NCBI GenBank assembly: GCA_021496505.1
Contig: CP053031.1
Location: 806,001 to 870,000 of the forward strand
DNA from: Thermoleophilia bacterium SCSIO 60948
GTDB taxonomy: Bacteria > Actinomycetota > Thermoleophilia > Solirubrobacterales > 70-9
Length of the DNA: 64,000 nucleotides
Reading direction: 5' to 3'
In this document: positions 1 through 64,000 of the stretch, one piece after another
Numbering within the stretch: position 1 is the first letter of the stretch
How the letters are laid out: every line of letters begins with the position of its first letter
Notes under the pieces: generated by a model
Database searches by the model: none
What the model saw: only the letters and a program-made list of their open reading frames with translations
Told to the model about the DNA's origin: nothing
Position numbers and translations under genes: made by a program

Positions 1-527
1 GCCGGCTTGCCCGGCAGCCCACGCTCGGCGGCGACGCTGCCGTCGACCCTGGTCTCGAACAGGTCGGCGATCCCGGCGGCGTCGAGGATGACCGGCGTGT
101 TCCGAGACGAGGAGACGACCGCGGTGCGAAGCCCGGCGTCGCGAGCAGCTCGCAGGTAGTCGATCGATCCGCTGAAGACCTCGACGCCGTCGCGCTCGAT
201 CAACTCGCCGACGAGGTCGTTCTTTCGCCGCGCCACTCCGTGCACGCTCTCCGCCTCGGGCGGGTCGGAGTCCTCGCCCTCCGGCAGCTCGATCTCACGC
301 GAGGCGAGGAAGTCGCGGACTCCGGCCTCCCGCGGCTTGCCGTCGACGTGGCGGGTGTAGTCGGTCGGCTCGAACTCGCGGAACTCCGAACCGTCGCGCT
401 CGGCGCGCGCGCGGAGCAGCTCGTCGAACGTCTGCTTCCACGCCGCGGCGTGGACGTCGGCCGTCCGCGTGAGGACGCCGTCGAGGTCGAACAGCAGCGT
501 GGTGATGTCGTCGGGGAGCCCGAGCAC
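1..527 (-). CDS. HAD hydrolase, beta-phosphoglucomutase family (3' end outside window)
   Basis: Partial gene: the start is inside the window and the C-terminus runs off the left edge. Translation from a GTG at 527 gives the HAD motif I FDLDGV (nucleophile Asp14, acid/base Asp16), the family cap segment GVARRKNDL, motif II VVSSS and the beginning of motif III (GLPGKP) at the window edge. This order and the cap segment match the beta-phosphoglucomutase-type HAD phosphatases/mutases, cytoplasmic enzymes acting on sugar phosphates, often beside trehalose or maltose phosphorylase genes. The substrate cannot be told from this fragment. It is divergent from the next gene, with only 21 bases between starts. 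The nearby ATG at 537 is out of frame, so GTG is preferred. Confidence 0.8.
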   Translation of the reverse strand, partial: MLGLPDDITTLLFDLDGVLTRTADVHAAAWKQTFDELLRARAERDGSEFREFEPTDYTRHVDGKPREAGVRDFLASREIELPEGEDSDPPEAESVHGVARRKNDLVGELIERDGVEVFSGSIDYLRAARDAGLRTAVVSSSRNTPVILDAAGIADLFETRVDGSVAAERGLPGKP

Positions 528-532
528 TCGGA

Positions 533-538
533 TACATT
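533..538 (+). promoter_or_regulatory. -10 box TACATT of the reductase gene at 549
   Basis: TACATT fits TAnnnT and lies 10 bases before the ATG at 549, so the transcript would have a leader of only about 3-4 bases. No Shine-Dalgarno sequence is present in the gap. Weaker than the exact 7-base examples elsewhere. Confidence 0.4.
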
Positions 539-548
539 CCCAAAAACC

Positions 549-1739
549 ATGGCCGACGCATCCCGACCCTTCGACGTCGTCCTCTTCGGCGCGACCGGCT
601 TCACCGGCGGACTGACCGCCGAGTACCTCGCCGCCCACTCCCCGCAGGGCTCGAAATGGGCGATCGCGGGCCGCAACGCGGACAAGCTCGAGCGCGTCCG
701 CGAGCGGCTCAGCGCCCTGGCGCCCGAGGGGGTCGAGGTGGGGACGGTGCGCGCCGACGTCACCGACGCCTCCTCGCTCGCCGAGCTCGCACGCTCCGCG
801 CGGGTGATCGCGACGACGGTCGGGCCCTACGTGAACTACGGCGAGCCGCTCGTGCGCGCATGCGCCGAGGCCGGCACCGACTACCTCGACCTGACGGGGG
901 AGCCCGAGTTCGTCGACCGGATGTACGTCGAGTACAACGACCGCGCGCTCGCAAGCGGCGCTCGTCTGATCCACTGCTGCGGTTTCGACTCGATCCCGCA
1001 CGACCTCGGCGTGCTTCACACGGTCGAGCGGCTCCCGCAGGGCGCGGCGCTCGAGATCGAGGGCTTCGTCCGCGCCGACGCGCAGTTCTCCGGCGGGACG
1101 TTCCATTCGGCGATCACCGGGTTCTCGCGCCCGAAGCAGAACGTCGATGCGGCCAAGGCACGCAAGCGGGTCGAGCCGCGACCGGGCGGTCGCAAGGCGC
1201 ACGGCATCCGCAGGCGCCCGCACCGCGAGCCGGCGATCGACGGCCACTGGGCTGTCCCGATGCCGACGATCGACCCGCAGATCGTCCTGCGCTCCGCGAG
1301 AGCGCTCGAGCGCTATGGGCCCGAGTTCTCCTACGGCCACTACGCCGACGTGAAGCGCCTACCGGTTGCGCTCGGTGCCGTCGCCGGCATCGGCGGCGCG
1401 TTCCTCGGCGCCCAGATCCCGCCGGTCAAGCGCCTGATGCTGTCGCGGATCGACGCTGGTTCAGGGCCATCGCAGGAGCGCCGCGAGCGCTCGTGGTTCC
1501 GCGTCCGCTTCGTCGGCCGTGGCGGCGGGCGGAGGGTCGTGACGCAGGTCTCCGGAGGCGATCCCGGCTACACCGAGACGGCGAAGATGCTCGCCGAGGC
1601 GGCGCTCTCGGTCGCCCACGACGACCTTCCGCAGACCGCCGGTCAGGTGACGACCGCGCAGGCGATCGGCCGGCCGCTCATCGACCGGCTCGACGCGGCG
1701 GGAATCAGGTTCGAGACCCTCGAGGAGGGGCCGGCCTAG
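549..1739 (+). CDS. Saccharopine dehydrogenase-like NAD(P)-binding reductase (trans-acting enoyl reductase family)
   Basis: 396 residues. The N-terminus carries a Rossmann fold with the nucleotide-binding GATGFTG at residues 14-20. It is followed by the conserved TVGPY and YLDLTGE segments and the CCGFDSIPHDLG motif around residue 140, typical of the SCCPDH / mycobacterial trans-acting enoyl reductase family. Members reduce double bonds in lipid intermediates, but most are uncharacterised, so the substrate is open. The ATG at 549 is chosen because the homologous fold begins right after it and a -10-like box lies just upstream. Its TAG stop shares the CTAG tetranucleotide with the stop of the convergent esterase gene. 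Confidence 0.8.
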   Translation: MADASRPFDVVLFGATGFTGGLTAEYLAAHSPQGSKWAIAGRNADKLERVRERLSALAPEGVEVGTVRADVTDASSLAELARSARVIATTVGPYVNYGEPLVRACAEAGTDYLDLTGEPEFVDRMYVEYNDRALASGARLIHCCGFDSIPHDLGVLHTVERLPQGAALEIEGFVRADAQFSGGTFHSAITGFSRPKQNVDAAKARKRVEPRPGGRKAHGIRRRPHREPAIDGHWAVPMPTIDPQIVLRSARALERYGPEFSYGHYADVKRLPVALGAVAGIGGAFLGAQIPPVKRLMLSRIDAGSGPSQERRERSWFRVRFVGRGGGRRVVTQVSGGDPGYTETAKMLAEAALSVAHDDLPQTAGQVTTAQAIGRPLIDRLDAAGIRFETLEEGPA

Positions 1740-2692
1740 CGACCCGGGGGCGGCTGCTCGGTCGAGCAGCGACTCAACGCATCGGCATAGAAGCCGACGT
1801 AGCTCGCCCACTCCGCGGACCAATACTCCGATTCGTGGCCCCCGGGCCCGCGCTTGGACTCGAGCCGCCCGGTCGGCGCTAGCTCGGCCTCGAGCGTGTC
1901 GACGCCGGGCTCCAACGGGTCGGACTCCCCGATGTCGACCCAGAGCTCCGTGTCGCCCGCGAAGCCCTCGGGGTCCGACTCCGCAGCGCCGAGGACGTCG
2001 TGGCCGGCGAAGTCATCGGCGTCGTCGAAGGCACCCTCGGGGGTCTCCTCGAACGAGCGCCAGAGGGCGGGGGAGTGCCCCGCCGCTGCGCAGAATCCGT
2101 CCGGGTCGAGGCGCGCGAGGTCGAGCGCGCCGAACCCGCCCATCGAGATGCCGCCGATCGCGACCCGGCCGGGGTCGGTGCCGAGCCGACGCTCGAGCTC
2201 CGGGATGAGCTCCTCGGTGACGTAGGAGCCCCAGTCGCCGTCGGCTCGGTCGTGCCAGTAGGAGGACTCGCCGCCGTAGGGGAACGCGAACACCGGCGCC
2301 CGCGATCCGGCCGCCGCGATCCCATCGAAGAGGCCCTGCTCGTCGAGCTGGCTGCGCTCGTCCTGTCCGCGGCCATGGAGGAACACGACGAGCGGCCTCC
2401 CCTCGGAGCCCCCCGGAGGCTCGACGACCTCGACCGGGAGGGTCTCGCCGACCGCGGCGCTCTCGACCTCGAACCGGCTCTCGGTGACTCGGCCGATGTC
2501 GGTGCTCTGAGCCGGCGCCATCTCGTCGTCGGCGAGCAGCGTGAGGATCGCGGCCACGATCCCGAGCGCCGCGACGCCGAGCGCGATGGCGGTGACCAGC
2601 GCGACGCTGAAGTCGGAGCGTTCGCGGTCTTCGCCGGCCACCGTGGCGATCTTTCCAGAACGGAGGCGGGCTCCCCGAGTGCCCGATGTCAC
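1736..2692 (-). CDS. Membrane-anchored alpha/beta-hydrolase (esterase D-like)
   Basis: 318 residues. One transmembrane anchor lies at about residues 29-53, followed by an extracytoplasmic alpha/beta-hydrolase domain. The oxyanion-side HGRGQDE segment, the nucleophile elbow GISMGG (Ser) near residue 180 and a C-terminal HESEYW (likely catalytic His) follow the order of the putative esterase / S-formylglutathione hydrolase superfamily. The outside location suggests an ester or depolymerase substrate from the envelope or medium. No specificity can be assigned. A later GTG near residue 18 is an alternative start that would leave the anchor intact. Confidence 0.7.
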   Translation of the reverse strand: MTSGTRGARLRSGKIATVAGEDRERSDFSVALVTAIALGVAALGIVAAILTLLADDEMAPAQSTDIGRVTESRFEVESAAVGETLPVEVVEPPGGSEGRPLVVFLHGRGQDERSQLDEQGLFDGIAAAGSRAPVFAFPYGGESSYWHDRADGDWGSYVTEELIPELERRLGTDPGRVAIGGISMGGFGALDLARLDPDGFCAAAGHSPALWRSFEETPEGAFDDADDFAGHDVLGAAESDPEGFAGDTELWVDIGESDPLEPGVDTLEAELAPTGRLESKRGPGGHESEYWSAEWASYVGFYADALSRCSTEQPPPGR

Positions 2693-2727
2693 CGGGCCGA
2701 GCGTTCGGCGTTGGTAGAGGTGTCGGT

Positions 2728-3033
2728 GTGAACGTCAGCCTGAAGACATTCCGCATCGTCGCGTTGACCGAGGCGACGACCTTCCTCCTGTTGCTCGTCC
2801 TCGGCACCGCCGTCGACCAGCTGTTCGGCGAGCGCCTCGGGGTGACCGTGCTCGGCCCGATCCACGGTCTGCTGTTCGTCGCCTACGTCCTGATCGCGCT
2901 CGGGATTCGCGAGCGCGAGGGCTGGACGTCGAAGCAGACGGTCACGATCCTGCTGGGCGCTGTGCTCCCGTTCGGCGGCTACGTCGTCGATCGCTGGCTC
3001 GTCCGCCGCGAGTCCGAGCTGCCGGCGACCTGA
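2728..3033 (+). CDS. DUF3817 small membrane protein
   Basis: 101 residues with three hydrophobic helices. It resembles the actinobacterial DUF3817 family (LVEATTFLLLL-like first helix, GPIHGLLFVAYV second helix, LPFGGYVVDRW third helix). Function is unknown; such proteins are often next to other membrane proteins or as domains of permeases. The GTG at 2728 is preferred over the ATG at 2686 because it starts exactly at the family's usual N-terminus, has GAGG at a good distance, and avoids overlap with the divergent esterase gene. Confidence 0.75.
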   Translation: MNVSLKTFRIVALTEATTFLLLLVLGTAVDQLFGERLGVTVLGPIHGLLFVAYVLIALGIREREGWTSKQTVTILLGAVLPFGGYVVDRWLVRRESELPAT

Positions 3034-3089
3034 CCTCGGCGCGGCCGTCGAGCCGCGCCGCCCTGGACCGCGGTGCGACACTCGCTGCG

Positions 3090-3446
3090 GTGGCGAAGCG
3101 AAGGAAACGCGAACGCGCCCGGCGCGAGCCGCCGGCCACGGTCGACTACGTCGACGACGACGGCGGCGTCCTGCGGCTCCGCCAAGCCCTCTCACCCGGC
3201 TCGATCGCGAAGATCCGCGAGGTCAGCGCGACGGGCGCCGTGTCGGTCGACGACGCCTGGGCGCGGCGCGAGGAGCTCCTGTTCGAGCGCCTCGCGGTGA
3301 GTTGGGAGATCGCCGGCATGCCGATCACCGAGCAGGCGATGTTGCTCGGGAGATTGCGGATGGCGAATTCCGAGGAGCTGGCGTGGGTAAGGCGGACACT
3401 CGCGCGCCACGTCGAGGACCACTTGCCCGAGCTAGCCGACCGATGA
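3090..3446 (+). CDS. Hypothetical basic protein upstream of AI-2E permease
   Basis: 118 residues starting at GTG. A very basic N-terminus (KRRKRERARR) is followed by a mixed alpha-helical domain; no transmembrane segment and no family I recognise. Its stop overlaps the start of the following permease in an ATGA arrangement, so the two are translationally coupled. The TATVDYVDDDGG segment and acidic C-terminus look like a small soluble regulator or nucleic-acid-associated protein, but this is only an impression. Confidence 0.6.
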   Translation: MAKRRKRERARREPPATVDYVDDDGGVLRLRQALSPGSIAKIREVSATGAVSVDDAWARREELLFERLAVSWEIAGMPITEQAMLLGRLRMANSEELAWVRRTLARHVEDHLPELADR

Positions 3447-4630
3447 CAGCCGAACGCCGCCTGCACCCAGCCAGCAGGGCGGTGATTCTCGGGCTGCTCC
3501 TAGTCGCCGGCGGCCTCGTCTTCCAGCAGATCGCCTCGCTCGCGATCGCCACGTTGATCACGATCCTGATGGCGATCCCGCTCGAGGCTCTGGCGAACTA
3601 CCTGAATCGGTATCGCATCCCGCGAGCGATCGGCGCGTTGATCGGGATCCTGATCGGCGCCGCCGTGCTGACGGGCGTGCTGATGTTGGTGATCCCGCCG
3701 CTGGTCGAGCAGACCGACATGCTGATCAGCCAGATCCCCGAGGTCGTCGACTCGCTCGAGGGACAGATCGATGGGATAACCGGTGACTCGACCGGCTCGG
3801 CCGCGATGAGCGTCCAGAGTTTCTTCGAGGGCATCATCTCGGATCCCGGTCAGCTCGCCGGGCCCGTCGCCTCGATTGGCCTGTCGATCGCGAGCGGCCT
3901 CGGCGCGATCGTGCTGATAGTCGTAACCGCGTTCTACATGGCGGTCCGGCCCGAGCCGCTGACCTCGGGATTGCTCGCGCTCGTGCCTCCGGATCGCCGC
4001 GGCTGGGCGCGTGAGGTGATGGCGCGGCTGCGGCGGGCCTGGGTCGGCTGGATGCAGGGCGTCGGGGTCGACATGCTCCTGACCGGTGTCCTCGTCTACG
4101 TCGGGCTGCTGCTGATCGGCCTCGACTACGCGATCGTCTTCGCCGTCTTCTCCGCGGTGCTCGTGATCATCCCCTACTTCGGAGCGATCCTCGGCGCGAT
4201 CCCGCCGATCCTGATCGGACTCGCCGACTCTCCGGAGAAGGCGCTATTGGCACTCGGCGTCTACGTGGTCGTCCAGCAGATCGAGAGCAACGCGACGATC
4301 CCGCTCGTGATGGCCGATCGGGTCAAGCTCCACCCGGCCGTCGTCGCCATCGGCGTCGTCGTCGTCGGGCAGTTGTTCGGCTTCGTCGGGCTGATCGTCG
4401 CCGTGCCGATCCTGTCGGCGGCGGTGATCCTCGTCGACGAGCTCTGGGTCAAGCGGACCGAGGCCGAGCGGGGGATCAGCACCGTGTCGGACCCACTCCC
4501 GGGCGAGCTGGCGCTCGCGGATGCCGCTCAGTCGCCGCCGGGATCGGCTCCGCTGCGCGGCGACGGCGAGCCCGGCGTGGTGCTCCCGCCTGGGACGACG
4601 CCCCGTCGTTCGCCGAGCACGACCGATTAG
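3443..4630 (+). CDS. AI-2E family (TqsA/PerM-like) transporter
   Basis: 395 residues with about eight transmembrane helices. A first helix pair (residues ~12-50) and the re-entrant PRAIGALIGILIGAAV region are followed by a long extracytoplasmic loop (residues ~95-150). The C-terminal block carries the family signature IPYFGAILGAIPPILIGL and VVVVGQLFGFVGLIVAVPI. Known members export autoinducer-2 or drive Na+/H+ antiport, so the cargo is uncertain. A hydrophilic Pro/Ser-rich tail of about 45 residues is predicted in the cytoplasm. The ATG at 3443 overlaps the preceding stop by four bases. Confidence 0.85.
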   Translation: MTAERRLHPASRAVILGLLLVAGGLVFQQIASLAIATLITILMAIPLEALANYLNRYRIPRAIGALIGILIGAAVLTGVLMLVIPPLVEQTDMLISQIPEVVDSLEGQIDGITGDSTGSAAMSVQSFFEGIISDPGQLAGPVASIGLSIASGLGAIVLIVVTAFYMAVRPEPLTSGLLALVPPDRRGWAREVMARLRRAWVGWMQGVGVDMLLTGVLVYVGLLLIGLDYAIVFAVFSAVLVIIPYFGAILGAIPPILIGLADSPEKALLALGVYVVVQQIESNATIPLVMADRVKLHPAVVAIGVVVVGQLFGFVGLIVAVPILSAAVILVDELWVKRTEAERGISTVSDPLPGELALADAAQSPPGSAPLRGDGEPGVVLPPGTTPRRSPSTTD

Positions 4631-4655
4631 CAGGGGCCGCCTCGCGACCTGGTGC

Positions 4656-5540
4656 TCAGACGAGTAGCAGGGTGGCGACGATCGCCGCGGGCGTCAGCAC
4701 GAGTGAGAGGTTCCCGAACGCACGCTGCCAGCCGCCGCGGTAGCCGACGCTGTCGAAGAGCATCAGCGCTACGACGTGGGCGAGGTTGATCAGCGCCGTG
4801 AAGCCGGCGATCAGGATCGCGACCGAGCAGTTGTTCAGATCCGTGAGGCTCGCTCCTTCGCAACCGGCGACGATCACGACCAGGACGATGATCCCGAGGA
4901 GCGCGACGATGATTCCGAAGATGTCGCGGACCGAGAACGTGGGGAGGTTGGCGGACTCGCCCTCGGTCTCCGGCTCGGGGTGCTCGTCGGCGCCGACCCC
5001 CGAGCGCTCGCGCTCGGCTATGCCCTCGCCGCTGTCACCGACGACGACGTGGATCACCGGCATGTCGTACTCGCGCCTGGCATCGTCGAAGATCTCGTTC
5101 TCGAGCCAGAGACCGTCCTCGGACGCGTGCGTGAGGATCAGGATCTCCTGCGGATCGAAGTCGCCGACCGAATCGGCGAGCGCGAGCTTCGGATCGGCGT
5201 CGCCGATGTCACCGCTGACTTCGATGCCCTCCGCTCGCAGCGTCTCGATCGAGCGGTCCATGCGCTCCGTCGCGTCTTCGCGAGGTGCGTCGACATCGCC
5301 CATCGCATGGTGAAACTGGTCGCGCGCGAGCGCCGGAGCGACGACGTGGACCCGCGCGTTCGAGCCGTCGAGGTGGCGAACGACCTCGTCGCGCAGCTCC
5401 TGCCCCTCGATCGCCGCGGCGGCGATCACGAGCAGCCGGCCGACGGCTGGATCGGGCACGTTTCCACTCGTGCTCTCGGTGCTCTGATCGTCTGGGCGCT
5501 CGGGTTCAGAAGCCATCGCAGAGGTGTTTGCCCTTGCCAT
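4656..5540 (-). CDS. Universal stress protein-like domain fused to a C-terminal membrane domain
   Basis: 294 residues. After a polar N-terminus, residues ~34-180 form a Usp/Rossmann-like alpha/beta domain (RLLVIAAAA first strand, EILILTHASEDG, DMPVIHVVVGDS). An acidic linker follows, then three membrane helices at about 205-230, 240-262 and 272-294. The Usp ATP-binding G-2X-G-9X-G(S/T) loop is not evident, so nucleotide binding is doubtful. The architecture suggests a stress sensor tethered to the membrane. It is divergent from the sigma factor gene. A TATCGT box lies 11 bases before the start. Confidence 0.6.
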   Translation of the reverse strand: MARANTSAMASEPERPDDQSTESTSGNVPDPAVGRLLVIAAAAIEGQELRDEVVRHLDGSNARVHVVAPALARDQFHHAMGDVDAPREDATERMDRSIETLRAEGIEVSGDIGDADPKLALADSVGDFDPQEILILTHASEDGLWLENEIFDDARREYDMPVIHVVVGDSGEGIAERERSGVGADEHPEPETEGESANLPTFSVRDIFGIIVALLGIIVLVVIVAGCEGASLTDLNNCSVAILIAGFTALINLAHVVALMLFDSVGYRGGWQRAFGNLSLVLTPAAIVATLLLV

Positions 5541-5602
5541 CCGTGGTACAAACGATATAGGCGACGTTCAAACCTGGGTCGCCGCGAACCCTCTCTTTAG
5601 AG

Positions 5603-5630
5603 CCGCTTTACTTGCCGCGAAAGCGGTTTT
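5603..5630. other. Two mutually exclusive hairpins plus T-run upstream of the sigma factor gene
   Basis: CCGCTTT (5603-5609) can pair with AAAGCGG (5620-5626); alternatively CCGC (5615-5618) closes a GAAA tetraloop with GCGG (5623-5626). Four T residues follow at 5627-5630. Either hairpin looks like a short intrinsic terminator on the + strand, and the two cannot coexist. It lies in the 132-base divergent spacer between the Usp-like and sigma factor genes. Confidence 0.45.
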
Positions 5631-5656
5631 CCTAGTGGGGCGCTCGGGTATCTATT

Positions 5657-5662
5657 TATTGT
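5657..5662 (+). promoter_or_regulatory. -10-like box TATTGT of the sigma factor gene
   Basis: TATTGT in an unusually AT-rich stretch, 10 bases before the ATG at 5673. It overlaps the alternative GTG at 5661, which argues for the ATG as start. Confidence 0.35.
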
Positions 5663-5672
5663 GACTGGAACC

Positions 5673-6719
5673 ATGACTGAGATCCCTGCGCTGCGCGACC
5701 TCCTCGCGCGTGGTGCCGAAGTGGGACATATCGAGCTGTCCGAGCTCGAGGAGGTCCTCGCCGACGCCGAGCTCGACGAGGAAGCCACGTCCGCTGTTCA
5801 CGAGGACATCGAGTCCCGTGGCATCAGCGTGCGCGACGATCGCACCGAGACGCCGCAGCCGACGACCTATCGCCCTGACGAGCTCAACATCGCCACGGCC
5901 GATGCCCTCCAGCTCTTCTACCGCGAGGCATCGCGCCACCCGCTGCTCAAGAAGGACGAAGAGGTCGCTCTCGCGAAGGCGATCGAGCGTGGCGATCTCG
6001 CCGCCAAGGAGCGGATGATCAACTCGAACCTGCGTCTGGTCGTATCGAACGCGCGTCGTTACGAGAACCAGGGCCTGCCCCTGCTCGACCTGATCCAGGA
6101 GGGCAACATCGGGCTGATCCGCGCCGCGGAGAAGTTCGACTGGCGCCGCGGCTTCAAGTTCTCGACCTACGCGACGTACTGGATTCGCCAGGCGATGCAG
6201 CGTGCTCTCGAGACCCGCTCGCGGACCATCCGGCTCCCGACCACCCTCGCTCAGCAGGAGCGGCGGATCGGGCGTGCCGAGCGCCAGCTCGCCACGAAGC
6301 TGGGCCGCGAGCCGACGATCGAAGAGGTCGCCTCGGCGGCGGAGCTCTCGCCCGAGCAGGTCATGTTCGTGCGCGACGCCCCGCGTGCGGTGACCAGCCT
6401 CGACCGTCCGGTCGGCGAGGCCGAGGACGCGACGCTCGGTGAGTTCGTGCCCAGCGACGCGCCGGCGCCCGAGGACGAGGCGACGGTCACGCTCGGCACC
6501 GAGGCCCTGCGCCGCGCGCTCTCGCAGCTGCCCGAGCAGGAGGAGAAGGTCGTACGCCTCCGCTACGGCATCAACGGCGACAAGGGCCGGCCGCTCGAGG
6601 CGATCGGCCGCGAGCTCAAGGTCTCGCCGGAGCGAGTCCGCGAGATCGAGCGCCGCGCGCTCAGCCGTCTGAGCGAGAACCGCGAGCTCGACGCCCTGCG
6701 CGAGGTCGAGGCGGCCTAG
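5673..6719 (+). CDS. RpoD-family (group 1/2) RNA polymerase sigma factor
   Basis: 348 residues. A short region 1.1-like helical domain (residues ~1-50) precedes region 1.2 ([19 protein letters not shown]), region 2 with [30 protein letters not shown] and [19 protein letters not shown], region 3, and region 4 with [17 protein letters not shown] and a helix-turn-helix ending [17 protein letters not shown]. This is the full core sigma-70 layout, so it directs RNA polymerase to -10/-35 promoters. Compared with primary sigmas, region 2.4/3 reads RTIRLPTT instead of RTIRIPVH and region 4.2 has REIERRAL instead of RQIEAKAL. It may therefore be a group 2 sigma rather than the housekeeping one. Confidence 0.85.
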
Positions 6720-6765
6720 CGCAGCGACCCGCGGACGCCGCGGGAGCGTAAATCAGTTGAAGGGA

Positions 6766-6804
6766 GGGTCCGGTAGCCGCGAGGCGCCGGGCCCTTCTTC
6801 GTTT
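6766..6804 (+). terminator. Intrinsic terminator after the sigma factor gene
   Basis: GGGTCCGG (6766-6773) pairs with CCGGGCCC (6787-6794), eight pairs including one G-U, followed by TTCTTCGTTT. It sits 47 bases after the stop, between two convergent genes, and may act in both directions. Confidence 0.75.
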
Positions 6805-6829
6805 CGGGGTCCCGGAGCCGCGGCGGGGG

Positions 6830-7186
6830 TCAGGCCGCGGCGACCTCGTCGAGCGCTTCGTCGCGGCCGGCGAAGACACCGAGCAGCGTGCCCACGCCCG
6901 TCAGGTCGAGTAGCCGCCTGACCTCGGCACCCGGGCAGCAGACGACGAGCCGGCGACGCTCGAGCCCGTCGATCTTGCGCTGAGCCTCGACGAGCAGGCT
7001 GATGCCGGTGGAGTCGATGAAGTCACAACGCGAGAGGTCGATCAGGATCGACCCGTCACCGGTCCCGATGGCCTCGCCGATCCTCGCCCGGAGGTCCGGC
7101 ACGGTCGCCTGGTCGAGTTCGCCGACCACTCCGAGCGTGTAGACGCCGCGCGCGTATCCGGCTTCGACTGTGAACGAGCTGCTCAG
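6830..7186 (-). CDS. STAS-domain anti-sigma factor antagonist (RsbV/SpoIIAA type)
   Basis: 118 residues from a probable CTG start. The single STAS domain has the central signature LIDLSRCDFIDSTGISLL; Ser59 of DSTG is the position phosphorylated by RsbW-type kinases. Dephosphorylated protein would bind the kinase and free its sigma factor. CTG at 7186 is chosen because AAAGGA lies 7 bases upstream and the product then has the normal family length. The next in-frame ATG (7255) adds 23 non-conserved residues and has no clear ribosome binding site. It is divergent from its predicted phosphatase, and the kinase gene follows that. Confidence 0.8.
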   Translation of the reverse strand: MSSSFTVEAGYARGVYTLGVVGELDQATVPDLRARIGEAIGTGDGSILIDLSRCDFIDSTGISLLVEAQRKIDGLERRRLVVCCPGAEVRRLLDLTGVGTLLGVFAGRDEALDEVAAA

Positions 7187-7305
7187 CTGCGGGTCCTTTC
7201 GGGTTCCGTGCTCGCGGTGCCATCCGAGGCTCCACGGGGCGGATCGGCGGCGCATCTTAACCTGCGCTTCGCATCTGACCGGGACCCACTCGGAGCCTGG
7301 AGGAC

Positions 7306-7311
7306 TACAGT
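7306..7311 (+). promoter_or_regulatory. -10 box TACAGT upstream of the SpoIIE-type phosphatase gene
   Basis: TACAGT in the divergent STAS/phosphatase spacer, 31 bases before the ATG at 7343. The predicted leader is about 25 bases and contains GGCGAG just before the start. Confidence 0.35.
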
Positions 7312-7342
7312 CGCCCGACGCGTCCGTTCGGGGATCGGCGAG

Positions 7343-9874
7343 ATGAAGACAGCGCGGACGGCGAGCGTGAGGACCCAGCCGAACCAGGCACCCCGCGCCA
7401 CCGCGACGACGCGGGGTTTGCTGGCCGGAATCCTCGTAGCCGCGACGATCCTCGCCCTCGACTTCGTGCTCGCCGGGATGTCGGCGACGATCACCGGCGC
7501 GTTCGTGCTCGCACCCTTCGCGGCGGCCGTCTACGCCGACGCGCGCCGCACCGCGATCGTCGCGCTGATCGCGACGGCGCTCGCGGCTGCGAGCTTCCTG
7601 TGGCACGGTGGCGTCGCCGATCCCGGGCACGGCGTGAGGACGGCGGTCGTATTCATCGGGTCGGGGTTCGCGGTGTTCGCGGCGGCGGCGCGGACGCGGG
7701 CCGCGACGCGCTCGCGACGGCTCGAGATCCTCGATGCCTTCGGCGACATAGCGATCTCGACCGATACGGGAGCGGTCCTCGACCGGATCGAGGCGATGCT
7801 CGTCCCAGAGGTCGCCGACCTCTGCCTGCTCGACGTCGTCGAGCCCGATGGCGGGGTCAGCCGGCTCGCGGAGCTCGGGTCGGCATCGCGCGGCGACGGC
7901 GCCAGCCTGCCGAGCGCCTGGCTGGGCCCTTTCTCGCGCGGCGGCGCCGAGGTCGCCCCCCGCCCGGTGGTGCTCACCCGCACCGACCGCGAGGATTCGC
8001 CCACCGAAGTCGGCTCCGAGCTCGCGCGCGCCGGCATCGCCTCCGCGATGGCGGCTCCGCTGACGATCCGAGGCGAGACGCGCGGCTCGCTGCTGCTCGG
8101 GCGGGTCCCCGGTCGCGCGCGATTCAGCGCCGGCGACGCAGGCTTCGCCTCCGCACTCGCCGGTCGCGTAGCCCTCGTGCTCGAGAACTCGGGCCTGAGC
8201 CGTGAGCTGACCGGGGTCGAGGCACGGCTGCGATCGGTCGTCTCGCTGATCGATGACGCCGTGCTGATCAGCGATCCCGGCGGGAGGATCGTCTTCGTCA
8301 ACGCTGCGGCGGAGTCGCTCTTCGGACTCGACGGCGAGGCCGAGATGCTCGGCGTTTCGCGCGAGGAGCTGCTCGGGGAGCTGCGGACCCGGACCGAGTC
8401 CGGGGATTCGATCGAGACCGACCGCCTGTTCAGCCCTGAGGCGGGGGAGATGGCGGCGCGCCTGTCGCTGCCCAACCGCGCAGAGGTCTGGGCGCGCGTT
8501 CGCACGCGGCGGATCGCCGGCGAATCGGGTGAGCCCGATCATCTCCTGACGACGATCGGGGATCAGTCCGACGTCAGGCGGGCGGCGTTCGCGCAGTCGT
8601 TGCTCGCGCGGACGGGCGGACTCCTCGTCCACTCGTCGGAGTACCGCAAGACCCTCGACGATGTCGCCCGGCTCGTCGTCGGCGAGTTCGCCGATCACTG
8701 TTCGATCAACCTGCCGGGCGAGGGCGGCGTCATCGAGCAGGTCGCCGTCGCCAACACCCAGCAGCACCGCCGCGCTGCGGCGATCCAGCTTCGCGAGCGC
8801 TACCCCGTCCGCGCCGGCGACGACGACCCGATCGCCCGGTGTCTCGCGAGTGGCGAGCCACTGCTGCTCCCGAGATCGGCCGAGATGACCGAGCAGCGCG
8901 CCCGCGACGAGACCGAGCGCTCGCTGATGCGCGAGGTGGGGCACGGATCGAGCCTGATCGTCCCGATGCGCTCCGGCGAGCGCATGATCGGAGTGATGGC
9001 CTTCACGAACCGCGAGGGCGGGCGGGCGTTCAGCGAGTTCGACCTCGAGATCGCGGTCGCGCTGGGACTTCGGGCGGGCGAGGCGATCGATAACGCCCGT
9101 CTCGCCACCGAACGCGCTCGCGTGGCCGAGATCCTCCAGCGCGAGCTGCTCCCGGCCAGGCTGCCGGTGATCGACGGCTGGGCGACGGCATCGATGTACC
9201 GGCCGGCCGGCGAGGTCAACCAGGTCGGCGGCGACTTCTACGACGCCTTCGAGGTGGACGGCGGCTGGGCGGTGATCCTCGGCGATGTCGTCGGGCGCGG
9301 GGCGAACGCGGCCTCGCTCACCGCCGAGGCTCGCCACACCCTGCGCACGGCCCTGACGCTGTCGGCCGACCCCGAGCAGGCGCTCGAGATCCTCGACGCT
9401 GGTTTTCGCCGCCGCTCCGGAGCCCGGCTCTGCTCGGTCGCGATAGCGATCCTCGGTGGCCCGTCCTCGCCGGGGGAGGTCCGGGTGTGGAGCGCCGGGC
9501 ATCCGCTGCCGTTGCTCGTTCGCGGCGGCACGGCGTTCGAGGTCGGAGAGCCGGGGCCGCTGCTGGGCATCGAGCTCGAGCCGAGCTGGCCCGAGACCTC
9601 ACTCGAGCTCGAACCCGGCGATCAGCTCGTCATCTACACCGACGGCGTCATCGAGGCTCGGGGCGAGAGCGAGCGCTTCGGTATCGGTCGAATGCGCGCG
9701 ACGGTGGCCTCGGCCTCCGAGCCCGCCGAGGCGATAGCGGCGGTCGAGGCGGCGCTTCGCAGGTTCCTGCCGGACGAGCTCGAGGACGACGCGGCGATGG
9801 TCGTCCTGCGGCGCTCGACGGGCCGTGCGCAGGGTGTCCGCTCCCGGGGGCCCTCGCGCCGGGCCGGCGGCTGA
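7343..9874 (+). CDS. Membrane sensor serine phosphatase: GAF-PAS-GAF-SpoIIE (RsbU/RsbP type)
   Basis: 843 residues. About four membrane helices (residues ~20-115) are followed by a GAF domain (~130-280), a PAS domain (~295-400; DDAVLISDPGGRIVFVNAAAESLFGL), a second GAF domain (~430-590) and a C-terminal PP2C/SpoIIE phosphatase domain (~610-830) with QVGGDFYDAF, ILGDVVGRG and an acidic EDDAAMVVLR end that would hold the metal-binding aspartates. It should dephosphorylate the STAS antagonist encoded divergently at 6830-7186 in response to a membrane or ligand signal. The ATG at 7343 follows GGCGAG; an upstream GTG at 7208 would overlap the STAS gene's leader. Confidence 0.85.
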   Translation: MKTARTASVRTQPNQAPRATATTRGLLAGILVAATILALDFVLAGMSATITGAFVLAPFAAAVYADARRTAIVALIATALAAASFLWHGGVADPGHGVRTAVVFIGSGFAVFAAAARTRAATRSRRLEILDAFGDIAISTDTGAVLDRIEAMLVPEVADLCLLDVVEPDGGVSRLAELGSASRGDGASLPSAWLGPFSRGGAEVAPRPVVLTRTDREDSPTEVGSELARAGIASAMAAPLTIRGETRGSLLLGRVPGRARFSAGDAGFASALAGRVALVLENSGLSRELTGVEARLRSVVSLIDDAVLISDPGGRIVFVNAAAESLFGLDGEAEMLGVSREELLGELRTRTESGDSIETDRLFSPEAGEMAARLSLPNRAEVWARVRTRRIAGESGEPDHLLTTIGDQSDVRRAAFAQSLLARTGGLLVHSSEYRKTLDDVARLVVGEFADHCSINLPGEGGVIEQVAVANTQQHRRAAAIQLRERYPVRAGDDDPIARCLASGEPLLLPRSAEMTEQRARDETERSLMREVGHGSSLIVPMRSGERMIGVMAFTNREGGRAFSEFDLEIAVALGLRAGEAIDNARLATERARVAEILQRELLPARLPVIDGWATASMYRPAGEVNQVGGDFYDAFEVDGGWAVILGDVVGRGANAASLTAEARHTLRTALTLSADPEQALEILDAGFRRRSGARLCSVAIAILGGPSSPGEVRVWSAGHPLPLLVRGGTAFEVGEPGPLLGIELEPSWPETSLELEPGDQLVIYTDGVIEARGESERFGIGRMRATVASASEPAEAIAAVEAALRRFLPDELEDDAAMVVLRRSTGRAQGVRSRGPSRRAGG

Positions 9875-9934
9875 GAGCCCGGACCGAGCGGGCAATCCTC
9901 GATTCACGGGGCGCGTCGGGCGGTTGGACCAGCG

Positions 9935-10426
9935 GTGCTCGGGTATCCCTTCGGTGTGCGTAAGGGCTTTCTGAAAAGCGATGCGCTCGAGCTCAGCCTC
10001 GATTCGGACCTGACCAACGCGGCGGTCGCCCGCCGCGAGGTGGGTGCGTACGCGTTCGCCGCCGGCTTCGACGAGGAGGCGGTCCAAGCCGCCCGGACCG
10101 TCGTGACCGAGGCGTTCACGAACGCCGCTTCGCATGCCTATGAAGAGGGCGAGGGACCGATCGAGATCGAGGCCCGAGCCGATGGGCCCGCCCTGACGGT
10201 CGTCGTCCGCGATTACGGCGACGGCATCAAGCCCTCACCCATCGCGAGCCAGGGACACGGTCGCCTCGGGTTGCTGATGATCGCCGCGCTCGCCGAGCTC
10301 TGTCAGATCCGGCGCCTGCGCCCTCGCGGCACCGAACTGCTGGCCGTGATCACCCGTTCGGGCGAGCCCTCCGCTCCGACCGGGCTCCGCACCTCCCGGT
10401 CCGAGCCGCGCACGCTCGTCGCCTGA
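9935..10426 (+). CDS. RsbW-like anti-sigma serine kinase (GHKL ATPase)
   Basis: 163 residues. A GHKL ATPase fold with the N-box VVTEAFTNAASHAYEEG (residues ~55-71), the G1 box VRDYGDGI and the G2 segment GHGRLGLLMIAALAE is the hallmark of RsbW/SpoIIAB kinases. These bind a sigma factor and phosphorylate the STAS antagonist. It is 60 bases downstream of the phosphatase gene, completing a partner-switching set. The Ser/Pro/Arg-rich tail after residue ~140 is not conserved. GTG 9935 (GGA 6 bases upstream) or GTG 9956 could be the start. The target may be the sigma factor at 5673 or one elsewhere. Confidence 0.8.
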   Translation: MLGYPFGVRKGFLKSDALELSLDSDLTNAAVARREVGAYAFAAGFDEEAVQAARTVVTEAFTNAASHAYEEGEGPIEIEARADGPALTVVVRDYGDGIKPSPIASQGHGRLGLLMIAALAELCQIRRLRPRGTELLAVITRSGEPSAPTGLRTSRSEPRTLVA

Positions 10427-10479
10427 GCCGGCGCCGACGGACTGAGCCGCCCGCCGCGCTCGGCGAATCGAGCGCCGCG

Positions 10480-11466
10480 TCAGCCGACCCGAGCGTGCTC
10501 GCGCGCCTCGTTGACGGACTCCGCGTCCGTGGCGGTGCGCCGGCCGCCCGCACGGACCGCCGAGAGCACCTCCGACGCGAGCTTCGCACCCTCCTCGGGT
10601 CGCTCGGGCGTCGCCGTGATCCGCACGACGACGTCGTCGCCGTCGAGTTCCTCGAGCGCGATGTGCGGCGGATAGCGGGTCGCCGTCGTAAGCGTCTCGC
10701 TGAGCCGGCGCTGAACCGCCGTCGGTGTCGTGTCGGCCGAGAATCGCGCCTTCATCTCGACGCGGTCGGGCTCACGCAGAGGGACGACCGCGAGCGTCAG
10801 CAGGACGCTGTTGGGCACCATGATCCGGTCGGCTCCGTCGATGAGCGTCGTGTAGAAGAGCCCGAGCTGACCGACCACGCCCTCGACGTTCCCGGCCATC
10901 GCACCGCCCTGTAGGCGCACGCGCTCACCGACCCGGAAGGGGCGGGTCGAGAGCAGCACCATGCCGGCGAAGAGGTTGCCGATCGTCTGCTGGGCGGCGA
11001 GACCGAGCACGACGGCTGTGAACGCGCCGCCGACCGCGAGCGTGTCGGCGTTCAGGCCGGCTATCCGCAGCGCCACGATGATCATCACCCCGACGGTCGC
11101 GAGCCGGATGATGAACCCCAGCGTTCCGGCGAGACCCGGGTCGAGGCGCCGGAAGAGCGTCGGCGCGAGGCCTTGACCGAGGTTGCGGGCGAGAGCCCAG
11201 CCGAGCACGACGAGCAGTCCGACCGTGGCGATCCTCGCCTCCGTCGCGTAGCCCGGGAACAGATCCTGGCGCTGTGAGAAGCCGACCAGCACCGCCGCGA
11301 TCGCGATCACGAGCACGACCACTCCGCCGCGGGCACGTCCGACCTTGCTCCGGTCGACCTCGCCGGCGAGCCCGACCTGGCGCCAGACCTCGGTCCGCGA
11401 CTCGAAGAGCTCGCGTGCCTTAGCGCCCTTTATTCCCTGCTTATTCGGTTCTTTTCCCTTCAACAT
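10480..11466 (-). CDS. MscS-family mechanosensitive channel
   Basis: 328 residues. An unusually lysine-rich N-terminus of about 20 residues is followed by membrane helices near residues 47-65, 78-95, 110-140 and the pore helix region LAVGGAFTAVVLGLAAQQTIGNLFAGMVLL (~145-175). The soluble beta/alpha-beta vestibule follows (PFRVGERVRLQG, VVGQLGLFYTTLIDGADRIMVPNSVLL). The Gly/Ala-rich pore helix and the IMVPNS motif define the MscS family, which releases ions under hypo-osmotic stress. It is convergent with the kinase gene. A TATGGT box 9 bases before the ATG suggests a near-leaderless message. Confidence 0.85.
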   Translation of the reverse strand: MLKGKEPNKQGIKGAKARELFESRTEVWRQVGLAGEVDRSKVGRARGGVVVLVIAIAAVLVGFSQRQDLFPGYATEARIATVGLLVVLGWALARNLGQGLAPTLFRRLDPGLAGTLGFIIRLATVGVMIIVALRIAGLNADTLAVGGAFTAVVLGLAAQQTIGNLFAGMVLLSTRPFRVGERVRLQGGAMAGNVEGVVGQLGLFYTTLIDGADRIMVPNSVLLTLAVVPLREPDRVEMKARFSADTTPTAVQRRLSETLTTATRYPPHIALEELDGDDVVVRITATPERPEEGAKLASEVLSAVRAGGRRTATDAESVNEAREHARVG

Positions 11467-11475
11467 CGACGCGTC

Positions 11476-11481
11476 ACCATA
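11476..11481 (-). promoter_or_regulatory. -10 box TATGGT of the MscS gene
   Basis: TATGGT on the minus strand, 9 bases before the ATG at 11466. Predicted transcript start is within about 2 bases of the start codon. Confidence 0.4.
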
Positions 11482-11574
11482 GGACCCTTCGAGGGGGGTT
11501 GTGAACCCATCTGACGGTGGCGTCGGTCACACGCCGCGACGGTCTCGCGGAGTGCCCGGTTCCGCTCCCGCACC

Positions 11575-11580
11575 TATAGT
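11575..11580 (+). promoter_or_regulatory. -10 box TATAGT, leaderless geometry, for the TetR uORF
   Basis: TATAGT followed by exactly 7 bases and then a GTG codon (11588) that opens the 20-codon upstream ORF of the TetR gene. Confidence 0.5.
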
Positions 11581-11587
11581 CGGCGCG

Positions 11588-11650
11588 GTGAGCCGAACGT
11601 CCCTGAGCGAGAGAGCCCTCCACGGCGCAGCCGGCGGCGCCCGCCGATGA
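11588..11650 (+). CDS. Putative leaderless 20-codon upstream ORF coupled to the TetR gene
   Basis: GTG at 11588 opens a 20-residue frame (MSRTSLSERALHGAAGGARR) whose TGA stop at 11648 overlaps the ATG of the TetR gene in an ATGA. The GTG is placed exactly 7 bases after a TATAGT box, the geometry of a leaderless start. The TetR gene itself has no clear Shine-Dalgarno sequence, so ribosomes finishing this peptide could restart on it. No homology is expected for a peptide this short, and the coding claim is an inference from geometry. Confidence 0.45.
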   Translation: MSRTSLSERALHGAAGGARR

Positions 11651-12249
11651 CCGCCAACGCGCCTCCCGCCGAGCGCCGCCGCCAGATCCTCGACGCCGCC
11701 GCCCGCGTCTTCGCGCGTCGGGGCTTCCACGCCTGTCGCGTCTCCGACATCGCCACGGAGGCGGGGGTCGCCCACGGGCTGCTCTACCACTACTTCCGCT
11801 CGAAGGAGGAGGTGCTCGACGAGCTCTTCGTCGAGCGCTGGGAGCTGCTCCTGCGTGCGATCGCCTCGGCGGACGCGAAACCGATCAGCCCGCGCGAGAA
11901 GCTCGATGAGGTCGCCGGTTTCATCATCGACTCCTACCGCCGCGATCCCGACCTGATGAAGGTGATCATCGTCGAGGTCACGCGGGCCGCGAACTCGTTC
12001 GGGCGTACGCACCTCGACGAGATCCGCCGCGCCTACGACCTGATCGCCCAGATCGTGCGCGGAGCGCAGTCCGACGGGGTCTTCCGCTCGGACGTCGACC
12101 CTCTGTTCGCGTCGCTGTGGTTCTACGGTTCGATCGAGCAGCTGCTCTCGGGCTGGATCTTCGAGCTGATCCCCGGTGCCGACGCCGACTACGACCGCGC
12201 CCGTCGCGATCTCGTCGAGACGATCGCCAGCGGGCTCGAAGCGCGTTGA
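11647..12249 (+). CDS. TetR/AcrR-family transcriptional regulator
   Basis: 200 residues. The N-terminal helix-turn-helix spans residues ~10-56 (RRQILDAAARVFARRGFHACRVSDIATEAGVAHGLLYHYFRSKEEVLDELF split over the usual three helices), a textbook TetR DNA-binding domain. The C-terminal half is an all-helical ligand-binding domain of the FadR/RutR-like type (YRRDPDLMKVIIVEVTR). Its target is unknown; the string of small envelope genes downstream (12353-13232) is one candidate. Translation is likely coupled to the short frame ending on its start codon. Confidence 0.9.
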   Translation: MTANAPPAERRRQILDAAARVFARRGFHACRVSDIATEAGVAHGLLYHYFRSKEEVLDELFVERWELLLRAIASADAKPISPREKLDEVAGFIIDSYRRDPDLMKVIIVEVTRAANSFGRTHLDEIRRAYDLIAQIVRGAQSDGVFRSDVDPLFASLWFYGSIEQLLSGWIFELIPGADADYDRARRDLVETIASGLEAR

Positions 12250-12352
12250 CCCGCCGAGCGGATCGCGCTGCGGCCGCCGGCTCTGGTTTGATTGAGCCCG
12301 CGCGCGGTCAGGAGGGCTCGAACGGCCCGTGTCGATCGTCGATGGAGAAGCC

Positions 12353-12487
12353 TTGAACAACGATCTCGTAAAGCGACTCGCCTGGAGCGGCATGCTGGCC
12401 GGCGCCGGCGCCCTGGCCGCGATCGCGGCCAACCGCGTCGCCGCGGTGGTCTACCGCCGGGTCTTCGGAGAGGATCCGCCCGAATGA
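12353..12487 (+). CDS. DUF4235-like small membrane protein
   Basis: 44 residues from a TTG start preceded by GGAGAAG. One hydrophobic Gly/Ala-rich helix (SGMLAGAGALAAIAAN) is followed by VVYRRVFGEDPPE, the C-terminal signature seen in actinobacterial DUF4235 proteins. Its stop overlaps the next gene's ATG (ATGA). It is shorter than most DUF4235 proteins. With the next two genes it forms a tight, co-translated string of small envelope proteins. Function unknown. Confidence 0.65.
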   Translation: MNNDLVKRLAWSGMLAGAGALAAIAANRVAAVVYRRVFGEDPPE

Positions 12488-12957
12488 GTCCCGAGCCCGA
12501 ACCCCGGCCCGTCGCCGAGCCGCGCAAGGACGATCCTTCGCAGCTGTCGGTCGGCGAGCTCGTCATCGACGTCTCCGAGCGCACCTCCGGGCTCGTCCGC
12601 GAGGAGATCGCGCTCGCCAAGGCCGAGGTCTCCGAGAAGGTCTCCAAGCTCGTCAAGGGCTCGGTCGTCGGCATCGCCGCCGGAATCTTCGCGCTGCTCG
12701 GCCTGGCGATGATCATGCACGCCTTCGCCTGGCTGCTGAACGACCTCTTCTTCGGCGACAACGTCTGGCTCGGCTTCCTCGTCGAAGCGGTTCTGTTCTT
12801 CGTGATCGCGGCGATCGCCGGTCTCGTCGCCTTCAAGGCGGTCAAGGGCGGAGCCCCGCCCACGCCCGACATGGCGATCGAAGAGGCCAAGCGGACCAAG
12901 CAGACGCTGAGCGGCTCGACGACCCCCGAGCCCGTTGCGAAGAAGGCGGAGGGCTGA
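12484..12957 (+). CDS. Phage holin-like superfamily III / YqjE-type membrane protein
   Basis: 157 residues. A helical, charged N-terminal half (ELVIDVSERTSGLVREEIAL, residues ~22-45, and a coiled stretch AKAEVSEKVSKLVKG) is followed by two membrane helices (~62-85 and ~95-118) and a polar tail. This is the layout of the actinobacterial putative holin-X / YqjE family, chromosomal proteins of unknown role, not true phage lysis holins. It overlaps both neighbours (ATGA upstream, TGATG downstream). Confidence 0.75.
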   Translation: MSPEPEPRPVAEPRKDDPSQLSVGELVIDVSERTSGLVREEIALAKAEVSEKVSKLVKGSVVGIAAGIFALLGLAMIMHAFAWLLNDLFFGDNVWLGFLVEAVLFFVIAAIAGLVAFKAVKGGAPPTPDMAIEEAKRTKQTLSGSTTPEPVAKKAEG

Positions 12958-13232
12958 TGGCGAACGAACCCGTCTACAGGGCCGGAGCCGGCGAGCCGGT
13001 CGGTCGTCCGAGCGCCGGAGCGCCCGGGCGCACCTCCGAGCAGATCCGCGCCGACATCGAGCGACAGCGAAACGAGCTCGGCCAGTCGGTCGACGTGCTG
13101 CGGACTCGCGTCAACGAGCTCACGGACTGGCGCCGGCAGGTGGAGGCGCATCGGACCGAGCTGACTGTTGCAGCGGGCGTTGTGGGCTTTGTCATTGGTG
13201 TGCGGCTGATCGCACGCTGGCGCCGTAGCTAG
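12957..13232 (+). CDS. DUF3618 protein
   Basis: 91 residues. The central part GRTSEQIRADIERQRNELGQSVDVLRTRVNEL (seen in two consecutive helices, residues ~22-55) is the DUF3618 signature (an IR.dIe.tR.eL-type helix), followed by one C-terminal membrane helix (~70-86) and RWRRS. Family members are tail-anchored envelope proteins found with YqjE- and DUF4235-type proteins. Start codon overlaps the preceding stop. Confidence 0.85.
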   Translation: MANEPVYRAGAGEPVGRPSAGAPGRTSEQIRADIERQRNELGQSVDVLRTRVNELTDWRRQVEAHRTELTVAAGVVGFVIGVRLIARWRRS

Positions 13233-13411
13233 CGCAGCTCGGTCCTCAACGGGGCGGGGCCTGCAAAGCGGCGCCACTCGGGGTCATCGATCGGTCGTGT
13301 GCGGAGCACACTTCCCTCCCTGCTTCCCCCGATTGGCTTGCTTTTCGGCCCCGTTCGGTTGGCGGCTGGGGCTCGGGGCCGCTCGGTGGACGTGCGCGCG
13401 CCGTTGGTGCG

Positions 13412-14296
13412 CTAGCCCTCGAGGATCTTGGGGTCGAGGCCTCCGACCCCGAGCAGGCCTGGGCCGACGTGTGATCCGATGACGGGACCCACCTCGGAGA
13501 CGAATATGGGCTCGTTGCCGAAGATCGAGCGGCATGCCTCGACGAGGCGCTCGGCTGTCTCGGAGTCCTGGATGTGCTGGACGACCCAGGCCGTCTTGCC
13601 TTCGCGCTCGAGCTGGCGGGCGAACTCGACCATGCGCTCGAACGCCCGGCGGCGGGTCCGCACGCGCTCGACCGGCGTGATCTCCTCCTCGAGCGTGAGG
13701 ATCGGCTTGATCTGAAGCGCCGAGCCGAGCCACGCCTGAGCCGACCCGATGCGACCGCCGCGGCGCAGGAACTCGAGCGTGTCGATCGCGAACCACATCT
13801 GGAGCGACCGACGAGCTCGTTCGGCGGCGGCGAGCGCCTCGCCGGCGTCGGCTCCGCGTGCCGCGGCACGGGCGGCGGCGATCACGAGGAAGCCCTGGCC
13901 GCCGCAGGCCGAGCGGCTGTCCATCAGCTGGATGCGGTCCTCGCCGATTCCGCCCTTGACTAGGTGGTCGCGAGCGGCCTGTGCGGCTCCGAAGGTGCCT
14001 GAGATGCCGGCCGAGATGTGGATTGAGGCGATGTCGCGCCCGGCATCGAGCAACGGGGTCCACGCCTCGACGAAATCGCCGACCGAAGGCTGCGAGGTCG
14101 TCGCGACCGCTCCGCTCTGTCGCAGGCGCTCGAAGAAGGCGCCGTAGTCGGCCGGACCGATCTGGCTCTCGGCCTGCTGATCGTCGCCGACCGACACGTA
14201 GAGGCTGACCCTCTCGACGTCGAGCTCGGCGCTCAGGTCGTCCGGCAGGTAGGCGGTCGTATCGGTTACGACCGCGGTCTTCGCTCCGCTCTCCAC
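13412..14296 (-). CDS. DegV family fatty-acid-binding protein
   Basis: 294 residues. The fold begins with the DegV signature TAVVTDTTAYLPDDL. Next come TTSQPSVGDFVEAW (lipid-carboxylate binding Thr/Ser region), ISAGISGTFGAA, the DSRSACGGQGFLV segment and the C-terminal GPVIGSHVGPGLLGVGG (the SHxGPGA-type motif). In the FakB system such proteins deliver fatty acids to the kinase FakA; no FakA is seen here. GTG 14296 is the assumed start, since TTG 14314 adds six poorly supported residues. It is divergent from the SDR gene. Confidence 0.85.
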   Translation of the reverse strand: MESGAKTAVVTDTTAYLPDDLSAELDVERVSLYVSVGDDQQAESQIGPADYGAFFERLRQSGAVATTSQPSVGDFVEAWTPLLDAGRDIASIHISAGISGTFGAAQAARDHLVKGGIGEDRIQLMDSRSACGGQGFLVIAAARAAARGADAGEALAAAERARRSLQMWFAIDTLEFLRRGGRIGSAQAWLGSALQIKPILTLEEEITPVERVRTRRRAFERMVEFARQLEREGKTAWVVQHIQDSETAERLVEACRSIFGNEPIFVSEVGPVIGSHVGPGLLGVGGLDPKILEG

Positions 14297-14350
14297 CGCG
14301 AGCGGTTCTATCAACTTCGCGCGAGTTCGCCCCGGCCGGCGAGGCCGCTC

Positions 14351-14356
14351 TAGAGT
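14351..14356 (+). promoter_or_regulatory. -10 box TAGAGT, leaderless geometry, for the SDR gene
   Basis: TAGAGT followed by exactly 7 bases and the ATG at 14364. The alternative GTG at 14355 lies inside the box, which supports the ATG as start. Confidence 0.5.
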
Positions 14357-14363
14357 GCCGCCG

Positions 14364-15422
14364 ATGGCACAGACGTTGTTGACCGGAGCGTCGGGTTTCA
14401 TCGGTTCCCACCTCGCCCGCGCGCTTGCCGACCGCGGCGACGATCTCGTGGTTCTGGCGCGCCGAAGCTCGAGGCTGGACGGTCTCGAAGGGATCGATTT
14501 CAAGCACGTCACAGGCGACGTCACCGACCGCCGGCAGGTGCGTCGCGCGCTCGACGGCGTCAGCCGGGTCTTCAACGTCGCCGGCGCGACCTCGATGCGC
14601 GAGCGCGACCGCGAACAGGTCTTCGACACAAACGTCCGCGGCGCGCGGACGGTCTTCGAGGAGGCGCTCGAGGCGGGGGTGGAGCGCGTCGTGCACACCT
14701 CCTCTGTCGTCGCCGTCGGTCCGGCGCGGCCGAACGGAGTCGCCGACGAGACGCAGCCGTTCCGCTCCGGCGGGCTCGGGATCACCTACGTCAACTCGAA
14801 GCGCGAGGCCGAGGTCGAGGGCCTTCGGATGGCGGCGAAGGGACTGCCGATCGTCTTCACCAACCCCGCCTTCGTGCTCGGGCCCGATGATCCCAATGGC
14901 ACGTCGATGTCGCTCGTCCGGCGCTTCCTGCTGCGCCAGATCCCGATCTACGTCGACGGTGCTCTCAACATCGTCGACGTGCGCGACGTCGCCAGGGGCC
15001 ATCTGCTTGCCGATGAGAAAGGCGAGGTGGGCGAGCGCTACATCCTCGGCGCCCGTAATTTCACCTTCGATCGGCTGTTCGCCGACCTGTCGCGGATCTC
15101 CGGCGTCGAACCCCCGCCGCTCAAGGTTCCGGGCGCGCTCGCCGAGACGGCGCTCGGCCTCGCCGGGCGGCTCGGCGTGTCGCTGCCGACCTCGCGCGAC
15201 GAGGTCCGCTCCGCCGCCCAGTGGTGGACCTACAGCTCGGCCAAGGCAAAGCGCGAGCTCGGGTTCGATCCGCGCCCGCACGAGGGGACGCTCGAGGACG
15301 CGGTCGCCTGGCAGTCGGCGAACCTGCGCGGGCGGCGGCGTGGCATCGGCGCCGTCGAGGAGCGCGCGCTGAAGCTGATCGGTGGCGCCGCGCGGACCGG
15401 CCACGGGATCGTCGGCCGGTGA
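14364..15422 (+). CDS. NAD-dependent epimerase/dehydratase (dihydroflavonol-4-reductase / HpnA-like SDR)
   Basis: 352 residues, extended short-chain dehydrogenase. The nucleotide-binding LLTGASGFIGSHLA is at residues 4-17, VFNVAGATS follows, and the catalytic Ser (HTSSVVAVG) and YVNSK (Tyr/Lys) triad are present. Then NPAFVLGPDDPNGTS and VDVRDVARGHLLA match the DFR/HpnA-like group. Related proteins act in isoprenoid, steroid or lipid-linked sugar metabolism; the substrate is not determinable. Its TGA overlaps the next gene's GTG (GTGA), indicating an operon. Confidence 0.85.
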   Translation: MAQTLLTGASGFIGSHLARALADRGDDLVVLARRSSRLDGLEGIDFKHVTGDVTDRRQVRRALDGVSRVFNVAGATSMRERDREQVFDTNVRGARTVFEEALEAGVERVVHTSSVVAVGPARPNGVADETQPFRSGGLGITYVNSKREAEVEGLRMAAKGLPIVFTNPAFVLGPDDPNGTSMSLVRRFLLRQIPIYVDGALNIVDVRDVARGHLLADEKGEVGERYILGARNFTFDRLFADLSRISGVEPPPLKVPGALAETALGLAGRLGVSLPTSRDEVRSAAQWWTYSSAKAKRELGFDPRPHEGTLEDAVAWQSANLRGRRRGIGAVEERALKLIGGAARTGHGIVGR

Positions 15423-15703
15423 GCTCGCGAGTCGTCCTGTTGCGCTGCCGGATGCCGACGGACCTGCTCTGCCCGTGTGGCGCGGTCGCGCGGAGGTTGC
15501 GGCGCGACGGAGTCGAGTTCGAGACGCGTCGGGTCGCGCATCGGCGCGGGGATCGGCCCGAGGTCGAGGAGCTGACCGGGCAGCGCCGGGTCCCGGTGCT
15601 GATCGACGACGACGAGGTGATCAGCGATTCGAAGCGGATTCTCGAGCATCTGGCCGACCGCCGCGAGGGTCTCGCGAGCAGTTCGATCACGAAGTCTGGC
15701 TAG
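15419..15703 (+). CDS. Glutaredoxin/GST N-terminal-like thioredoxin-fold protein
   Basis: 94 residues from a GTG overlapping the previous stop. A thioredoxin-like fold with an active-site-like CPCGAV at residues 18-23, the cis-proline motif RRVPVLIDDDEVISDSKRIL and a terminal helix resembles the N-terminal domain of glutathione S-transferases and glutaredoxins. The C-terminal GST helical domain is missing, so it is probably a small thiol carrier. Coupled with the SDR gene and followed by the iron-sulfur carrier. Confidence 0.7.
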   Translation: MSSRVVLLRCRMPTDLLCPCGAVARRLRRDGVEFETRRVAHRRGDRPEVEELTGQRRVPVLIDDDEVISDSKRILEHLADRREGLASSSITKSG

Positions 15704-15719
15704 CCGCGCGACGGGGCTA

Positions 15720-15725
15720 TACAAT
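15720..15725 (+). promoter_or_regulatory. -10 box TACAAT, leaderless geometry, for the iron-sulfur carrier gene
   Basis: TACAAT, close to the sigma-70 consensus, followed by exactly 7 bases and the ATG at 15733. Confidence 0.55.
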
Positions 15726-15732
15726 CTGAAGC

Positions 15733-16104
15733 ATGGAAACCCCGACTGCAGCGGTCACGCTCTCCGACGTCGCCGCGGAGAAGATCAAGCAGCTGACGAC
15801 CTCGGCCGACGGCGCCGACCAGGCGCTTCGCATCGCCGTGCGCGGAGGCGGCTGTTCGGGCTTCCAGTACGCGCTCGCGCTCGACCAGGTCAAGGCCGAT
15901 GACAACGTCTTCGAGGAGCAGGGCGTGTCGGTCGTCGTCGACAAGGTGAGCATGCAGTTCGTCTTCGGGTCGCAAGTCGACTACGTGGATGGGCTCCAGG
16001 GCGCCGGGTTCACGGTCAACAACCCGAACGTCGTCGCGGCCTGCGGCTGCGGATCCTCGTTCCAGGTTCGCGAGGACGCCGCCGAAGCGGCAGCCTCGGT
16101 CTAG
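15733..16104 (+). CDS. HesB/IscA/ErpA-type iron-sulfur cluster carrier
   Basis: 123 residues. An A-type carrier fold with the three cluster-binding cysteines in RGGGCSGFQYAL (Cys near residue 40) and the C-terminal AACGCGSSF (CGC pair), plus FVFGSQVDYVDGLQGAGFTVNNPN. It receives Fe-S clusters from a scaffold and passes them to apo-proteins. The length is near the usual 105-125. The gene has its own -10 box 7 bases before the ATG, so it is likely transcribed leaderless. It lies near Grx4, BolA, a ferredoxin reductase and HemQ genes, fitting an Fe-S/haem neighbourhood. Confidence 0.92.
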   Translation: METPTAAVTLSDVAAEKIKQLTTSADGADQALRIAVRGGGCSGFQYALALDQVKADDNVFEEQGVSVVVDKVSMQFVFGSQVDYVDGLQGAGFTVNNPNVVAACGCGSSFQVREDAAEAAASV

Positions 16105-16120
16105 GCCGATCCGAGTCACC

Positions 16121-16126
16121 TAGGCT
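16121..16126 (+). promoter_or_regulatory. -10-like box TAGGCT upstream of the ABC-F leader
   Basis: TAGGCT, the same hexamer seen before several other genes in this window. If used, it gives the ABC-F gene a leader of about 110 bases that contains two strong hairpins. Confidence 0.35.
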
Positions 16127-16132
16127 CATCGA

Positions 16133-16149
16133 GCGCGCGCCCGCGCGCG
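16133..16149 (+). terminator. GC hairpin after the iron-sulfur carrier gene / in the ABC-F leader
   Basis: Alternating GC arms of 7 bases close over a CC(C) loop. It lies 28 bases after the carrier stop; no U-run follows, so termination is uncertain. Confidence 0.35.
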
Positions 16150-16204
16150 AGTCAGCTTTCGTCCGTCGTCGCGTAGCGGCGCGGCGCTGCTTCCGTGTTA
16201 TTCA

Positions 16205-16224
16205 CCCGTCCCGGGCGGGACGGG
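16205..16224 (+). promoter_or_regulatory. Perfect 8-bp hairpin just upstream of the ABC-F start
   Basis: CCCGTCCC (16205-16212) and GGGACGGG (16217-16224) enclose GGGC. The hairpin ends 20 bases before the ABC-F ATG and could control access of ribosomes or act as an attenuator. Confidence 0.45.
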
Positions 16225-16244
16225 ACCGACCCCACCACCGACCG

Positions 16245-18143
<1,899 letters not shown>

Positions 18144-18157
18144 ACGCTCTCGGCCGG

Positions 18158-18236
18158 CGGGCGCTCGGGCGGTCACCGTCAAGGGGGCGCTCCCCGTCCA
18201 TGGGCGCGCGACAGCTGCGGGCATCCATGCCCGCAG
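18158..18236 (-). repeat. Foldback element, left arm (copy A, inverted)
   Basis: On the minus strand this segment matches copy B (18378-18460) at about four of five positions over roughly 80 bases. It includes a core palindrome at 18215-18236 with 10-base arms (CTGCGGGCAT / ATGCCCGCAG) around CC. Read on the minus strand, it keeps an open frame with the words GMDARSCRAPMDG. Confidence 0.65.
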
Positions 18237-18377
18237 AGCCCCTTGCCGGCGACAACCCGAACACCCGCCCTTGAGCCGCAGCTGCGGACGAGTTTCCAGA
18301 CTTCCTCCCGACTCAGGGTCGGGACGTCTGCCGCGCCGCTGGAGGCGGGTGATCGGGGATGTCCACCCGGATGAGCT
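18237..18377. other. Centre of the foldback element, no gene seen
   Basis: About 140 bases between the two arms of the inverted repeat. It holds a 12-base palindrome CCGCAGCTGCGG at 18276-18287 and a 7-bp hairpin, TCCCGAC (18306-18312) with GTCGGGA (18318-18324). I see no convincing reading frame; ORFs crossing it end in the neighbouring genes' shadows. The hairpins may serve as terminators for the two convergent genes. Confidence 0.5.
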
Positions 18378-18460
18378 GTGCGGGCATGGATGCCCGCACC
18401 TGCCGGGGCCCCATGGATGGGGTCGGCCCCCTCATCCGGGGGGACTGCCCGATCGCCCGC
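18378..18460 (+). repeat. Foldback element, right arm (copy B)
   Basis: Inverted partner of copy A. Core palindrome at 18378-18399 (arms GTGCGGGCAT / ATGCCCGCAC around GG). In the + direction the same open frame reads GMDARTCRGPMDG, differing from copy A by both silent and replacing changes. Its end overlaps a further hairpin, CGCCCGC-AAGC-GCGGGCG. Confidence 0.65.
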
Positions 18461-18487
18461 AAGCGCGGGCGGTCAGGTCAACGGGCG

Positions 18488-18892
18488 CTAGTCGCCCAGC
18501 TGCATCGGCGGGCTCTGGTGGGGGCCGCCGGGGACGAGGCGCGACTCGGGCGCCTCGGGGATCGCCTCGGGCTGCTCGACCCCGAGCGCCTCGGCGAGCT
18601 CGCCGGACTCCGCCATCTCCTCCATGATGTCTGCGCCGCCGAGCAGCTCGCCGTCGACGTAGAGCTGGGGGAAGGTCCGCCAGTCGGATATCTCACCGGT
18701 AGCCTGGCGCAGCGGCTCGAGCGCCGGGAGCACGTCCACGGCTCCGTAGTTGGTGCCCATCTGCTCGAGGATCGAGACCGCCCGCATCGAGAAGCCGCAG
18801 CGCGGCATCTCGGGGGTGCCCTTCATGAACAGCAGGACCTTGTTCTCGCGGATCAGGCCCTCGACCTGCTCCTTGATCGAAGAGTCGGTCAT
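18488..18892 (-). CDS. Monothiol glutaredoxin, Grx4/GrxD family
   Basis: 134 residues. The monothiol signature KGTPEMPRCGFS (CGFS active site, residues ~24-35), the TFPQLYVDGELLGGADIM glutathione-binding region and the WRTFPQ motif define class II monothiol glutaredoxins, which bind a [2Fe-2S] cluster with glutathione and pass it on, usually with BolA. The BolA gene lies directly upstream on the same strand. The Pro/Glu-rich tail of ~25 residues is extra. The ATG at 18892 is preferred over GTG 18901 because it lies exactly 7 bases after a TATCGT box. Confidence 0.92.
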   Translation of the reverse strand: MTDSSIKEQVEGLIRENKVLLFMKGTPEMPRCGFSMRAVSILEQMGTNYGAVDVLPALEPLRQATGEISDWRTFPQLYVDGELLGGADIMEEMAESGELAEALGVEQPEAIPEAPESRLVPGGPHQSPPMQLGD

Positions 18893-18899
18893 GCCATCC

Positions 18900-18905
18900 A
18901 CGATA
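18900..18905 (-). promoter_or_regulatory. -10 box TATCGT, leaderless geometry, for the glutaredoxin gene
   Basis: TATCGT on the minus strand followed by exactly 7 bases and the ATG at 18892. It sits in the 42-base gap after bolA, so the glutaredoxin can be expressed separately. Confidence 0.5.
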
Positions 18906-18934
18906 GTCGAGCCGACCCGCGGGCCCGGAGCGTC

Positions 18935-19165
18935 TTAGGCGGGGACGCTCGTCTGGATCGAGAGGGCGTGGATCGAGCCGTCGTCGAAGCGCGAGGCGAC
19001 CGCGGAGCGCACCATCCGATGCTGGTCGATCCGCCTGAGGCCGTCGAACTGCGGCGCCGCCACGACGGCCCGCAGGTGGTCCCCGCCGCCCTCGTCGATC
19101 ATCTCGACCTCGGCCCCCGGGAGGGCCGACTCGATCATCCCCTTGAGTTCCGCCAGATCGGCCAT
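18935..19165 (-). CDS. BolA family protein
   Basis: 76 residues, one BolA/KH-like domain: LKGMIESALPGAEVEMIDEGGGDHLRAVVAA with the conserved GDH, then F.GLRRIDQHRMV and the helix ending GSIHALSIQT, which contains the conserved C-terminal His. BolA proteins pair with monothiol glutaredoxins to bridge a [2Fe-2S] cluster and mature Fe-S proteins; the partner gene is immediately downstream. Start ATG is supported by GGAGGAG 7 bases upstream. Confidence 0.92.
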   Translation of the reverse strand: MADLAELKGMIESALPGAEVEMIDEGGGDHLRAVVAAPQFDGLRRIDQHRMVRSAVASRFDDGSIHALSIQTSVPA

Positions 19166-19176
19166 CGCCGCTCCTC

Positions 19177-20580
19177 CTACCCGACCGTCTGGCCGGTTCG
19201 CATCGCCTCGACCATCTCGTGGACGCTGACGAACTTGACCCGCGGACGACCGTGCGGCCTGCCGCGCTCCTGCTCGGTGGCGTCGATCGCCTGCCAGCCG
19301 GCGAAGGAGACCGCATCCGGCGCGCGCCGATCGAGCAGCTCCTCGATCGGCTCGTCGCAGTGAATCGCCGGGACGGCTCCCGCGTCGACGTCGGCGAGCA
19401 GCGTCGTGACCGTCTCGAGGGCGTCCTTCTTGTTCGTCCCGATCACCCCCGACGGCCCGCGCTTGATCCAGCCGACCGTGTAGAGCCCGGCGACCGGCGC
19501 GCCGCCCGGGCCGTCGGTGACCCGGCCGGCTTCGTTCGGGATCACGCCGCGGCGCTCGTCGAATGGCACGCCGTCGATTCCGGTGCCGACGTAGCCGATC
19601 GAGCGCAGGACCAGCCCGCACTCGATCGTCTCGCGCTCGCCGGTGTCGCGGGCGCGGACCTGCCCCGTCTCGTCGCGGACGAGCTCGTTGCGGCCGACGA
19701 CTATCCGCTCGACCTTGCCGTCTCCTTGGATCTCGACCGGCGAGCGGAAGAACCGCAGCACGATCCGCTTGCGCTTGCCCTCCTGCGGCTTCTCGGCGAA
19801 GCCCTTGAGCAGGTCGACGTTTCGCAGGTTCGTCGGCTCGGCACGTTCGGCCTCGACCTCCTCGGCGCTGATCGGGTCGAGCTCGGCGTCCGCCGGATCG
19901 ATGACGACGTCCGCGTCGGCCATCTCGCCCAGCTCGCGCACCTCGGGCGATGTGAAGGCCGCCTGCAGCGGTCCGCGGCGGCCGAGGATCACGATCTCGC
20001 AGACGTCGCTCGTCGCGAACGCGGCGATCGCGTGGTCGGCCGTGTCGGTCTCGGCGAGCTCGTCGGGTGTCAGGGCGAGCATCCGCGCGACGTCGGCGGC
20101 GACGTTGCCGTTGCCGATCACGACCGCGCGCTCGCAACTGAGATCGAAGTCGTGGCCGGCGAAATCGGGGTGGGCGTTGTACCAGGCGACGAAGTGGGTC
20201 GCCGGGTGCGACCCCGCCAGCTCCTCCCCGGGGATCCCGAGCCGGCGGTCGTTCGCGGTGCCATGCGCGTAGATCACCGCGTGGTAGCGATCGGCGAGCT
20301 CGTGCGCGGTCAGGTGGCGGCCGATCTCGACGTTGCCGAAGAAGCGAAAGCCCTCGCGCGCCGCGGTCTTCTCGTACATCCGCGTGACCGACTTGATCTT
20401 CGGGTGGTCCGGCGCCACGCCCGCGCGGACGAGCCCGAACGGCGTCGGCAGACGGTCGAACATGTCGACCCGGACCTCGCGCTCGGCGTCCTTGAGCAGG
20501 TGCTCGGCGGCGTAGAACCCGGCGGGACCGGACCCTACGATCGCCACCCGGAGCGGCTCCTGCGTCCCCGTCGCCGCCAC
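19177..20580 (-). CDS. fprA: FprA-type ferredoxin-NADP+ reductase (adrenodoxin reductase family)
   Basis: 467 residues. FAD-binding VAIVGSGPAGFYAAEHLL (residues ~13-30), the family block FDRLPTPFGLVRAGVAPDHPKIK, NADP-binding VVIGNGNVAADVARML (~150-165), IVILGRRGPLQAAFT and the C-terminal YTVGWIKRGPSGVIGTNK segment match mycobacterial FprA. It moves electrons between NADPH and ferredoxin, supplying Fe-S assembly, P450s or haem reactions. It is 11 bases upstream of bolA on the same strand and 4 bases downstream of hemQ, so hemQ-fprA-bolA form an operon. Confidence 0.93.
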   Translation of the reverse strand: MAATGTQEPLRVAIVGSGPAGFYAAEHLLKDAEREVRVDMFDRLPTPFGLVRAGVAPDHPKIKSVTRMYEKTAAREGFRFFGNVEIGRHLTAHELADRYHAVIYAHGTANDRRLGIPGEELAGSHPATHFVAWYNAHPDFAGHDFDLSCERAVVIGNGNVAADVARMLALTPDELAETDTADHAIAAFATSDVCEIVILGRRGPLQAAFTSPEVRELGEMADADVVIDPADAELDPISAEEVEAERAEPTNLRNVDLLKGFAEKPQEGKRKRIVLRFFRSPVEIQGDGKVERIVVGRNELVRDETGQVRARDTGERETIECGLVLRSIGYVGTGIDGVPFDERRGVIPNEAGRVTDGPGGAPVAGLYTVGWIKRGPSGVIGTNKKDALETVTTLLADVDAGAVPAIHCDEPIEELLDRRAPDAVSFAGWQAIDATEQERGRPHGRPRVKFVSVHEMVEAMRTGQTVG

Positions 20581-20584
20581 CGTC

Positions 20585-21286
20585 TCAGGCTCCTGCCGGG
20601 CTCACCGCGCCGATCGCGGTGCCGTCGAGCGCGTCGAGCGCCCGCGAGACCGACATCGAGATGCAGGTGAAGATCGGGATGTCGCGCTGCGTGTAGGCGC
20701 TCGACTCCGATCCGCGCAGCTCCTGGACGAGGTCGAGAAACCGGCCCGGCTCGTCGGTCTCGAAGGAGACGACGAACTCCTGGTCGTCGAGCCCGAACGA
20801 GTAGGCGGTGTTGATCGAGATGTCGGGATAGGTGCGGCCGATCTCGATGTGGCTCGACATGACCCGGCGGCGCTCGTCGATGCCGAGCGAGTACCAGTCA
20901 CGGCGCTTGTCCATCGGATAGACGAAAAGGTACTTGCGATCCGAGACGCATATCTCGGGTCGCACGGACTCGGTCGAGTACGGCGAGGGCTTCGTCATCG
21001 CCAGGTAGCTGTGCGGGATCGTCGCCCACTTGGCGAGACCGGACTGGGCGAGTACCACGTGGAAGGTGTGGATGTCCTCGAGGACCGGGCTCTGGCTGAG
21101 GATCAGCAGATCGGTGTCGCCCCGGGTGCCGACCGTCGAGTAGGCGCGAAGCGAGCGGTCGAGGCCGAAGTCCTCGCAGGCGGCGAGAAACTCGCGCTTG
21201 TCGGCCGCGCGCTCGGCGGCGTCGCGCCGCTGCCAGGCCGGGTCGAGCTTGAAGAACGTGAACTTGGCGAAGGTGCGCTCAGCCAC
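20585..21286 (-). CDS. hemQ: HemQ: coproheme decarboxylase (chlorite dismutase-like)
   Basis: 233 residues. The chlorite-dismutase fold has YPMDKRRDWYSL (catalytic Tyr region), VMSSHIEIGRTYP (proximal His ligand region), SFGLDDQEFVVSFETDEP and a C-terminal TQRDIPIFTCISMSV, all as in actinobacterial HemQ. It lacks features of true chlorite dismutase specific to perchlorate reducers. HemQ carries out the last step of the coproporphyrin-dependent haem pathway. GTG 21286 is preceded at exactly 7 bases by TAGAGT, so the operon message is probably leaderless. Confidence 0.93.
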   Translation of the reverse strand: MAERTFAKFTFFKLDPAWQRRDAAERAADKREFLAACEDFGLDRSLRAYSTVGTRGDTDLLILSQSPVLEDIHTFHVVLAQSGLAKWATIPHSYLAMTKPSPYSTESVRPEICVSDRKYLFVYPMDKRRDWYSLGIDERRRVMSSHIEIGRTYPDISINTAYSFGLDDQEFVVSFETDEPGRFLDLVQELRGSESSAYTQRDIPIFTCISMSVSRALDALDGTAIGAVSPAGA

Positions 21287-21293
21287 GGGATCG

Positions 21294-21299
21294 ACTCTA
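21294..21299 (-). promoter_or_regulatory. -10 box TAGAGT, leaderless geometry, for hemQ-fprA-bolA
   Basis: TAGAGT on the minus strand followed by exactly 7 bases and the GTG at 21286. The same hexamer precedes the SDR gene at 14351 at the same distance. Confidence 0.5.
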
Positions 21300-21383
21300 G
21301 CGCCGGGCCGGGGGCGGCTTTCGGCGCCGCCCGGGCGGCGCCGGTCCCTTGACGCCCGCCGAGCGCTCCATGACTATGGGCGC

Positions 21384-22970
21384 GTGCGAAGGGGTGTCAC
21401 AGCGATGGCGGCGGCGGTCGTCTGCCTCCTGATCGCGCCGTCCGCCGCCTCCGCCGACACCTTCAAGGTCACGACCGGCGCCGACCCGGCGCCCGGTAAG
21501 TGCGCGAAGCGCGACTGCTCTCTGCGCGAGGCCGTCAGGGCGGCCAATCGCCGCGGCGGCCGCGACATGATCGTCCTGCGCTCGGGCCGCACCCACCGGC
21601 TCGAGATCGCGGGAACCGGCGAGGATGCGGCGAAGACCGGAGACCTCGACGTCCTCGGCCCGACGACGATCCGGACGGCGAAAGGCGGTCGCGCGACGGT
21701 CGATGCGCAAGAGCTCGACCGGGTCTTCCACATGCTCGCGACGGCGAGGCTCGAGCGCCTGCGGATCGTCGGCGGCAGGATCGACGAACCGAACGAGACC
21801 GGCTTCGGGATCCTCGCGCAGACGAACCGGTTCGACATCGAGCGCTCGGTCGTGGCCAACAACGTCGGCCCGGCCACCAACTCGAGCGCCGGCGGGCTGC
21901 GGATGGGCGCCGGCGGTTCGGTCGTCCGCACGACCTTCAAGGGCAACGAGTCGCGGGAGGGCGGCGGCGCCGGCACGCTCGTCGGTACACCGGATCGTCC
22001 CGTCAGGGTCTTCGGCGCGAGGGTCCTCGGCAACAGGGCAGGCGTCGGCGGCGGGCTGGTCGTCTCGGGCGGGAGCGTCGTGAAGTCGCTCATCGACGGC
22101 AACACCGCCTACCAATGCGGCGGGCTCCAGCTGAACGGCGCGACCCTCGATCGCTCGAACGTGATCGACAACGAGACCGTGCCGACTCCGACCAGCCTGA
22201 CCTTCGGAGGCGGTGGCGTCTGCCTGGGGAGTGGCAGCGCGATCGTCGGTTCGACGGTCGCCGACAACTTCGCGAGCGAGGACGGCGGCGGCGTCGATGT
22301 CTTCGGCGGCGAGCGGATCGTGCGCTCGAGGATCGCCGGCAACACGGCCAACGACGAGGGCGGCGGCGTCAACGTGATCTTCTCGGAGGCTTTCACGATC
22401 ACCAGGTCGACGTTGTCGAACAACTCCGCGTCGGCCGACGGCGGCGGGCTGCGCGCCGGAAGCGCGCGCGTGATCGTCAACAGCTCGACGTTCAGCGGCA
22501 ACGAGGGCGTACTCGGGGGCGGGATCCTCGCGGACGATCAGCCGACCGGCGCCAACGACTCGGTCGTCGATCTGCGCTGGTCGACGATCACCGCCAACAA
22601 CTCGGGCAACGGCGGCGGAATCGCCGCGATCGATGGCGGGTCGTTCATCTCCGAGGGCACGCTGATCGGAACGAACTTCGGTGCGCCCTCGCCGGACTGC
22701 TCGGGCCCGGTCGTCTCGGCCGGGCATAACCTCGTCGGCGACGCCACGGGCTGCAACGCCTTCAACGCCGGTACGGACATCACGGGGATCAACCCGAACG
22801 TCTTCCCGCTCGCCGACAACGGCGGGCCGACCGAGACGGCCAAGCCGTCTCCGGACTCGGCGGCGATCGACAACGGCGGCGAGGACTGCCCCGCGAAGGA
22901 CCAGCGCGGCAAGCCTCGGCCACGTGGTGAGGCCTGCGACATCGGCTCGGTCGAGCTCGGCGGCGGTTAG
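21384..22970 (+). CDS. Secreted right-handed beta-helix protein (CSLREA / choice-of-anchor Q)
   Basis: 528 residues. A signal peptide (residues ~1-26, AAAVVCLLIAPSAASA) is followed by the CSLREAVRAANRRGG motif at ~46-60. A long run of ~25-residue parallel beta-helix rungs then carries repeated GGG, N.A..GGG and SNNSASADGGG phrases. The C-terminus has the choice-of-anchor Q ending (PLADNGGPTETAKPSPDSAAIDNG, then DQRGKPRPRGEACDIGSVEL). Such proteins are exported and probably adhere to or degrade polysaccharide; no catalytic residues of a pectate lyase are obvious. GTG 21384 gives a clean signal peptide. Confidence 0.8.
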   Translation: MRRGVTAMAAAVVCLLIAPSAASADTFKVTTGADPAPGKCAKRDCSLREAVRAANRRGGRDMIVLRSGRTHRLEIAGTGEDAAKTGDLDVLGPTTIRTAKGGRATVDAQELDRVFHMLATARLERLRIVGGRIDEPNETGFGILAQTNRFDIERSVVANNVGPATNSSAGGLRMGAGGSVVRTTFKGNESREGGGAGTLVGTPDRPVRVFGARVLGNRAGVGGGLVVSGGSVVKSLIDGNTAYQCGGLQLNGATLDRSNVIDNETVPTPTSLTFGGGGVCLGSGSAIVGSTVADNFASEDGGGVDVFGGERIVRSRIAGNTANDEGGGVNVIFSEAFTITRSTLSNNSASADGGGLRAGSARVIVNSSTFSGNEGVLGGGILADDQPTGANDSVVDLRWSTITANNSGNGGGIAAIDGGSFISEGTLIGTNFGAPSPDCSGPVVSAGHNLVGDATGCNAFNAGTDITGINPNVFPLADNGGPTETAKPSPDSAAIDNGGEDCPAKDQRGKPRPRGEACDIGSVELGGG

Positions 22971-23005
22971 AGACCCGTACCGGGGCCGGTCGGTGACCGG
23001 TCAAC

Positions 23006-23011
23006 TAACCT
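23006..23011 (+). promoter_or_regulatory. -10-like box TAACCT before the SAM riboswitch
   Basis: TAACCT lies so that transcription would begin about 23018, directly ahead of the first riboswitch stem. Confidence 0.4.
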
Positions 23012-23020
23012 CTGCTGCAG

Positions 23021-23124
23021 AGCCATCCAGAGCGACCGAGGGTCCCGGCCCGCTGAAGTCGCCGCAACCGGCCGCGGTCCCAGGACTCGAGGCACGGTGC
23101 GAACGCCGGGCTCGATGGATAGCC
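23021..23124 (+). ncRNA. SAM riboswitch (SAM-I/SAM-IV class) controlling metH
   Basis: The segment shows the conserved SAM-I/SAM-IV core in order: ATCCAGAG opening strand, GAGGGTCCCGGCCCGCTGAA, GTCGCCGCAACC, then GGTGCGAACGCC and closing TGGATAG pairing with the opening ATCCA. These match the family's GAGGGA..GGCCC..TGAA, CGGCAACC and GGTGCTAATTCC elements with covarying stems. It precedes metH by 92 bases, where a SAM-sensing OFF switch is expected. SAM-IV is the common form in actinobacteria, but I cannot decide between the subclasses by eye. Confidence 0.88.
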
Positions 23125-23197
23125 GCCCGCCGTACAGCCGCCAGTAGCCAAGAGCCGAGATGAACCAGAGCCGACCTGAAAGCCGATCCGTGAGCGC

Positions 23198-23210
23198 GCC
23201 CCGGGAGGGC
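23198..23210 (+). promoter_or_regulatory. Hairpin masking the metH ribosome binding site
   Basis: GCCC (23198-23201) can pair with GGGC (23207-23210), looping out CGGGA and hiding the GGGAGGG Shine-Dalgarno (23203-23209). An ATG at 23211 opens a two-codon frame (ATG CGA TGA) that overlaps the real ATG at 23216. Confidence 0.4.
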
Positions 23211-23215
23211 ATGCG

Positions 23216-26200
23216 ATGAGCGAGCGCGACTTCCTCGCCGCGCAGCGTGAGCGCGTCGTCGTCTTCGACGGCGGCATGGGGGCGACGCTCGAGATGTTCG
23301 ATCTCAGCGCCGCCGACTACATGGACCTGCCCGGTAAGTGCCACGAGGCGCTCGTCCTCCAGCGCCCCGATGTGATCGAGGGCGTCCACGCCTCGATGCT
23401 CGACGCCGGCGCCGAGGTCCTCGAGACCGACACCTTCCAGGGCTCACGCCTCAAGCTCGAGGAGTGGGGGCTCGCCGACCACACCGTCGAGATCAATCAG
23501 AAGGCCGCCGAGATCGCCCGCAGGGCAGCCGGCGACAGCCGCTTCGTCGCGGGCTCGATCGGGCCGACGGGCTTCCTGCCCTCCTCGAGCGACCCGACGC
23601 TCGGCAACATGAGTTTCGGTCGCCTCGTCGAGGTCTTCGCCGAGCAGGCCGGCGCGCTGCTCGCGGGCGGCGTCGACCTGCTGATCATCGAGACCGCCCA
23701 GGACATCCTCGAGGTCAAGGCCGCGGTCTTCGGTGCCCGCCGCGCGTTCGCCGAGCAGGGTCGGCGCGTCCCGATCATCTGCTCCGCCTTCCTCGTCCAG
23801 CCGGGCTCGAAGATGCTGCTCGGAACCGATGTCACCGCGCTGCTCGTCACCCTCGACGCGCTCGACGTCGACGTCATCGGCCTCAACTGCTCGACCGGAC
23901 CCGAGGACATGCGCGATGCCATCCGCTACCTCGGTGAGAACAGCCCGCTGCCGGTCCACTGCATCCCCAACGCCGGCCTGCCCCAGCAGGGCCCCGATGG
24001 CGAGACGATCTTCCCCGCGACGCCGGAGGAGCTCTCGCGTGTCCTCGGCGAGTTCACGGAGCGACACGGCGTCTCGATCGTCGGTGGCTGCTGCGGCACG
24101 ACGCCCGAGCACATCGCGGCGATCGCCGAGCGCGTCAAGGACGTCCGGCCGGGCGAGCGCCCCGAGCGCTCGGATGTCTTCCGCGTCTCCTCGCTGATGA
24201 CCGCCGTCGACCTCGTCCAGGAGCCCGCTCCGACGATGGTGGGCGAGCGGGTCAACTCGCAGGGCTCGCGCAAGGCGAAGGAGATGCTGCTCGCCGACGA
24301 CTACGACGGACTCGTCTCGGTCGCCGAGGATCAGGTCGAGGGCGGCGCGCACGTGCTCGACGTCTGCGTGGCGCTCGTCGAGCGTCAGGACGAGGACGAG
24401 CAGATGCGCGAGACGGTGAAGCGGATATCGCTCTCCCAGCCCTCGCCGATCCAGGTCGACTCGACCGAGCCCGAGGTGATCCAGGCGGCGCTCGAGCAGA
24501 TCCCGGGCCGCGCGATCGTCAACTCGGTCAACCTCGAGGCCGGCGAGGAGAAGCTCGGGGTGGTCGCCCCGCTCGCGCGCGAGCACGGCGCCGCACTGAT
24601 CGCGCTGACGATCGACGAGGAGGGGATGGCGAAGACCGCCGATCGCAAGGTCGAGATCGCGAAGCGGATCCGCGATCTCGCCTGCGAGACGCACGGCCTC
24701 TCTCCCGAAGCGCTCATATTCGACGCGCTGACGTTCACGCTGACGACCGGCGATGAGGAGTGGCGGCCGTCGGCGGTCGAGACGATCGAGGGCATCCGCC
24801 GGATCAAGGCCGAGATCCCCGGCGTCAAGACCTCGCTCGGCGTATCCAACGTCTCCTTCGGCGTGTCGCTCAAGGCGCGCTCGGCGCTCAACTCGGTCTT
24901 CCTGCACCACTGCGTCGAGGCCGGGCTCGACCTCGCGATGGTCAACCCGAACCACATCACCCCCTACGGCGAGATCGGCGAGACCGAGCGCGAACTCGCC
25001 GAGGCCCTCGTGCTGAACCGCAGCGAGGACGCGCTCGAGCGCTTCATCGAGCACTTCGAGTCGCTCGGCGAGGAGTCCGAGGACGAGAAGGCCGACCCGA
25101 CCGAGGGCATGGAGCCCGAGGAGGCGCTGCACTTCCACATCCTGCGGCGAAAGAAGGACGGGGTCGAGGCCCAGATCGACGCCGCGGTCGAGAAGATCGG
25201 TGCCGTACCGACGCTCAACGGCGTCCTGCTGCCGGCGATGAAGGAGGTCGGCGACAAGTTCGGCGCCGGGGAGCTGATCCTGCCGTTCGTCCTCCAGTCG
25301 GCCGAGGTGATGAAGAAGGCGGTCGCGCAGCTCGAGAACTACCTCGAGGTCGCCGAGGGCCACACGAAGGGCACGATCGTCCTCGCGACGGTGTTCGGCG
25401 ACGTCCACGACATCGGCAAGTCGCTCGTCAACACGATCTTGACCAACAACGGCTACAACGTCGTCGACCTCGGCAAGCAGGTCCCGGTCGACCAGATCAT
25501 CGACGCCGCGGTCGAGCACTCCGCCGACGCGATCGGCCTCTCGGCGCTGCTCGTCTCGACCTCGAAGCAGATGCCGCTTTGCATCGGCGAGCTCCACGAG
25601 CGCGGCCACGAGTTCCCGGTCCTGCTCGGCGGCGCGGCGATCAACCGCGACTTCGGCCGCCGCGCGCTCTACCCGAAGGGCCGCGAGTCCGACGAGGTCT
25701 ACGAGCCCGGCGTCTTCTACTGCAAGGACGCCTTCTCAGGCCTCGCGACGATGGACTCGCTCGTCGACGGAGAGGCGCGCGACCAGCTGATCGAGAAGAT
25801 GCGAGACGAGGCGCGCCAGCTTCGCGAGAAGGTCGAGGTCCCCGACGACTCGCCGCCGACGACCGACGATTCCGTCCGCTCCGACGTCCGCACCGACGTC
25901 GCGGTCCCCGACGCGCCGTTCCTCGGCGCCCGCGAGATCGACGTCGCCCTCGACGAGGTCTTCCCATACCTCGACCGCCACGTGCTGTTCAAGCTCCATT
26001 GGGGCGGGCGCGGCAAGAAGGGCGAGGAGTGGCGGAAGATCGTCGAAGGCGACGGCGATGACGAGGGGTTCCGCCCGAAGCTCGAGCGGATGTGGGCCGA
26101 GCAGGACTACCTGCGCCCGAAGGCCAAGCTCGGCTACTTCCCCTGCGCCGCCGACGGCAACGAGCTCGTCATCTTCGACCCCGAGGACCAGGCGACGGAG

Positions 26201-26854
26201 ATCGAGCGACTCGTCTTCCCGCGCCAGCCGAAGCACGACCGGATCTGCCTGACGGACTTCTACCGCCCGCTCGCCGACACCGAGCCGGGGTCGCGCGACG
26301 TCGTCGCGCTGCAGGCGGTGACCGCCGGCGACGAGGTCACGAAGCGGATCTCCCAGCTCGAGGCCGACGGCGAGTTCGCCGAGCAGCTGTTCGTCCACGG
26401 CCTCGGCGTCCAGACCGCCGAGGGGATGGCCGAGTGGCTCCACGCCCAGGTCCGCCGCGAGCTCGGGATCCCGCTCTCGCAGGGTCGGCGCTACTCCTGG
26501 GGCTATCCGGCCTGCCCCGATCAGTCCGAGCACGAGAAGGTCTGGAGGCTTCTCGGCCTCGACGAGATCGGGATGTCGCTGTCGGGCGGCTACGCCGTCG
26601 AGCCCGAGCAGTCGACCGTCGCGATCATCGCCCACCACCCGCAGGCGGTCTACTTCGGGATGAAGTCCGGCTTCGTCCCCGAGCCGGACCGCGAGACCCC
26701 CGACGAGCTGATCGCCGGCACGGACCGCGGCGGCGAGCTGCCTCCGGAGTCCGATCTCGACGGCGACGGGACGATCGAGGCCGAGGGTGCCGACGGGTTC
26801 CGCGGGTCGGAGGCCCAGGAATCGCGCGAGGAGGCGGTCGGCTCCCAGAGCTGA
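23216..26854 (+). CDS. metH: Cobalamin-dependent methionine synthase
   Basis: 1212 residues, all four MetH modules. (1) Homocysteine-binding barrel (~1-310) with the zinc cysteines in GLNCSTG and GGCCGTTPEHI. (2) Methyltetrahydrofolate-binding pterin domain (~335-620; VGERVNSQGSRKAKE, FDALTFTLTTGDEEW). (3) Cobalamin cap and B12 domain (~640-870) with DVHDIGKSLV, the DxHxxG cobalt-ligating motif. (4) C-terminal reactivation domain (~890-1180; RPKAKLGYFPC, YSWGYPACPDQSEH, SLSGGYAVEPEQSTVAIIAHHPQA) that binds AdoMet. It remethylates homocysteine. SAM feedback through the upstream riboswitch fits this role. Confidence 0.96.
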   Translation: MSERDFLAAQRERVVVFDGGMGATLEMFDLSAADYMDLPGKCHEALVLQRPDVIEGVHASMLDAGAEVLETDTFQGSRLKLEEWGLADHTVEINQKAAEIARRAAGDSRFVAGSIGPTGFLPSSSDPTLGNMSFGRLVEVFAEQAGALLAGGVDLLIIETAQDILEVKAAVFGARRAFAEQGRRVPIICSAFLVQPGSKMLLGTDVTALLVTLDALDVDVIGLNCSTGPEDMRDAIRYLGENSPLPVHCIPNAGLPQQGPDGETIFPATPEELSRVLGEFTERHGVSIVGGCCGTTPEHIAAIAERVKDVRPGERPERSDVFRVSSLMTAVDLVQEPAPTMVGERVNSQGSRKAKEMLLADDYDGLVSVAEDQVEGGAHVLDVCVALVERQDEDEQMRETVKRISLSQPSPIQVDSTEPEVIQAALEQIPGRAIVNSVNLEAGEEKLGVVAPLAREHGAALIALTIDEEGMAKTADRKVEIAKRIRDLACETHGLSPEALIFDALTFTLTTGDEEWRPSAVETIEGIRRIKAEIPGVKTSLGVSNVSFGVSLKARSALNSVFLHHCVEAGLDLAMVNPNHITPYGEIGETERELAEALVLNRSEDALERFIEHFESLGEESEDEKADPTEGMEPEEALHFHILRRKKDGVEAQIDAAVEKIGAVPTLNGVLLPAMKEVGDKFGAGELILPFVLQSAEVMKKAVAQLENYLEVAEGHTKGTIVLATVFGDVHDIGKSLVNTILTNNGYNVVDLGKQVPVDQIIDAAVEHSADAIGLSALLVSTSKQMPLCIGELHERGHEFPVLLGGAAINRDFGRRALYPKGRESDEVYEPGVFYCKDAFSGLATMDSLVDGEARDQLIEKMRDEARQLREKVEVPDDSPPTTDDSVRSDVRTDVAVPDAPFLGAREIDVALDEVFPYLDRHVLFKLHWGGRGKKGEEWRKIVEGDGDDEGFRPKLERMWAEQDYLRPKAKLGYFPCAADGNELVIFDPEDQATEIERLVFPRQPKHDRICLTDFYRPLADTEPGSRDVVALQAVTAGDEVTKRISQLEADGEFAEQLFVHGLGVQTAEGMAEWLHAQVRRELGIPLSQGRRYSWGYPACPDQSEHEKVWRLLGLDEIGMSLSGGYAVEPEQSTVAIIAHHPQAVYFGMKSGFVPEPDRETPDELIAGTDRGGELPPESDLDGDGTIEAEGADGFRGSEAQESREEAVGSQS

Positions 26855-26881
26855 GCGCTGGCGATCCGCCCCGGCGTCGCC

Positions 26882-26887
26882 TAGGCT
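26882..26887 (+). promoter_or_regulatory. -10-like box TAGGCT before the membrane protein gene at 26899
   Basis: TAGGCT 11 bases before the ATG at 26899, giving a leader of about 4 bases. Confidence 0.35.
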
Positions 26888-26898
26888 CGCCCGCGCCG

Positions 26899-27489
26899 AT
26901 GTCGCGGGGGGCGAAGTTCTGGATCAACGGCTTTCTGCCGGTGCTGTTCATCGCGCTCGCGATCGGCCTGGCATGGGCGTGGAACGCCAACGGCGGCTGG
27001 CCGGCCGGCCACGACGACAGCGGCGTCGCGAAGGTGCCGGGCCAGAGCGAGCTCGACCTGCCCGAGGGCGAGAACAGGATCTACTGGCAGGCTGAGGCGA
27101 CGGGCTCCGGTGAGAATCGCTCGGTGGGCGAGCGACCCGACGAGCTCGCCGTCAGGATCACCCCGGCCGGCGGCGGGGAGCCCGCGGAGATCGACGACGT
27201 CCCGAGCTGGACCTTCTCATCGATCGTCGGCGACACCGGCTTCGAGCCCTACGCCGAGGCCGAGATCGACGCCGCCGGACCCCACGAGATCGTGACGAAG
27301 GCGCCTGGCGGTGCGATCCCGGCCGGGGCGGAACTCACGTTCGGGCCTCCGAACTGGAACCCCGGCGGATCGCTCGCCGCGGGCACCGCCATGGTGGCCA
27401 TCGTCGTCCTGCTCTTCGGTGCCGCCAACTGGGCGCTGTTTCGCTTTGCGCTTCGAAACATGCAGGCGGGCGACAGCTCGAGCGCCTAG
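26899..27489 (+). CDS. Hypothetical bitopic envelope protein
   Basis: 196 residues. Membrane helices at residues ~10-28 (FLPVLFIALAIGLAWAWNA) and ~150-178 (AGTAMVAIVVLLFGAANWALF) flank an extracytoplasmic beta-rich domain containing ELDLPEGENRIYWQAEATG, WTFSSIVGDTGFEPYAEAEI and GPHEIVTKAP, typical of short carbohydrate- or lipid-facing beta sandwiches. I do not recognise a family. It follows metH at 44 bases but has its own -10-like box. Confidence 0.6.
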   Translation: MSRGAKFWINGFLPVLFIALAIGLAWAWNANGGWPAGHDDSGVAKVPGQSELDLPEGENRIYWQAEATGSGENRSVGERPDELAVRITPAGGGEPAEIDDVPSWTFSSIVGDTGFEPYAEAEIDAAGPHEIVTKAPGGAIPAGAELTFGPPNWNPGGSLAAGTAMVAIVVLLFGAANWALFRFALRNMQAGDSSSA

Positions 27490-27510
27490 CGCGCGCCGGC
27501 GAAACCCGGC

Positions 27511-27942
27511 CTACGCGGCGGGACTCCCCTCGTGCGGCGGGTCCTGGGGCGTCGGGAACTCGCCGCCATCGATCAGCTCGATCCGGTAGCCGTCGGGGTC
27601 GGCGACGAAGCAGATCCGCCCGACCTCGTCGCGACCGCCAGGCGAGTAGGGCGCCTTCTCGGGCTCGATTCCGTGCTCGGCGAGCTCGGCCAGCAGCGAG
27701 TCCAGATCGTCGACGGTGATCGCGAAGTGGTTGTAGCCCTCGCCGAGGTCATAGGGCTCGACGCGATCGACGTTGACGGTGAGCTCGAGCGTGTCGCCGT
27801 CGCCCGGCAGGCCCATGTAGACGTTGTAGGCCGAGTCGAAGTTGAGCCGGCCACGCTCCTCGAATCCGAGCCGCTCGTAGAAGCGGACCGACTCGGTCTC
27901 GTCGCGCACTCTGAGGCAGGTATGGATCAGCTTTCTCGCCAT
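27511..27942 (-). CDS. gloA: VOC-family glyoxalase I-like protein
   Basis: 143 residues, two VOC beta-alpha-beta modules. The metal-ligand positions of glyoxalase I are visible: His in LIHTCLRV, Glu in TLELTVN, His in YNHFAITVDD and Glu in YRIELIDGG. VRFYERLGFEERGR and SAYNVYMGLPG also match lactoylglutathione lyase. Actinobacteria often lack glutathione and use other thiols, so the natural hemithioacetal may differ. It ends 22 bases from the convergent membrane protein gene. Confidence 0.85.
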   Translation of the reverse strand: MARKLIHTCLRVRDETESVRFYERLGFEERGRLNFDSAYNVYMGLPGDGDTLELTVNVDRVEPYDLGEGYNHFAITVDDLDSLLAELAEHGIEPEKAPYSPGGRDEVGRICFVADPDGYRIELIDGGEFPTPQDPPHEGSPAA

Positions 27943-28136
27943 GAGGGAGAGCTACCCACCCGCCACGACTCAACCCGGGTGGGCGGGGGAGGATGGTGGT
28001 CGTCGCCCGGGTCGGGACCCGCGGGCGGGCCGCCGGCCCTGGATCGAGCCTGACCCTCAGGGTGAGGGGCCGGCTCGAGCGAGACGGGCGCCGCCGCCGC
28101 GGCGTCGGGCGCCCGTGAGCTGGGTACGGGCCTCGC

Positions 28137-29534
28137 GTGGAGGCAGGTACCGAGGAGGCTGCGACCGAGGCGTCGCCCGCGCTGCTCGACGCGCTCTCGG
28201 GCGCCGGGCAGCTCGTCACCGACGCCGACGTGCTCGACTCGTACCGCCGTGACTACGCCGCGCCCGGCATGGTCGAGGACTCGCGGCCGCTCGCCCTCGT
28301 GCGGCCAAGAACGACCGCGGAGATCCAGGCGGCGGTCCGCGCCGCGGCCGAGCACGACGTCAGCGTCGTCCCGCGCGGCGCTGGGACCGGGCTGTCGGGC
28401 GGCTCGAACGCGACCCCGGGTTCGATCGTCATCTGCACCGAACTGATGACCTCGGTCCGCGACGTCAACGCCGGCGCGCTGACGGCGACCTGCGAACCCG
28501 GGATCCTCAACGCCGACCTCGGCAAGGCGGTCGCCGAGGAGGGTCTGCACTACGCGCCTGACCCGGCGAGCTACGAGATCTCCTCGATCGGCGGCAACGT
28601 CGCGACGAACGCCGGCGGCCTCTGCTGCGTCAAGTACGGGGTCACCCGCGACGCGCTCATGTCCGTCGAGCTCGTGACCGCCGATGGCGAGGCGCACCGG
28701 ATCGGCAGCCGGACGCGAAAGAACGTCGCCGGCTATGACCTGCTGGGCCTCGCCTGTGGATCGGAGGGGACGCTCGGGGTCATCTCCGAGGTCACCGTGA
28801 GGCTGCTGCCCTCACCACCGCCGGCGCACACGCTCGCGGCCTCGTTCCCGGACCTGCGCTCGGCCGGCGAGGCGATCATGGCGATCGTCCGTGAACTGCG
28901 GCCCTCGATGCTCGAGGTCATGGACCGCACGACGATCAACGCGGTCGAGGACTTCAAGCCGCAGGGGCTCGACCGCGACGCCGCGGCGATGCTCTATGCG
29001 AAGACCGACTCGGGCGGCGATGTCGGCGCGGCCGAGATCGAGCGGATGCGCGTGATCTGCGAGGAGCACGGGGCCGACCTCGCGATGACCACGGACGAGG
29101 AGGCCGAGGGCCGGATGATCACAGCCGCCCGCCGGCTCGCCTATACCGCGCTCGAGCACACCGGCACGACGGCGCTCGACGACGTGGCCGTGCCGATCGA
29201 CCGGATCGGTGAGCTGTTCGAGCGAACGGAGCGGATCGCCGAGCGAAACGGCGTCACGATCGGGACCTTCGGCCACGCCGGTGACGGCAACATGCACCCG
29301 ACGATCGTCTACGACCAGGACGACGCCGACGAGCTCGAGCGCGCCCGGACGGCGTTCGCCGATCTCGTCGACGCGACGCTCGAGCTCGACGGGACGCTGT
29401 CGGGCGAGCACGGCGTCGGCCTGCTCAAGCGCCCGTTCCTCGACGCCGAGCTCGGGTCGACTCGGCGCCTGCACCAGGCCGTCAAGGACGCGATCGACCC
29501 CGCCGGGCTGTTCAATCCCGGCAAGTCGATCTAG
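28137..29534 (+). CDS. FAD-linked oxidase, GlcD / D-lactate dehydrogenase type
   Basis: 465 residues. The N-terminal PCMH-type FAD-binding domain contains VVPRGAGTGLSGG, CEPGILNADL and SIGGNVATNAGGLCCVKYGVTRD (the GNxAxNAGG loop), then CGSEGTLGVISEVTVRLLP. The C-terminal cap domain has GTFGHAGDGNMHPTI (metal/substrate His) and GTLSGEHGVGLLKRPF. This is the glycolate oxidase subunit D / D-2-hydroxyacid dehydrogenase family, which oxidises a 2-hydroxyacid and passes electrons onward. GlcE/GlcF partners are not adjacent. Convergent with the aldehyde dehydrogenase gene. Confidence 0.88.
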   Translation: MEAGTEEAATEASPALLDALSGAGQLVTDADVLDSYRRDYAAPGMVEDSRPLALVRPRTTAEIQAAVRAAAEHDVSVVPRGAGTGLSGGSNATPGSIVICTELMTSVRDVNAGALTATCEPGILNADLGKAVAEEGLHYAPDPASYEISSIGGNVATNAGGLCCVKYGVTRDALMSVELVTADGEAHRIGSRTRKNVAGYDLLGLACGSEGTLGVISEVTVRLLPSPPPAHTLAASFPDLRSAGEAIMAIVRELRPSMLEVMDRTTINAVEDFKPQGLDRDAAAMLYAKTDSGGDVGAAEIERMRVICEEHGADLAMTTDEEAEGRMITAARRLAYTALEHTGTTALDDVAVPIDRIGELFERTERIAERNGVTIGTFGHAGDGNMHPTIVYDQDDADELERARTAFADLVDATLELDGTLSGEHGVGLLKRPFLDAELGSTRRLHQAVKDAIDPAGLFNPGKSI

Positions 29535-29546
29535 CCGCGGTCGAGC

Positions 29547-31103
29547 TCAGCCGCGCCGCTCGATCCCGAAGCGCCCGAGACCACGGCCGCCGAAGAACCG
29601 CGTCACCTTGGCGAAGAAGCCGCGCTTGGCGGGGGTGATCGGGTACCAGAGGATCTCCGAGTCGAGCTCGGGCCCGCGCGGCGAGAGGATCGAGCGCGTG
29701 CGCGTGAACTTGCGGATCCCGTCGCGGCCGTGGCGGGTTCCGATCCCCGACGTCTTCCAGCCGCCCATCGGCAGCTCGAGCGCGTTGTAGTTGATCAGCG
29801 TGTCGTTGACGTTGCACGAGCCCATCTCGAGTCGCCGCGCCATCCGCTCGGCGGCCTTGACGTCGCCCGAGAAGATCGAGCCCGACAACCCGTAGCGGCT
29901 GTCGTTGGCCAGCTCGACGGCCTGCTCGGCGTCCTCGACGGCCATCACGCTGATCACCGGCCCGAAGGTCTCGTCTCGCATCACGTCCATCGAGTGGTCG
30001 ACGTCGGCGATCACCGTCGGCTCGTACCAGTCGCCGGGCCCGTCCCCGCGGCGCCCGCCGGTCAGGATCCGGGCGCCCTTCTCGCGCGCGTCGGTGACGT
30101 GGCGCTCGACGATGTCGGTCTGGGCCGGTGAGGTCATCGCGCCGACGTCGGCCGTGTAGGTGCGCCCGTCGGCTCCCTGGCGAAGCGCCTCGACCTTCTC
30201 GGTCAGCTTGCCGAGGAACTCGTCGTAGATCGGGCGCTCGACGTAGACGCGCTCGATCGACATGCAGATCTGGCCCGAGTTCATGAGGCCACCGAACGCG
30301 ACTCCGTTGGCGGCACGCTCGACGTTCGCGTCGCGCAGCACGAGCGCGGGGTCCTTGCCGCCGAGCTCGAGCGATACCGGGGTGAGCGTCTCGGCCGCTC
30401 GCTTGAGGACGAGCCTCCCGGTCTTGTCGGACCCGGTGAACTGGACGTAGTCGGCCTCGTCGACGAGCGCGCCGCCCGTCTCGCCGAAGCCGTTGACGTA
30501 GTCGAGCACGTCCGGGGCGCCGATCTGCTTCCAGCCCTCGATCACGGCCATCAGGCAGAGCGGTGTCAGCTCCGAGGGCTTGATCAGCACGGCGTTGCCG
30601 GCGGCGAGGGCCGGGATCGCGTCGCCGAGCGAGAGGATCAGCGGGAAGTTCCACGGGCTGATGACGCCGACGAGGCCGACCGGGTCGCGCGTGATCCGAA
30701 GCCGCTTGACCTTGAGCGCGGGGAAGTGGGCGCTCGGGGTCTCGTCGGCGAGGAACTCGGCGGCGTTGGCCGAGTAGAAGTTGATCGCGTCCGCGCAGTA
30801 GGGGACCTCCAGCGTCGCGTCTGCTCGGACCTTGCCGGACTCGGCCTGCATGATGTCGGCGATGCGCTCCGACTCGGCGAGCATCCAGTCGCGGAGCCTC
30901 TCGAGCCACTCGCGGCGCCCGGCGAAGCCGAGCTCCGCCCACTCGCCCTGCGCGGCGCGCAGCCGTGCGGCGGTCGCGGCGACCTCGGCGGCGTCGGCGA
31001 CCGGCAGCTCGCGGATCGTCTCGCCGTCGACCGGCCGCTTGACCGCGACGACCTCGTCGCTCGACCCGGCTACCTTCTCGGCCTCCTCGACGGCAGTGCT
31101 CAT
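29547..31103 (-). CDS. Aldehyde dehydrogenase (succinate-semialdehyde dehydrogenase-like)
   Basis: 518 residues. NAD(P)-binding Rossmann domain with SPWNFPLILSLGDAIPALAAGNAVLIKPSE and FTGSDKTGR, catalytic Glu in LELGGKDP and catalytic Cys in MNSGQICMSIERVYVE, then ETFGPVISVM. The extra C-terminal helical/aromatic tail (~450-518; ILSPRGPELDSEILWYPITPAKRGFF) resembles the mycobacterial GabD2-type succinic semialdehyde dehydrogenases, which carry such tails. Specificity is still inferred. ATG 31103 follows GAGGAGAA. Confidence 0.87.
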   Translation of the reverse strand: MSTAVEEAEKVAGSSDEVVAVKRPVDGETIRELPVADAAEVAATAARLRAAQGEWAELGFAGRREWLERLRDWMLAESERIADIMQAESGKVRADATLEVPYCADAINFYSANAAEFLADETPSAHFPALKVKRLRITRDPVGLVGVISPWNFPLILSLGDAIPALAAGNAVLIKPSELTPLCLMAVIEGWKQIGAPDVLDYVNGFGETGGALVDEADYVQFTGSDKTGRLVLKRAAETLTPVSLELGGKDPALVLRDANVERAANGVAFGGLMNSGQICMSIERVYVERPIYDEFLGKLTEKVEALRQGADGRTYTADVGAMTSPAQTDIVERHVTDAREKGARILTGGRRGDGPGDWYEPTVIADVDHSMDVMRDETFGPVISVMAVEDAEQAVELANDSRYGLSGSIFSGDVKAAERMARRLEMGSCNVNDTLINYNALELPMGGWKTSGIGTRHGRDGIRKFTRTRSILSPRGPELDSEILWYPITPAKRGFFAKVTRFFGGRGLGRFGIERRG

Positions 31104-31170
31104 CCGCTTCTCCTCACGCTCGCTTAGCCGCTGGTGCGGCGACTCTACCCGCGCCCCGGCGCCATGCGGC

Positions 31171-32379
31171 TCAGCCCGGGGCGCCGACGAAGCGCACGAT
31201 CTCGCCTCCGAGCTGCGTCGCGTAGACCTCGCCGTCGGGTCCGACTGCGAACGACGTGGGGAACGAGAGCGCCGCGTCGGTCGGCTCCTGGGTGGCGTTC
31301 GGGTCGCTGCCGAGCGTCCTGACGAGCCCTCCGCACAGGTCGGCGAACAGGTAGCGACCCGCGATCGCCGCCGGTGCCGTGGGCGGCGCGACGACCCCGC
31401 CCGTGACCGAGCAGCGGCCGTTGTCGTGGGGGTACTCGAAGACGGGGGCGGTGTGCCCGGCGGCGCTCGGCCTTGGCGCGCTGTCGTCACCGCCGGGGTC
31501 GATATAGCGGTGGGTCCCCTCCCAGCGATCCCAGCCGAAGTTCGCACCGCGGAGCCCGCGCGCCGGCGCGCGGTCGATCTCCTCCCAGCTGTACTGGCCG
31601 ACGTCGCCGATCCAGGCGACCCGGCCGTCGAAGGAGAAGCGGAACGGGTTTCGCAGCCCGAGGGCGAGGATCTCACGGCGCCCGGGGATTTCACCGGAGA
31701 ACGGGTTGGATCGCGGGACCGTGTAGGGCCTCGGGCCTGAGCGCCGCGGGTCGATTCGCAGCAGCTTGCCGAGCAGGAGCCGCCGATCCTGGGCGTTCTC
31801 GAACTCGTCACCGGCGTTGCTGCCATCGCCCGTGCCGATGAACAGGTGGCCGCCGGGGCCGAAGGCGGCGGTGCCCCCGTTGTGGTTGTAGGCCCTGCGG
31901 TGAGGGATCGTGAGCACCTCGCGGCGGGTGCGAGGCGAGGCGACAGTGGGGCTCGAGGCGCGGTACTCGTCGAGCTCGATGTCACCCCGGCGGTTGACGA
32001 AGTAGGCATAAAAGCGGCCCGACTCGGCGAAGTCGGGCGCGAAGGCGACCGACAACAGCCCCTGCTCGTCGGCGTCGTGGAGCAGCCGCCGCGGCGGGAT
32101 CCTCATGAGGCGGACGGGCGAAGGGTCGGCCGCGGCGAGGTCGATCGAGTAGATCGACCCGTCGAGGCTCGCGACGTAGAGGCGGTTCTCGACGCCGGGC
32201 GCGGCGGTGGCGAACACCGCGCTGCGTCCGTCGGGCAGGCGGGTGAGCGTCTGCGTCGCGAGCGCCGGCGCACCGTCGCCGGGTGCCGGGCCCGCCCCCG
32301 CCAAGACCGCCGCCGCGCACGCGGCGACGGCCAGCGCGGCGACCGCGCGGACCCCGAGACCGTGCCCCCGTGCGCTCAT
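31171..32379 (-). CDS. Secreted PQQ-type sugar (sorbosone/glucose) dehydrogenase, paralogue 3
   Basis: 402 residues. Signal peptide (~8-32) and a six-bladed propeller with the family words DEQGLLSVAFAPDF, RFYAYFVNRRGDIELDEYR, YNHNGGTAAFGPGGHLFIGTGDG, LLGKLLRIDPR, LALGLRNPFRFSFDG, WIGDVGQYSWEEID and GANFGWDRWEG. The HNGG and RNPFRFSFD segments line the substrate and calcium/PQQ site in soluble aldose sugar dehydrogenases. It oxidises a sugar aldehyde outside the membrane if PQQ is available. Last of three tandem copies; 22 bases after the previous stop. Confidence 0.85.
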   Translation of the reverse strand: MSARGHGLGVRAVAALAVAACAAAVLAGAGPAPGDGAPALATQTLTRLPDGRSAVFATAAPGVENRLYVASLDGSIYSIDLAAADPSPVRLMRIPPRRLLHDADEQGLLSVAFAPDFAESGRFYAYFVNRRGDIELDEYRASSPTVASPRTRREVLTIPHRRAYNHNGGTAAFGPGGHLFIGTGDGSNAGDEFENAQDRRLLLGKLLRIDPRRSGPRPYTVPRSNPFSGEIPGRREILALGLRNPFRFSFDGRVAWIGDVGQYSWEEIDRAPARGLRGANFGWDRWEGTHRYIDPGGDDSAPRPSAAGHTAPVFEYPHDNGRCSVTGGVVAPPTAPAAIAGRYLFADLCGGLVRTLGSDPNATQEPTDAALSFPTSFAVGPDGEVYATQLGGEIVRFVGAPG

Positions 32380-32401
32380 CGCCGGGCGCCCCCGCTGCCG
32401 C

Positions 32402-33595
32402 TCAGGCCGGCGGGTCGAGCCGGAAGACGCCCTGGCCAAGCGAGACGACGTAGACGCGTCGTTTCGGCCCCTCGGCGAAAGCGACGATCCCGCTGATGTC
32501 GGCCGCGAGCGCCCGGTCGTCGGTGACCGTGCCGGAATCAGGCAGCGGGATGAACCCGCGCGGGTTCGAGCCCAGCGCGCCGGAGGAGTCGGCGTAGAGA
32601 TAGCGGCCGCGGTCGGGGGCGAGGTCGCCGCTGAAACGCGGGTCTCGCATCACGACCCCACCCGTGATCGCAGCGCCACCACCGTTCATGTGCTCGTAGT
32701 CGAAGATCGGATCGATCAGACCCGGCGTCGTCGGGTGGGACTCGACCCCCTCGTACACCGGCCAGCCGAAGTCGCCGCCGCGCGCATCGGCCGGGGTCAG
32801 GTAGTTGACCTCCTCGCGCCGGTCCTGGCCGACGTCGGCGATCGCCAGGTACCCACCGTCGAAGGAGAAGCGGAACGGGTTTCGCAGTCCGCGGGCCCAG
32901 ATCTCGTCGCGGCCTTGCTCGCCGACGTAGGGGTTCGAGGCGGGGGAGAGGTGGCCCGGCCTGCCGTTCGGGCGCACGGGATCGATCCGCAGCAGCTTCC
33001 CTCGCAGGTTCGAGAGGTTCTGCGCCGCCTGCGGCGTCGAACCGCCGTCGCCCGGCGCGATCCAGAGCTTGCCGTCGGGGCCGAACATGGCGGTGCCGCC
33101 GTTGTGGTTCGTCGCGTTGTTCGGGTGCGGGACCGTGATCACGGCGCGGCGCGAGCCGGGCCGCGCGCGGACGGCGGAGTCCTTCGTGCGCCGGTACTCG
33201 TCGACCTGGACGTCGCCCCGGTTGTCGGTGAAGTAGACGTAGAAGCGACCGCTGTCGCGGTAGTTCGGCGGGAAGGCGACCGAAAGCAGCCCGCCCTCGC
33301 CGTCCGTCCCGACTCGCTTGGCGATGTCGAGGAACGGGCGACGGACCTGGCGCTGACCGCGCATCACCCTGATCCGGCCGGCGCGCTCGACGACGAACAG
33401 CAGGTTGTCGTAGCCGGGGGCTCCGGTGGCGTAGATCGGCTGGTTGAACTCGCCGATCGGCGTCGCGTCGACGGGGATCGCCGCCGAACCGGCGCTGGCC
33501 GGCGATCCACTCGCGCCGAGGGCGACGGCGCCGATCGCCGCGAAGAGGGCGAGCACGCGTGTCCGCCGTCCAGAAGTCCCGATCCCAATCCTCAC
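32402..33595 (-). CDS. Secreted PQQ-type sugar dehydrogenase, paralogue 2
   Basis: 397 residues. Signal peptide at ~10-35 (VLALFAAIGAVALGASGSPASAG), then the same propeller: DGEGGLLSVAFPPNY, FYVYFTDNRGDVQVDEYR, TNHNGGTAMFGPDGKLWIAPGDGG, LRGKLLRIDPVR, WARGLRNPFRFSFDGG, AIADVGQDRREEVNYL and GDFGWPVYEGVE. It keeps the active-site HNGG and RNPFRFSFD elements. Clearly a tandem duplicate of its neighbours but well diverged, suggesting different sugar preferences. Middle gene of the cluster. Confidence 0.85.
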   Translation of the reverse strand: MRIGIGTSGRRTRVLALFAAIGAVALGASGSPASAGSAAIPVDATPIGEFNQPIYATGAPGYDNLLFVVERAGRIRVMRGQRQVRRPFLDIAKRVGTDGEGGLLSVAFPPNYRDSGRFYVYFTDNRGDVQVDEYRRTKDSAVRARPGSRRAVITVPHPNNATNHNGGTAMFGPDGKLWIAPGDGGSTPQAAQNLSNLRGKLLRIDPVRPNGRPGHLSPASNPYVGEQGRDEIWARGLRNPFRFSFDGGYLAIADVGQDRREEVNYLTPADARGGDFGWPVYEGVESHPTTPGLIDPIFDYEHMNGGGAAITGGVVMRDPRFSGDLAPDRGRYLYADSSGALGSNPRGFIPLPDSGTVTDDRALAADISGIVAFAEGPKRRVYVVSLGQGVFRLDPPA

Positions 33596-33627
33596 CCGCG
33601 CCCCTCCAACGTCGATCGATACCGGGC

Positions 33628-34899
33628 TCAGCCCGCAGTCAGCCTAAACACGTCGCCCGAGGTCGAGGTTGCGTAGATCGCGCCCGAGTTGTCGGTCCCG
33701 AACGAGTTCAGCCCGGGCACCTCGATCCCGAGCGCGCGGTCGTCGCGCGCCCGCTCGCCGGTCTCGGCGCTGAAGCTGCGCAGCTCGGGACTGCAGAAGT
33801 CGCCGTAGAGGTAGCGCCCGTAGAGGCTCGGCAGCTCGGCGTCGCGAACGACGTAGCCGCCGGTCACCGAGCAGCCGCCGTCGGAGTGCTGGTAGGTCAG
33901 GACCGGGTCGATCGCGCCGGGCGCGCTCTCGTCGGAGTTGTAGGCGGCCGTGCCCTCGAAGGCCGACCAGCCGAAGTTGGCCCCCCTCGCCTCGCCGACG
34001 GTCACGGAGTCGATCTCCTCCTGCTCTGATTGACCGACGTCGCCGATCCACAGGTCGCCGGTCTCGGCGTCGAACGAATAGCGCCATGGGTTGCGAAGCC
34101 CGAAGCTCATGATCTCGGGCAGCGCGTCGTCCTCGCCGCCGGCGAACGGGTTGTCGCGCGGCACGGAGTACGGCGCGTCCCCCGACTCGGCCGGGTCGAT
34201 CCGAAGCAGCTTGCCCAGCGGGGAGGAGAGGTCCTGGGCGGTGCGGTCGGGATCCCCGGCCCCGCCGCCGTCGCCGGTCGCGATCCACAGCAGGCCGTCC
34301 GGCCCGAACGTCAGCAGGCCGCCGTTGTGGTTCGAATACGAGTCGTCGAAGGAGATGACCTCGCGCTCGCTGCCCGCGTCGACGCTTGCGTCCTCGGCGG
34401 TGAACTCGACGACGCGCTGGCGCTCGTCGAGGTCGGTGAAGTAGACGTAGAGGTGCCCCGTGCGCTCGTAGTCCGGGGCGAAGGCGAGCGACAGCAGTCC
34501 CTGCTCGCCGCCGCAGGTGACCTGGTCGGTCAGATCGAGGAACGGCTCCGGCTCACCGTCGCCGCCCGGGAGCCGGACTATCTCGCCGCACTGCTGGGCG
34601 ACGTAGAGGTCGGCGTCCTCACCCGGCGGCTGCGTGACCCAGAGCGGCTGGTCGAGCGAGGCGATCGACTCGAGCCGTACGCCACCGTCTCCGTCGCCCA
34701 CCGGGATGTCGCGCGCCTCGCGCCCGCCCGCCGGCGCGTCGCCGCCGGCGCCGGGCGAGTCGGTGATCGGCGCGTCCTCGGCGACGCCCGGCTCGGTCGA
34801 GCCGTCGTCCCCGCCGCAGGCGCCGAGCAGTGCCAATCCGGTCAGCAGGACGGAGAGCGACGCGATGCGCGGGCGCTTGGGTCGCACGTGCGTCGGCAC
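33628..34899 (-). CDS. Lipoprotein PQQ-type sugar dehydrogenase, paralogue 1
   Basis: 423 residues. Lipoprotein signal with lipobox LALLGAC (Cys near residue 27), an acidic/Gly linker, then the propeller: CGGEQGLLSLAFAPDY, GHLYVYFTDLDERQRVVEF, SNHNGGLLTFGPDGLLWIATGDGG, PLGKLLRIDPAESG, FGLRNPWRYSFDAETGDLWIGDVGQSEQEEID and GANFGWSAFEG. Unlike the other two copies it is lipid-anchored to the membrane surface. GTG 34899 is chosen because TAGCTT lies exactly 7 bases upstream and the lipoprotein signal starts cleanly. Confidence 0.87.
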   Translation of the reverse strand: MPTHVRPKRPRIASLSVLLTGLALLGACGGDDGSTEPGVAEDAPITDSPGAGGDAPAGGREARDIPVGDGDGGVRLESIASLDQPLWVTQPPGEDADLYVAQQCGEIVRLPGGDGEPEPFLDLTDQVTCGGEQGLLSLAFAPDYERTGHLYVYFTDLDERQRVVEFTAEDASVDAGSEREVISFDDSYSNHNGGLLTFGPDGLLWIATGDGGGAGDPDRTAQDLSSPLGKLLRIDPAESGDAPYSVPRDNPFAGGEDDALPEIMSFGLRNPWRYSFDAETGDLWIGDVGQSEQEEIDSVTVGEARGANFGWSAFEGTAAYNSDESAPGAIDPVLTYQHSDGGCSVTGGYVVRDAELPSLYGRYLYGDFCSPELRSFSAETGERARDDRALGIEVPGLNSFGTDNSGAIYATSTSGDVFRLTAG

Positions 34900-34906
34900 C
34901 CCGTCC

Positions 34907-34912
34907 AAGCTA
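34907..34912 (-). promoter_or_regulatory. -10 box TAGCTT, leaderless geometry, for the sugar dehydrogenase cluster
   Basis: TAGCTT on the minus strand followed by exactly 7 bases and the GTG at 34899. It lies in the 43-base gap after the preceding lipoprotein gene. Confidence 0.5.
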
Positions 34913-34942
34913 CAGAGCGGGTCCCGGCGGGACCCCGAGCGG

Positions 34943-35650
34943 CTAGTTGCCGCCGCCTCCGCCACCGCCGCCGAACGAGTCGACGGTGCCCTCGACGACC
35001 CTGCCGGCGTCGTTGACGCGACTCTGCGCGGGCTTGTCGGATATCTCGGCCGTGAACTGGCCCTCGACCGGTTCGCCGCCGAGCGTGACCGCGCGCGCCT
35101 CCCCGGTCAGGCCCGCCGAGACCTCGTAGCGGACGGTGTACGTGCCCGCCTCGACCGCGCCGAGCTTCCAGACCATCGTCATCTCGTCGCCGGGCGCGAC
35201 CGGGCCGAAGGAGAACGTGTTCGTCTGCGCGACCTCGGTGCCGCCGGGCGGGCGATCCTCGAGCTCACGGATCTGCACTCCGGCCGGGAGCTTCTTCGGG
35301 AAGCCCTCCTCGAGGATCCAGACGGGACGATTCGGGTTCGCGAGGCCCGGCTGATCGGAGCGGATCGAGAACGAGCCGTCGGCCGGATCGGAGTCGGACC
35401 CGGCCTCCTCGGTCCAGACCGTGACCGCGAGGTCGGGAATCTGCTTGTCGCCCTCGTTGTCGACCGACAGCACGAGGTAGGCCTCGTCGGCGAGGGTCTG
35501 CTCGCGCGGGAACTTCGCCTCCGAGACGTCGACCGGGAAGCGCCCGGACGGCTCGCGGGCGTCCTGGCGCTCCTCGCCACCACACGCTGCGAGCACGATT
35601 GCGGAGCCGAGCACGGCCAGTCCGCTGGCGATCCTGAATCCCGAACCCAT
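34943..35650 (-). CDS. Hypothetical lipoprotein with Gly-rich C-terminus
   Basis: 235 residues. Lipobox IVLAAC (Cys near residue 23) followed by an Ig-like beta domain with EAYLVLSVDNEGDKQIPDLAVTVWT, the phrase PPGGTEVAQTNTFSFGPVAPGD and GTYTVRYEVSAGLTGEARAV, reminiscent of DUF11/CARDB-type beta sandwiches. It ends with a run of nine glycines before Asn. No family assigned. It lies directly upstream of the three sugar dehydrogenases on the same strand and may be their surface partner. Confidence 0.65.
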   Translation of the reverse strand: MGSGFRIASGLAVLGSAIVLAACGGEERQDAREPSGRFPVDVSEAKFPREQTLADEAYLVLSVDNEGDKQIPDLAVTVWTEEAGSDSDPADGSFSIRSDQPGLANPNRPVWILEEGFPKKLPAGVQIRELEDRPPGGTEVAQTNTFSFGPVAPGDEMTMVWKLGAVEAGTYTVRYEVSAGLTGEARAVTLGGEPVEGQFTAEISDKPAQSRVNDAGRVVEGTVDSFGGGGGGGGN

Positions 35651-35668
35651 AGAAAAGTCGCTCGCCCC

Positions 35669-35682
35669 GAACCGCGCGGTTC
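35669..35682. promoter_or_regulatory. 14-bp perfect palindrome upstream of the lipoprotein gene
   Basis: GAACCGCGCGGTTC, fully self-complementary, 18 bases before the ATG at 35650 in the divergent spacer towards the YrbE operon. Could be an operator; no cognate regulator is adjacent. Confidence 0.35.
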
Positions 35683-35804
35683 CTCTCCAGGGCCGCGCCA
35701 ACATACCATTCGCGGGGCGAGGCGAAGCCCGGTGGCCGAACGGTTGAACGTGGGTTGCGACACCCGGTCACCGGTTGGCGCTGGCGGCGAGCGGAGCCGT
35801 ACTC

Positions 35805-35810
35805 TAGGCT
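35805..35810 (+). promoter_or_regulatory. -10-like box TAGGCT for the YrbE/Mla operon
   Basis: TAGGCT overlapping TACTCT, 48 bases before the TTG start at 35859. Predicted leader is about 40 bases and contains GGAGAGAG. Confidence 0.4.
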
Positions 35811-35858
35811 CCGTCATCCGCGCGGGGATTGCGTCTCCGCTGGGTGTGGAGAGAGAAC

Positions 35859-36665
35859 TTGGTCAGATCAGTCGCCGATAGGGCTTTCCTGCCCGTCAAG
35901 AACCTGTTCGAGCAGGTCGGGAACATGATGATCCTGACCGGCAAGACGATCTCGGCGACCGTCCGTCCTCCGTATCCCTACGGCGGCGAGTTCATCTCGC
36001 AGTTCCTTTTCGCGCTCCAGCTCTCGTGGTTCCCGATGCTGATCTCGACGGTCGCCTTCGGGTTCGGCGCCCCGGGCCTGCAGGCGGCGAACTTCCTGTC
36101 GCTGTTCGGCGCCCTCGACCGCCTCGGCGGCTTCCTGATCCTCGCCTCGGTACGCGAGTTCGCGCCGTTCGTGACCGCCGTCGTCGTCGCCGGCGTCGCC
36201 GGTACGGCGATCACCGCGGATCTCGGCGCCCGCAAGATCCGCGAGGAGCTCGACGCGCTCCAGGTGCTCGGCGTCGACCCGATCAAGAACCTGGTCGTGC
36301 CGCGGTTCCTGTCGCTGATGCTGATCACGGGCCTGCTCGACGTCTACGCGCTTCTGTTCGGCATCGCCGGCGGGATCTTCGCCGAGCTCGCCTACGGCCA
36401 GCCGCTCGGCGGGTTCTTCGCGACGATGTTCTCCAACGCCTCCGTCACGGACTTATGGGCGTCCCTGCTCAAATGCACCCTGTTCGGCGCGATCATCGCG
36501 ATCGTCTGCTCCTACAAGGGGATGAATGCGTCCGGTGGCGCCGAGGGAGTCGGCAAAGCCGTGAACGAGGCCGTCGTCGTGGCGTTCCTCGGCGTATTCG
36601 CGTTCAACTACGTCTTCACCCAGACCCTCTTGGCGACAAACCCGGAACTCAGCGTGATCAAGTGA
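35859..36665 (+). CDS. YrbE/MlaE-type ABC transporter permease, first subunit
   Basis: 268 residues with five to six membrane helices. The permease signature FVTAVVVAGVAGTAITADLGARKIREELDAL in two halves (residues ~97-127), followed by VLGVDPIKNLVVPRFLSLMLI, is that of the Mce/YrbE1A-MlaE family moving lipids or sterols across the envelope. TTG 35859 is preferred over ATG 35829 because GGAGAGAG ends 3 bases before it and alignable sequence starts there. One in-frame TTA leucine codon (36453) stands out in this GC-rich DNA. Partner of the next permease. Confidence 0.87.
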   Translation: MVRSVADRAFLPVKNLFEQVGNMMILTGKTISATVRPPYPYGGEFISQFLFALQLSWFPMLISTVAFGFGAPGLQAANFLSLFGALDRLGGFLILASVREFAPFVTAVVVAGVAGTAITADLGARKIREELDALQVLGVDPIKNLVVPRFLSLMLITGLLDVYALLFGIAGGIFAELAYGQPLGGFFATMFSNASVTDLWASLLKCTLFGAIIAIVCSYKGMNASGGAEGVGKAVNEAVVVAFLGVFAFNYVFTQTLLATNPELSVIK

Positions 36666-36702
36666 CGCCGCGCGTGGAGATCCGACGGGAGAGGTGCGCC
36701 TG

Positions 36703-37500
36703 ATGCCGGGCTGGCTCGCGGTACCGCGCGACTGGCTCGCCTCGCTCGGCGACATCGCTCGGTTCTCCGGCCGGGTCATGGGGATGGTCTACTCGGGCCG
36801 CGTCTTCAAGTTCTTCGGCGAGGCACTGCGCCAGGCCGGGATCCTGATCCTCGGCTCGACGATCGTCATCTGGGGCCTCGTATTCATCCTCGGCCTGACC
36901 TGCGGCATCGAGGGCGCCTACTTCAACCGTTCCGTCGGCGCCCCGGCCTACGCCGGCGTGTTCGCCGCCTGGTGCGACCTGCGCGAGGTCATTCCCTACG
37001 CCTTCGGCTACATGATGTCGGCCAAGGTCGGCACCGGTATCGTCGCCGAGCTCGGCGCGATGCGGATCTCCGACGAGATCGACGCGCTCGAGGTCATGGG
37101 CGTTCAGCCGCTGCTCTTCCTCTGCGCGACGCGCCTGCTGGCCGCCTGGATGGTGCTCCCGTTCATGTACCTCGCCGGGATCGGAATCGGCTTCTTCGCC
37201 TCGTACCTGGCGGTGGTCGAGCAGATCGCCGAGGTCTCGGCAGGTGGCTACTTACTCATCTTCTGGATGTTCCAGAACCCACCCGACCTCTTATTCAGCC
37301 TGACGAAGGCGATGTTCATGGCGACCGCGATCGTGCTCGTCGGCTGCTACTACGGCTACACGGCCGGCGGCGGTCCGGTCGGGGTCGGCACGGCGACCGC
37401 GAAGTCGATGGTCGTGAACATCATCCTCGTGCACATCATCGGGATGCTCGGGACGCTGATCTTCTGGGGTGCCAACCCGAGGGCACCAATCGGTGGATAG
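36703..37500 (+). CDS. YrbE/MlaE-type ABC transporter permease, second subunit
   Basis: 265 residues. Same fold as the preceding permease, with signature YMMSAKVGTGIVAELGAMRISDEIDALEVMGVQ (read in two parts, residues ~105-135) and VGCYYGYTAGGGPVGVGTAT near the end, as in YrbE1B. The two permeases form a heterodimer with the ATPase encoded next. ATG 36703 has GGGAGAGG nine bases upstream. Two TTA codons (37252 and 37291) occur in frame. Confidence 0.87.
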   Translation: MPGWLAVPRDWLASLGDIARFSGRVMGMVYSGRVFKFFGEALRQAGILILGSTIVIWGLVFILGLTCGIEGAYFNRSVGAPAYAGVFAAWCDLREVIPYAFGYMMSAKVGTGIVAELGAMRISDEIDALEVMGVQPLLFLCATRLLAAWMVLPFMYLAGIGIGFFASYLAVVEQIAEVSAGGYLLIFWMFQNPPDLLFSLTKAMFMATAIVLVGCYYGYTAGGGPVGVGTATAKSMVVNIILVHIIGMLGTLIFWGANPRAPIGG

Positions 37501-37521
37501 GCACAGGGAGGCCTAGGTCTT

Positions 37522-38556
37522 ATGGAGAGCCGCGAGCGCGAACATTCAGAGTCCGACTCGGACGAGCCGGAGACCGACGAGCACCGGGTCACCGAGGACC
37601 GCGCCTACGACGCGCGTGCCCGTGAGGCCGAGCGCCGCGCCGAGGAGAGCCGATCCGACGAGGACTATCCGGGCGAGGACTCCTACGAGGAACCGGTTCC
37701 GGAGCTCGGGAAGCTCCATCAGGACTACACGCTGCCCGGCGTCGAGTCCGGCGACAACAACCCCTACAAGTGGCACACGGGGCAGAAGCGCGACCACGGC
37801 GGCACCGACGCGATCGAGATCCAGGACGTCGTCAAGCAGTTCGGCCGCACCCGGATCCTCAACTCGCTGAACCTCGGCCTGCCCGACGATCAGATCTCGA
37901 TGGTCCTCGGACCGTCGGGAACCGGCAAGAGCGTGCTCATCAAGCACATCGTCGGGCTGCTCTACCCCGACTCGGGTGACGTCCTCGTCCACGGCGAATC
38001 GGTGCCGTCGATGACCGACGACCAGCTGTTCGAGATGCGCAAGAAGTTCGGTCTGCTGTTCCAGGACGGTGCCCTCTTCGGGTCGATGAACATCTGGGAC
38101 AACGTCGCCTTCCCGCTTCGCCAGCACACCGACAAGTCCGAGGACGAGATCGGCGAGATCGTCGACAAGCGCCTCGAGGAGGTCGGCCTCACGGCCGCGT
38201 CGGAAAAGGCGCCGAACGAGCTCTCGGGCGGGATGCGAAAGCGCGCCGGGTTCGCCCGCGCGCTCGTCCTCGACCCGGCGATCGTCATGTTCGACGAGCC
38301 CGACTCGGGGCTCGACCCGGTTCGCACCGCGTTGCTCTGCGAGTTGATCCGCGAGGTCCATGAGGAGAACGGCGGCTGCTACATGGTGATCAGCCACGAC
38401 CTCGGCACCGCGCGCCGGATCGCCGACTTCATCGCCGTGCTGTGGAAGGGCCGGATCGTCGAGTCGGGGCCGTCGGACCAGCTGTTCGACTCCGACAACG
38501 AGTTCGTCTCGCAGTTCCTCAACGCTGAGACCGAGGGCCCGCTCGCGATGGACTAG
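37522..38556 (+). CDS. Mkl/MlaF-type ABC transporter ATPase with acidic N-terminal extension
   Basis: 344 residues. About 90 residues of highly charged Glu/Asp/Arg sequence with no predicted fold precede the ABC domain: Walker A GPSGTGKSV, Q-loop LLFQDGALFGSMN, signature LSGGMRKRAGFARAL, Walker B IVMFDEPDSGLDP and switch His in VISHDL. The SVLIKHIVGLLYPDSG and DGALFGSMNIWDNV phrases are typical of Mkl/MlaF. It powers the YrbE pair. The extension may mediate regulation or membrane contacts; similar tails occur in some actinobacterial Mkl proteins. Confidence 0.88.
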   Translation: MESREREHSESDSDEPETDEHRVTEDRAYDARAREAERRAEESRSDEDYPGEDSYEEPVPELGKLHQDYTLPGVESGDNNPYKWHTGQKRDHGGTDAIEIQDVVKQFGRTRILNSLNLGLPDDQISMVLGPSGTGKSVLIKHIVGLLYPDSGDVLVHGESVPSMTDDQLFEMRKKFGLLFQDGALFGSMNIWDNVAFPLRQHTDKSEDEIGEIVDKRLEEVGLTAASEKAPNELSGGMRKRAGFARALVLDPAIVMFDEPDSGLDPVRTALLCELIREVHEENGGCYMVISHDLGTARRIADFIAVLWKGRIVESGPSDQLFDSDNEFVSQFLNAETEGPLAMD

Positions 38557-38641
38557 GCGGCGCGGGTCCGCGCCGCCCGTCCCCGCGTGCAAGCCGGCGC
38601 GCGGACCATCCTCGCTTAACCATGCCGCGCGACCCCGTCCG

Positions 38642-38647
38642 TAGGCT
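38642..38647 (+). promoter_or_regulatory. -10-like box TAGGCT for the RND exporter gene
   Basis: TAGGCT 15 bases before the ATG at 38663, implying a leader of about 8 bases. Confidence 0.35.
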
Positions 38648-38662
38648 TCGGAGGTCCCGGGG

Positions 38663-41377
38663 ATGAAGAACCTGTTCGCACGGATAGCGGCGCGAGCCGT
38701 CGAGCAGCCCGCGGCGGTGCTGGCGGGCTGCCTGCTGGTCGTGATCATCGCCGCGGCGGGTGCGCTGCAGCTGCGTCCGACAGCCGCGACCGACGAGCTC
38801 GTCGACTCGGGCTCCGACACCTACGCCGCCACCGAGCGCTACAAGGATGCCTTCGGCGAGGACGCGGTCGTCGTGCTCGTCCGAGGTGACCTCCAGAGGC
38901 TGCTCGGACCCGATCAGATCGTCAGGCTCCTCGCGCTCGAGAACTGCCTCGCCGGGCAGTCGCAGGCGCCCGATCCGACCTCGCAGGACGCCGCCGCGCC
39001 GACCCAGCCCGCGGTCTGCTCCGATCTCGCCGAGAGCGGCGCGGTCAGGGCGGTCTACGGGCCGGCGAGCTTCCTCGACGAATTCACGAAGCAGGCCAAC
39101 GCGGTGATCGAGGAGCAGACGCAGGCGGCGGCACAGAAGGCTCAGCGCGCGGCGATCGCCGCGCAGCGGGTGGCGATCGAGAACGGCGCCACGAAGGCCG
39201 AGGCGGCAGCCGCCGCCCAGGCAGCCGCCGAGGGCATTCAATCGCAGCTCGGGCAGAAGTTGATCGGCCAGGGGCTCGAGATCGCCCAGAAGTACGGGAT
39301 CAACCCGGGACCCCCGTCGATCACCGACCCGGAGTTCGTGTCCGCGGTGTTCTTCGACCGCGCGCAGGTCGAGCCGACACCGAAGTCGCGGTTCGCCTAC
39401 CTCGTCCCGTCCAACGATGCCGCCCTGATCTCGCTCCGCCTCGACGCGAGCCTCTCCGAGGACGAGCAGCAGGAGGCGATCGAGCAGATCCGCGAGGTGA
39501 CCGAGGACCCGGCCTTCCAGCTCGCCGGCGCCGACTTCATCGTCTCCGGCGTCCCCGTCCTCGTCGACGGCGTCAACGACGAGATCAGCTCGGCGGTGAT
39601 CCTGCTCGGCGCGGTCGCGATCATCGTCATGGCGATCGTCCTGGCGCTGTTCATCGGCCCGCCACTGCGGCTGCTGCCGCTGGTGCTGGCGCTCGGGGCC
39701 GCCGGCCTGGCGATGGGTGTCCTCGAGCTCGCCGGCGGCTCGCTGACGCTCGCTTCGCTCGCCGTGCTGCCGATCCTGATCGGACTCGGCGTCGACTACG
39801 CGATCCAGTTCCAGGCCCGCTACCGCGAGGAGCTCGACGACGGGGCGAGCCCGCAGCGGGCCGCGATCGGAGCCGCCGCGCGCGGCGGCCCGGTGATCGG
39901 AGCCGCGGTTGCGGTGACCTGCGCGAGCTTCATCGCGCTGCTGATCTCGCCGATCCCGATGATCCGCTCGTTCGCGCTGATCCTCGTCCTCGGGACGCTC
40001 GCCGCCTATGCGCTGTCGCTCACCGCCGGCCTCGCCGCGCTCTCGATGGCCGACCGGAACCGCTCGCGCCGCCACCTGCTCGCCGACACGCGGGCCGAGG
40101 CCCTGGTCGACGCGGCGCGGCGCCGCATCCGCTCCTTCTCCGCGCACTTCGGGCGCCGCGCGCTCGCGCGAGCGATCGCCGCGCCGTGGAAGGTCATCAC
40201 CGTCGCGGTCGCCCTGTCGGTCGCCGGCTGGGCACTCGACTTCACGACCCCCGTCCAGTCGGACCTGCGCGAGCTCGTGCCGAACGACGTCCCGGCGGTC
40301 CAGGACGTCGACGCGCTCGAGGCCGAGACCGGCGTGTCGGGCGAGATCGACGTGACCGTGAGCTCGGATCGCATCACCGATCCGGCGGTCATCAACTGGA
40401 TGTCCGACCTGCAGGCACGCGTGCTCGAGCTCGGCGGGTTCGGGGTCGGCGAACGCTGCGCCGACGGCGAGACGGATCTGTGCCCGGCGCCGTCGCTGCC
40501 CGACCTCGTCTCGGCCGGCGGCGAGGCTCCCGACCAGGCGACCGTCGACTCGATCCTCTCGCTGCTGCCGGCGCGGTTCTCGCAGGCCATGATCGAGACC
40601 GACCCGCAGAGCGGCGAGATCGGCGACACCGCGGTCCTCGCCTTCGGGATCCCGGTCCAGCCGCTCGACGAGCAGAAGGAGCTGATCGACGGGATCCGCA
40701 CCGAGATCGCGGCCAACGGCGGGCCACCGGTCGGCGTCGACGCCGAAGTCGTCGGGCTCCCGGTCCTCGCCGCCGAGTCGAGCGGCCAGCTCTCGACGAC
40801 CCGCTTCCTGATCTCGGCGATCGCGATCGTGCTCGTCGGCGCGGTCCTGCTGGCGACGCTTCGCTCGCCGCGGCGCGCGCTGGTCACGATCGCGCCGATC
40901 GTGCTCGCGGTCGGCTGGGCGGGCCTCATCTTCTGGCTCTGCCGCGTCGTGCTCGGCGGGCTCGGGATCGTCGACATCGCGCTCAACCCGATGTCGGCGA
41001 CGCTCGGCGCGCTCGTGATCGCGACGGCGACGGAGTTCAGCGTCCTGCTCGCCTCGCGCTACTACGAGGTCCGCGACGCGGGGGCGAGCGTCGGCGAGGC
41101 GCTCCGCCAGTGCTACGCCCGCACCGGCATGCCGGTCATCGCCTCCGGGGTGACGGCGATCGCCGGCTTCGCGACACTGCTCGCGACCGACATCCCGATG
41201 GTCCGCGACTTCGGCCTCGTCACCGTCCTCGACCTGCTCGCCTCGCTCGCCGGCGTGATGCTCGTGCTCCCGGCCGCCCTCGTCCTCGCCGAACGCGGCA
41301 CCGCGCGCGGCTCGGAGCGCTCGGTTCTCGCGCGCTTCGGCGTGCGGCGGCCCCGGGGCGCTCGCAGCGGCGCCTGA
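38663..41377 (+). CDS. RND/MMPL-family lipid exporter (HpnN-like)
   Basis: 904 residues with 12 membrane helices in two repeats. TM1 (~20-38) and a large periplasmic loop containing an Ala/Gln-rich coiled stretch (residues ~150-200), TM2-6 (~310-470) with VLPILIGLGVDYAIQFQARYREE (the conserved Gly-x-x-x-Asp-Tyr of MMPL proteins), then TM7 (~515), a second loop and TM8-12 with LGALVIATATEFSVLLASRYYE. Family members export hopanoids, mycolates or other lipids by proton motive force. It follows the Mla-type ATPase on the same strand, so a joint lipid-trafficking role is likely. Confidence 0.85.
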   Translation: MKNLFARIAARAVEQPAAVLAGCLLVVIIAAAGALQLRPTAATDELVDSGSDTYAATERYKDAFGEDAVVVLVRGDLQRLLGPDQIVRLLALENCLAGQSQAPDPTSQDAAAPTQPAVCSDLAESGAVRAVYGPASFLDEFTKQANAVIEEQTQAAAQKAQRAAIAAQRVAIENGATKAEAAAAAQAAAEGIQSQLGQKLIGQGLEIAQKYGINPGPPSITDPEFVSAVFFDRAQVEPTPKSRFAYLVPSNDAALISLRLDASLSEDEQQEAIEQIREVTEDPAFQLAGADFIVSGVPVLVDGVNDEISSAVILLGAVAIIVMAIVLALFIGPPLRLLPLVLALGAAGLAMGVLELAGGSLTLASLAVLPILIGLGVDYAIQFQARYREELDDGASPQRAAIGAAARGGPVIGAAVAVTCASFIALLISPIPMIRSFALILVLGTLAAYALSLTAGLAALSMADRNRSRRHLLADTRAEALVDAARRRIRSFSAHFGRRALARAIAAPWKVITVAVALSVAGWALDFTTPVQSDLRELVPNDVPAVQDVDALEAETGVSGEIDVTVSSDRITDPAVINWMSDLQARVLELGGFGVGERCADGETDLCPAPSLPDLVSAGGEAPDQATVDSILSLLPARFSQAMIETDPQSGEIGDTAVLAFGIPVQPLDEQKELIDGIRTEIAANGGPPVGVDAEVVGLPVLAAESSGQLSTTRFLISAIAIVLVGAVLLATLRSPRRALVTIAPIVLAVGWAGLIFWLCRVVLGGLGIVDIALNPMSATLGALVIATATEFSVLLASRYYEVRDAGASVGEALRQCYARTGMPVIASGVTAIAGFATLLATDIPMVRDFGLVTVLDLLASLAGVMLVLPAALVLAERGTARGSERSVLARFGVRRPRGARSGA

Positions 41378-42108
41378 TGGCGACGCCGCACGTCCCGGGG
41401 GAGGAGCCTGACCCCGAGGCCGAGCCGCGCCGCGACCGCCGCTCGGGTCTGCGCTACTCGCTCGTCGTCGGCGCCGCGTTCATCGCCCTCGCCGTCGTCG
41501 CGGTCGTCAACACGGTCGGCGGGGAGGACGCGGGGATCCTCGGCACGAGCGACGATCCGCCGGCGGCGGTGCCCGAGTTCGCCCTGCCCGAGCTCGTCGG
41601 GTCGCTCGACGGCGATGCCAACGTCTTCCAGGACGACTGCGAGTCCTCGCAGTCGCCGTGCCCCGAGGGGTCGCGGCGTACCCCGGCCTGCGAGGTGGAG
41701 CTCGAGGACGCGATCCGCGTCTGCGATCTGTTCGACCGCCCGCTGGCCATCTCGTTCTGGTTCGCCCAGGGCGGCGAGTGCCTGCCGGCCCAGGACGCCT
41801 TCGACACGGTCGCGCGGCGCTTCGAGGGCCGGGCCAACTTCCTCTCGATCGACATCCGCGACGAGCGCGAGGAGGCCGCCGCGATCGTCCGCGAGCGCGG
41901 CTGGCGGGTGCCGGTCGGATGGGACGCCGACGGCGCGGTCTCGAACCTGTTCCGGGTCGGCGGCTGCCCGACGGTCGCGCTGGTGTACCCCGGCGGGACG
42001 CTGGCGGGCGCAGCGATCGGCGACTCGCAGGTCAACGAGGACGACCTCGCGAAGTCGGTCCGGGGGCTGATCGCCGACTCTCGCGAGCGCGAGCTCACCG
42101 TCCGCTGA
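41377..42108 (+). CDS. Membrane-anchored thioredoxin-fold protein with a single active-site cysteine
   Basis: 243 residues. One N-terminal membrane anchor (~27-47), a Cys-rich insert with four cysteines (residues ~88-112), then a thioredoxin fold: LAISFWFAQGGECLPAQDAF where CxxC is expected, and the cis-proline segment RVGGCPTVALVYPGG. Only the first active-site Cys remains, with Ala in the second position, so it is not a classical disulfide oxidoreductase. It is coupled to the exporter (TGATG) and to the next gene. Confidence 0.7.
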   Translation: MATPHVPGEEPDPEAEPRRDRRSGLRYSLVVGAAFIALAVVAVVNTVGGEDAGILGTSDDPPAAVPEFALPELVGSLDGDANVFQDDCESSQSPCPEGSRRTPACEVELEDAIRVCDLFDRPLAISFWFAQGGECLPAQDAFDTVARRFEGRANFLSIDIRDEREEAAAIVRERGWRVPVGWDADGAVSNLFRVGGCPTVALVYPGGTLAGAAIGDSQVNEDDLAKSVRGLIADSRERELTVR

Positions 42109-42752
42109 TGGGGTCCGCCGAGGAGCCCAGGATCCTCGCCGGCGCGGTTTCCGCCGAGCTCCGCGACGAGTTCCCCGGACTGGTCCTGCTCCACGCCGAC
42201 GTCCCCGGAGGGGCGCGGCGCTCCTCGCGGCCGGTCAAGGCGAGGCTCGCGGCGGTCGCCGACCGGATCTCCGGCGCGCAGGCGGTCAACCTGCGCCACC
42301 GTCCGATTCCGTGGGCCTACCGCGTCTTCTTCCGCCACATCGGCCTCGACCCCGACGAGCAGCGAACGCCGGTCGAGGAGCTCACCTTCGAGCGGATCGC
42401 CTCCGGCGGCCTGGCGAGCCGGGGCCTTCCCGCCGACGCGATCCGGGTCTCGACGCTCGAGTCACACGTCGCGCTCCGCGCCCTCGATGCGGACGCGGTG
42501 GCCGGCGCCCTCACCCTGCGAACGAGCCTGCCCGGCGAGCAGCTGGCCGAGCGACCGGGGCTCCCGGCGGGCACGCTCGTCCTCGCCGACGAGCGACGGC
42601 CGCTCGCGACGCTCTTCGGAGGTGCCGCGGCGGACGCCGAGGTCGGCGCCGCGACCCGGATGACCCGGCTCTGCGCGATCGGGGTGGAGGGGGTGCCGCG
42701 CGTGGCGCTCGAGGAGGCGATCTGGGTCGCGGCGGAGCTGCTCGAGTCCTGA
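42108..42752 (+). CDS. B3/B4 (phenylalanyl-tRNA synthetase beta-like) domain protein
   Basis: 214 residues, a stand-alone B3/4 fold: AYRVFFRHIGLDPDEQRTPVEELTFERI (read in two parts, residues ~67-95) with the family's FR.iGldP..r.pp..L motif, and LRTSLPGEQLAER, LVLADERRPLATLFGG at the C-terminal half. Such proteins may edit mischarged tRNA or amino acids, but none of the close group is well characterised. Coupled by TGATG to the thioredoxin-like gene. Confidence 0.75.
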   Translation: MGSAEEPRILAGAVSAELRDEFPGLVLLHADVPGGARRSSRPVKARLAAVADRISGAQAVNLRHRPIPWAYRVFFRHIGLDPDEQRTPVEELTFERIASGGLASRGLPADAIRVSTLESHVALRALDADAVAGALTLRTSLPGEQLAERPGLPAGTLVLADERRPLATLFGGAAADAEVGAATRMTRLCAIGVEGVPRVALEEAIWVAAELLES

Positions 42753-42789
42753 CCCGGCTCGAAGCAGCGAGCCGAGCCGGGCGCACCGG

Positions 42790-42795
42790 TACAGT
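42790..42795 (+). promoter_or_regulatory. -10-like box TACAGT upstream of the coiled-coil gene
   Basis: TACAGT 64 bases before the GTG at 42860; predicted leader about 58 bases containing GAGGAG. Confidence 0.35.
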
Positions 42796-42859
42796 TGTCA
42801 GCTCACGCGGGCGCCCGAGGAGTCGCCCGCGCCAGCCGAGAAGATCGCGAGGAGCCGAC

Positions 42860-43396
42860 GTGGCCCAGACGCTCGAGCAGACCCCAGGCGCGCACCATCT
42901 CGAACCGCCGCTCACGACGATGCCGGCCACGCGCCGCGCCGCCCGCGCGGATCTGCGGCGCCAGATCGCCAACCTCGAGTCCGAGCTCGCGGGCCTGTTC
43001 ACCGCCGGCTTTCCGCGGCGCTCGAGCGGGATCGACTGGAAGGTCGGAGCGGCCGGCGGGCCTCGCGTGCTCGGCGTCGGCGAGCTCGAGGCGACGCGCG
43101 ACGCTCTCGTCGCGCGGATCGCGACCGTTCGCCGCCAGCTCGCCGAGCGCGCCGAGCGCGAGGAGCAGAGCCGGGCGCTCGTCGAGGAGATGATCGCCGA
43201 GCCGGAGCGGCACCGCTTCGTCGTCGTCTCGAACGAGCACCTCGGCGAGCCGGGTTGCAAGCACTTCCATTCGCGCCCGCGCTTCGGTCTGATCGGCATG
43301 CTGATGAACTGGTGGCGCGTCAAGGTCTCCTCGGGCTGCCCGTTAGCCCCGGGGCGGGGCCACCGGCCGCCGCCCCCGACCACCACCTCCGTCTAG
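42860..43396 (+). CDS. Hypothetical coiled-coil protein with Cys/His-rich end
   Basis: 178 residues from a GTG with GAGGAG 5 bases upstream. Residues ~25-50 and ~85-115 are predicted helical coiled coils (RADLRRQIANLESELAGLF; ATVRRQLAERAEREEQSRAL). The C-terminal part has HRFVVVSNEHLGEPGCKHFHSRPR and a later SSGCPL, with Cys and His spaced as if for a metal, then a Pro/Thr tail. I do not recognise a family. Its stop codon overlaps the -10 box of the next gene. Confidence 0.6.
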   Translation: MAQTLEQTPGAHHLEPPLTTMPATRRAARADLRRQIANLESELAGLFTAGFPRRSSGIDWKVGAAGGPRVLGVGELEATRDALVARIATVRRQLAERAEREEQSRALVEEMIAEPERHRFVVVSNEHLGEPGCKHFHSRPRFGLIGMLMNWWRVKVSSGCPLAPGRGHRPPPPTTTSV

Positions 43397-43399
43397 CCT
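43394..43399 (+). promoter_or_regulatory. -10 box TAGCCT, near-leaderless, for the membrane protein at 43408
   Basis: TAGCCT, which includes the preceding gene's TAG stop, followed by 8 bases and the ATG at 43408. Confidence 0.4.
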
Positions 43400-43407
43400 G
43401 AGCGCTC

Positions 43408-43905
43408 ATGGCCGACCGCTCGAAGAAGCGCCGTCGCCGCCCGGCGCCGCGACCACGCCCCGAGGCTGCGCCCGCGCCAGAGCCCGCGAGGCAGGCCGCG
43501 CCGAAGGTCGATCGCCGGCGCGAGCCCGAGACCGCGCCGCCGGCGCCGTGGGGCAAGTTCCCGCTCGTCGAGCTCGTCGTCCTCGTCGCTCTCGTGCTGA
43601 TCGTGGTCGGGTTCTTCGCCGGCGGTCAGAGCTCGCCGACGCTGATCGTCGCCGGGCTCGCGCTCGGCTCACTGGCCGGGCTCGAGCTCGCGATCCGCGA
43701 GCACTTCTCGGGCTACCGCTCGCACACCGCGCTGCTCGCCTCGGCGGCGGGCCTGATCGTGCTCGCGATCCTCTACTTCGCGGCGCCGGGGCTCGTCTCG
43801 CCGGCGATCCGGATCGTCGTCGCGCTCGCGGTCGCCGGGCTCGCGGCGGGGCTCCTGCTGCGCGCCTTCCGGGCGCGTACCGGGCGCTCGATCAAGCTCC
43901 GCTGA
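43408..43905 (+). CDS. Hypothetical four-helix membrane protein
   Basis: 165 residues. A basic, Pro/Ala-rich cytoplasmic N-terminus (KKRRRRPAPRPR, ~45 residues) is followed by four hydrophobic helices (about 52-70, 76-92, 104-122, 128-150) and a short basic tail. It resembles the many small actinobacterial membrane proteins of unknown function annotated by topology only. It precedes three strong hairpins. Confidence 0.6.
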   Translation: MADRSKKRRRRPAPRPRPEAAPAPEPARQAAPKVDRRREPETAPPAPWGKFPLVELVVLVALVLIVVGFFAGGQSSPTLIVAGLALGSLAGLELAIREHFSGYRSHTALLASAAGLIVLAILYFAAPGLVSPAIRIVVALAVAGLAAGLLLRAFRARTGRSIKLR

Positions 43906-43913
43906 GGGGAACG

Positions 43914-43936
43914 AAAAACGACGCCCGCGGGCGTCG
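43914..43936 (-). terminator. Intrinsic terminator of the mIHF gene
   Basis: CGACGCCCGCGGGCGTCG (43919-43936) is a perfect palindrome; on the minus strand it is followed by TTTTT (43918-43914). Classical stem plus U-run. Confidence 0.8.
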
Positions 43937-43956
43937 CCTCTCGTGTGCTCGTCTTC

Positions 43957-44003
43957 GGGCCCCCAGCAGGGGCCCCGCCGGCGCCGGGCTCCCGGCGCCG
44001 GGC
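43957..44003. terminator. Two further GC hairpins between convergent genes
   Basis: GGGCCCC / GGGGCCC (43957-43976) and CCGGCGCCGGG / CCCGGCGCCGG with a 2-base centre (about 43978-44001) form strong stems in tandem. No U-run; probably back-up terminators for the + strand gene. Confidence 0.5.
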
Positions 44004-44015
44004 TGGCCCGGCCGC

Positions 44016-44393
44016 CTACGCGGCCTGGAGCTCGACCTCCGGGCTCCCGACGCCGCGGCGGGCGCGCGAGCGCAGCTCGAGCTCGCGGGCGACGACGTTT
44101 CGCTGCCGCTCGGTCAGCCTCCCGAGCGGACGGTTCTCGTTCAGCTCGAGCTCGGAGAGGAACTTGCGTGAGCGGGTCAGGCCCCAGCGCTGCTGGCTTC
44201 GCAGCAGCTCGCCCACGGTCATCGTCTCGGCCTCCCAGGGGCACCGACGGACGACTTCGGCCGCGGGCATCTGTCCGCCGGCGACACTGCGCTTCAGCGA
44301 GGCGCGCGCAAGTCGCACCCGGTTGGCGCGGGCGAGCGCCTGAAGATGCTGCGGGTCGCTGGTGGCAGGGGTCATCGGCATGGCGGATTCCAT
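44016..44393 (-). CDS. mihF: Actinobacterial-type integration host factor (mIHF)
   Basis: 125 residues. The alignable region runs LARANRVRLARASLKRSVAGGQ, MTVGELLRSQQRWGLTRSRKFLSEL and RPLGRLTERQRNVVARELE, the order and spacing of mIHF: an N-terminal helix, then an H2TH-like DNA-binding core (normally KVRAKQIMERLGI; here TRSRKFLSELEL). It is an essential nucleoid protein in mycobacteria and streptomycetes, binding and bending DNA. The core is more diverged than usual and the N-terminus about 15 residues longer. AAGGAGGAG lies 5-7 bases before the ATG. A long gene-free spacer precedes it. Confidence 0.75.
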   Translation of the reverse strand: MESAMPMTPATSDPQHLQALARANRVRLARASLKRSVAGGQMPAAEVVRRCPWEAETMTVGELLRSQQRWGLTRSRKFLSELELNENRPLGRLTERQRNVVARELELRSRARRGVGSPEVELQAA

Positions 44394-44766
44394 GGGCTCT
44401 CCTCCTTAGAGAGGTAGGTGCAGAGGGGTCTCGAGCGCTGTCCGTGACCTCAGCGGCGACGTTCGCCGATGTGGCATTCGGGCTCAGGCATCAGGGGCCG
44501 CGACGCCCTGGGCGGCGCCAAGTCAGATACGTAATCCCTGTCGCTCTGAACCGCTCCCTGCCCCGGTCGCGTTCAGCTCGTGGACGAACCTAACGAGGCG
44601 GTCCCGGGCCCGCAAGGGGGAACCGTCTCGGCGTCCGCTAAGAGCAGGAATTTCTTAAGGCGGCGAAAAGGCGTACCCGGGCGACTGCGCTCAAACCCCC
44701 ATTTCATGCGAGTTCTGGCGCAAACGGCGATGGTGCGATCGGAGGGGACCCGACCGGGTCGATCAC
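44394..44766 (-). other. 373-base gene-free spacer upstream of mIHF
   Basis: No convincing frame on either strand. It is less GC-rich than its surroundings in places (around 44640-44662) and holds an imperfect hairpin, CTAAGA (about 44638) with TCTTAAG. It may be a long 5' leader or a regulatory region for mIHF, which is autoregulated in some actinobacteria, or may hide a small RNA. A GGGGGAACC stretch on the + strand recalls c-di-AMP riboswitches but lacks their second core. Confidence 0.4.
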
Positions 44767-46044
44767 CTAGTCGACCTGCGGTCCCTCCGCACCGACCCTG
44801 ATCTCGGGGAACTCGTCGGCGACCCTCGCGAAGACCTCGAGCGCCCGGTCGAGGTGCTCTCGGCGGTGGGTCGCCATGAGCGAGGTCCGAAGCAGCGCGC
44901 CCGCCGGTGGCACCGCGGGGTGCAGCGCGACGTTCGTGTAGACGCCGGCCTCGTAGAGCGCCTTCCAGACGCGGACGCATGTCCAGTCGTCGCCGATCAC
45001 GACGGGCACGATCGGGGTCAGCGCCTCGCCGCCGTCGGGCAGTTTCGTCGGCTCGACGACGCGCAGGCCGAGGTCGGTCAGGCCGCGGTGCAGGTAGGCG
45101 GCGTTCGAGAGCAGGCGCTCGAGCAGCGCGGGGCCCTCCGAGCGGATCACGCGTAGGGCGGCGAGCGCGGCGCCGGTGGCCGCCGGGACGGCCGAGGCGG
45201 TGAACAGGAACGGCCGCGAAGCGACGCGCAGGTACTCGATGACGTCGCCCGGCCCGGCGATGAAACCGCCGCAGGAGGCGAGGCTCTTCGAGAAGGTGCC
45301 CATCCGCAGGTCGACGCGGTCCTCGAGGCCGAAGAGCTCGGAGGCGCCGGCGCCGCGGGCTCCGAGGACGCCGACGCCGTGGGCCTCGTCGACCATCAGC
45401 CGGGCGCCGTAGCGCTCGGCGAGATCGGCGATCTCAGGCAGCGGAGCGATGTCGCCCTCCATCGAGAACACGCCGTCTACGACGACGAGGACGCCGCCTC
45501 CGTCGCCCACCGCGCGCTCGAGCATCCGCTCGAGCTTCGGCATCTGGTTGTGGCGGAACGGCCGCAGCCGCGCCCCGGAGAGCTGCGCGCCGTCATACAG
45601 CGAGGCGTGGTCGCCCGAGTCGCAGACGACGGTGTCGCCCGGCTCGAGCAGCGTCCCGAGGACGCCGAGGTTCGACTGGTAGCCGGTCGTGTAGACGATC
45701 GCGTCCTCGGTACCCATCCAGTCCGCGATCTCGGACTCGAGCTCGATGTGCAGCGGCGTCGTGCCGTTGAGCAGCCGTGAGCCCGTCAGTGCGGTGCCGT
45801 AGGTCTCGAGCGCCTCGCGGGCGGCGTCGCGGACGCGATCGTCGTCGGTCAGCCCGAGGTAGTTGTTCGAGCCGAGCATGACCGTCTCGCGGCCCTCCAT
45901 CTCGACGATCGGGCCGGCCTCGGAGGTCATCAGCCGGAAATAGGGGAGGAGGTCGGCCTGCTTGGCGGCCGCGAGCTGCTCAGCGCGCTCGTGCGTGCGC
46001 GCGCGCTCGAAGAGGTCGAGCCCGGCGCGGGCGGTCTCGGTCAT
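44767..46044 (-). CDS. Serine palmitoyltransferase-like alpha-oxoamine synthase
   Basis: 425 residues, PLP-dependent fold type I. Landmarks: MLGSNNYLGLTDDDRV, LTGSRLLNGTTPLHIELE, CDSGDHASLYDGAQLSGA, VDGVFSMEGDIAPLPEI, VDEAHGVGVLG and the PLP-lysine motif GTFSKSLASCGGFIAG, then RPFLFTAS and the end YTNVALHPAVPPAGALLRTSLMATH. The TFSKS lysine motif, RPF.FTAS and N.A..PA.P.G..LLR fit bacterial serine palmitoyltransferases better than KBL or BioF, but a 2-amino-3-ketobutyrate ligase role cannot be excluded. It faces a ceramide-synthase-like gene across 56 bases. Confidence 0.8.
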   Translation of the reverse strand: MTETARAGLDLFERARTHERAEQLAAAKQADLLPYFRLMTSEAGPIVEMEGRETVMLGSNNYLGLTDDDRVRDAAREALETYGTALTGSRLLNGTTPLHIELESEIADWMGTEDAIVYTTGYQSNLGVLGTLLEPGDTVVCDSGDHASLYDGAQLSGARLRPFRHNQMPKLERMLERAVGDGGGVLVVVDGVFSMEGDIAPLPEIADLAERYGARLMVDEAHGVGVLGARGAGASELFGLEDRVDLRMGTFSKSLASCGGFIAGPGDVIEYLRVASRPFLFTASAVPAATGAALAALRVIRSEGPALLERLLSNAAYLHRGLTDLGLRVVEPTKLPDGGEALTPIVPVVIGDDWTCVRVWKALYEAGVYTNVALHPAVPPAGALLRTSLMATHRREHLDRALEVFARVADEFPEIRVGAEGPQVD

Positions 46045-46085
46045 GGCGGTGATTCTCACAGACGCGCCGGTCCCCAGCGCACCTC

Positions 46086-46091
46086 TAGAGT
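46086..46091 (+). promoter_or_regulatory. -10 box TAGAGT, near-leaderless, for the acyltransferase-like gene
   Basis: TAGAGT 9 bases before the ATG at 46101, in the divergent spacer to the serine-palmitoyltransferase-like gene. Confidence 0.4.
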
Positions 46092-46100
46092 CTCGCGGCC

Positions 46101-47249
46101 ATGCCCACCGCCGCCACAACCCCAGCGCTGAACGTCAGGCCGGTCAGCGGTCGCCGTGACATCGACCGCTTCATCGAGCTCCCGTTCCGGCTCCATGCCG
46201 ACAGCGACCAGTGGGTCCCGCCGCTCCGCTACGAGCGCCGTGCCTTCCTCAGCAAGAAGAAGAATCCGTACTTCGACCACGCCGAGGTCTGCCTGTTCCT
46301 CGCCGAGCGCGGCGACCGGGTCGTCGGGCGGATCTCGGCCCAGGTCGACTCGCGCTGGGATCGCTACCAGGGCGGAAGCGACGGCATCTTCGGGTTCTTC
46401 GAGTGCGAGGACGACCCCGAGGTCGCCCGGGCGCTGCTCGATGCCGCGGCCGGGTTCATCCGCGCCCACGGCCGCGAGCGGATGATCGGGCCGATGGACT
46501 TCACGATGAACGACGAGTGCGGGCTGCTCGTCGAGGGCTTCGAGCGCGATCCGATGATCCTCGAGCCGTGGCACCCGCCCTACTACCAGCGCCTGATCGA
46601 GGGCCATGGGCTCGAGAAGACGCAGGACCTGTTCATCTGGGAGCTCTACTTCGGCCAGCTCCGACACGGCGAGAGCTTCCACCCGCTGATCCATCGAGCC
46701 GCCGAGAAGTCCGAGCGGGCGGGGGTGCGGATCCGCAACATGCGCCGCGCCGACATGCGGGACGAGGTCGAGCGCTTTCGCGAGGTCTACAACGAGGCCT
46801 GGGGCGACAACTGGGGTTTCGTCCCGATCACCGAGGACGAGGTCGACTTCCAGGCCCAGAACCTCAAGCAGGTGCTCTCCGAGGACTGGGCGATGATCGC
46901 CGAGCTCGACGGCGAGGTCGTCGGAGCCGCGCTGACGCTGCCCGACTACAACCAGGTCTTCAAGCACATGAATGGTCGCCTGCTGCCGTTCGGCTGGCTC
47001 CACTTCCTGCTCCGCCGGCGCAAGATCACCGACGTTCGGGTCTTCGCGCTCGGCGTCAAGCACGCCCACCAGCACCTCGGTGTCGCCGCGCAGCTATACG
47101 TCGCCCAGGCCGACATGGCGGCGAAGAAGCCGCAGAAGGGCGGCGACATGGGCTGGACGCTCGAGTCCAACAAGGGCATGAACCGGGCCCTCGAGGGCAT
47201 GGGCGGGACGGTCGTCAAGCGCTACCGGATCTACGAGCAGGGGCTCTGA
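46101..47249 (+). CDS. YghO-like GNAT protein, possible bacterial ceramide synthase
   Basis: 382 residues. The family words are all present: LNVRPVSGRRDIDRFIELPF, WVPPLRYERRAFLSKKKNPYFDHAE, DRVVGRISAQVDSRW, GFFECEDDPEVARALLDAA, GPMDFTMNDECGLLVEGF, EPWHPPYYQRLIEGHGLEKTQDLFIW and EAWGDNWGFVPITEDEV. This protein family, usually annotated as N-acetyltransferase or YghO, includes the Caulobacter ceramide synthase. Its divergent neighbour is a serine-palmitoyltransferase-like enzyme, so N-acylation of a sphingoid base is a plausible role, not a demonstrated one. Confidence 0.75.
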   Translation: MPTAATTPALNVRPVSGRRDIDRFIELPFRLHADSDQWVPPLRYERRAFLSKKKNPYFDHAEVCLFLAERGDRVVGRISAQVDSRWDRYQGGSDGIFGFFECEDDPEVARALLDAAAGFIRAHGRERMIGPMDFTMNDECGLLVEGFERDPMILEPWHPPYYQRLIEGHGLEKTQDLFIWELYFGQLRHGESFHPLIHRAAEKSERAGVRIRNMRRADMRDEVERFREVYNEAWGDNWGFVPITEDEVDFQAQNLKQVLSEDWAMIAELDGEVVGAALTLPDYNQVFKHMNGRLLPFGWLHFLLRRRKITDVRVFALGVKHAHQHLGVAAQLYVAQADMAAKKPQKGGDMGWTLESNKGMNRALEGMGGTVVKRYRIYEQGL

Positions 47250-47323
47250 GCCCGGACCGGCTCGCGGGTCGAACTTCCGCATCTAGCGGGAAGTGAGAGC
47301 GCCTCGCCGGCCTCGTGGCGGAA

Positions 47324-47339
47324 ATGGGTCGGGACCCAT
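47324..47339. promoter_or_regulatory. Palindrome ATGGGT-CGGG-ACCCAT just upstream of a -10 box
   Basis: Perfect 6-base arms (47324-47329 and 47334-47339) end 3 bases before the TACTAT box at 47343. The position, between -10 and -35, is typical of a repressor operator. As RNA it would form a hairpin with a CGGG loop. Confidence 0.4.
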
Positions 47340-47342
47340 CTC

Positions 47343-47348
47343 TACTAT
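47343..47348 (+). promoter_or_regulatory. -10 box TACTAT, near-leaderless, for the gene at 47357
   Basis: TACTAT followed by 8 bases and the ATG at 47357. Confidence 0.45.
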
Positions 47349-47356
47349 CGGCGGCG

Positions 47357-47668
47357 ATGGAACGGGTGCTCGAGGCGCGCGCCACGGAGGGCGATTCGGA
47401 AGGGCCGGCGGTCGAGGCCGACGAGGTACGCCCGTTGCCCGCGAAGCGCTCCGGGGCCGAGCTGACGCCCGTCGCCCAGGACGTCCGCAACGCCGCTCTC
47501 GCCGCCGCGGGCGGGATCGCGGCCGGGGCGGCGACGATGATCCTGGCCCGCGCGACGCGCTCGGCGGGACGCGGCTCCGCGATCCGGATCGGTCGTCGCA
47601 GGCGCCCGGCGAAGGTCGTCGCGAGCCGCTCGTTCATCGTCGACGTACACATGCTCGGCGACCGCTAG
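47357..47668 (+). CDS. Hypothetical small membrane-associated protein
   Basis: 103 residues. An acidic N-terminus, one Ala/Gly-rich helix (NAALAAAGGIAAGAATMILA, residues ~46-66) and a basic part (RIGRRRRPAKVVASRS) before VDVHMLGDR. The arrangement suggests insertion in the membrane with the basic tail inside. No family recognised. ATG 47357 is chosen over GTG/ATG codons upstream because of the -10 box 8 bases before it. It precedes the DNA glycosylase by 10 bases and may be co-expressed. Confidence 0.55.
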   Translation: MERVLEARATEGDSEGPAVEADEVRPLPAKRSGAELTPVAQDVRNAALAAAGGIAAGAATMILARATRSAGRGSAIRIGRRRRPAKVVASRSFIVDVHMLGDR

Positions 47669-47678
47669 GCGGACCGGC

Positions 47679-48734
47679 GTGCCCGCCGTCGGCAGGCTCG
47701 AGATCGAGGTTCGGCCGCCTTGGCCCTACCGGCTGCCGAGCCATGGTGGCGGCGACGGGGTGCTGCGGATCTCTCCGACGACCGTCGGGCGGCTGATGCA
47801 CGTCGGCGACACGGCGATCCTGGTCCTCGCCTGGCAATGCCGCGACGGGCGGGTCGGCCTGCGGGCCAGCGGCGAGGCGAGTCGCGAGCAGCTCGAGCTG
47901 GCGATCGAGCGGATGCGCTTCGCGATCTGCGTCGACGACGACCTCTCGGATTTCAAGGCCGCGTTCGGGTCGCACCCGCTGATCCGCCCGGCGCTGGCGA
48001 GCCGGCCTTGGAAGCGCCCGAAGCGGCGCGTCTGGCCATGGGAGGCGCTCGCCTGGGCGATCACCGAGCAGCTGATCGAGTCCACGCGCGCGGCGGCGAT
48101 CCAGCGCCGGATCGTCGGCCGCTACGGCCGCTTCATGAGCGAGGGCCAGACCCGCTCACGGCTCGCCGAGCGACCGAGTCCCGAGGCGTTCGTCAGCGGA
48201 CGTGTCGACCGCCGGTTCCGCGACGGGTCCGCGCGCGGGAGCCGCGACCCGGCCCGGCGCAGCCGCCGCCGCGCCTCGCGCGGGCCCTGGACCTACTCGG
48301 ACGTTCCGTGCCCGACGACCGTGTCCGGGCTCTCGCCCGCCGAGCTCGTCAGCCTGGACCTCTCGGCGGCTCGGTCGCTGGCGATGATCAAGTGCGCGAA
48401 GGAGGTTGCGACCGGCCGCGCCGACCCCGGGGACCCGGCCTTCGACGCCCGCTTCCTTCGGATCTCGGAGATCGGCCCCTGGACGCTCCAGTGTCTCGGG
48501 ATGTTCGGCCGCGGAGAGCCCGATTCGCTGCCCGCCGGCGACCTCGCCTACGTCAAGCTCGTCGGCCACCTCGCGGGGCTGGGTCGTCGCGCCACGGTCG
48601 CCGAGGTCGACGAGTTCTTCGCCCCCTTCGCGCCCTACAGGGGACTCGCGGGCATGTTCATGCTCTCGAGCGCGGCGAGGTCGCTGAGTGAGGCCGGGCC
48701 GCTGCCTCTCGCGCCCGACGCCCTCGCCGCCTAG
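47679..48734 (+). CDS. AlkA-like DNA-3-methyladenine glycosylase (HhH-GPD)
   Basis: 351 residues from GTG. An N-terminal AlkA-type beta domain (~1-95) precedes the helical HhH-GPD core with WPWEALAWAITEQLIE and the helix-hairpin-helix RISEIGPWTLQCLGMFGRGEPDSLPAGDLAYVK, whose GDL aspartate is the catalytic position. It should flip and excise alkylated purines. An Arg/Ser-rich, probably disordered insert of about 25 residues (near 183-207) interrupts the core. The usual transferase/Ada partners are absent. Convergent with the transporter operon, 4 bases apart. Confidence 0.8.
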   Translation: MPAVGRLEIEVRPPWPYRLPSHGGGDGVLRISPTTVGRLMHVGDTAILVLAWQCRDGRVGLRASGEASREQLELAIERMRFAICVDDDLSDFKAAFGSHPLIRPALASRPWKRPKRRVWPWEALAWAITEQLIESTRAAAIQRRIVGRYGRFMSEGQTRSRLAERPSPEAFVSGRVDRRFRDGSARGSRDPARRSRRRASRGPWTYSDVPCPTTVSGLSPAELVSLDLSAARSLAMIKCAKEVATGRADPGDPAFDARFLRISEIGPWTLQCLGMFGRGEPDSLPAGDLAYVKLVGHLAGLGRRATVAEVDEFFAPFAPYRGLAGMFMLSSAARSLSEAGPLPLAPDALAA

Positions 48735-48738
48735 TTGC

Positions 48739-49758
48739 TCAGTCGGGCAGGAGGTCGTTCGTCAGCAGGTCGGATGCCGGCGGCGCCTCAGAGATCAGGC
48801 CGCGGTCGGCCATGAATTCGGCGAACGCCTCCCACTCGCCGGGGTCCATCTCGCCCCAGCGCTCGCCGGACTGGGCGAGCAGCGGCAGCGTCGCGCGGGT
48901 CTGGGCGAGGGTCAGGCGAGGGTCGAGCCCGTCGGACTCTGAGACGACGAGCTCGGACGCGCGCTCGGGATCCTCGGCGGCGGCCTGGCTCGCCTCCTCG
49001 AGCGCCCCCAGGAACGCCTCGATTCGCGCCGGGTCCGACTCGAGGCGCTCCTCGCTCGCGACGAGGATCAGCTCGTCGTAGGTCGGCACGCCGAGCTCGT
49101 CGACCGGCCGCACGATCGGGTCCTCGCCGCGCTCGGCGAGCTCGACGCCCTCGATGTTCGCGAACGCTCCCAGCGTCGCCTCGGCGCGCCCGGCGAGCAG
49201 CGCGGGCTGGAGGTTGAAGCCGACGTCGACCTGCTCGACCGAATCGGGCGGGACGCCGCCGTCGGCGAGGATGGCCTCGAGGAACGCGTCCTGGTAGGCG
49301 ATCCCGGCCGTCGCCACCGTCTTGCCCTCGAGCTCGGAGGCGTCCTCGACCGGGTCGGAGGGCAGCGAGATGACCGACGTGAGCGGTTCGGCGACGAGCG
49401 CGCCGACCGCGACGACGGGGAGCCCCTGCTCGCGCGCGAGCAACAGCTCGGGCTCGTAGGAGATCGCCAGGTCGACCTGTCCGGCCGCGACCTGGCGGAT
49501 CGGCGCCGAGGGATCGGAGGGAACCTGAGGATCGACGTCGAGGCCGGCGCGCTCGAAGAAGCCGCCCTCGACGCCGGTCAGGATCCCGGCGTGGTCGGGG
49601 TTGACGTAGAAGTCAAGCGCGAGCTCGAACGGTTCACCACTCTGCCCGCCCGGGCCGGCGGTCTCGTCCTCGCCTCCGCACGCCGCGAGCGAGCCGGCGG
49701 CGAGCAGCGCGGCGGCGAGCGCCGCGGTCGCGAGCCGGGCTACGGGCTTGGGTCTCAT
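48739..49758 (-). CDS. Thiamine-precursor ABC transporter, NMT1/THI5-like binding lipoprotein (ThiY-like)
   Basis: 339 residues. Lipobox GSLAAC (Cys near residue 27), then an NMT1/THI5 substrate-binding fold: ELALDFYVNPDHAGILTGVEGGFFERAGLDV in two strands, QVAAGQVDLAISYEPELLLAREQGLPVVAVGAL and GKTVATAGIAYQDAFLEAIL. ThiY-type proteins bind N-formyl-aminopyrimidine, a thiamine breakdown product. The TPP riboswitch ahead of the operon supports this over sulfonate or nitrate. Its ATG overlaps the permease stop by four bases. Last gene of the three. Confidence 0.87.
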   Translation of the reverse strand: MRPKPVARLATAALAAALLAAGSLAACGGEDETAGPGGQSGEPFELALDFYVNPDHAGILTGVEGGFFERAGLDVDPQVPSDPSAPIRQVAAGQVDLAISYEPELLLAREQGLPVVAVGALVAEPLTSVISLPSDPVEDASELEGKTVATAGIAYQDAFLEAILADGGVPPDSVEQVDVGFNLQPALLAGRAEATLGAFANIEGVELAERGEDPIVRPVDELGVPTYDELILVASEERLESDPARIEAFLGALEEASQAAAEDPERASELVVSESDGLDPRLTLAQTRATLPLLAQSGERWGEMDPGEWEAFAEFMADRGLISEAPPASDLLTNDLLPD

Positions 49759-50543
49759 CGGATCTCCTCTTCTCGGGCCCAGGGACAGATCAGTCGCTCC
49801 GCGAGGGCGATCGCGCCGTAGAGCGCGAGCGCGAGCGCCGACAGGCAGACGATCGCCGCGAAGACGCGCGCGGTCTGGAGCTGCCCCTGCGCGGTCAGGA
49901 TCAGGTGGCCGAGGCCGGAGCTCGACCCGGCCCACTCCGCGAACACCGCGCCGATCACGGCGACGACGGCGGCGATCCTCAGGCCGCTGAAGACGAACGG
50001 CAGCGCGCTCGGCAACTCGACCCGGCGCAGGATCTGCGCCGGGCTGGCCCGCAGGGTCAGCATCGTCCGCCGCAGGCCGGGGTCGACCGAGCGCAGCCCG
50101 TCGAGGCCGTTGACGGTGATCGGGAAGAAGCAGATCAACGCGACGATCGCCAGCTTCGGCCCGATCCCATAGTCGAACCAGACGACGAGGATCGGCGCGA
50201 TCGCGATGATCGGGATCGTCTGCGAGGCGATCAGCAGCGGCAGGAACGCACGCCGCAGCACGGTCGAGGCATGCAGCGCGAGCGCCGCCCCGAGCCCGAC
50301 GAGGAGCGCGATCGCGAGGCCGAGCACGATCTCGACCGCGGTCACGAGTGAATCCTCGGCGAGCAGCGAGCGATCGACCCACAGCGCCTCGGCGACCTCG
50401 CTCGGCGCCGGGATCAGGAACGGCTCGATGCCGAGCGCGTCGGAGAGGACGTCCCAGCGCGCCGCGAGCTCCCAGGCGCCGAGCAACACGAGGACCGCCG
50501 CGAGCGGCGCGAGGATCCCGAACGCTCGCGACTCGCGGCTCAT
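49755..50543 (-). CDS. Thiamine-precursor ABC transporter permease (ThiX-like)
   Basis: 262 residues with six helices. The BPD-type inner-membrane component has the EAA-loop LRASPAQILRRVELPSALPFVFSGLRIA with the conserved Gly, preceded by FFPITVNGLDGLRSV as in the SsuC/ThiX group. Overlaps by ATGA both the ATPase gene upstream and the binding-protein gene downstream, so the three are translated together. Confidence 0.87.
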   Translation of the reverse strand: MSRESRAFGILAPLAAVLVLLGAWELAARWDVLSDALGIEPFLIPAPSEVAEALWVDRSLLAEDSLVTAVEIVLGLAIALLVGLGAALALHASTVLRRAFLPLLIASQTIPIIAIAPILVVWFDYGIGPKLAIVALICFFPITVNGLDGLRSVDPGLRRTMLTLRASPAQILRRVELPSALPFVFSGLRIAAVVAVIGAVFAEWAGSSSGLGHLILTAQGQLQTARVFAAIVCLSALALALYGAIALAERLICPWAREEEIR

Positions 50544-51346
50544 GCCGAGCCCCCGAGCAACCGGGTGGCACGGGCGCGGAGCGCTGCCAGCTCCGGGTCG
50601 GCCAGCGCCTCGGCGCGCGGGCGAGAGCGTGGGGAGGGGGAGGCGACGAGCTCGATCACGCGGGAGGGCCGCGGCGCCAGGATCGCGACGCGGTCGCAGA
50701 GCAAGAGCGCCTCCTCGACGTCGTGCGTGACGAGCAGGACGGTCGGGCGGCCGAGCGCGGCTGAGCCGAGCTCGCCCGCCAGCCAGTCCTGCATCGAGGC
50801 GCGTGTGATCGCGTCGAGCGCGCCGAACGGCTCGTCGAGCAGCAGGACGGGCTTGCCGGACAGGATGCTGCGGGCGAACGCGACCCGCTGGCGCATCCCG
50901 CCCGACAGCTGTGCCGGGCGCGAGGCCTCGAAGCCCTCGAGGCCGAAGCGCCGCAGGATCTCCGCGGCGCGCTCACGCGCGGCGCGGCGTCGATCGCCGC
51001 CGAACTCGAGCCCGATCGCGGCGTTGGCGGTCGCGTCCGCCCACGGCAGCAGCAGGTCGCTCTGGGGCATCAGTGCGCAGCGCTCCAGGCGCCCGGCGGC
51101 GTCGGATGCGCCGCCGGTCTCGACGCTCCCGGACGTCGGTTCGCGCAGGCCCGCGACCAGCTCGAGCAGCGAGGTCTTGCCACAGCCGGATGGACCGACG
51201 AGACCGACGACCTCACCGGGCGCGACCGACAGCTCGAAGCGGTCGAGGACGTCCGTCCGGCCGAGCCGGAGCGAGGCGTCGATCCGCACGCCGACGCCGT
51301 CGGGGGCGACGGGCTCCAACCTGTCGGACCGGGCGCCGGCCGTCAC
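50540..51346 (-). CDS. Thiamine-precursor ABC transporter ATPase (ThiZ-like)
   Basis: 268 residues. Walker A VGPSGCGKTSLLELVAGL, Q-loop ALMPQSDLLLPWADATANAAIG, signature QLSGGMRQRVAFARSIL, Walker B PVLLLDEPFGALDAITR, switch LLVTHDVEEALLL, all as in nitrate/sulfonate/taurine-type ATPases. First gene of the operon. GTG 51346; the only purine-rich ribosome-binding stretch before it is the closing strand of the TPP riboswitch. Confidence 0.88.
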   Translation of the reverse strand: MTAGARSDRLEPVAPDGVGVRIDASLRLGRTDVLDRFELSVAPGEVVGLVGPSGCGKTSLLELVAGLREPTSGSVETGGASDAAGRLERCALMPQSDLLLPWADATANAAIGLEFGGDRRRAARERAAEILRRFGLEGFEASRPAQLSGGMRQRVAFARSILSGKPVLLLDEPFGALDAITRASMQDWLAGELGSAALGRPTVLLVTHDVEEALLLCDRVAILAPRPSRVIELVASPSPRSRPRAEALADPELAALRARATRLLGGSA

Positions 51347-51352
51347 TCTCGC

Positions 51353-51459
51353 TGCTCTCCCTTCGCGCGCATTACCGCACAGGTTCTGAGGGTCGAGGCC
51401 GGGCGACCGATGGTCGTGGGCCCCATCTCAGCCCGCGTCTCCCGCGAGCACCCCTGGGT
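51353..51459 (-). ncRNA. TPP riboswitch (Thi-box) controlling the thiamine-precursor transporter
   Basis: On the minus strand the conserved TPP core is present in order: AGGGGTGCTC, CGGGCTGAGATGGG (CTGAGA pyrimidine-sensing loop), an optional stem, then CAGAACCTGTGCGGTAATGCGC and GCGAAGGGAGAG (ACCTG..CGG.TAATGC..GCGAAGGGA). The positions of these blocks and the closing stem match the family. It ends 7 bases before the GTG of the ATPase gene, so ligand binding should hide the ribosome binding site. Confidence 0.93.
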
Positions 51460-51468
51460 CGAGCGCCG

Positions 51469-51474
51469 ATGCTA
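51469..51474 (-). promoter_or_regulatory. -10-like box TAGCAT ahead of the TPP riboswitch
   Basis: TAGCAT on the minus strand, placing transcription start at about 51462, a few bases before the first riboswitch stem. Confidence 0.45.
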
Positions 51475-51490
51475 CCGGCGCCCCGCGCCC

Positions 51491-52168
51491 TCAGGCCGCC
51501 GGGGAGACCAGCGCGAGGAAGGCGTCGACGTCGTCGCGGATGTCGTTCGGCGAGTCGTAGATCCGTCGCGCCCCGGCCTCGGTGAGCTCGTCGCGGCCGA
51601 AGCCGCCGGTCATGACCGCCACGCTCGCGATCCCTGCGCGGCCCGCGGACTCGCAGTCCCAGACCGTGTCGCCGAGCATCAGCGCCGGGCGCTGCGAGAG
51701 CTTTTCGAGCGCCGCCTCGACGAGGTCCGGCGCGGGCTTCGAGTCCTCGACGTCGCCCGAGCTGGTCCAGTCGCAGAGCTCGCGGACGCCGAGCAGGTCG
51801 ACGTAGTGCTCGGCCTCGTCGGGCTTGGCCGAGGTCGCGAGGACGATCTCCACCCCCGCCTCGGCGAGCTCGGCGATCAGCTCGGGGGCGCCGGGCAGCG
51901 GGCGGACCTCGTCGATCATCTCGCCGTAGAGCTCGGATTCCGCGTCACGGATCTCGTCCCCCAGCTCGTCCTCGACGTCCTGGCTGGCGACCGATGCGAT
52001 GAGCTTGTCGCTGCCCATTCCGATCGAGCGGTGGAGCCGCCACGCCTCGACCTCGGTCACGCCGCAGCGCTGAAAGGCGCGCCACCAGGCGACGGCGTGG
52101 TGGTAGTTCGTATCGACGAGCGTGCCGTCGATGTCGCAGACGAGAGCCCGTGCGCGCTCGTCGGTCAT
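51491..52168 (-). CDS. HAD-superfamily phosphatase (phosphoglycolate phosphatase-like)
   Basis: 225 residues. Motif I CDIDGTLVDTNYHH (nucleophile Asp near residue 11), a helical cap (WRLHRSIGMGSDKLI), motif II VLATSAKPDE, motif III SKPAPDLVEAAL and motif IV PALMLGDTVWDCESAGRAG. This is a subfamily IA enzyme; substrate unknown. It overlaps the preceding VWA gene by four bases. The motif I has DID rather than DLD, as in several phosphoglycolate phosphatase-like proteins. Confidence 0.85.
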   Translation of the reverse strand: MTDERARALVCDIDGTLVDTNYHHAVAWWRAFQRCGVTEVEAWRLHRSIGMGSDKLIASVASQDVEDELGDEIRDAESELYGEMIDEVRPLPGAPELIAELAEAGVEIVLATSAKPDEAEHYVDLLGVRELCDWTSSGDVEDSKPAPDLVEAALEKLSQRPALMLGDTVWDCESAGRAGIASVAVMTGGFGRDELTEAGARRIYDSPNDIRDDVDAFLALVSPAA

Positions 52169-53535
52169 CGGCTCACCGCGCCGGGCTTGGCGAGCAGGTC
52201 GACGAACTGCTCCAGGTGCTTGGTCGTCCAGCACTCGAGCGAGGCGTCGAGGTAGGGCTCGTAGGCAGACATTCTCGAATCTCCGTAGTTCCAGTAGAGG
52301 CGCGGTTCCGGGTTGAGCCAGAAGGTCCGCGACGATTGCGAAGCGATGCCGCCGAACACCTCGGCGCACGGATCGCGTCCGTTCGTCCGTGCGTCGCCGA
52401 GCACGATCAACGTCGAGCGCGGCCCGAGCTCACCCGAGACCTGTTCGGCGAAGTCGAGCCAGACGCGTCCGTAATCGGTGTACCCGGTCTGATCGGCGAC
52501 ACCGGACTCGCGCGAGATCCGCTCGGAGACGGCGCGGAAGTCGCGCTCGGTCTCGAAGACGTCGGTGACCTCCGCGATCCGCTCGATGAAGACGAAGCTC
52601 CGCAGCTTGCGAAACGAGTCGTGGAGGGCGTGGAGCACGGAGAGGAAGAAGACGCTCGCCGATGTGACCGACGTCGAGACGTCGCAGAGGACGTAGATCT
52701 CCGGCCTCCGCGGGCGCCGGGCTCGGTAGCGCAGGCGCATCGGGACGCCGCCCGTCTCGAGCGAGGAGCGGATCGTGCGCCGGACGTCGACGACGCCGTC
52801 GCGACGCCGGCCGCGCGACTCCGAGCCGACGGTCGCGAGCCGCCGCTTGAGCTGGGCGACGGCGCGGTGGACTGCCGCGAGGTCCTGGGTCGGCGAGGTC
52901 GGAAGCGCGCGGTCGAGGTCCGACAGCGGGCGGCTCGGCGGCAGCTTGCCGGCGCGCTCGATCGCGACGCGCTCGAGCTCGCGCCGCAGGTGGGCCTCGA
53001 AGCGCGCGACCTCCTCGCGGCTGAGCGCCCGCCCGCCCTCGGCCTCCGGTCGCTGGGTGCCGATCTGCAGGCCGAGCCCCCGCCGGATCCGCTGGACATC
53101 GACGCCGACGACCCCAGAGCCCTCGCCGGCGCGTCCGAACGCCGCGAGCGACAGCCGCGCCAGGTCTCGCAGCAGGTCCTCGTCGCCCGCCTCGATCGCC
53201 TCGCGGACCGCATCGCGGAGCGAGGAGAGCTCGACCGACTGGGCGCCCTCGCCGAGCGACGCCGACTCCTCGACGCCCTGGCGCAGCGCCTCGGCCTCGG
53301 CGACGCGGAAGAAGTGGCGGTCGAACAGGCGGTCGAAGACGAGCCGGTCCTCGCGCGACTTGGCGATCGTCGCCGCGAGCGCCTCGCGGAAGGTCGCGGC
53401 CTCGCGCCAGCTGACGACGTCGAGCGCCTCGAAGGCGTCGAGCAGCTCGGCGGTCCCGACGGCGACGCCCTCCGCGCGCAGCTCCTCGCAGAATCCGGTC
53501 AGGCGGGCGGCGATGCCCGCCTCGGCGGCCCGCAT
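52165..53535 (-). CDS. VWA domain protein, CoxE-like
   Basis: 456 residues. The N-terminal helical part (FCEELRAEGVAVGTAELLDAFEAL) and RLVFDRLFDRHFF are typical of the CoxE-like group. The C-terminal von Willebrand A domain has a MIDAS-like VLCDVSTSVTSASVFFLSV (DxSxS, the metal site) and the end LIVLGDARTNGRD. Such proteins work with MoxR ATPases to remodel or load cofactors, e.g. into CO dehydrogenase; no CO dehydrogenase genes are here. TGATG overlap with the MoxR gene. Confidence 0.85.
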   Translation of the reverse strand: MRAAEAGIAARLTGFCEELRAEGVAVGTAELLDAFEALDVVSWREAATFREALAATIAKSREDRLVFDRLFDRHFFRVAEAEALRQGVEESASLGEGAQSVELSSLRDAVREAIEAGDEDLLRDLARLSLAAFGRAGEGSGVVGVDVQRIRRGLGLQIGTQRPEAEGGRALSREEVARFEAHLRRELERVAIERAGKLPPSRPLSDLDRALPTSPTQDLAAVHRAVAQLKRRLATVGSESRGRRRDGVVDVRRTIRSSLETGGVPMRLRYRARRPRRPEIYVLCDVSTSVTSASVFFLSVLHALHDSFRKLRSFVFIERIAEVTDVFETERDFRAVSERISRESGVADQTGYTDYGRVWLDFAEQVSGELGPRSTLIVLGDARTNGRDPCAEVFGGIASQSSRTFWLNPEPRLYWNYGDSRMSAYEPYLDASLECWTTKHLEQFVDLLAKPGAVSR

Positions 53536-54440
53536 CACGTGGCCGGCGAGGGCGCGGCGAGCTTGAGACCGACGCGCTCGGCGACGAGCTCGAGGTCGGT
53601 GCGGTGCTTGACGATGATCGACATCGTCTCGCGGAACGTGTCGCGGTCGATCTCGTCGGCGCCGAGCAGCAGCAGCGAGCGCGCCCAGTCGATCGACTCG
53701 GCGATCGACGGCGGCTTCTTGAGGTCGAGCTCGCGGACCATCGCGACGATCTCGACGACCTTGCGGGCCAGCGACTCGTCGAGCTCCGGCGCGTGCAGGC
53801 GCACGATCTCGATCTCGCGCTCGGCGCTCGGGTAGTCGAGCCAGAGGTAAAGGCAGCGGCGCTTGAGCGCCTCGGTCAGCTCGCGCGAGTTGTTCGAGGT
53901 CAGGACGACGATCGGCTGGGTCCGCGCCGCGTAGACGCCGAGCTCGGGTATCGAGACCTGGAACTCCGACAGCAGCTCGAGCAGCATCGCCTCGAACTCC
54001 TGGTCGGTCTTGTCGATCTCGTCGATCAGCAGGACGACGGGCTCGGGCGAGGCGATCGCGCGCAGCAGCGGCCGCGTCAACAGGAACTCCTCCTCGAAGA
54101 CCTCCGTCTCCGACCCCTCCTCCGCGGCGGCCGCGGCGGCCTGGATGTGGAGCAGCTGCTTGCGGTAGTTCCACTCATAGAGCGCCTTGGCCTCGTCGAG
54201 GCCCTCGTAGCACTGGAGGCGTACGAGCTCACGGCCTCCGACCCTGGCGAGGGCCTTCGCGAGCTCTGTCTTGCCGACGCCCGCCGGGCCCTCGACGAGG
54301 ATCGGCTTGTCGAGGCGCATCGCGAGGTGGGAGATCAGCGCCGCCGCGGGGTCGGCGAGGTAACCGGACTCGCGCAGAGCGGCGGCGAGCGCCGGGACGT
54401 CGGGGGCCTCCGAGCCTGGTGCCTTCTCGAGCTCGCTCAC
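53535..54440 (-). CDS. MoxR-family AAA+ ATPase
   Basis: 301 residues. Walker A VEGPAGVGKTELAKAL (~50-65), the MoxR LQCYEGLDEAKALYEWNY block, Walker B VVLLIDEIDKTDQEFE, sensor 1 IVVLTSNNSRELTEALKRR with the arginine finger, and the C-terminal lid. MoxR ATPases act as chaperones with VWA proteins; the VWA gene follows with overlapping codons, and the HAD gene completes the string. Confidence 0.9.
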   Translation of the reverse strand: MSELEKAPGSEAPDVPALAAALRESGYLADPAAALISHLAMRLDKPILVEGPAGVGKTELAKALARVGGRELVRLQCYEGLDEAKALYEWNYRKQLLHIQAAAAAAEEGSETEVFEEEFLLTRPLLRAIASPEPVVLLIDEIDKTDQEFEAMLLELLSEFQVSIPELGVYAARTQPIVVLTSNNSRELTEALKRRCLYLWLDYPSAEREIEIVRLHAPELDESLARKVVEIVAMVRELDLKKPPSIAESIDWARSLLLLGADEIDRDTFRETMSIIVKHRTDLELVAERVGLKLAAPSPAT

Positions 54441-54526
54441 CGGGCGGAGGCTAGCGGTGGGGTGGGGTCGGGGTCCTCGCGCGCGGCGGTCCGCGATGAT
54501 GGCCTGGTGAGCGCGTGGGTGCGGGG

Positions 54527-54733
54527 ATGAGCTCGGTCTTGCAACTGGCGCAGGTCGCGCAGGATTCGGACGATCTGCTGCCCTACCTGGCGCTGCTGAT
54601 CGCGGGGTTCCTGATCGGCGCCTGGGGTCAGGCGGCGAAGTTCCAGCTCGCGACGGCGATGGGGATCGTGCTGATCATGGCCGCGATCGTCCTGTTCATC
54701 CTGTTCGCGATCCCGCCGCCGCCGCGCAACTAG
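54527..54733 (+). CDS. Hypothetical small two-helix membrane protein
   Basis: 68 residues. Two hydrophobic helices (LLPYLALLIAGFLIGAWGQ, residues ~17-35; ATAMGIVLIMAAIVLFILFAI, ~43-63) and the tail PPPPRN. A GTG at 54515 would add four residues. Alone between the divergent MoxR gene and the convergent ligase gene. It resembles small membrane proteins common in Thermoleophilia but I assign no family. Confidence 0.55.
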   Translation: MSSVLQLAQVAQDSDDLLPYLALLIAGFLIGAWGQAAKFQLATAMGIVLIMAAIVLFILFAIPPPPRN

Positions 54734-54746
54734 ACCCGGCACGCGA

Positions 54747-55934
54747 CTAGCCCGATTCGGGCGGCAACGCGAGGAGCTCGGCTCCGGTCGGCGGCGAATC
54801 GATGGGCGCCGAGGCGAAGCTGTCGGCGAGCGCCCTGACCGCCCCCCGTGGCCCGCCCGAGACCGCCGCATCGCGCTGTCTCGACGAGCCCGAGTAGGTC
54901 GCGAGCTGGAGGACCTTGTCCATGAACTCGGTGCTGCCGAGCCGCTCGGCGAACGGCGCCGCGGCGTCGAGCAGTCGCTCGAGGATCTCGAAGGCCGGCA
55001 CGGGGCGGCTCGTGCCCGGGATCGCGAACCGCGCCGCCATCCCGTCGCGCGTGGCGAGGAAACGGTTCTCGACGAGGACCTCGGTCGCCGCGACGAGGTC
55101 CGGTTCGGCGAATCCGAGCTCGAGCTCGAGCGCGGCGGTCGCCTGTATCAGGGCCGCGATCGCCGCGCTCTCCGCGGCGTGCGCCTGCGAGTCCATGATC
55201 CGCACCTCGACGGTGCCGAGTCGGGGCTGGACGCGCACGTCCCACCACAGGAAGGTCGTGTCAGGGATGACGCCGCTTTGGATCAGCGGTCCGACGGCCG
55301 CGACGTAGCCCGCGTAGCCGTCGAAGCGCGACGGGATGCCGACGCGCGGGAACGCCTGGAAAAGGGGGGTTCGCGACGACGAGAGACCCGAGTCGCGGCC
55401 CTGCCAGAACGGCGAGTTGGCCGACAGCGCGAGCAGCAGGGGGAGGTGGGCGCGGAACTGGTTGGCGAGCCTGATCGCGTCCTCGGCGTCGGGCACGCCG
55501 ACGTGGACGTGGGTCGCGAACGTCGGCTCGCGCCGGGCCAGCTCGCGCATCGAGTCGTGGACCGCCCGGTAGCGGGGCTGCTCGGTGATGACGGTGTCGT
55601 GCCAGGTCGCAAGCGGGTGCGTGCCGGCGCCCGCGGCGCAGAGCCCGTCCGCCTCGAGCTCGGCGAGCAGCAGGGTTCGCAGCTCGCGCAGCTCGACGAA
55701 GGCACCGTAGGCGGTGTCGTGGACGCCCGTCGCGAGCTCGAGCGCCGAGGCGTGGGTCTCGCCGATGATCCGCCCCTGGAGGTCGGGACCGAGCTCGCCG
55801 AGGATCGCGCCCGAGGAGTGGGCCAGCGCCCAGTCGGCGGGGTCGACGAGCATCACCTCCTCCTCGACGCCGAGCGTGTAGGGCTGCGCGCCGGGCGCGG
55901 CTCGCCAGCGCGCCCAGGACGGCAGGTCGCTCAT
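54747..55934 (-). CDS. YbdK-type carboxylate-amine ligase (glutamate-cysteine ligase 2 family)
   Basis: 395 residues. TLGVEEEVMLVD near the N-terminus, then AAGAGTHPLA, THVHVGVPDAEDAI (metal and substrate His), ALSANSPFWQGRDSGLSSSRTPLF, FLWWDVRVQPRLGTVEVRIMDSQ and a final VENRFLATRDGMAARF define the YbdK/GCS2 family of ATP-grasp-like gamma-glutamyl ligases. The true amine substrate is usually unknown. It overlaps the gamma-glutamyl hydrolase gene by four bases, so gamma-glutamyl compounds are likely made and cut by one operon. Confidence 0.88.
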   Translation of the reverse strand: MSDLPSWARWRAAPGAQPYTLGVEEEVMLVDPADWALAHSSGAILGELGPDLQGRIIGETHASALELATGVHDTAYGAFVELRELRTLLLAELEADGLCAAGAGTHPLATWHDTVITEQPRYRAVHDSMRELARREPTFATHVHVGVPDAEDAIRLANQFRAHLPLLLALSANSPFWQGRDSGLSSSRTPLFQAFPRVGIPSRFDGYAGYVAAVGPLIQSGVIPDTTFLWWDVRVQPRLGTVEVRIMDSQAHAAESAAIAALIQATAALELELGFAEPDLVAATEVLVENRFLATRDGMAARFAIPGTSRPVPAFEILERLLDAAAPFAERLGSTEFMDKVLQLATYSGSSRQRDAAVSGGPRGAVRALADSFASAPIDSPPTGAELLALPPESG

Positions 55935-56776
55935 CCGACCTCGGCCCGCTCGAGCGAGCGCAGTCGCGCGACCTCGACCAATGCCTCGAACAGGCGCGCC
56001 TGCGGGCGGTCCTCGCTGAGCGTCTCGGCGTGCCATTGGACGCCGATCACGAAGTCGCGCGTGACCGACTCGATCCCCTCGATCACGCCGTCGTCGGCGA
56101 ACGCGACGGCCTGGAGCTCGTCGCCCAGCGTGTCGATCGACTGATGGTGAAACGAGTTGACCTCGGTCTCCGTCGTTCCGAGAGCGGCCGAGAGCCGGCT
56201 CTCGGGGTCGATCGTGACCGGATGCGCGGTCCGCGGTCCGATCTCGGCCTGGCGGTGCTGGACGCGGTCGCCGAAGCGCTCCGGGACGTGCTGGAAGAGG
56301 GTTCCGCCGCGGACGACGTTGAGCGCCTGCGCGCCGCGGCAGATCGCGAGGATCGGCAGCCCGCGGCCGTAGGCGAGGTCGGCGAGGGCGAGCTCGGCGA
56401 TGTCGATGTCGCGCCACGTCGGGCCGAGCGCCGGGTGCTCCGGGCGACCGTAGGCGACCGGGTGGATGTCGGGGCCGCCCGACAGGCAGACGGCGTCGAG
56501 GCGACCCAGCATCGGGCCGATCGCCTCCTCGCCGAGCGGTGGCAGGACGACGGGCAGCCCGCCGGCGTCCTCGATCGCCTGGAGGTAGTTGAGGCCGAGT
56601 GACATCTCGCGCCGCGGCGGCTCGCCCCAGCGGGTCTGCTCGACCTGCTTGGCGATCCTCACCTCGGACGTGGTCACGCCGATCAGCGGCCGGTCACCCG
56701 CGTCCTGCTCCGCACCCATCGCCCGATCGTAGGAACGATCGCTGAGCTTGGCGAGGGCGTTCGCGATCGAGCTCAT
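55931..56776 (-). CDS. Gamma-glutamyl-gamma-aminobutyrate hydrolase-like class I glutamine amidotransferase (PuuD-like)
   Basis: 281 residues. DRPLIGVTTSEV, the oxyanion CLSGGPDIHPVAYG, the nucleophile elbow ILAICRGAQALNVVRGGTLFQ (Cys in ICRGAQ) and VIGVQWHAETLS (catalytic His-x-Glu) identify peptidase C26/PuuD. It releases GABA or another amine from its gamma-glutamyl form. The ATG at 56776 overlaps the regulator stop (ATGA). An internal ATG about 19 codons in matches the usual family N-terminus better, so the true start is uncertain. Confidence 0.87.
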   Translation of the reverse strand: MSSIANALAKLSDRSYDRAMGAEQDAGDRPLIGVTTSEVRIAKQVEQTRWGEPPRREMSLGLNYLQAIEDAGGLPVVLPPLGEEAIGPMLGRLDAVCLSGGPDIHPVAYGRPEHPALGPTWRDIDIAELALADLAYGRGLPILAICRGAQALNVVRGGTLFQHVPERFGDRVQHRQAEIGPRTAHPVTIDPESRLSAALGTTETEVNSFHHQSIDTLGDELQAVAFADDGVIEGIESVTRDFVIGVQWHAETLSEDRPQARLFEALVEVARLRSLERAEVG

Positions 56777-57948
56777 CGTGGCAGGGTCGGAGCGATGATC
56801 CGGTAGGCCTTGATCCCGAGCCCGAGACGTTCGCGGTGCTCGCCGAGCGCCGGGTCGAGACCGGTCAGCTCGCGGATCCGGCCGAGCCGGTGGGCGACGG
56901 TGTGGCGATGCGCGTAGACCGCTCGCGCGGTCGCGTTCATGTTGCAGTCGTTGGCGAGGTAGGAATCGAGCGTCCCGAGCAGGTCGGTTCGGTAGCTGCG
57001 GTCGTGGGCGACGAGCGGCTCGACGGTCTCCGAGTAGAAGCGCCGGACCTCCGTGGGGTCGGTCGCGAGCGCGCGAAAGAGCAGCCGGTAGACGCCGTCG
57101 GCCGAGCCGTCGGCGAGCTGGTCGGAGAGCCGCGCGTCGCGGTCGACGACCTCGACCATCAGCTCGGCCTCGTCGACGGCGCGGCCGAGCTCGGCCGGGT
57201 CGCGGCAGACCGACGAGTAGGCGGCCGGTCCATAGGGGCGAAGCCGGCGCGCGATCCGAGCCGCCAGCGTGCGCACCCGCTCGGCCTCCCCGTCGCCGGG
57301 GCCGACCGGCAGCAGCGCGTAGATCCGAAGCTCGCCCTCGACGCCCGGGACGGCGGGGAGCGGCTCGGCGATCGTGCCCGGGAGCTCACCGGTTATCAGC
57401 GCCGCGGCGTGGCGCGGGCGCTCGGAGCGGAGCTTCGCGACGAGCGCCATCGCACCCGAGGACAGATCGCAGCCGAGGCGGGCTGCGCGGCGGACGAGCT
57501 CCGAGGGCTCGGCAGCGCCGTGTCGCAGGTCCTCGAGCAGCGAGCCGCGCAGGCGGTCTGTGACCTCGTCGCGCGCGTCGGCGACCGCGACCTCGGCGAG
57601 GGCGGCGAGAGCCGCGGTGCGAAGGATCGGGTCAGGGTCGATCGCGGGTCCCTCGCCGGGCTCGCGGGCGAGCAGGGTCACGTGGCCGATCGGCGTCCCG
57701 GCGGCCTCGATCGGGATCTCGGCCGACGCGCCGGGCAGCGAATCGGGGCTCACGCCGCGGAGCAGGGCCCCGCTGCGCTCGGTGGCGGCGACGACGTCGG
57801 CGCCGCGGCCGGACCCGGCGGCGAGGCCGCGCCGCGGGATCGCGATGCAGACCGGTCCGCCCGCCTCCTCGGCGGCCAGCTCGGCGACCGCCTCGAGGCC
57901 ACCGCCGGCGAGCAGGGCCGAGAGCATCCGCGAGTGCAGGTCTCGCAT
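56773..57948 (-). CDS. PucR/CdaR-family transcriptional regulator
   Basis: 391 residues. An N-terminal GAF-like sensory region (~15-130) and a central GGDEF-like fold precede the C-terminal PucR helix-turn-helix: LLGTLDSYLANDCNMNATARAVYAHRHTVAHRLGRIRELTGLDP (in two helices, ~340-383). PucR regulators control purine, amine or amino-acid use. It is the first gene of an overlapping operon with the gamma-glutamyl hydrolase and ligase, so a gamma-glutamylated amine is a likely effector. Confidence 0.88.
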   Translation of the reverse strand: MRDLHSRMLSALLAGGGLEAVAELAAEEAGGPVCIAIPRRGLAAGSGRGADVVAATERSGALLRGVSPDSLPGASAEIPIEAAGTPIGHVTLLAREPGEGPAIDPDPILRTAALAALAEVAVADARDEVTDRLRGSLLEDLRHGAAEPSELVRRAARLGCDLSSGAMALVAKLRSERPRHAAALITGELPGTIAEPLPAVPGVEGELRIYALLPVGPGDGEAERVRTLAARIARRLRPYGPAAYSSVCRDPAELGRAVDEAELMVEVVDRDARLSDQLADGSADGVYRLLFRALATDPTEVRRFYSETVEPLVAHDRSYRTDLLGTLDSYLANDCNMNATARAVYAHRHTVAHRLGRIRELTGLDPALGEHRERLGLGIKAYRIIAPTLPR

Positions 57949-57979
57949 CTCCCGGGTCGGCCTCAGCCCTCGAGCGGCG

Positions 57980-58026
57980 AAGCAACCGGCCGGCGGGCGC
58001 GAACTGGCGCTCGCCGGCCGGTGCTT
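57980..58026 (-). terminator. Long GC hairpin downstream of the PII gene
   Basis: ACCGGCCGGCG (57985-57995) and CGCCGGCCGGT (58012-58022) pair perfectly, extended by AAGC/GCTT. It begins 24 bases after the PII stop (minus strand). There is no U-run, so it is a hairpin-only terminator at best. Confidence 0.5.
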
Positions 58027-58049
58027 GGCTCGCGGGTCGTCAGGATCGC

Positions 58050-58406
58050 CTAGACGACCTCGTGGGACTGCAGGACGTGGGTTCCGTCCTCGCCCGTCCG
58101 GATCCGGATCGCCTCCTCGACGGGGATCACGAAGATCTTCCCGTCGCCGACCTCGCCCGATCGCGCGTGCTTGAGGATCGTCTCGACGACGACGGACTTC
58201 TCCGAGTCGTCGACGACGACCTCGAGCTTGAGCTTCGGACGGATGTTCACCGTCAGGCTCGAGCCGCGATAGGTCTCGACGATGCCCTTCTGGCGCCCGG
58301 ACCCCTTGGCCTCGCTGACCGACAGGGACGGAAGCCCCTTGTCGAGCAGCTCGGCCCGGATCGGCTCGAACGCCTCATGGCGAATGAACGCCTCGATCTT
58401 CTTCAT
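58050..58406 (-). CDS. glnB: PII signal-transduction protein lacking the uridylylated tyrosine
   Basis: 118 residues, co-linear with E. coli GlnB without gaps up to the T-loop: GRQKG at 37-41, YRG at 46-48, then S49-S50-L51 instead of A49-E50-Y51, K58 kept, and IRIRTGE in the C-terminal part. It should bind ATP/ADP and 2-oxoglutarate (Q39, K58, R101 and R103 positions kept). Tyr51, the uridylylation or adenylylation site, is Leu. Ser49, the residue phosphorylated in cyanobacterial PII, is present. It lies 15 bases after amt on the same strand and would plug the transporter. Confidence 0.92.
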   Translation of the reverse strand: MKKIEAFIRHEAFEPIRAELLDKGLPSLSVSEAKGSGRQKGIVETYRGSSLTVNIRPKLKLEVVVDDSEKSVVVETILKHARSGEVGDGKIFVIPVEEAIRIRTGEDGTHVLQSHEVV

Positions 58407-58421
58407 CTGAGCGTGGCCCTC

Positions 58422-59897
58422 CTAGACCGTGGTCGGGCGGTCGACGCCGGCCGCCGTCGAATTGGTCGCAACCGGGGTCCCCGCGACGTGCGGGGTCATC
58501 GGCGGCGTCGACAGCTCCTCCGTCGGGATGAACTGCTCCGGATAGCCGTACATGCCATGGCTGGAGATGTCCACGCCGGCGAGCTCTTCCTCACGTGAGA
58601 CACGCAACCCGATCGTCGCCTTGATGGCGGCGAAGATCGCGATCGAGAGGACGAACACCAGGATGAACCCTGCCACCACGCCGACCGCCTGGACGGCCAG
58701 CTGGCCGAGTGTCGAGCCGAACGAGGCGTCGCCCGTGATGCCGTACCAGATGCCCGGTGCGGCCCCCTCGAGAACGAGTGCCGGGGCACCGAAGATCCCG
58801 ATCGAGAGCGTGCCCCAGATGCCCGCCAGCCCGTGGGCCGAGAGCGCTCCGACCGGATCGTCGAGGTACTTCTCGATGATCAGCACGCCGAAGACGACGA
58901 GGACTCCGGCGATGACGCCGATGATCGGCGCCGCCCAGAAGTTCACGTAGCCCGAGGGCGCCGTGATCGCGACGAGTCCGGCCACCGCGCCGTTGCCGAC
59001 CATGCCGACGTCGACGGTCCTCGTCTTGAGGAAGATCGTCGCGCAGGCGGCGAGAGCTCCGGCCGCGGCCGCGAGCTGGGTGTTGAGCGCGACGTTCGCG
59101 AACGCGTTGCCCGAGGTGCCGAACGTCGATCCGGCGTTGAACCCGTACCAGCCGACCCACAGGATCAGCACCCCGAGGCCGACGATCGGCATCGAGTGGC
59201 CGGGAATCGCCCGCGGTGAGCCATCGGACGCGTACTTGCCGATCCGCGGTCCGAGCAGCAGCAGCGCCGCGAGCCCGCCGACCGCACCGGTGAGGTGGAC
59301 GACCGTCGAGCCGGCGAAGTCCATCACCGGCTTGCCGCCGACGTCGGCGAGCAGACCGCCGCCGTAGACGCCGTGGGCGACGAGCGGATAGATGATCGCG
59401 GCGAAGAACACCGCGTAGATCGCGTAGGCCGAGAACTTGATCCGTTCGAGCGTGGTTCCCCAGACGATCGCCAGGGAGACCGCGCAGAACAGCATCCCGA
59501 ACAGCATCAGCGCGACGTCGGCGCCGGTCTGGGTGACCCCGCCCACGTTGTCTCCGAGCGCGTAGAAGAAGCCCTCGGTGCCGAAGATCTTGTTGCCCGA
59601 CAGCGAGCTGATCCCGTAGCCGACTGCCCACCACGCGATCGTCGCGATCCCGAGGTTGACGAAGATCTTCGCGACCCCCGCGCCGACGTTCTTACCCCTC
59701 GAGAAACCGATCTCGAGGAAGAGGAACCCCGCCTGCATGAACAGGACGAGCACCGCCGCGACCATCACCCAGGTCGTATCGAGCTGTCCCTTGAGCGCCC
59801 CTGTGGACGGCCCCTGTGCCAGGGCCGAGCCAGGCAGCGCCAGAAGCGCCACCGACGCTGCTGTCGCGGCGAGGCCGAGCCTCTTTCTCATCCGCAT
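58422..59897 (-). CDS. amt: Ammonium transporter Amt
   Basis: 491 residues. A cleavable signal-like N-terminus (LLALPGSALAQG) and 11 membrane helices. The pore elements are present: LFMQAGFLFLEIGFSRGKN, the FAGSTVVHLTGAVGGLAALLLLG block (conserved His of the twin-His pair), ILWVGWYGFNAGSTFG (phenylalanine gate region) and DPVGALSAHGLAGIWGTLSIGI (second His). It takes up ammonium, blocked by the PII protein encoded directly downstream. ATG 59897 is 3 bases after AGGAGG; ATG 59891 (9 bases) is an equally good start. Confidence 0.95.
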   Translation of the reverse strand: MRMRKRLGLAATAASVALLALPGSALAQGPSTGALKGQLDTTWVMVAAVLVLFMQAGFLFLEIGFSRGKNVGAGVAKIFVNLGIATIAWWAVGYGISSLSGNKIFGTEGFFYALGDNVGGVTQTGADVALMLFGMLFCAVSLAIVWGTTLERIKFSAYAIYAVFFAAIIYPLVAHGVYGGGLLADVGGKPVMDFAGSTVVHLTGAVGGLAALLLLGPRIGKYASDGSPRAIPGHSMPIVGLGVLILWVGWYGFNAGSTFGTSGNAFANVALNTQLAAAAGALAACATIFLKTRTVDVGMVGNGAVAGLVAITAPSGYVNFWAAPIIGVIAGVLVVFGVLIIEKYLDDPVGALSAHGLAGIWGTLSIGIFGAPALVLEGAAPGIWYGITGDASFGSTLGQLAVQAVGVVAGFILVFVLSIAIFAAIKATIGLRVSREEELAGVDISSHGMYGYPEQFIPTEELSTPPMTPHVAGTPVATNSTAAGVDRPTTV

Positions 59898-60097
59898 TTT
59901 CCTCCTATGTCCATCCCTGGCGAGAGCCCGGACGGTCGCGTTCACCATCAGCCGAGCAAGCTAGGTGCGCGCCGGAGCACGGTCGTTATCCCGTTGTCGA
60001 GAATTCGCCGGGCCGCCGTTGTACCGGTGGTAGGAGCCCAGGACGGGAACCTGGACAGGATGGACGAAGGAGCGCCCGGCCGCGGGGGCCTTCGCGC

Positions 60098-60113
60098 GAG
60101 GCGCGCGCGCCTC
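60098..60113 (-). terminator. Palindromic hairpin after the MBL hydrolase gene
   Basis: GAGGCGCG-CGCGCCTC, fully self-complementary, 9 bases after the stop codon on the minus strand; on the opposite strand it is followed by GTTTCG. Possible terminator without a strong U-run. Confidence 0.4.
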
Positions 60114-60121
60114 GTTTCGGT

Positions 60122-60997
60122 CTAGGCGACCGCGGCCGGCTCGCGGCCGGCCGCGACGTCGACGCGCTCGCCCTCACGGGCCAGGCTGACGCTCGCGGAA
60201 TCGTGACCGAGCTCGGCCCAGCGCGCCGCGGCGGAGGACTCGAGCTCGTCGAGGAACTCGTCGGAGTGCAGCGGATCGTGGTGGAAGAGCAGCAGTCGGC
60301 GCGGGTCGACGAGATCGGCGAACGCGAGCGCGTCGGCGAGGCCCGAGTGGCCCCAGCCGCGATGCTGCGGGTACTCCTCGTCGGTGTACTGGCAGTCGTG
60401 GATCAGCAGGTCGGCGCCGAGCGCGAGGTCGGTGCCGGAGATCCATTCGCGCTCCGCGGAGGCGAGCGGACCGCACATCGCGGGCTCGTGGTCGGGGATG
60501 TAGCAGAGGCTCTCACCGCCGGCCTCGATCCGGTAGCCGAGCGTCGGGCCGCGGTGGATCACGGGCGCCGAGCGGATCGTCGCGTCGCCGATCCGCCACT
60601 CGTTTCGCGGCGTCTCCTCGAAGGACACGTCGCAGGGCAGCTCGCGGACCTCGACGGGGGAGAGCGGGGCCGAGATGTAGCGGGCGATCCGGTCCTCGAG
60701 CGAGATCTCGGGCGAGCTCGGGCCCCAGATCACGATCTCGGCCTCGGAGCGGAAGCAGGGCGGGAAGAACATCAACCCCTGGATGTGGTCGAGGTGCAGG
60801 TGGGTGAGCAGGATGTTGATCCGCTTCGCCTCGACGAGGTCGAGCCCGAGCGTCCGGATGCCGGTGCCGGCGTCGAGTATCAGGTACTCGTCGTCCCCGA
60901 CGTCGACGCTCACGCACGAGGTGTTGCCGCCGTAGCGGTTCATCTGAGGTCCCGGGGCGGGAACCGAGCCGCGCGCTCCCCAGACCCCGATCCTCAT
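60122..60997 (-). CDS. MBL-fold metallohydrolase
   Basis: 291 residues. The N-terminal RIGVWGARGSVPAPGPQMNRYGGNTSCVSV and the metal motif ILLTHLHLDHIQGL (HxHxDH) place it with the PhnP/ribonuclease Z-like metallo-beta-lactamases. Later metal ligands are in YIPDHEP, DLLIHDCQYT and LLFHHDPLHSDE. The order of C-terminal His residues matches response-linked phosphodiesterase-type MBL proteins (e.g. 3',5'-cyclic nucleotide). Four-base overlap with the upstream PAS gene. Confidence 0.83.
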   Translation of the reverse strand: MRIGVWGARGSVPAPGPQMNRYGGNTSCVSVDVGDDEYLILDAGTGIRTLGLDLVEAKRINILLTHLHLDHIQGLMFFPPCFRSEAEIVIWGPSSPEISLEDRIARYISAPLSPVEVRELPCDVSFEETPRNEWRIGDATIRSAPVIHRGPTLGYRIEAGGESLCYIPDHEPAMCGPLASAEREWISGTDLALGADLLIHDCQYTDEEYPQHRGWGHSGLADALAFADLVDPRRLLLFHHDPLHSDEFLDELESSAAARWAELGHDSASVSLAREGERVDVAAGREPAAVA

Positions 60998-61470
60998 CGA
61001 AGCGCCTCGATCGAACCGATCGTGCTCGAGCCCGGGCGGTAGGGGGCGGGGTCGTCGTCGTCGAGCGACCAGAACAGGATCATCGCGCCCGACGCCGCCC
61101 GCGAAGGGCCGACGACGGGGAAGGTCGAGGCCTCGACGGGGATCGTCTCGCCGCCGGGACGCCGGACCTGGAACTCGCCGTGCGCCGGGCGGGCGGCGCG
61201 GATCGCCTCGCCGGCACTCATCCGGTCCACACCGAGCGGTTTTCCGTTGCTGTCGATCGGGCCGAAGGCGGTCGACCACTCCTCGGCGCTCATCCGGCCC
61301 ACGTCCTCGAACGCGCGGCCGAGGACCGCCGCCGCCGCCTCGTTGAAGAACAGCAGCGTGGTGTCCGAGTCGACGAGCAACGCCGGGGTCGAGACGTTCG
61401 TCAGCAGGTTGCGCGCGAGGATCATCTCGAGCGGCTGCTGGCCGGTCTTCTGCTTGCTCTCCCTGCTCAT
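60994..61470 (-). CDS. PAS-domain sensor protein
   Basis: 158 residues. Essentially one PAS fold: NVSTPALLVDSDTTLLFFNEAAAAVLGRAFEDVG (strands and helix), the helix MSAEEWSTAFGPIDSNGKPL and the final strands GEFQVRRPGGETIPVEASTFPVVG, AASGAMILFWSLDD. There is no output domain, so it likely signals by protein contact, perhaps with the MBL hydrolase with which it is co-translated (ATGA). ATG 61470 is used; a TTG at 61482 is possible. Divergent from the GGDEF gene. Confidence 0.8.
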   Translation of the reverse strand: MSRESKQKTGQQPLEMILARNLLTNVSTPALLVDSDTTLLFFNEAAAAVLGRAFEDVGRMSAEEWSTAFGPIDSNGKPLGVDRMSAGEAIRAARPAHGEFQVRRPGGETIPVEASTFPVVGPSRAASGAMILFWSLDDDDPAPYRPGSSTIGSIEALR

Positions 61471-61576
61471 CCGCAGGTTCAATTATCCACGAACCTCGAT
61501 GGACAATCCGGAGCGTTCGCGGTCCTGCACGTGCGCGCGCTCAAGCGGCGGTCGCCGCGGGCCGATAAGCGACCCG

Positions 61577-62770
61577 ATGCGGGGCAGAGTCGACAACGGG
61601 ATCGAGGACGAGCGAACCGAGCTGCGAGCGGCCCGCGAGCGAATCGCGGCGCTCGAGACCGAGCTCTCGCGGGCGCGCTCGCGAGACAGCGTGATCACCG
61701 CTCTGCCGGGCGTCCGCGCCTTCCGCGCCCAGCTCGCGCTGGAGGTTCAGCGCGCGCGGCGCTATCGCCGGCCGCTGACCGTCCTCGCGCTCGACATCGA
61801 CGGCTTCCGGGGCGTGAACGTCGAGGGCGGAATGGCCCGCGGCGACGCGTTGCTGCGCGAGGTCGCCGCGCTGATCGCGGCCGAGACTCGCGTCAACGAC
61901 CAGATCTGCCGGCTCGGCGGCGACGAGTTCGCGGTCCTGCTGCCCGAGACCCCCGTCGACGGCGCGCTCGAGGTGACGCGGCGGATCCTCGCCGGTTTCG
62001 GCTCGCTCGACGGGCCGGAGCGCTGGCGCCGCTCGGCGTCGATCGGGATCGCGGCGCTCGGCGCGGATCAGGCGCCGGAGGAGTTGCTCGTCGCGGCGCG
62101 CGAGGCGCTCGAAGAGGCCCAGTCGCTCGGTGGCGCGACGTTTTCGGTCTGGAGCGGCGGGCGCGAGGCGCCGGCGGCGATCGCGATGCACGGCGAGCTC
62201 GTGGCGACGCTCGAGTCCGCGCTCGGCGACGCCGAGCGCTCGGTCGACGGCCTGACGGTCGCGTCGCTGGCGACGATGCTGGCCGAGAAGATCGGCCTCG
62301 GACCCGACGCCGTCTCGCACATCGCGACGGCCGCCCGCCTACACGACATCGGCAAGTCCGCGGTCCCGGCCGAGATCCTCGCCAAGCCCGGGCCGCTCGA
62401 CGCGACCGAATGGGCGATCGTCCGCCAGCATCCGATCGTCGGCGAGCGCCTGATCGCGTCGATGCCGGGCATGGCCACCGTCGCGCGGATCGTCAGGCAC
62501 TCACACGAGCGCTGGGACGGCGGCGGCTACCCGGATGCCCTGTCGGGCGGCGAGATCCCGTTCGGCTCGAGGATCGTGCTCGTCGCCGATGCCTTCCTCG
62601 CGATGCGCTCCGAGCTGCCCTACTCGCCGGCGCGCTCGGAGGCCGAGGCCACGCGCGAGCTCGTCGCCGGAGCCGAGCGGCAGTTCGACCCGCGGGTCGT
62701 CGAGACCCTCGTCGGGATCCTCTACGGAATGGCGCAGAGCGGGCGCGCGGCGCCCGCGACCGCCGGCTAG
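61577..62770 (+). CDS. GGDEF-HD-GYP cyclic di-GMP turnover protein
   Basis: 397 residues. A short coiled coil (~15-35) leads into a GGDEF domain (~40-170) with TVLALDIDGFRGVN and an intact RLGGDEFAV, the site for making c-di-GMP. An HD-GYP domain (~205-380) follows with ARLHDIGKSAVP, RQHPIVGERLI and HSHERWDGGGYPDALSGGEIPFGSRIVLVADAF (read in parts), the site for breaking it. No membrane segment. Dual proteins often keep one activity. Its TAG shares CTAG with the convergent gene. Confidence 0.9.
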   Translation: MRGRVDNGIEDERTELRAARERIAALETELSRARSRDSVITALPGVRAFRAQLALEVQRARRYRRPLTVLALDIDGFRGVNVEGGMARGDALLREVAALIAAETRVNDQICRLGGDEFAVLLPETPVDGALEVTRRILAGFGSLDGPERWRRSASIGIAALGADQAPEELLVAAREALEEAQSLGGATFSVWSGGREAPAAIAMHGELVATLESALGDAERSVDGLTVASLATMLAEKIGLGPDAVSHIATAARLHDIGKSAVPAEILAKPGPLDATEWAIVRQHPIVGERLIASMPGMATVARIVRHSHERWDGGGYPDALSGGEIPFGSRIVLVADAFLAMRSELPYSPARSEAEATRELVAGAERQFDPRVVETLVGILYGMAQSGRAAPATAG

Positions 62771-63393
62771 TTCCCGCCGACGTCGGGCGTCCCGCGGCCG
62801 CCGGAGTCGGTCGGCTGCGAGCGCAGGTCGGAGATCTGGTCGCGGAGCTCGTCGATGTCGTCCTGGGCCACCTCGAGCTCGCTCTGTGCGGTTCGCGCGT
62901 CCGATTGCGAGGAGGCGAGCTGGGACTCGAGCTCGTCGATCCGGCTCGACAGCTCATCGATGTCCTCGTTCGAGACATCGGCCGCCTGCTGTCCAATCAG
63001 GTCGAGCTGGTCGCGGATCGCCGACACGTCGCTGCGGGTCGCACTGTCCTCCTGGAGCCCGAGCGCGAGCACGATCGCGACCGCGGCGGCGGCCAGGGCC
63101 AGGACGCAGGCGGCGCCGAGGGCGTAGGTGCGGATGCCGAGCCGGCGGCGGAGCGTCGCGACCTCGGCCGCGAGGCGTTCGGCCTCGCTCGGCAGCGGCT
63201 CGACGGGCGGCGCGACGGGATCACCGGCCGCGCCGGCCGCGCCCTCGGGTGCCGGCTCGCCGGGCTTGGGCCCCGCGGCCGGGTCGGGCTTCACACCGGC
63301 CTCGCCGGGGCCTGTCGCGCCCGGGTCGGCCGCCGCAGGCTCGCCCGCGGCAGGATCGGCCGGCTTCGGACCTGGTTTGCGGCGACCGAACAC
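62767..63393 (-). CDS. Bitopic membrane protein with Pro/Ala-rich arm and coiled coil
   Basis: 208 residues from GTG 63393. A Pro/Ala/Gly-rich cytoplasmic arm (~1-70) and short helix (SEAERLAAEVATLRRRLG) precede one membrane helix (~90-112) and a C-terminal outside coiled coil (~115-195) with heptad-like IRDQLDLI, IDELSSRIDELESQLA, ELEVAQDDIDELRDQI. Similar architecture is found in cell-division or envelope-tethering proteins, but I do not recognise a family. It follows the rhodanese gene by 5 bases. Confidence 0.65.
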   Translation of the reverse strand: MFGRRKPGPKPADPAAGEPAAADPGATGPGEAGVKPDPAAGPKPGEPAPEGAAGAAGDPVAPPVEPLPSEAERLAAEVATLRRRLGIRTYALGAACVLALAAAAVAIVLALGLQEDSATRSDVSAIRDQLDLIGQQAADVSNEDIDELSSRIDELESQLASSQSDARTAQSELEVAQDDIDELRDQISDLRSQPTDSGGRGTPDVGGN

Positions 63394-63398
63394 GGAGC

Positions 63399-63761
63399 TC
63401 AGCGGGGGGCGGGGAGGGGCGAGACGACCTCGCCGTTCTCGGGCTCGAGCGGCAGGCCGTCCGCGGCCCACGCGGTGATGCCCCCGTCGAGGTTGCGGGC
63501 GTCGTAGCCGGCCTCGCGGAAGGCCTGGACCGCCAGCGACGAGCGGCTGCCCGACTTGCAGGCGAAGATCACCGTGCGCTCGCTCGGCAGCTCGCCGGCG
63601 CGACCCGACAGCTCGTTCATCTCGATGTGGGTCGACCCGGGTATCCGGCCGGCGTCCCACTCCTCGGGCTGGCGCACGTCCACGATCAGGGCCTCGCCCG
63701 ATTCGACGAGCTCACGGGCCTGCTCGGGCCCGACGTCGGTCTGCGCTGATGCGTCATTCAC
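63399..63761 (-). CDS. Rhodanese-like single-domain protein
   Basis: 120 residues. Rhodanese fold with ALIVDVRQPEEWDAGRIPGSTHI and the active-site loop VIFACKSGSRSSLAVQAF (Cys-x5-Arg, catalytic Cys in ACKSGSRS), then GYDARNLDGGITAWAADGLPL. It moves a persulfide sulfur in the cytoplasm; the acceptor is unknown. GTG 63761 starts the frame. Confidence 0.9.
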   Translation of the reverse strand: MNDASAQTDVGPEQARELVESGEALIVDVRQPEEWDAGRIPGSTHIEMNELSGRAGELPSERTVIFACKSGSRSSLAVQAFREAGYDARNLDGGITAWAADGLPLEPENGEVVSPLPAPR

Positions 63762-63844
63762 GGCGCAATCAATACCATCCCGCGTCGCCGCCAGGGGCGG
63801 CCTTCCCTCCAGTTCTCGCCACCTTCTTCCAAAGGAGCCCCTTC

Positions 63845-64000
63845 ATGCCCGAAGCCGTGATCGTCGACGCCGCCCGGACCCCGATCGGCCGCGCCTTCAA
63901 GGGGTCGCTGGCCCAGCAGCGCCCCGACGAGACGGGAGCCTTCATCGTCGACTCGCTGCTCGCCCGCAACGAGGCGATCGCGCCCGACACCGTCGAGGAG
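63845..64000 (+). CDS. Thiolase (acetyl-CoA acetyltransferase), N-terminal part (3' end outside window)
   Basis: 52 codons to the window edge. AVIVDAARTPIGRAFKGSLA (residues ~4-23) followed by RPDETGAFIVDSLLARN is the classical N-terminus of thiolases such as FadA/PaaJ-type enzymes, which cleave or form 3-ketoacyl-CoA. The active-site Cys (near residue 90) lies outside the window. AAGGAG lies 8 bases before the ATG. Confidence 0.9.
   Translation, partial: MPEAVIVDAARTPIGRAFKGSLAQQRPDETGAFIVDSLLARNEAIAPDTVEE

Follow-up and report, generated by a model that had tools for sequence, protein, structure and literature searches.

A Genus-Specific Dispersed Repeat with a Predicted Y-Shaped Fold and Twin AUGGAU Loops, Present as Two Opposed Insertions between Convergent Genes of a Thermoleophilia Bacterium

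The ABC-F/Glutaredoxin Spacer

The stretch of DNA analyzed here (64,000 nucleotides, hereafter the window) contains an ABC-F ATPase gene and a glutaredoxin gene that converge on a spacer of 347 bases, and this spacer holds two inverted units, A and B, of the same repeat. The features of the locus are as follows:

16245–18143, + strand: ABC-F ATPase gene (Pfam ABC_tran and ABC_tran_Xtn), with its stop 12 bp before unit A
18156–18272, + strand: unit A (subtype A), an imperfect palindrome of 117 bp topped by two hairpins; AUGGAU loops on the − strand
18195–18202, − strand: loop of the second hairpin of unit A, CATGGACG, of the AYGGAY type
18222–18229, − strand: loop of the long-stem hairpin of unit A, CATGGATG, invariant in 10/10 copies
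18273–18341, no strand assigned: centre between units A and B, with a hairpin at 18297–18330; not found elsewhere as a repeat
18342–18462, − strand: unit B (subtype B), 121 bp, in the orientation opposite to unit A; AUGGAU loops on the + strand
18385–18392, + strand: loop of the long-stem hairpin of unit B, CATGGATG
18412–18419, + strand: loop of the second hairpin of unit B, CATGGATG
18488–18901, − strand: glutaredoxin gene (Pfam PF00462), ending 25 bp from unit B

The initial annotation of this spacer had described two inverted copies of an ~80-base unit, about 80% alike, around a 140-base centre. The inverted pair is borne out, with an alignment score of 121.5 for unit A against the reverse complement of unit B, far beyond that of shuffled sequences (mean 33, sd 7, maximum 57). 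The lengths require correction, as the units measure 117 and 121 bp around ~70 bp, and the likeness, while real, amounts to 73% global identity with gaps over the full units. As described, the core palindromes of the two units differ solely at their centre, which is CC in one and GG in the other. Palindrome matches in the window were equalled by none of 100 shuffles, and the predicted fold of the 347-base spacer is ~10 sd more favorable than that of shuffled sequence. Consensus scans of the spacer found neither a terminator-like site with a T-run nor a promoter.

Two other identities were considered and rejected. DNA similar to the repeat is absent from the phage and plasmid collections searched, which speaks against an origin from either source, and a CRISPR direct repeat (CRISPR-DR29, RF01340) scored 23.7 bits, far below its threshold of 39, with the match covering a simple hairpin alone and no repeat array with spacers being present. 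Elsewhere in the window, a SAM riboswitch (RF00162, 50.6 bits) lies at 23020–23121 on the + strand, and ~95 bp downstream of it begins a long ORF (23216–26854) whose translation looks like methionine synthase.

Copies across the Genome

The initial annotation had called for a search for further copies in the same genome and in relatives, and had stated that a lack of any other copy, with neither arm conserved in relatives, would point to a one-off local duplication; other copies do exist. Nucleotide searches located ten copies in the 3.42-Mb genome, whose gene content suggests an actinobacterial (Thermoleophilia-like) host: the two in the window and eight single ones at separate sites, and further copies were found in a congener; a covariance model recovers exactly the same ten copies in the genome. 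The copy at G000 1510541, which adjoins tsf, matches unit A at 97% identity, and the other seven match unit B at 88–95%, so that A and B represent different members of the family.

All ten copies are intergenic and lie 3′ of at least one gene, several of them only 10–35 bp past the stop codon. Convergent spacers with copies are ABC-F/glutaredoxin, sigma-factor/PHP, and DJ-1-like/LysR-like, and co-directional ones are tsf-pyrH, acpS-nnrE, PfkB-like-guaB, Clp ATPase-radA, acyl-CoA-dehydrogenase-like-MFS, and gpmI-hsp20, several of these gene names having been assigned from translation. At eight of the ten copies, the gene closest upstream reads the AUCCAU strand (that with CATCCATG) first; only six of the ten have any flanking gene in the AUGGAU direction.

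Five of the eight copies outside the window, the tsf copy included, have a tail of ~330 bp in common, giving a composite repeat of ~460–490 bp; window units A and B are without it. AYGGAY words within this tail sit inside stems rather than loops and were excluded as sites. The tail, seen at L007:1619–1960 and also in L002, L005, L006, and L009, occurs in variants with an ~60-bp deletion and holds a near-perfect hairpin (CGAACGTCCC...CTTATAAG...GGGACGTTCG), a relative of which stands alone at G000 3087477. Partial extra copies of the unit end (GGCGGGCGCTCGGGCAGTCC) are present at L002:1383–1500 and L003:1434–1500 and upstream of the unit in L007 and L009, and a further short repeat (GGCGAGCGCCCGGTCCCCCGAACGC) occurs just upstream of some copies; such loci are thus mosaics.

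Insertion History

Comparison with relatives bears on the history of two of the sites. In a member of the same genus (G001), the ABC-F gene and the glutaredoxin gene overlap at their stop codons (CTAG), and in a second relative (G004) the BLAST matches to the two genes lie ~78 bp apart, versus ~370 bp in the genome under study. Likewise, among 32 relatives with both tsf and pyrH on one contig, the matches to these genes are 9–111 bp apart in 26 and 142 bp to 1.9 kb apart in the remaining six, against a spacer of 634 bp in the genome under study. Given the short or absent spacers in relatives, the material at both sites most likely arrived in the organism’s own lineage, and at the one site that could be checked, its arrival postdates the split from the congener.

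The congener’s assembly, only 54% complete, contains five strong copies of its own together with a sixth, derivative one that is missing a hairpin. This single-loop variant, of subtype A and with the long hairpin gone, is found in L273 (contig C293:4000–5625), around 1250–1340. None of the congener’s copies has flanking DNA in common with the nine loci of the genome under study that were compared, and they carry a third set of stems around unchanged twin loops. Other genomes of the family yielded weak matches only, and these lack the twin loops. Taken as a whole, the unit is a genus-specific dispersed repeat, of which the window contains two insertions in opposite orientation.

Fold, Loops, and Strand Preference

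The predicted fold of the unit is a Y, in which a stem of ~25 bp, broken by small mismatches, carries two hairpins. Both hairpin loops conform to CAYGGAYG in all ten copies, with CAUGGAYG being read on one strand. The Y is predicted for both subtypes and for the congener’s copies, the outer stem enclosing both hairpins in each case, and an alignment of the ten copies has three pairs of columns in which both partners vary yet remain paired. At the equivalent place, the inner stems of the two subtypes are unrelated, CAAGGGG/CCCCTTG in subtype A versus GGATGAG/CTCATCC in subtype B. The conserved part of the unit is its loops, and the stems vary. That the repeat is dispersed, folds as a Y, and has the insertion history outlined above can be held with high confidence, whatever is made of its function.

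A structure that is maintained in one strand tolerates G-U pairs there, and these are seen as A-C mismatches on the opposite strand. Summed over the ten copies, G-U pairs number 40 on the AUGGAU strand and 4 on its complement, and in all ten the AUGGAU strand folds better, although the copies share ancestry and do not amount to ten independent observations. The same bias is evident in 37 less redundant twin-loop copies from other bacteria, where the corresponding counts are 121 and 58 and the AUGGAU strand is the more stable one in 32 of the 37. Judged by these predicted folds, the bias favors a function of the AUGGAU strand, either as RNA or as single-stranded DNA; the G-T wobble is tolerated in single-stranded DNA too, so the bias applies equally to both.

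Twin-Loop Elements in Other Bacteria

Paired hairpins with AYGGAY loops are features of the TwoAYGGAY RNA motif (RF01731 in Rfam), which was described in 2010 by Weinberg et al. (PMC2864571) and is reported from the human gut, Gammaproteobacteria, and Clostridiales. The RF01731 model gave no match to the window copies even at an E-value of 10 and none to the congener’s copies at 0.5. As a positive control it performed as it should, yielding four matches in three Pseudomonas loci found by the twin-loop pattern; it missed the Stenotrophomonas, Xanthomonas, and Marinobacter loci tested and gave one sub-threshold match in Alteromonas. As the window copies do not match the model, they are termed TwoAYGGAY-like rather than filed as members.

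A two-loop scan of 84,980 species genomes returned at least 120 stretches. The structured ones among the matches listed come from Gammaproteobacteria (e.g., Pseudomonas, Stenotrophomonas, Xanthomonas, Alteromonas, Saccharospirillum, Marinobacter, and Shewanella), where the twin-loop Y is common in intergenic DNA; their outer stems are often long, and most have loops 23 or 28 nt apart. Elements with 23-nt spacing occur in Stenotrophomonas, Xanthomonas, Alteromonas, and Saccharospirillum (loci L090, L093, L096, L129, and similar) and look like a large structured family that is poorly covered by RF01731. In a rough gene-calling test, twin-loop copies in other bacteria had no fixed orientation to neighboring genes. 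Within the class, a loose twin-loop pattern gave mostly coding-looking matches (e.g., response regulators), and no count outside the genus was drawn from it; a literature search on the loop sequences returned nothing relevant.

A Possible Role in CsrA Regulation

The leading idea for the function of the repeat is that it serves as a docking site for the RNA-binding protein CsrA. The genome encodes this protein (PF02599, 82 bits), with L4 and R44 kept as judged by eye. The sequence CAUGGAUG, located in a loop of six bases, fits the core of RUACARGGAUGU, the consensus obtained for CsrA by SELEX (reviewed in PMC7652899). Sites that lie 10–63 nt apart, and best more than 18 nt, can be bridged by one CsrA dimer (PMC7652899), a range with which the loop spacing of the units is compatible. 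In addition, a role as CsrA ligand has been proposed independently for TwoAYGGAY because its loops match the CsrA site and come in pairs (PMC4333381). Hairpins selected by SELEX mostly have stems of up to 4 bp and a purine before GGA (PMC7652899), whereas one hairpin of the unit has nine pairs and the base before GGA is U. Moreover, CsrA is encoded in 183 of 399 genomes of the class and the twin loops are confined to one genus, so the presence of CsrA alone fails to explain them. The orientation of the neighboring genes, which at eight of the ten copies favors the AUCCAU strand, and the failure to find a promoter also tell against docking. CsrA docking is predicted, tentatively and with somewhat less than an even chance of being correct.

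If so, the AUGGAU strand would act as RNA, as part of antisense or read-through transcripts, and its pair of GGA loops, ~24 nt apart, would be placed to engage a single CsrA dimer. Individual copies might then serve as 3′ docking sites, or the copies together as a distributed sponge, and the outcome would be a change in mRNA stability or in CsrA availability. A dispersed Y-shaped repeat that arrived by insertion and docks CsrA is the best explanation in full for what is seen, one we put forward as plausible while placing it somewhat below the halfway mark.

Alternative Explanations

The strongest competitor is a selfish, non-autonomous palindromic element of the MITE-like kind with no role for the host, in which the Y fold and its loops would be recognized by a transposase, or by another enzyme that processes DNA, working on a single DNA strand. 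This is a serious possibility, though one rated at only around a third. It would account for the inverted ends common to most copies, for dispersal together with empty sites in relatives, for the species-specific subfamilies, for the five-copy composite with its ~330-bp tail, and for the missing orientation rule in other bacteria. Against it, the genome has no transposase of the Y1 (RAYT/TnpA) type (PF01797), no larger element with matching ends was noticed among the end-pattern matches, and visual inspection of the sequence flanking the ten copies shows no target-site duplication, as the initial annotation had also observed for the window. The unit end sequence occurs almost only at the known copies. 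Further, identical loops are found on unrelated stems in distant groups, which argues that their partner is not the transposase of any one lineage. Of the MITE/REP-type reading offered initially, the mobile repeat is thus upheld by the further copies and empty sites, and a REP element proper, mobilized by a RAYT, is rejected since PF01797 is missing from the genome.

The repeat might also be an RNA 3′-end structure that acts by its stability alone, its stems blocking 3′ exonucleases or aiding termination for the upstream gene, a role that has been proposed for REP/PU sequences. The position of all ten copies downstream of a gene, several within 10–35 bp of the stop codon, fits such a role, as do the very stable folds. 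It is nonetheless improbable, because there is no T-run terminator-like site and because generic stability leaves both the nearly invariant twin CATGGATG loops and their recurrence in Gammaproteobacteria unexplained.

A small or decaying protein-coding gene was suggested by the peptide words GMDAR(S/T)CR(A/G)PMDG, which are indeed present in both arms and result from the ATGGAT in both conserved loops (CATGGATG). The open-looking stretch is common to the genome’s own copies, where the loop spacing is 27. In the congener, however, the loops are spaced by 24 and 25, and in elements from elsewhere mostly by 23 or 28; as the spacing is not a multiple of three in most relatives, the shared frame is lost. 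Moreover, 7 of the 11 codons that differ between units A and B are non-synonymous, the differences at codon positions 3, 2, and 1 number 6, 5, and 3 with no clear third-position bias, and two copies have upstream stop codons; the coding gene is rejected and has virtually no chance of being correct. Finally, a one-off local inverted duplication, attractive only in that A and B are the sole pair at one site, can be dismissed with near certainty, as their mutual identity is far below that of each unit to distant copies.

Significance and Comparison with Known Systems

TwoAYGGAY has been without a known function since its description. The genome studied here offers a natural system in which to approach it, with ten copies, sites that are empty in close relatives, a single CsrA, and two subtypes that have swapped stems around constant loops. 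It also shows the twin-loop design to be capable of dispersal as a repeat and to extend well past the Rfam model. If CsrA does bind the repeat, its spread would give rise to new post-transcriptional regulation. At its most ambitious, the proposal would make the proliferating repeat a dual CsrA-binding RNA of which each insertion adds a 3′ docking site and rewires or titrates the CsrA network, the design having arisen in, or spread to, both Gammaproteobacteria and this unrelated lineage; this extended version is speculative and should be regarded as unlikely.

Several known systems bear comparison. Like MITEs and ERIC-like palindromes, the repeat is ~120 bp long, multi-copy, intergenic, and non-coding, with inverted ends and variable presence at its sites; it differs in that no target-site duplication is visible and neither a Y1 transposase nor, among the end-pattern matches, a larger partner element was found, and its nearly invariant twin loops occur in other phyla too. 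REP/RAYT elements, which are palindromes tagged with GTAG/CGTC (PMC3733652), are likewise palindromic, extragenic, and dispersed, whereas the present unit is much longer and Y-shaped and resides in a genome without a Y1 transposase. With the CsrA-sequestering RNAs of the CsrB/RsmZ type, it has in common paired GGA hairpin loops and a genome that encodes CsrA. Those RNAs are each the product of one sRNA gene, while the repeat consists of many dispersed copies with no promoter found, and its unit has only two sites on very stable stems. Finally, the unit resembles TwoAYGGAY in having two AYGGAY-loop hairpins on a common outer stem; in contrast to that motif, the window repeat is genus-specific and dispersed, in a GC-rich genome.
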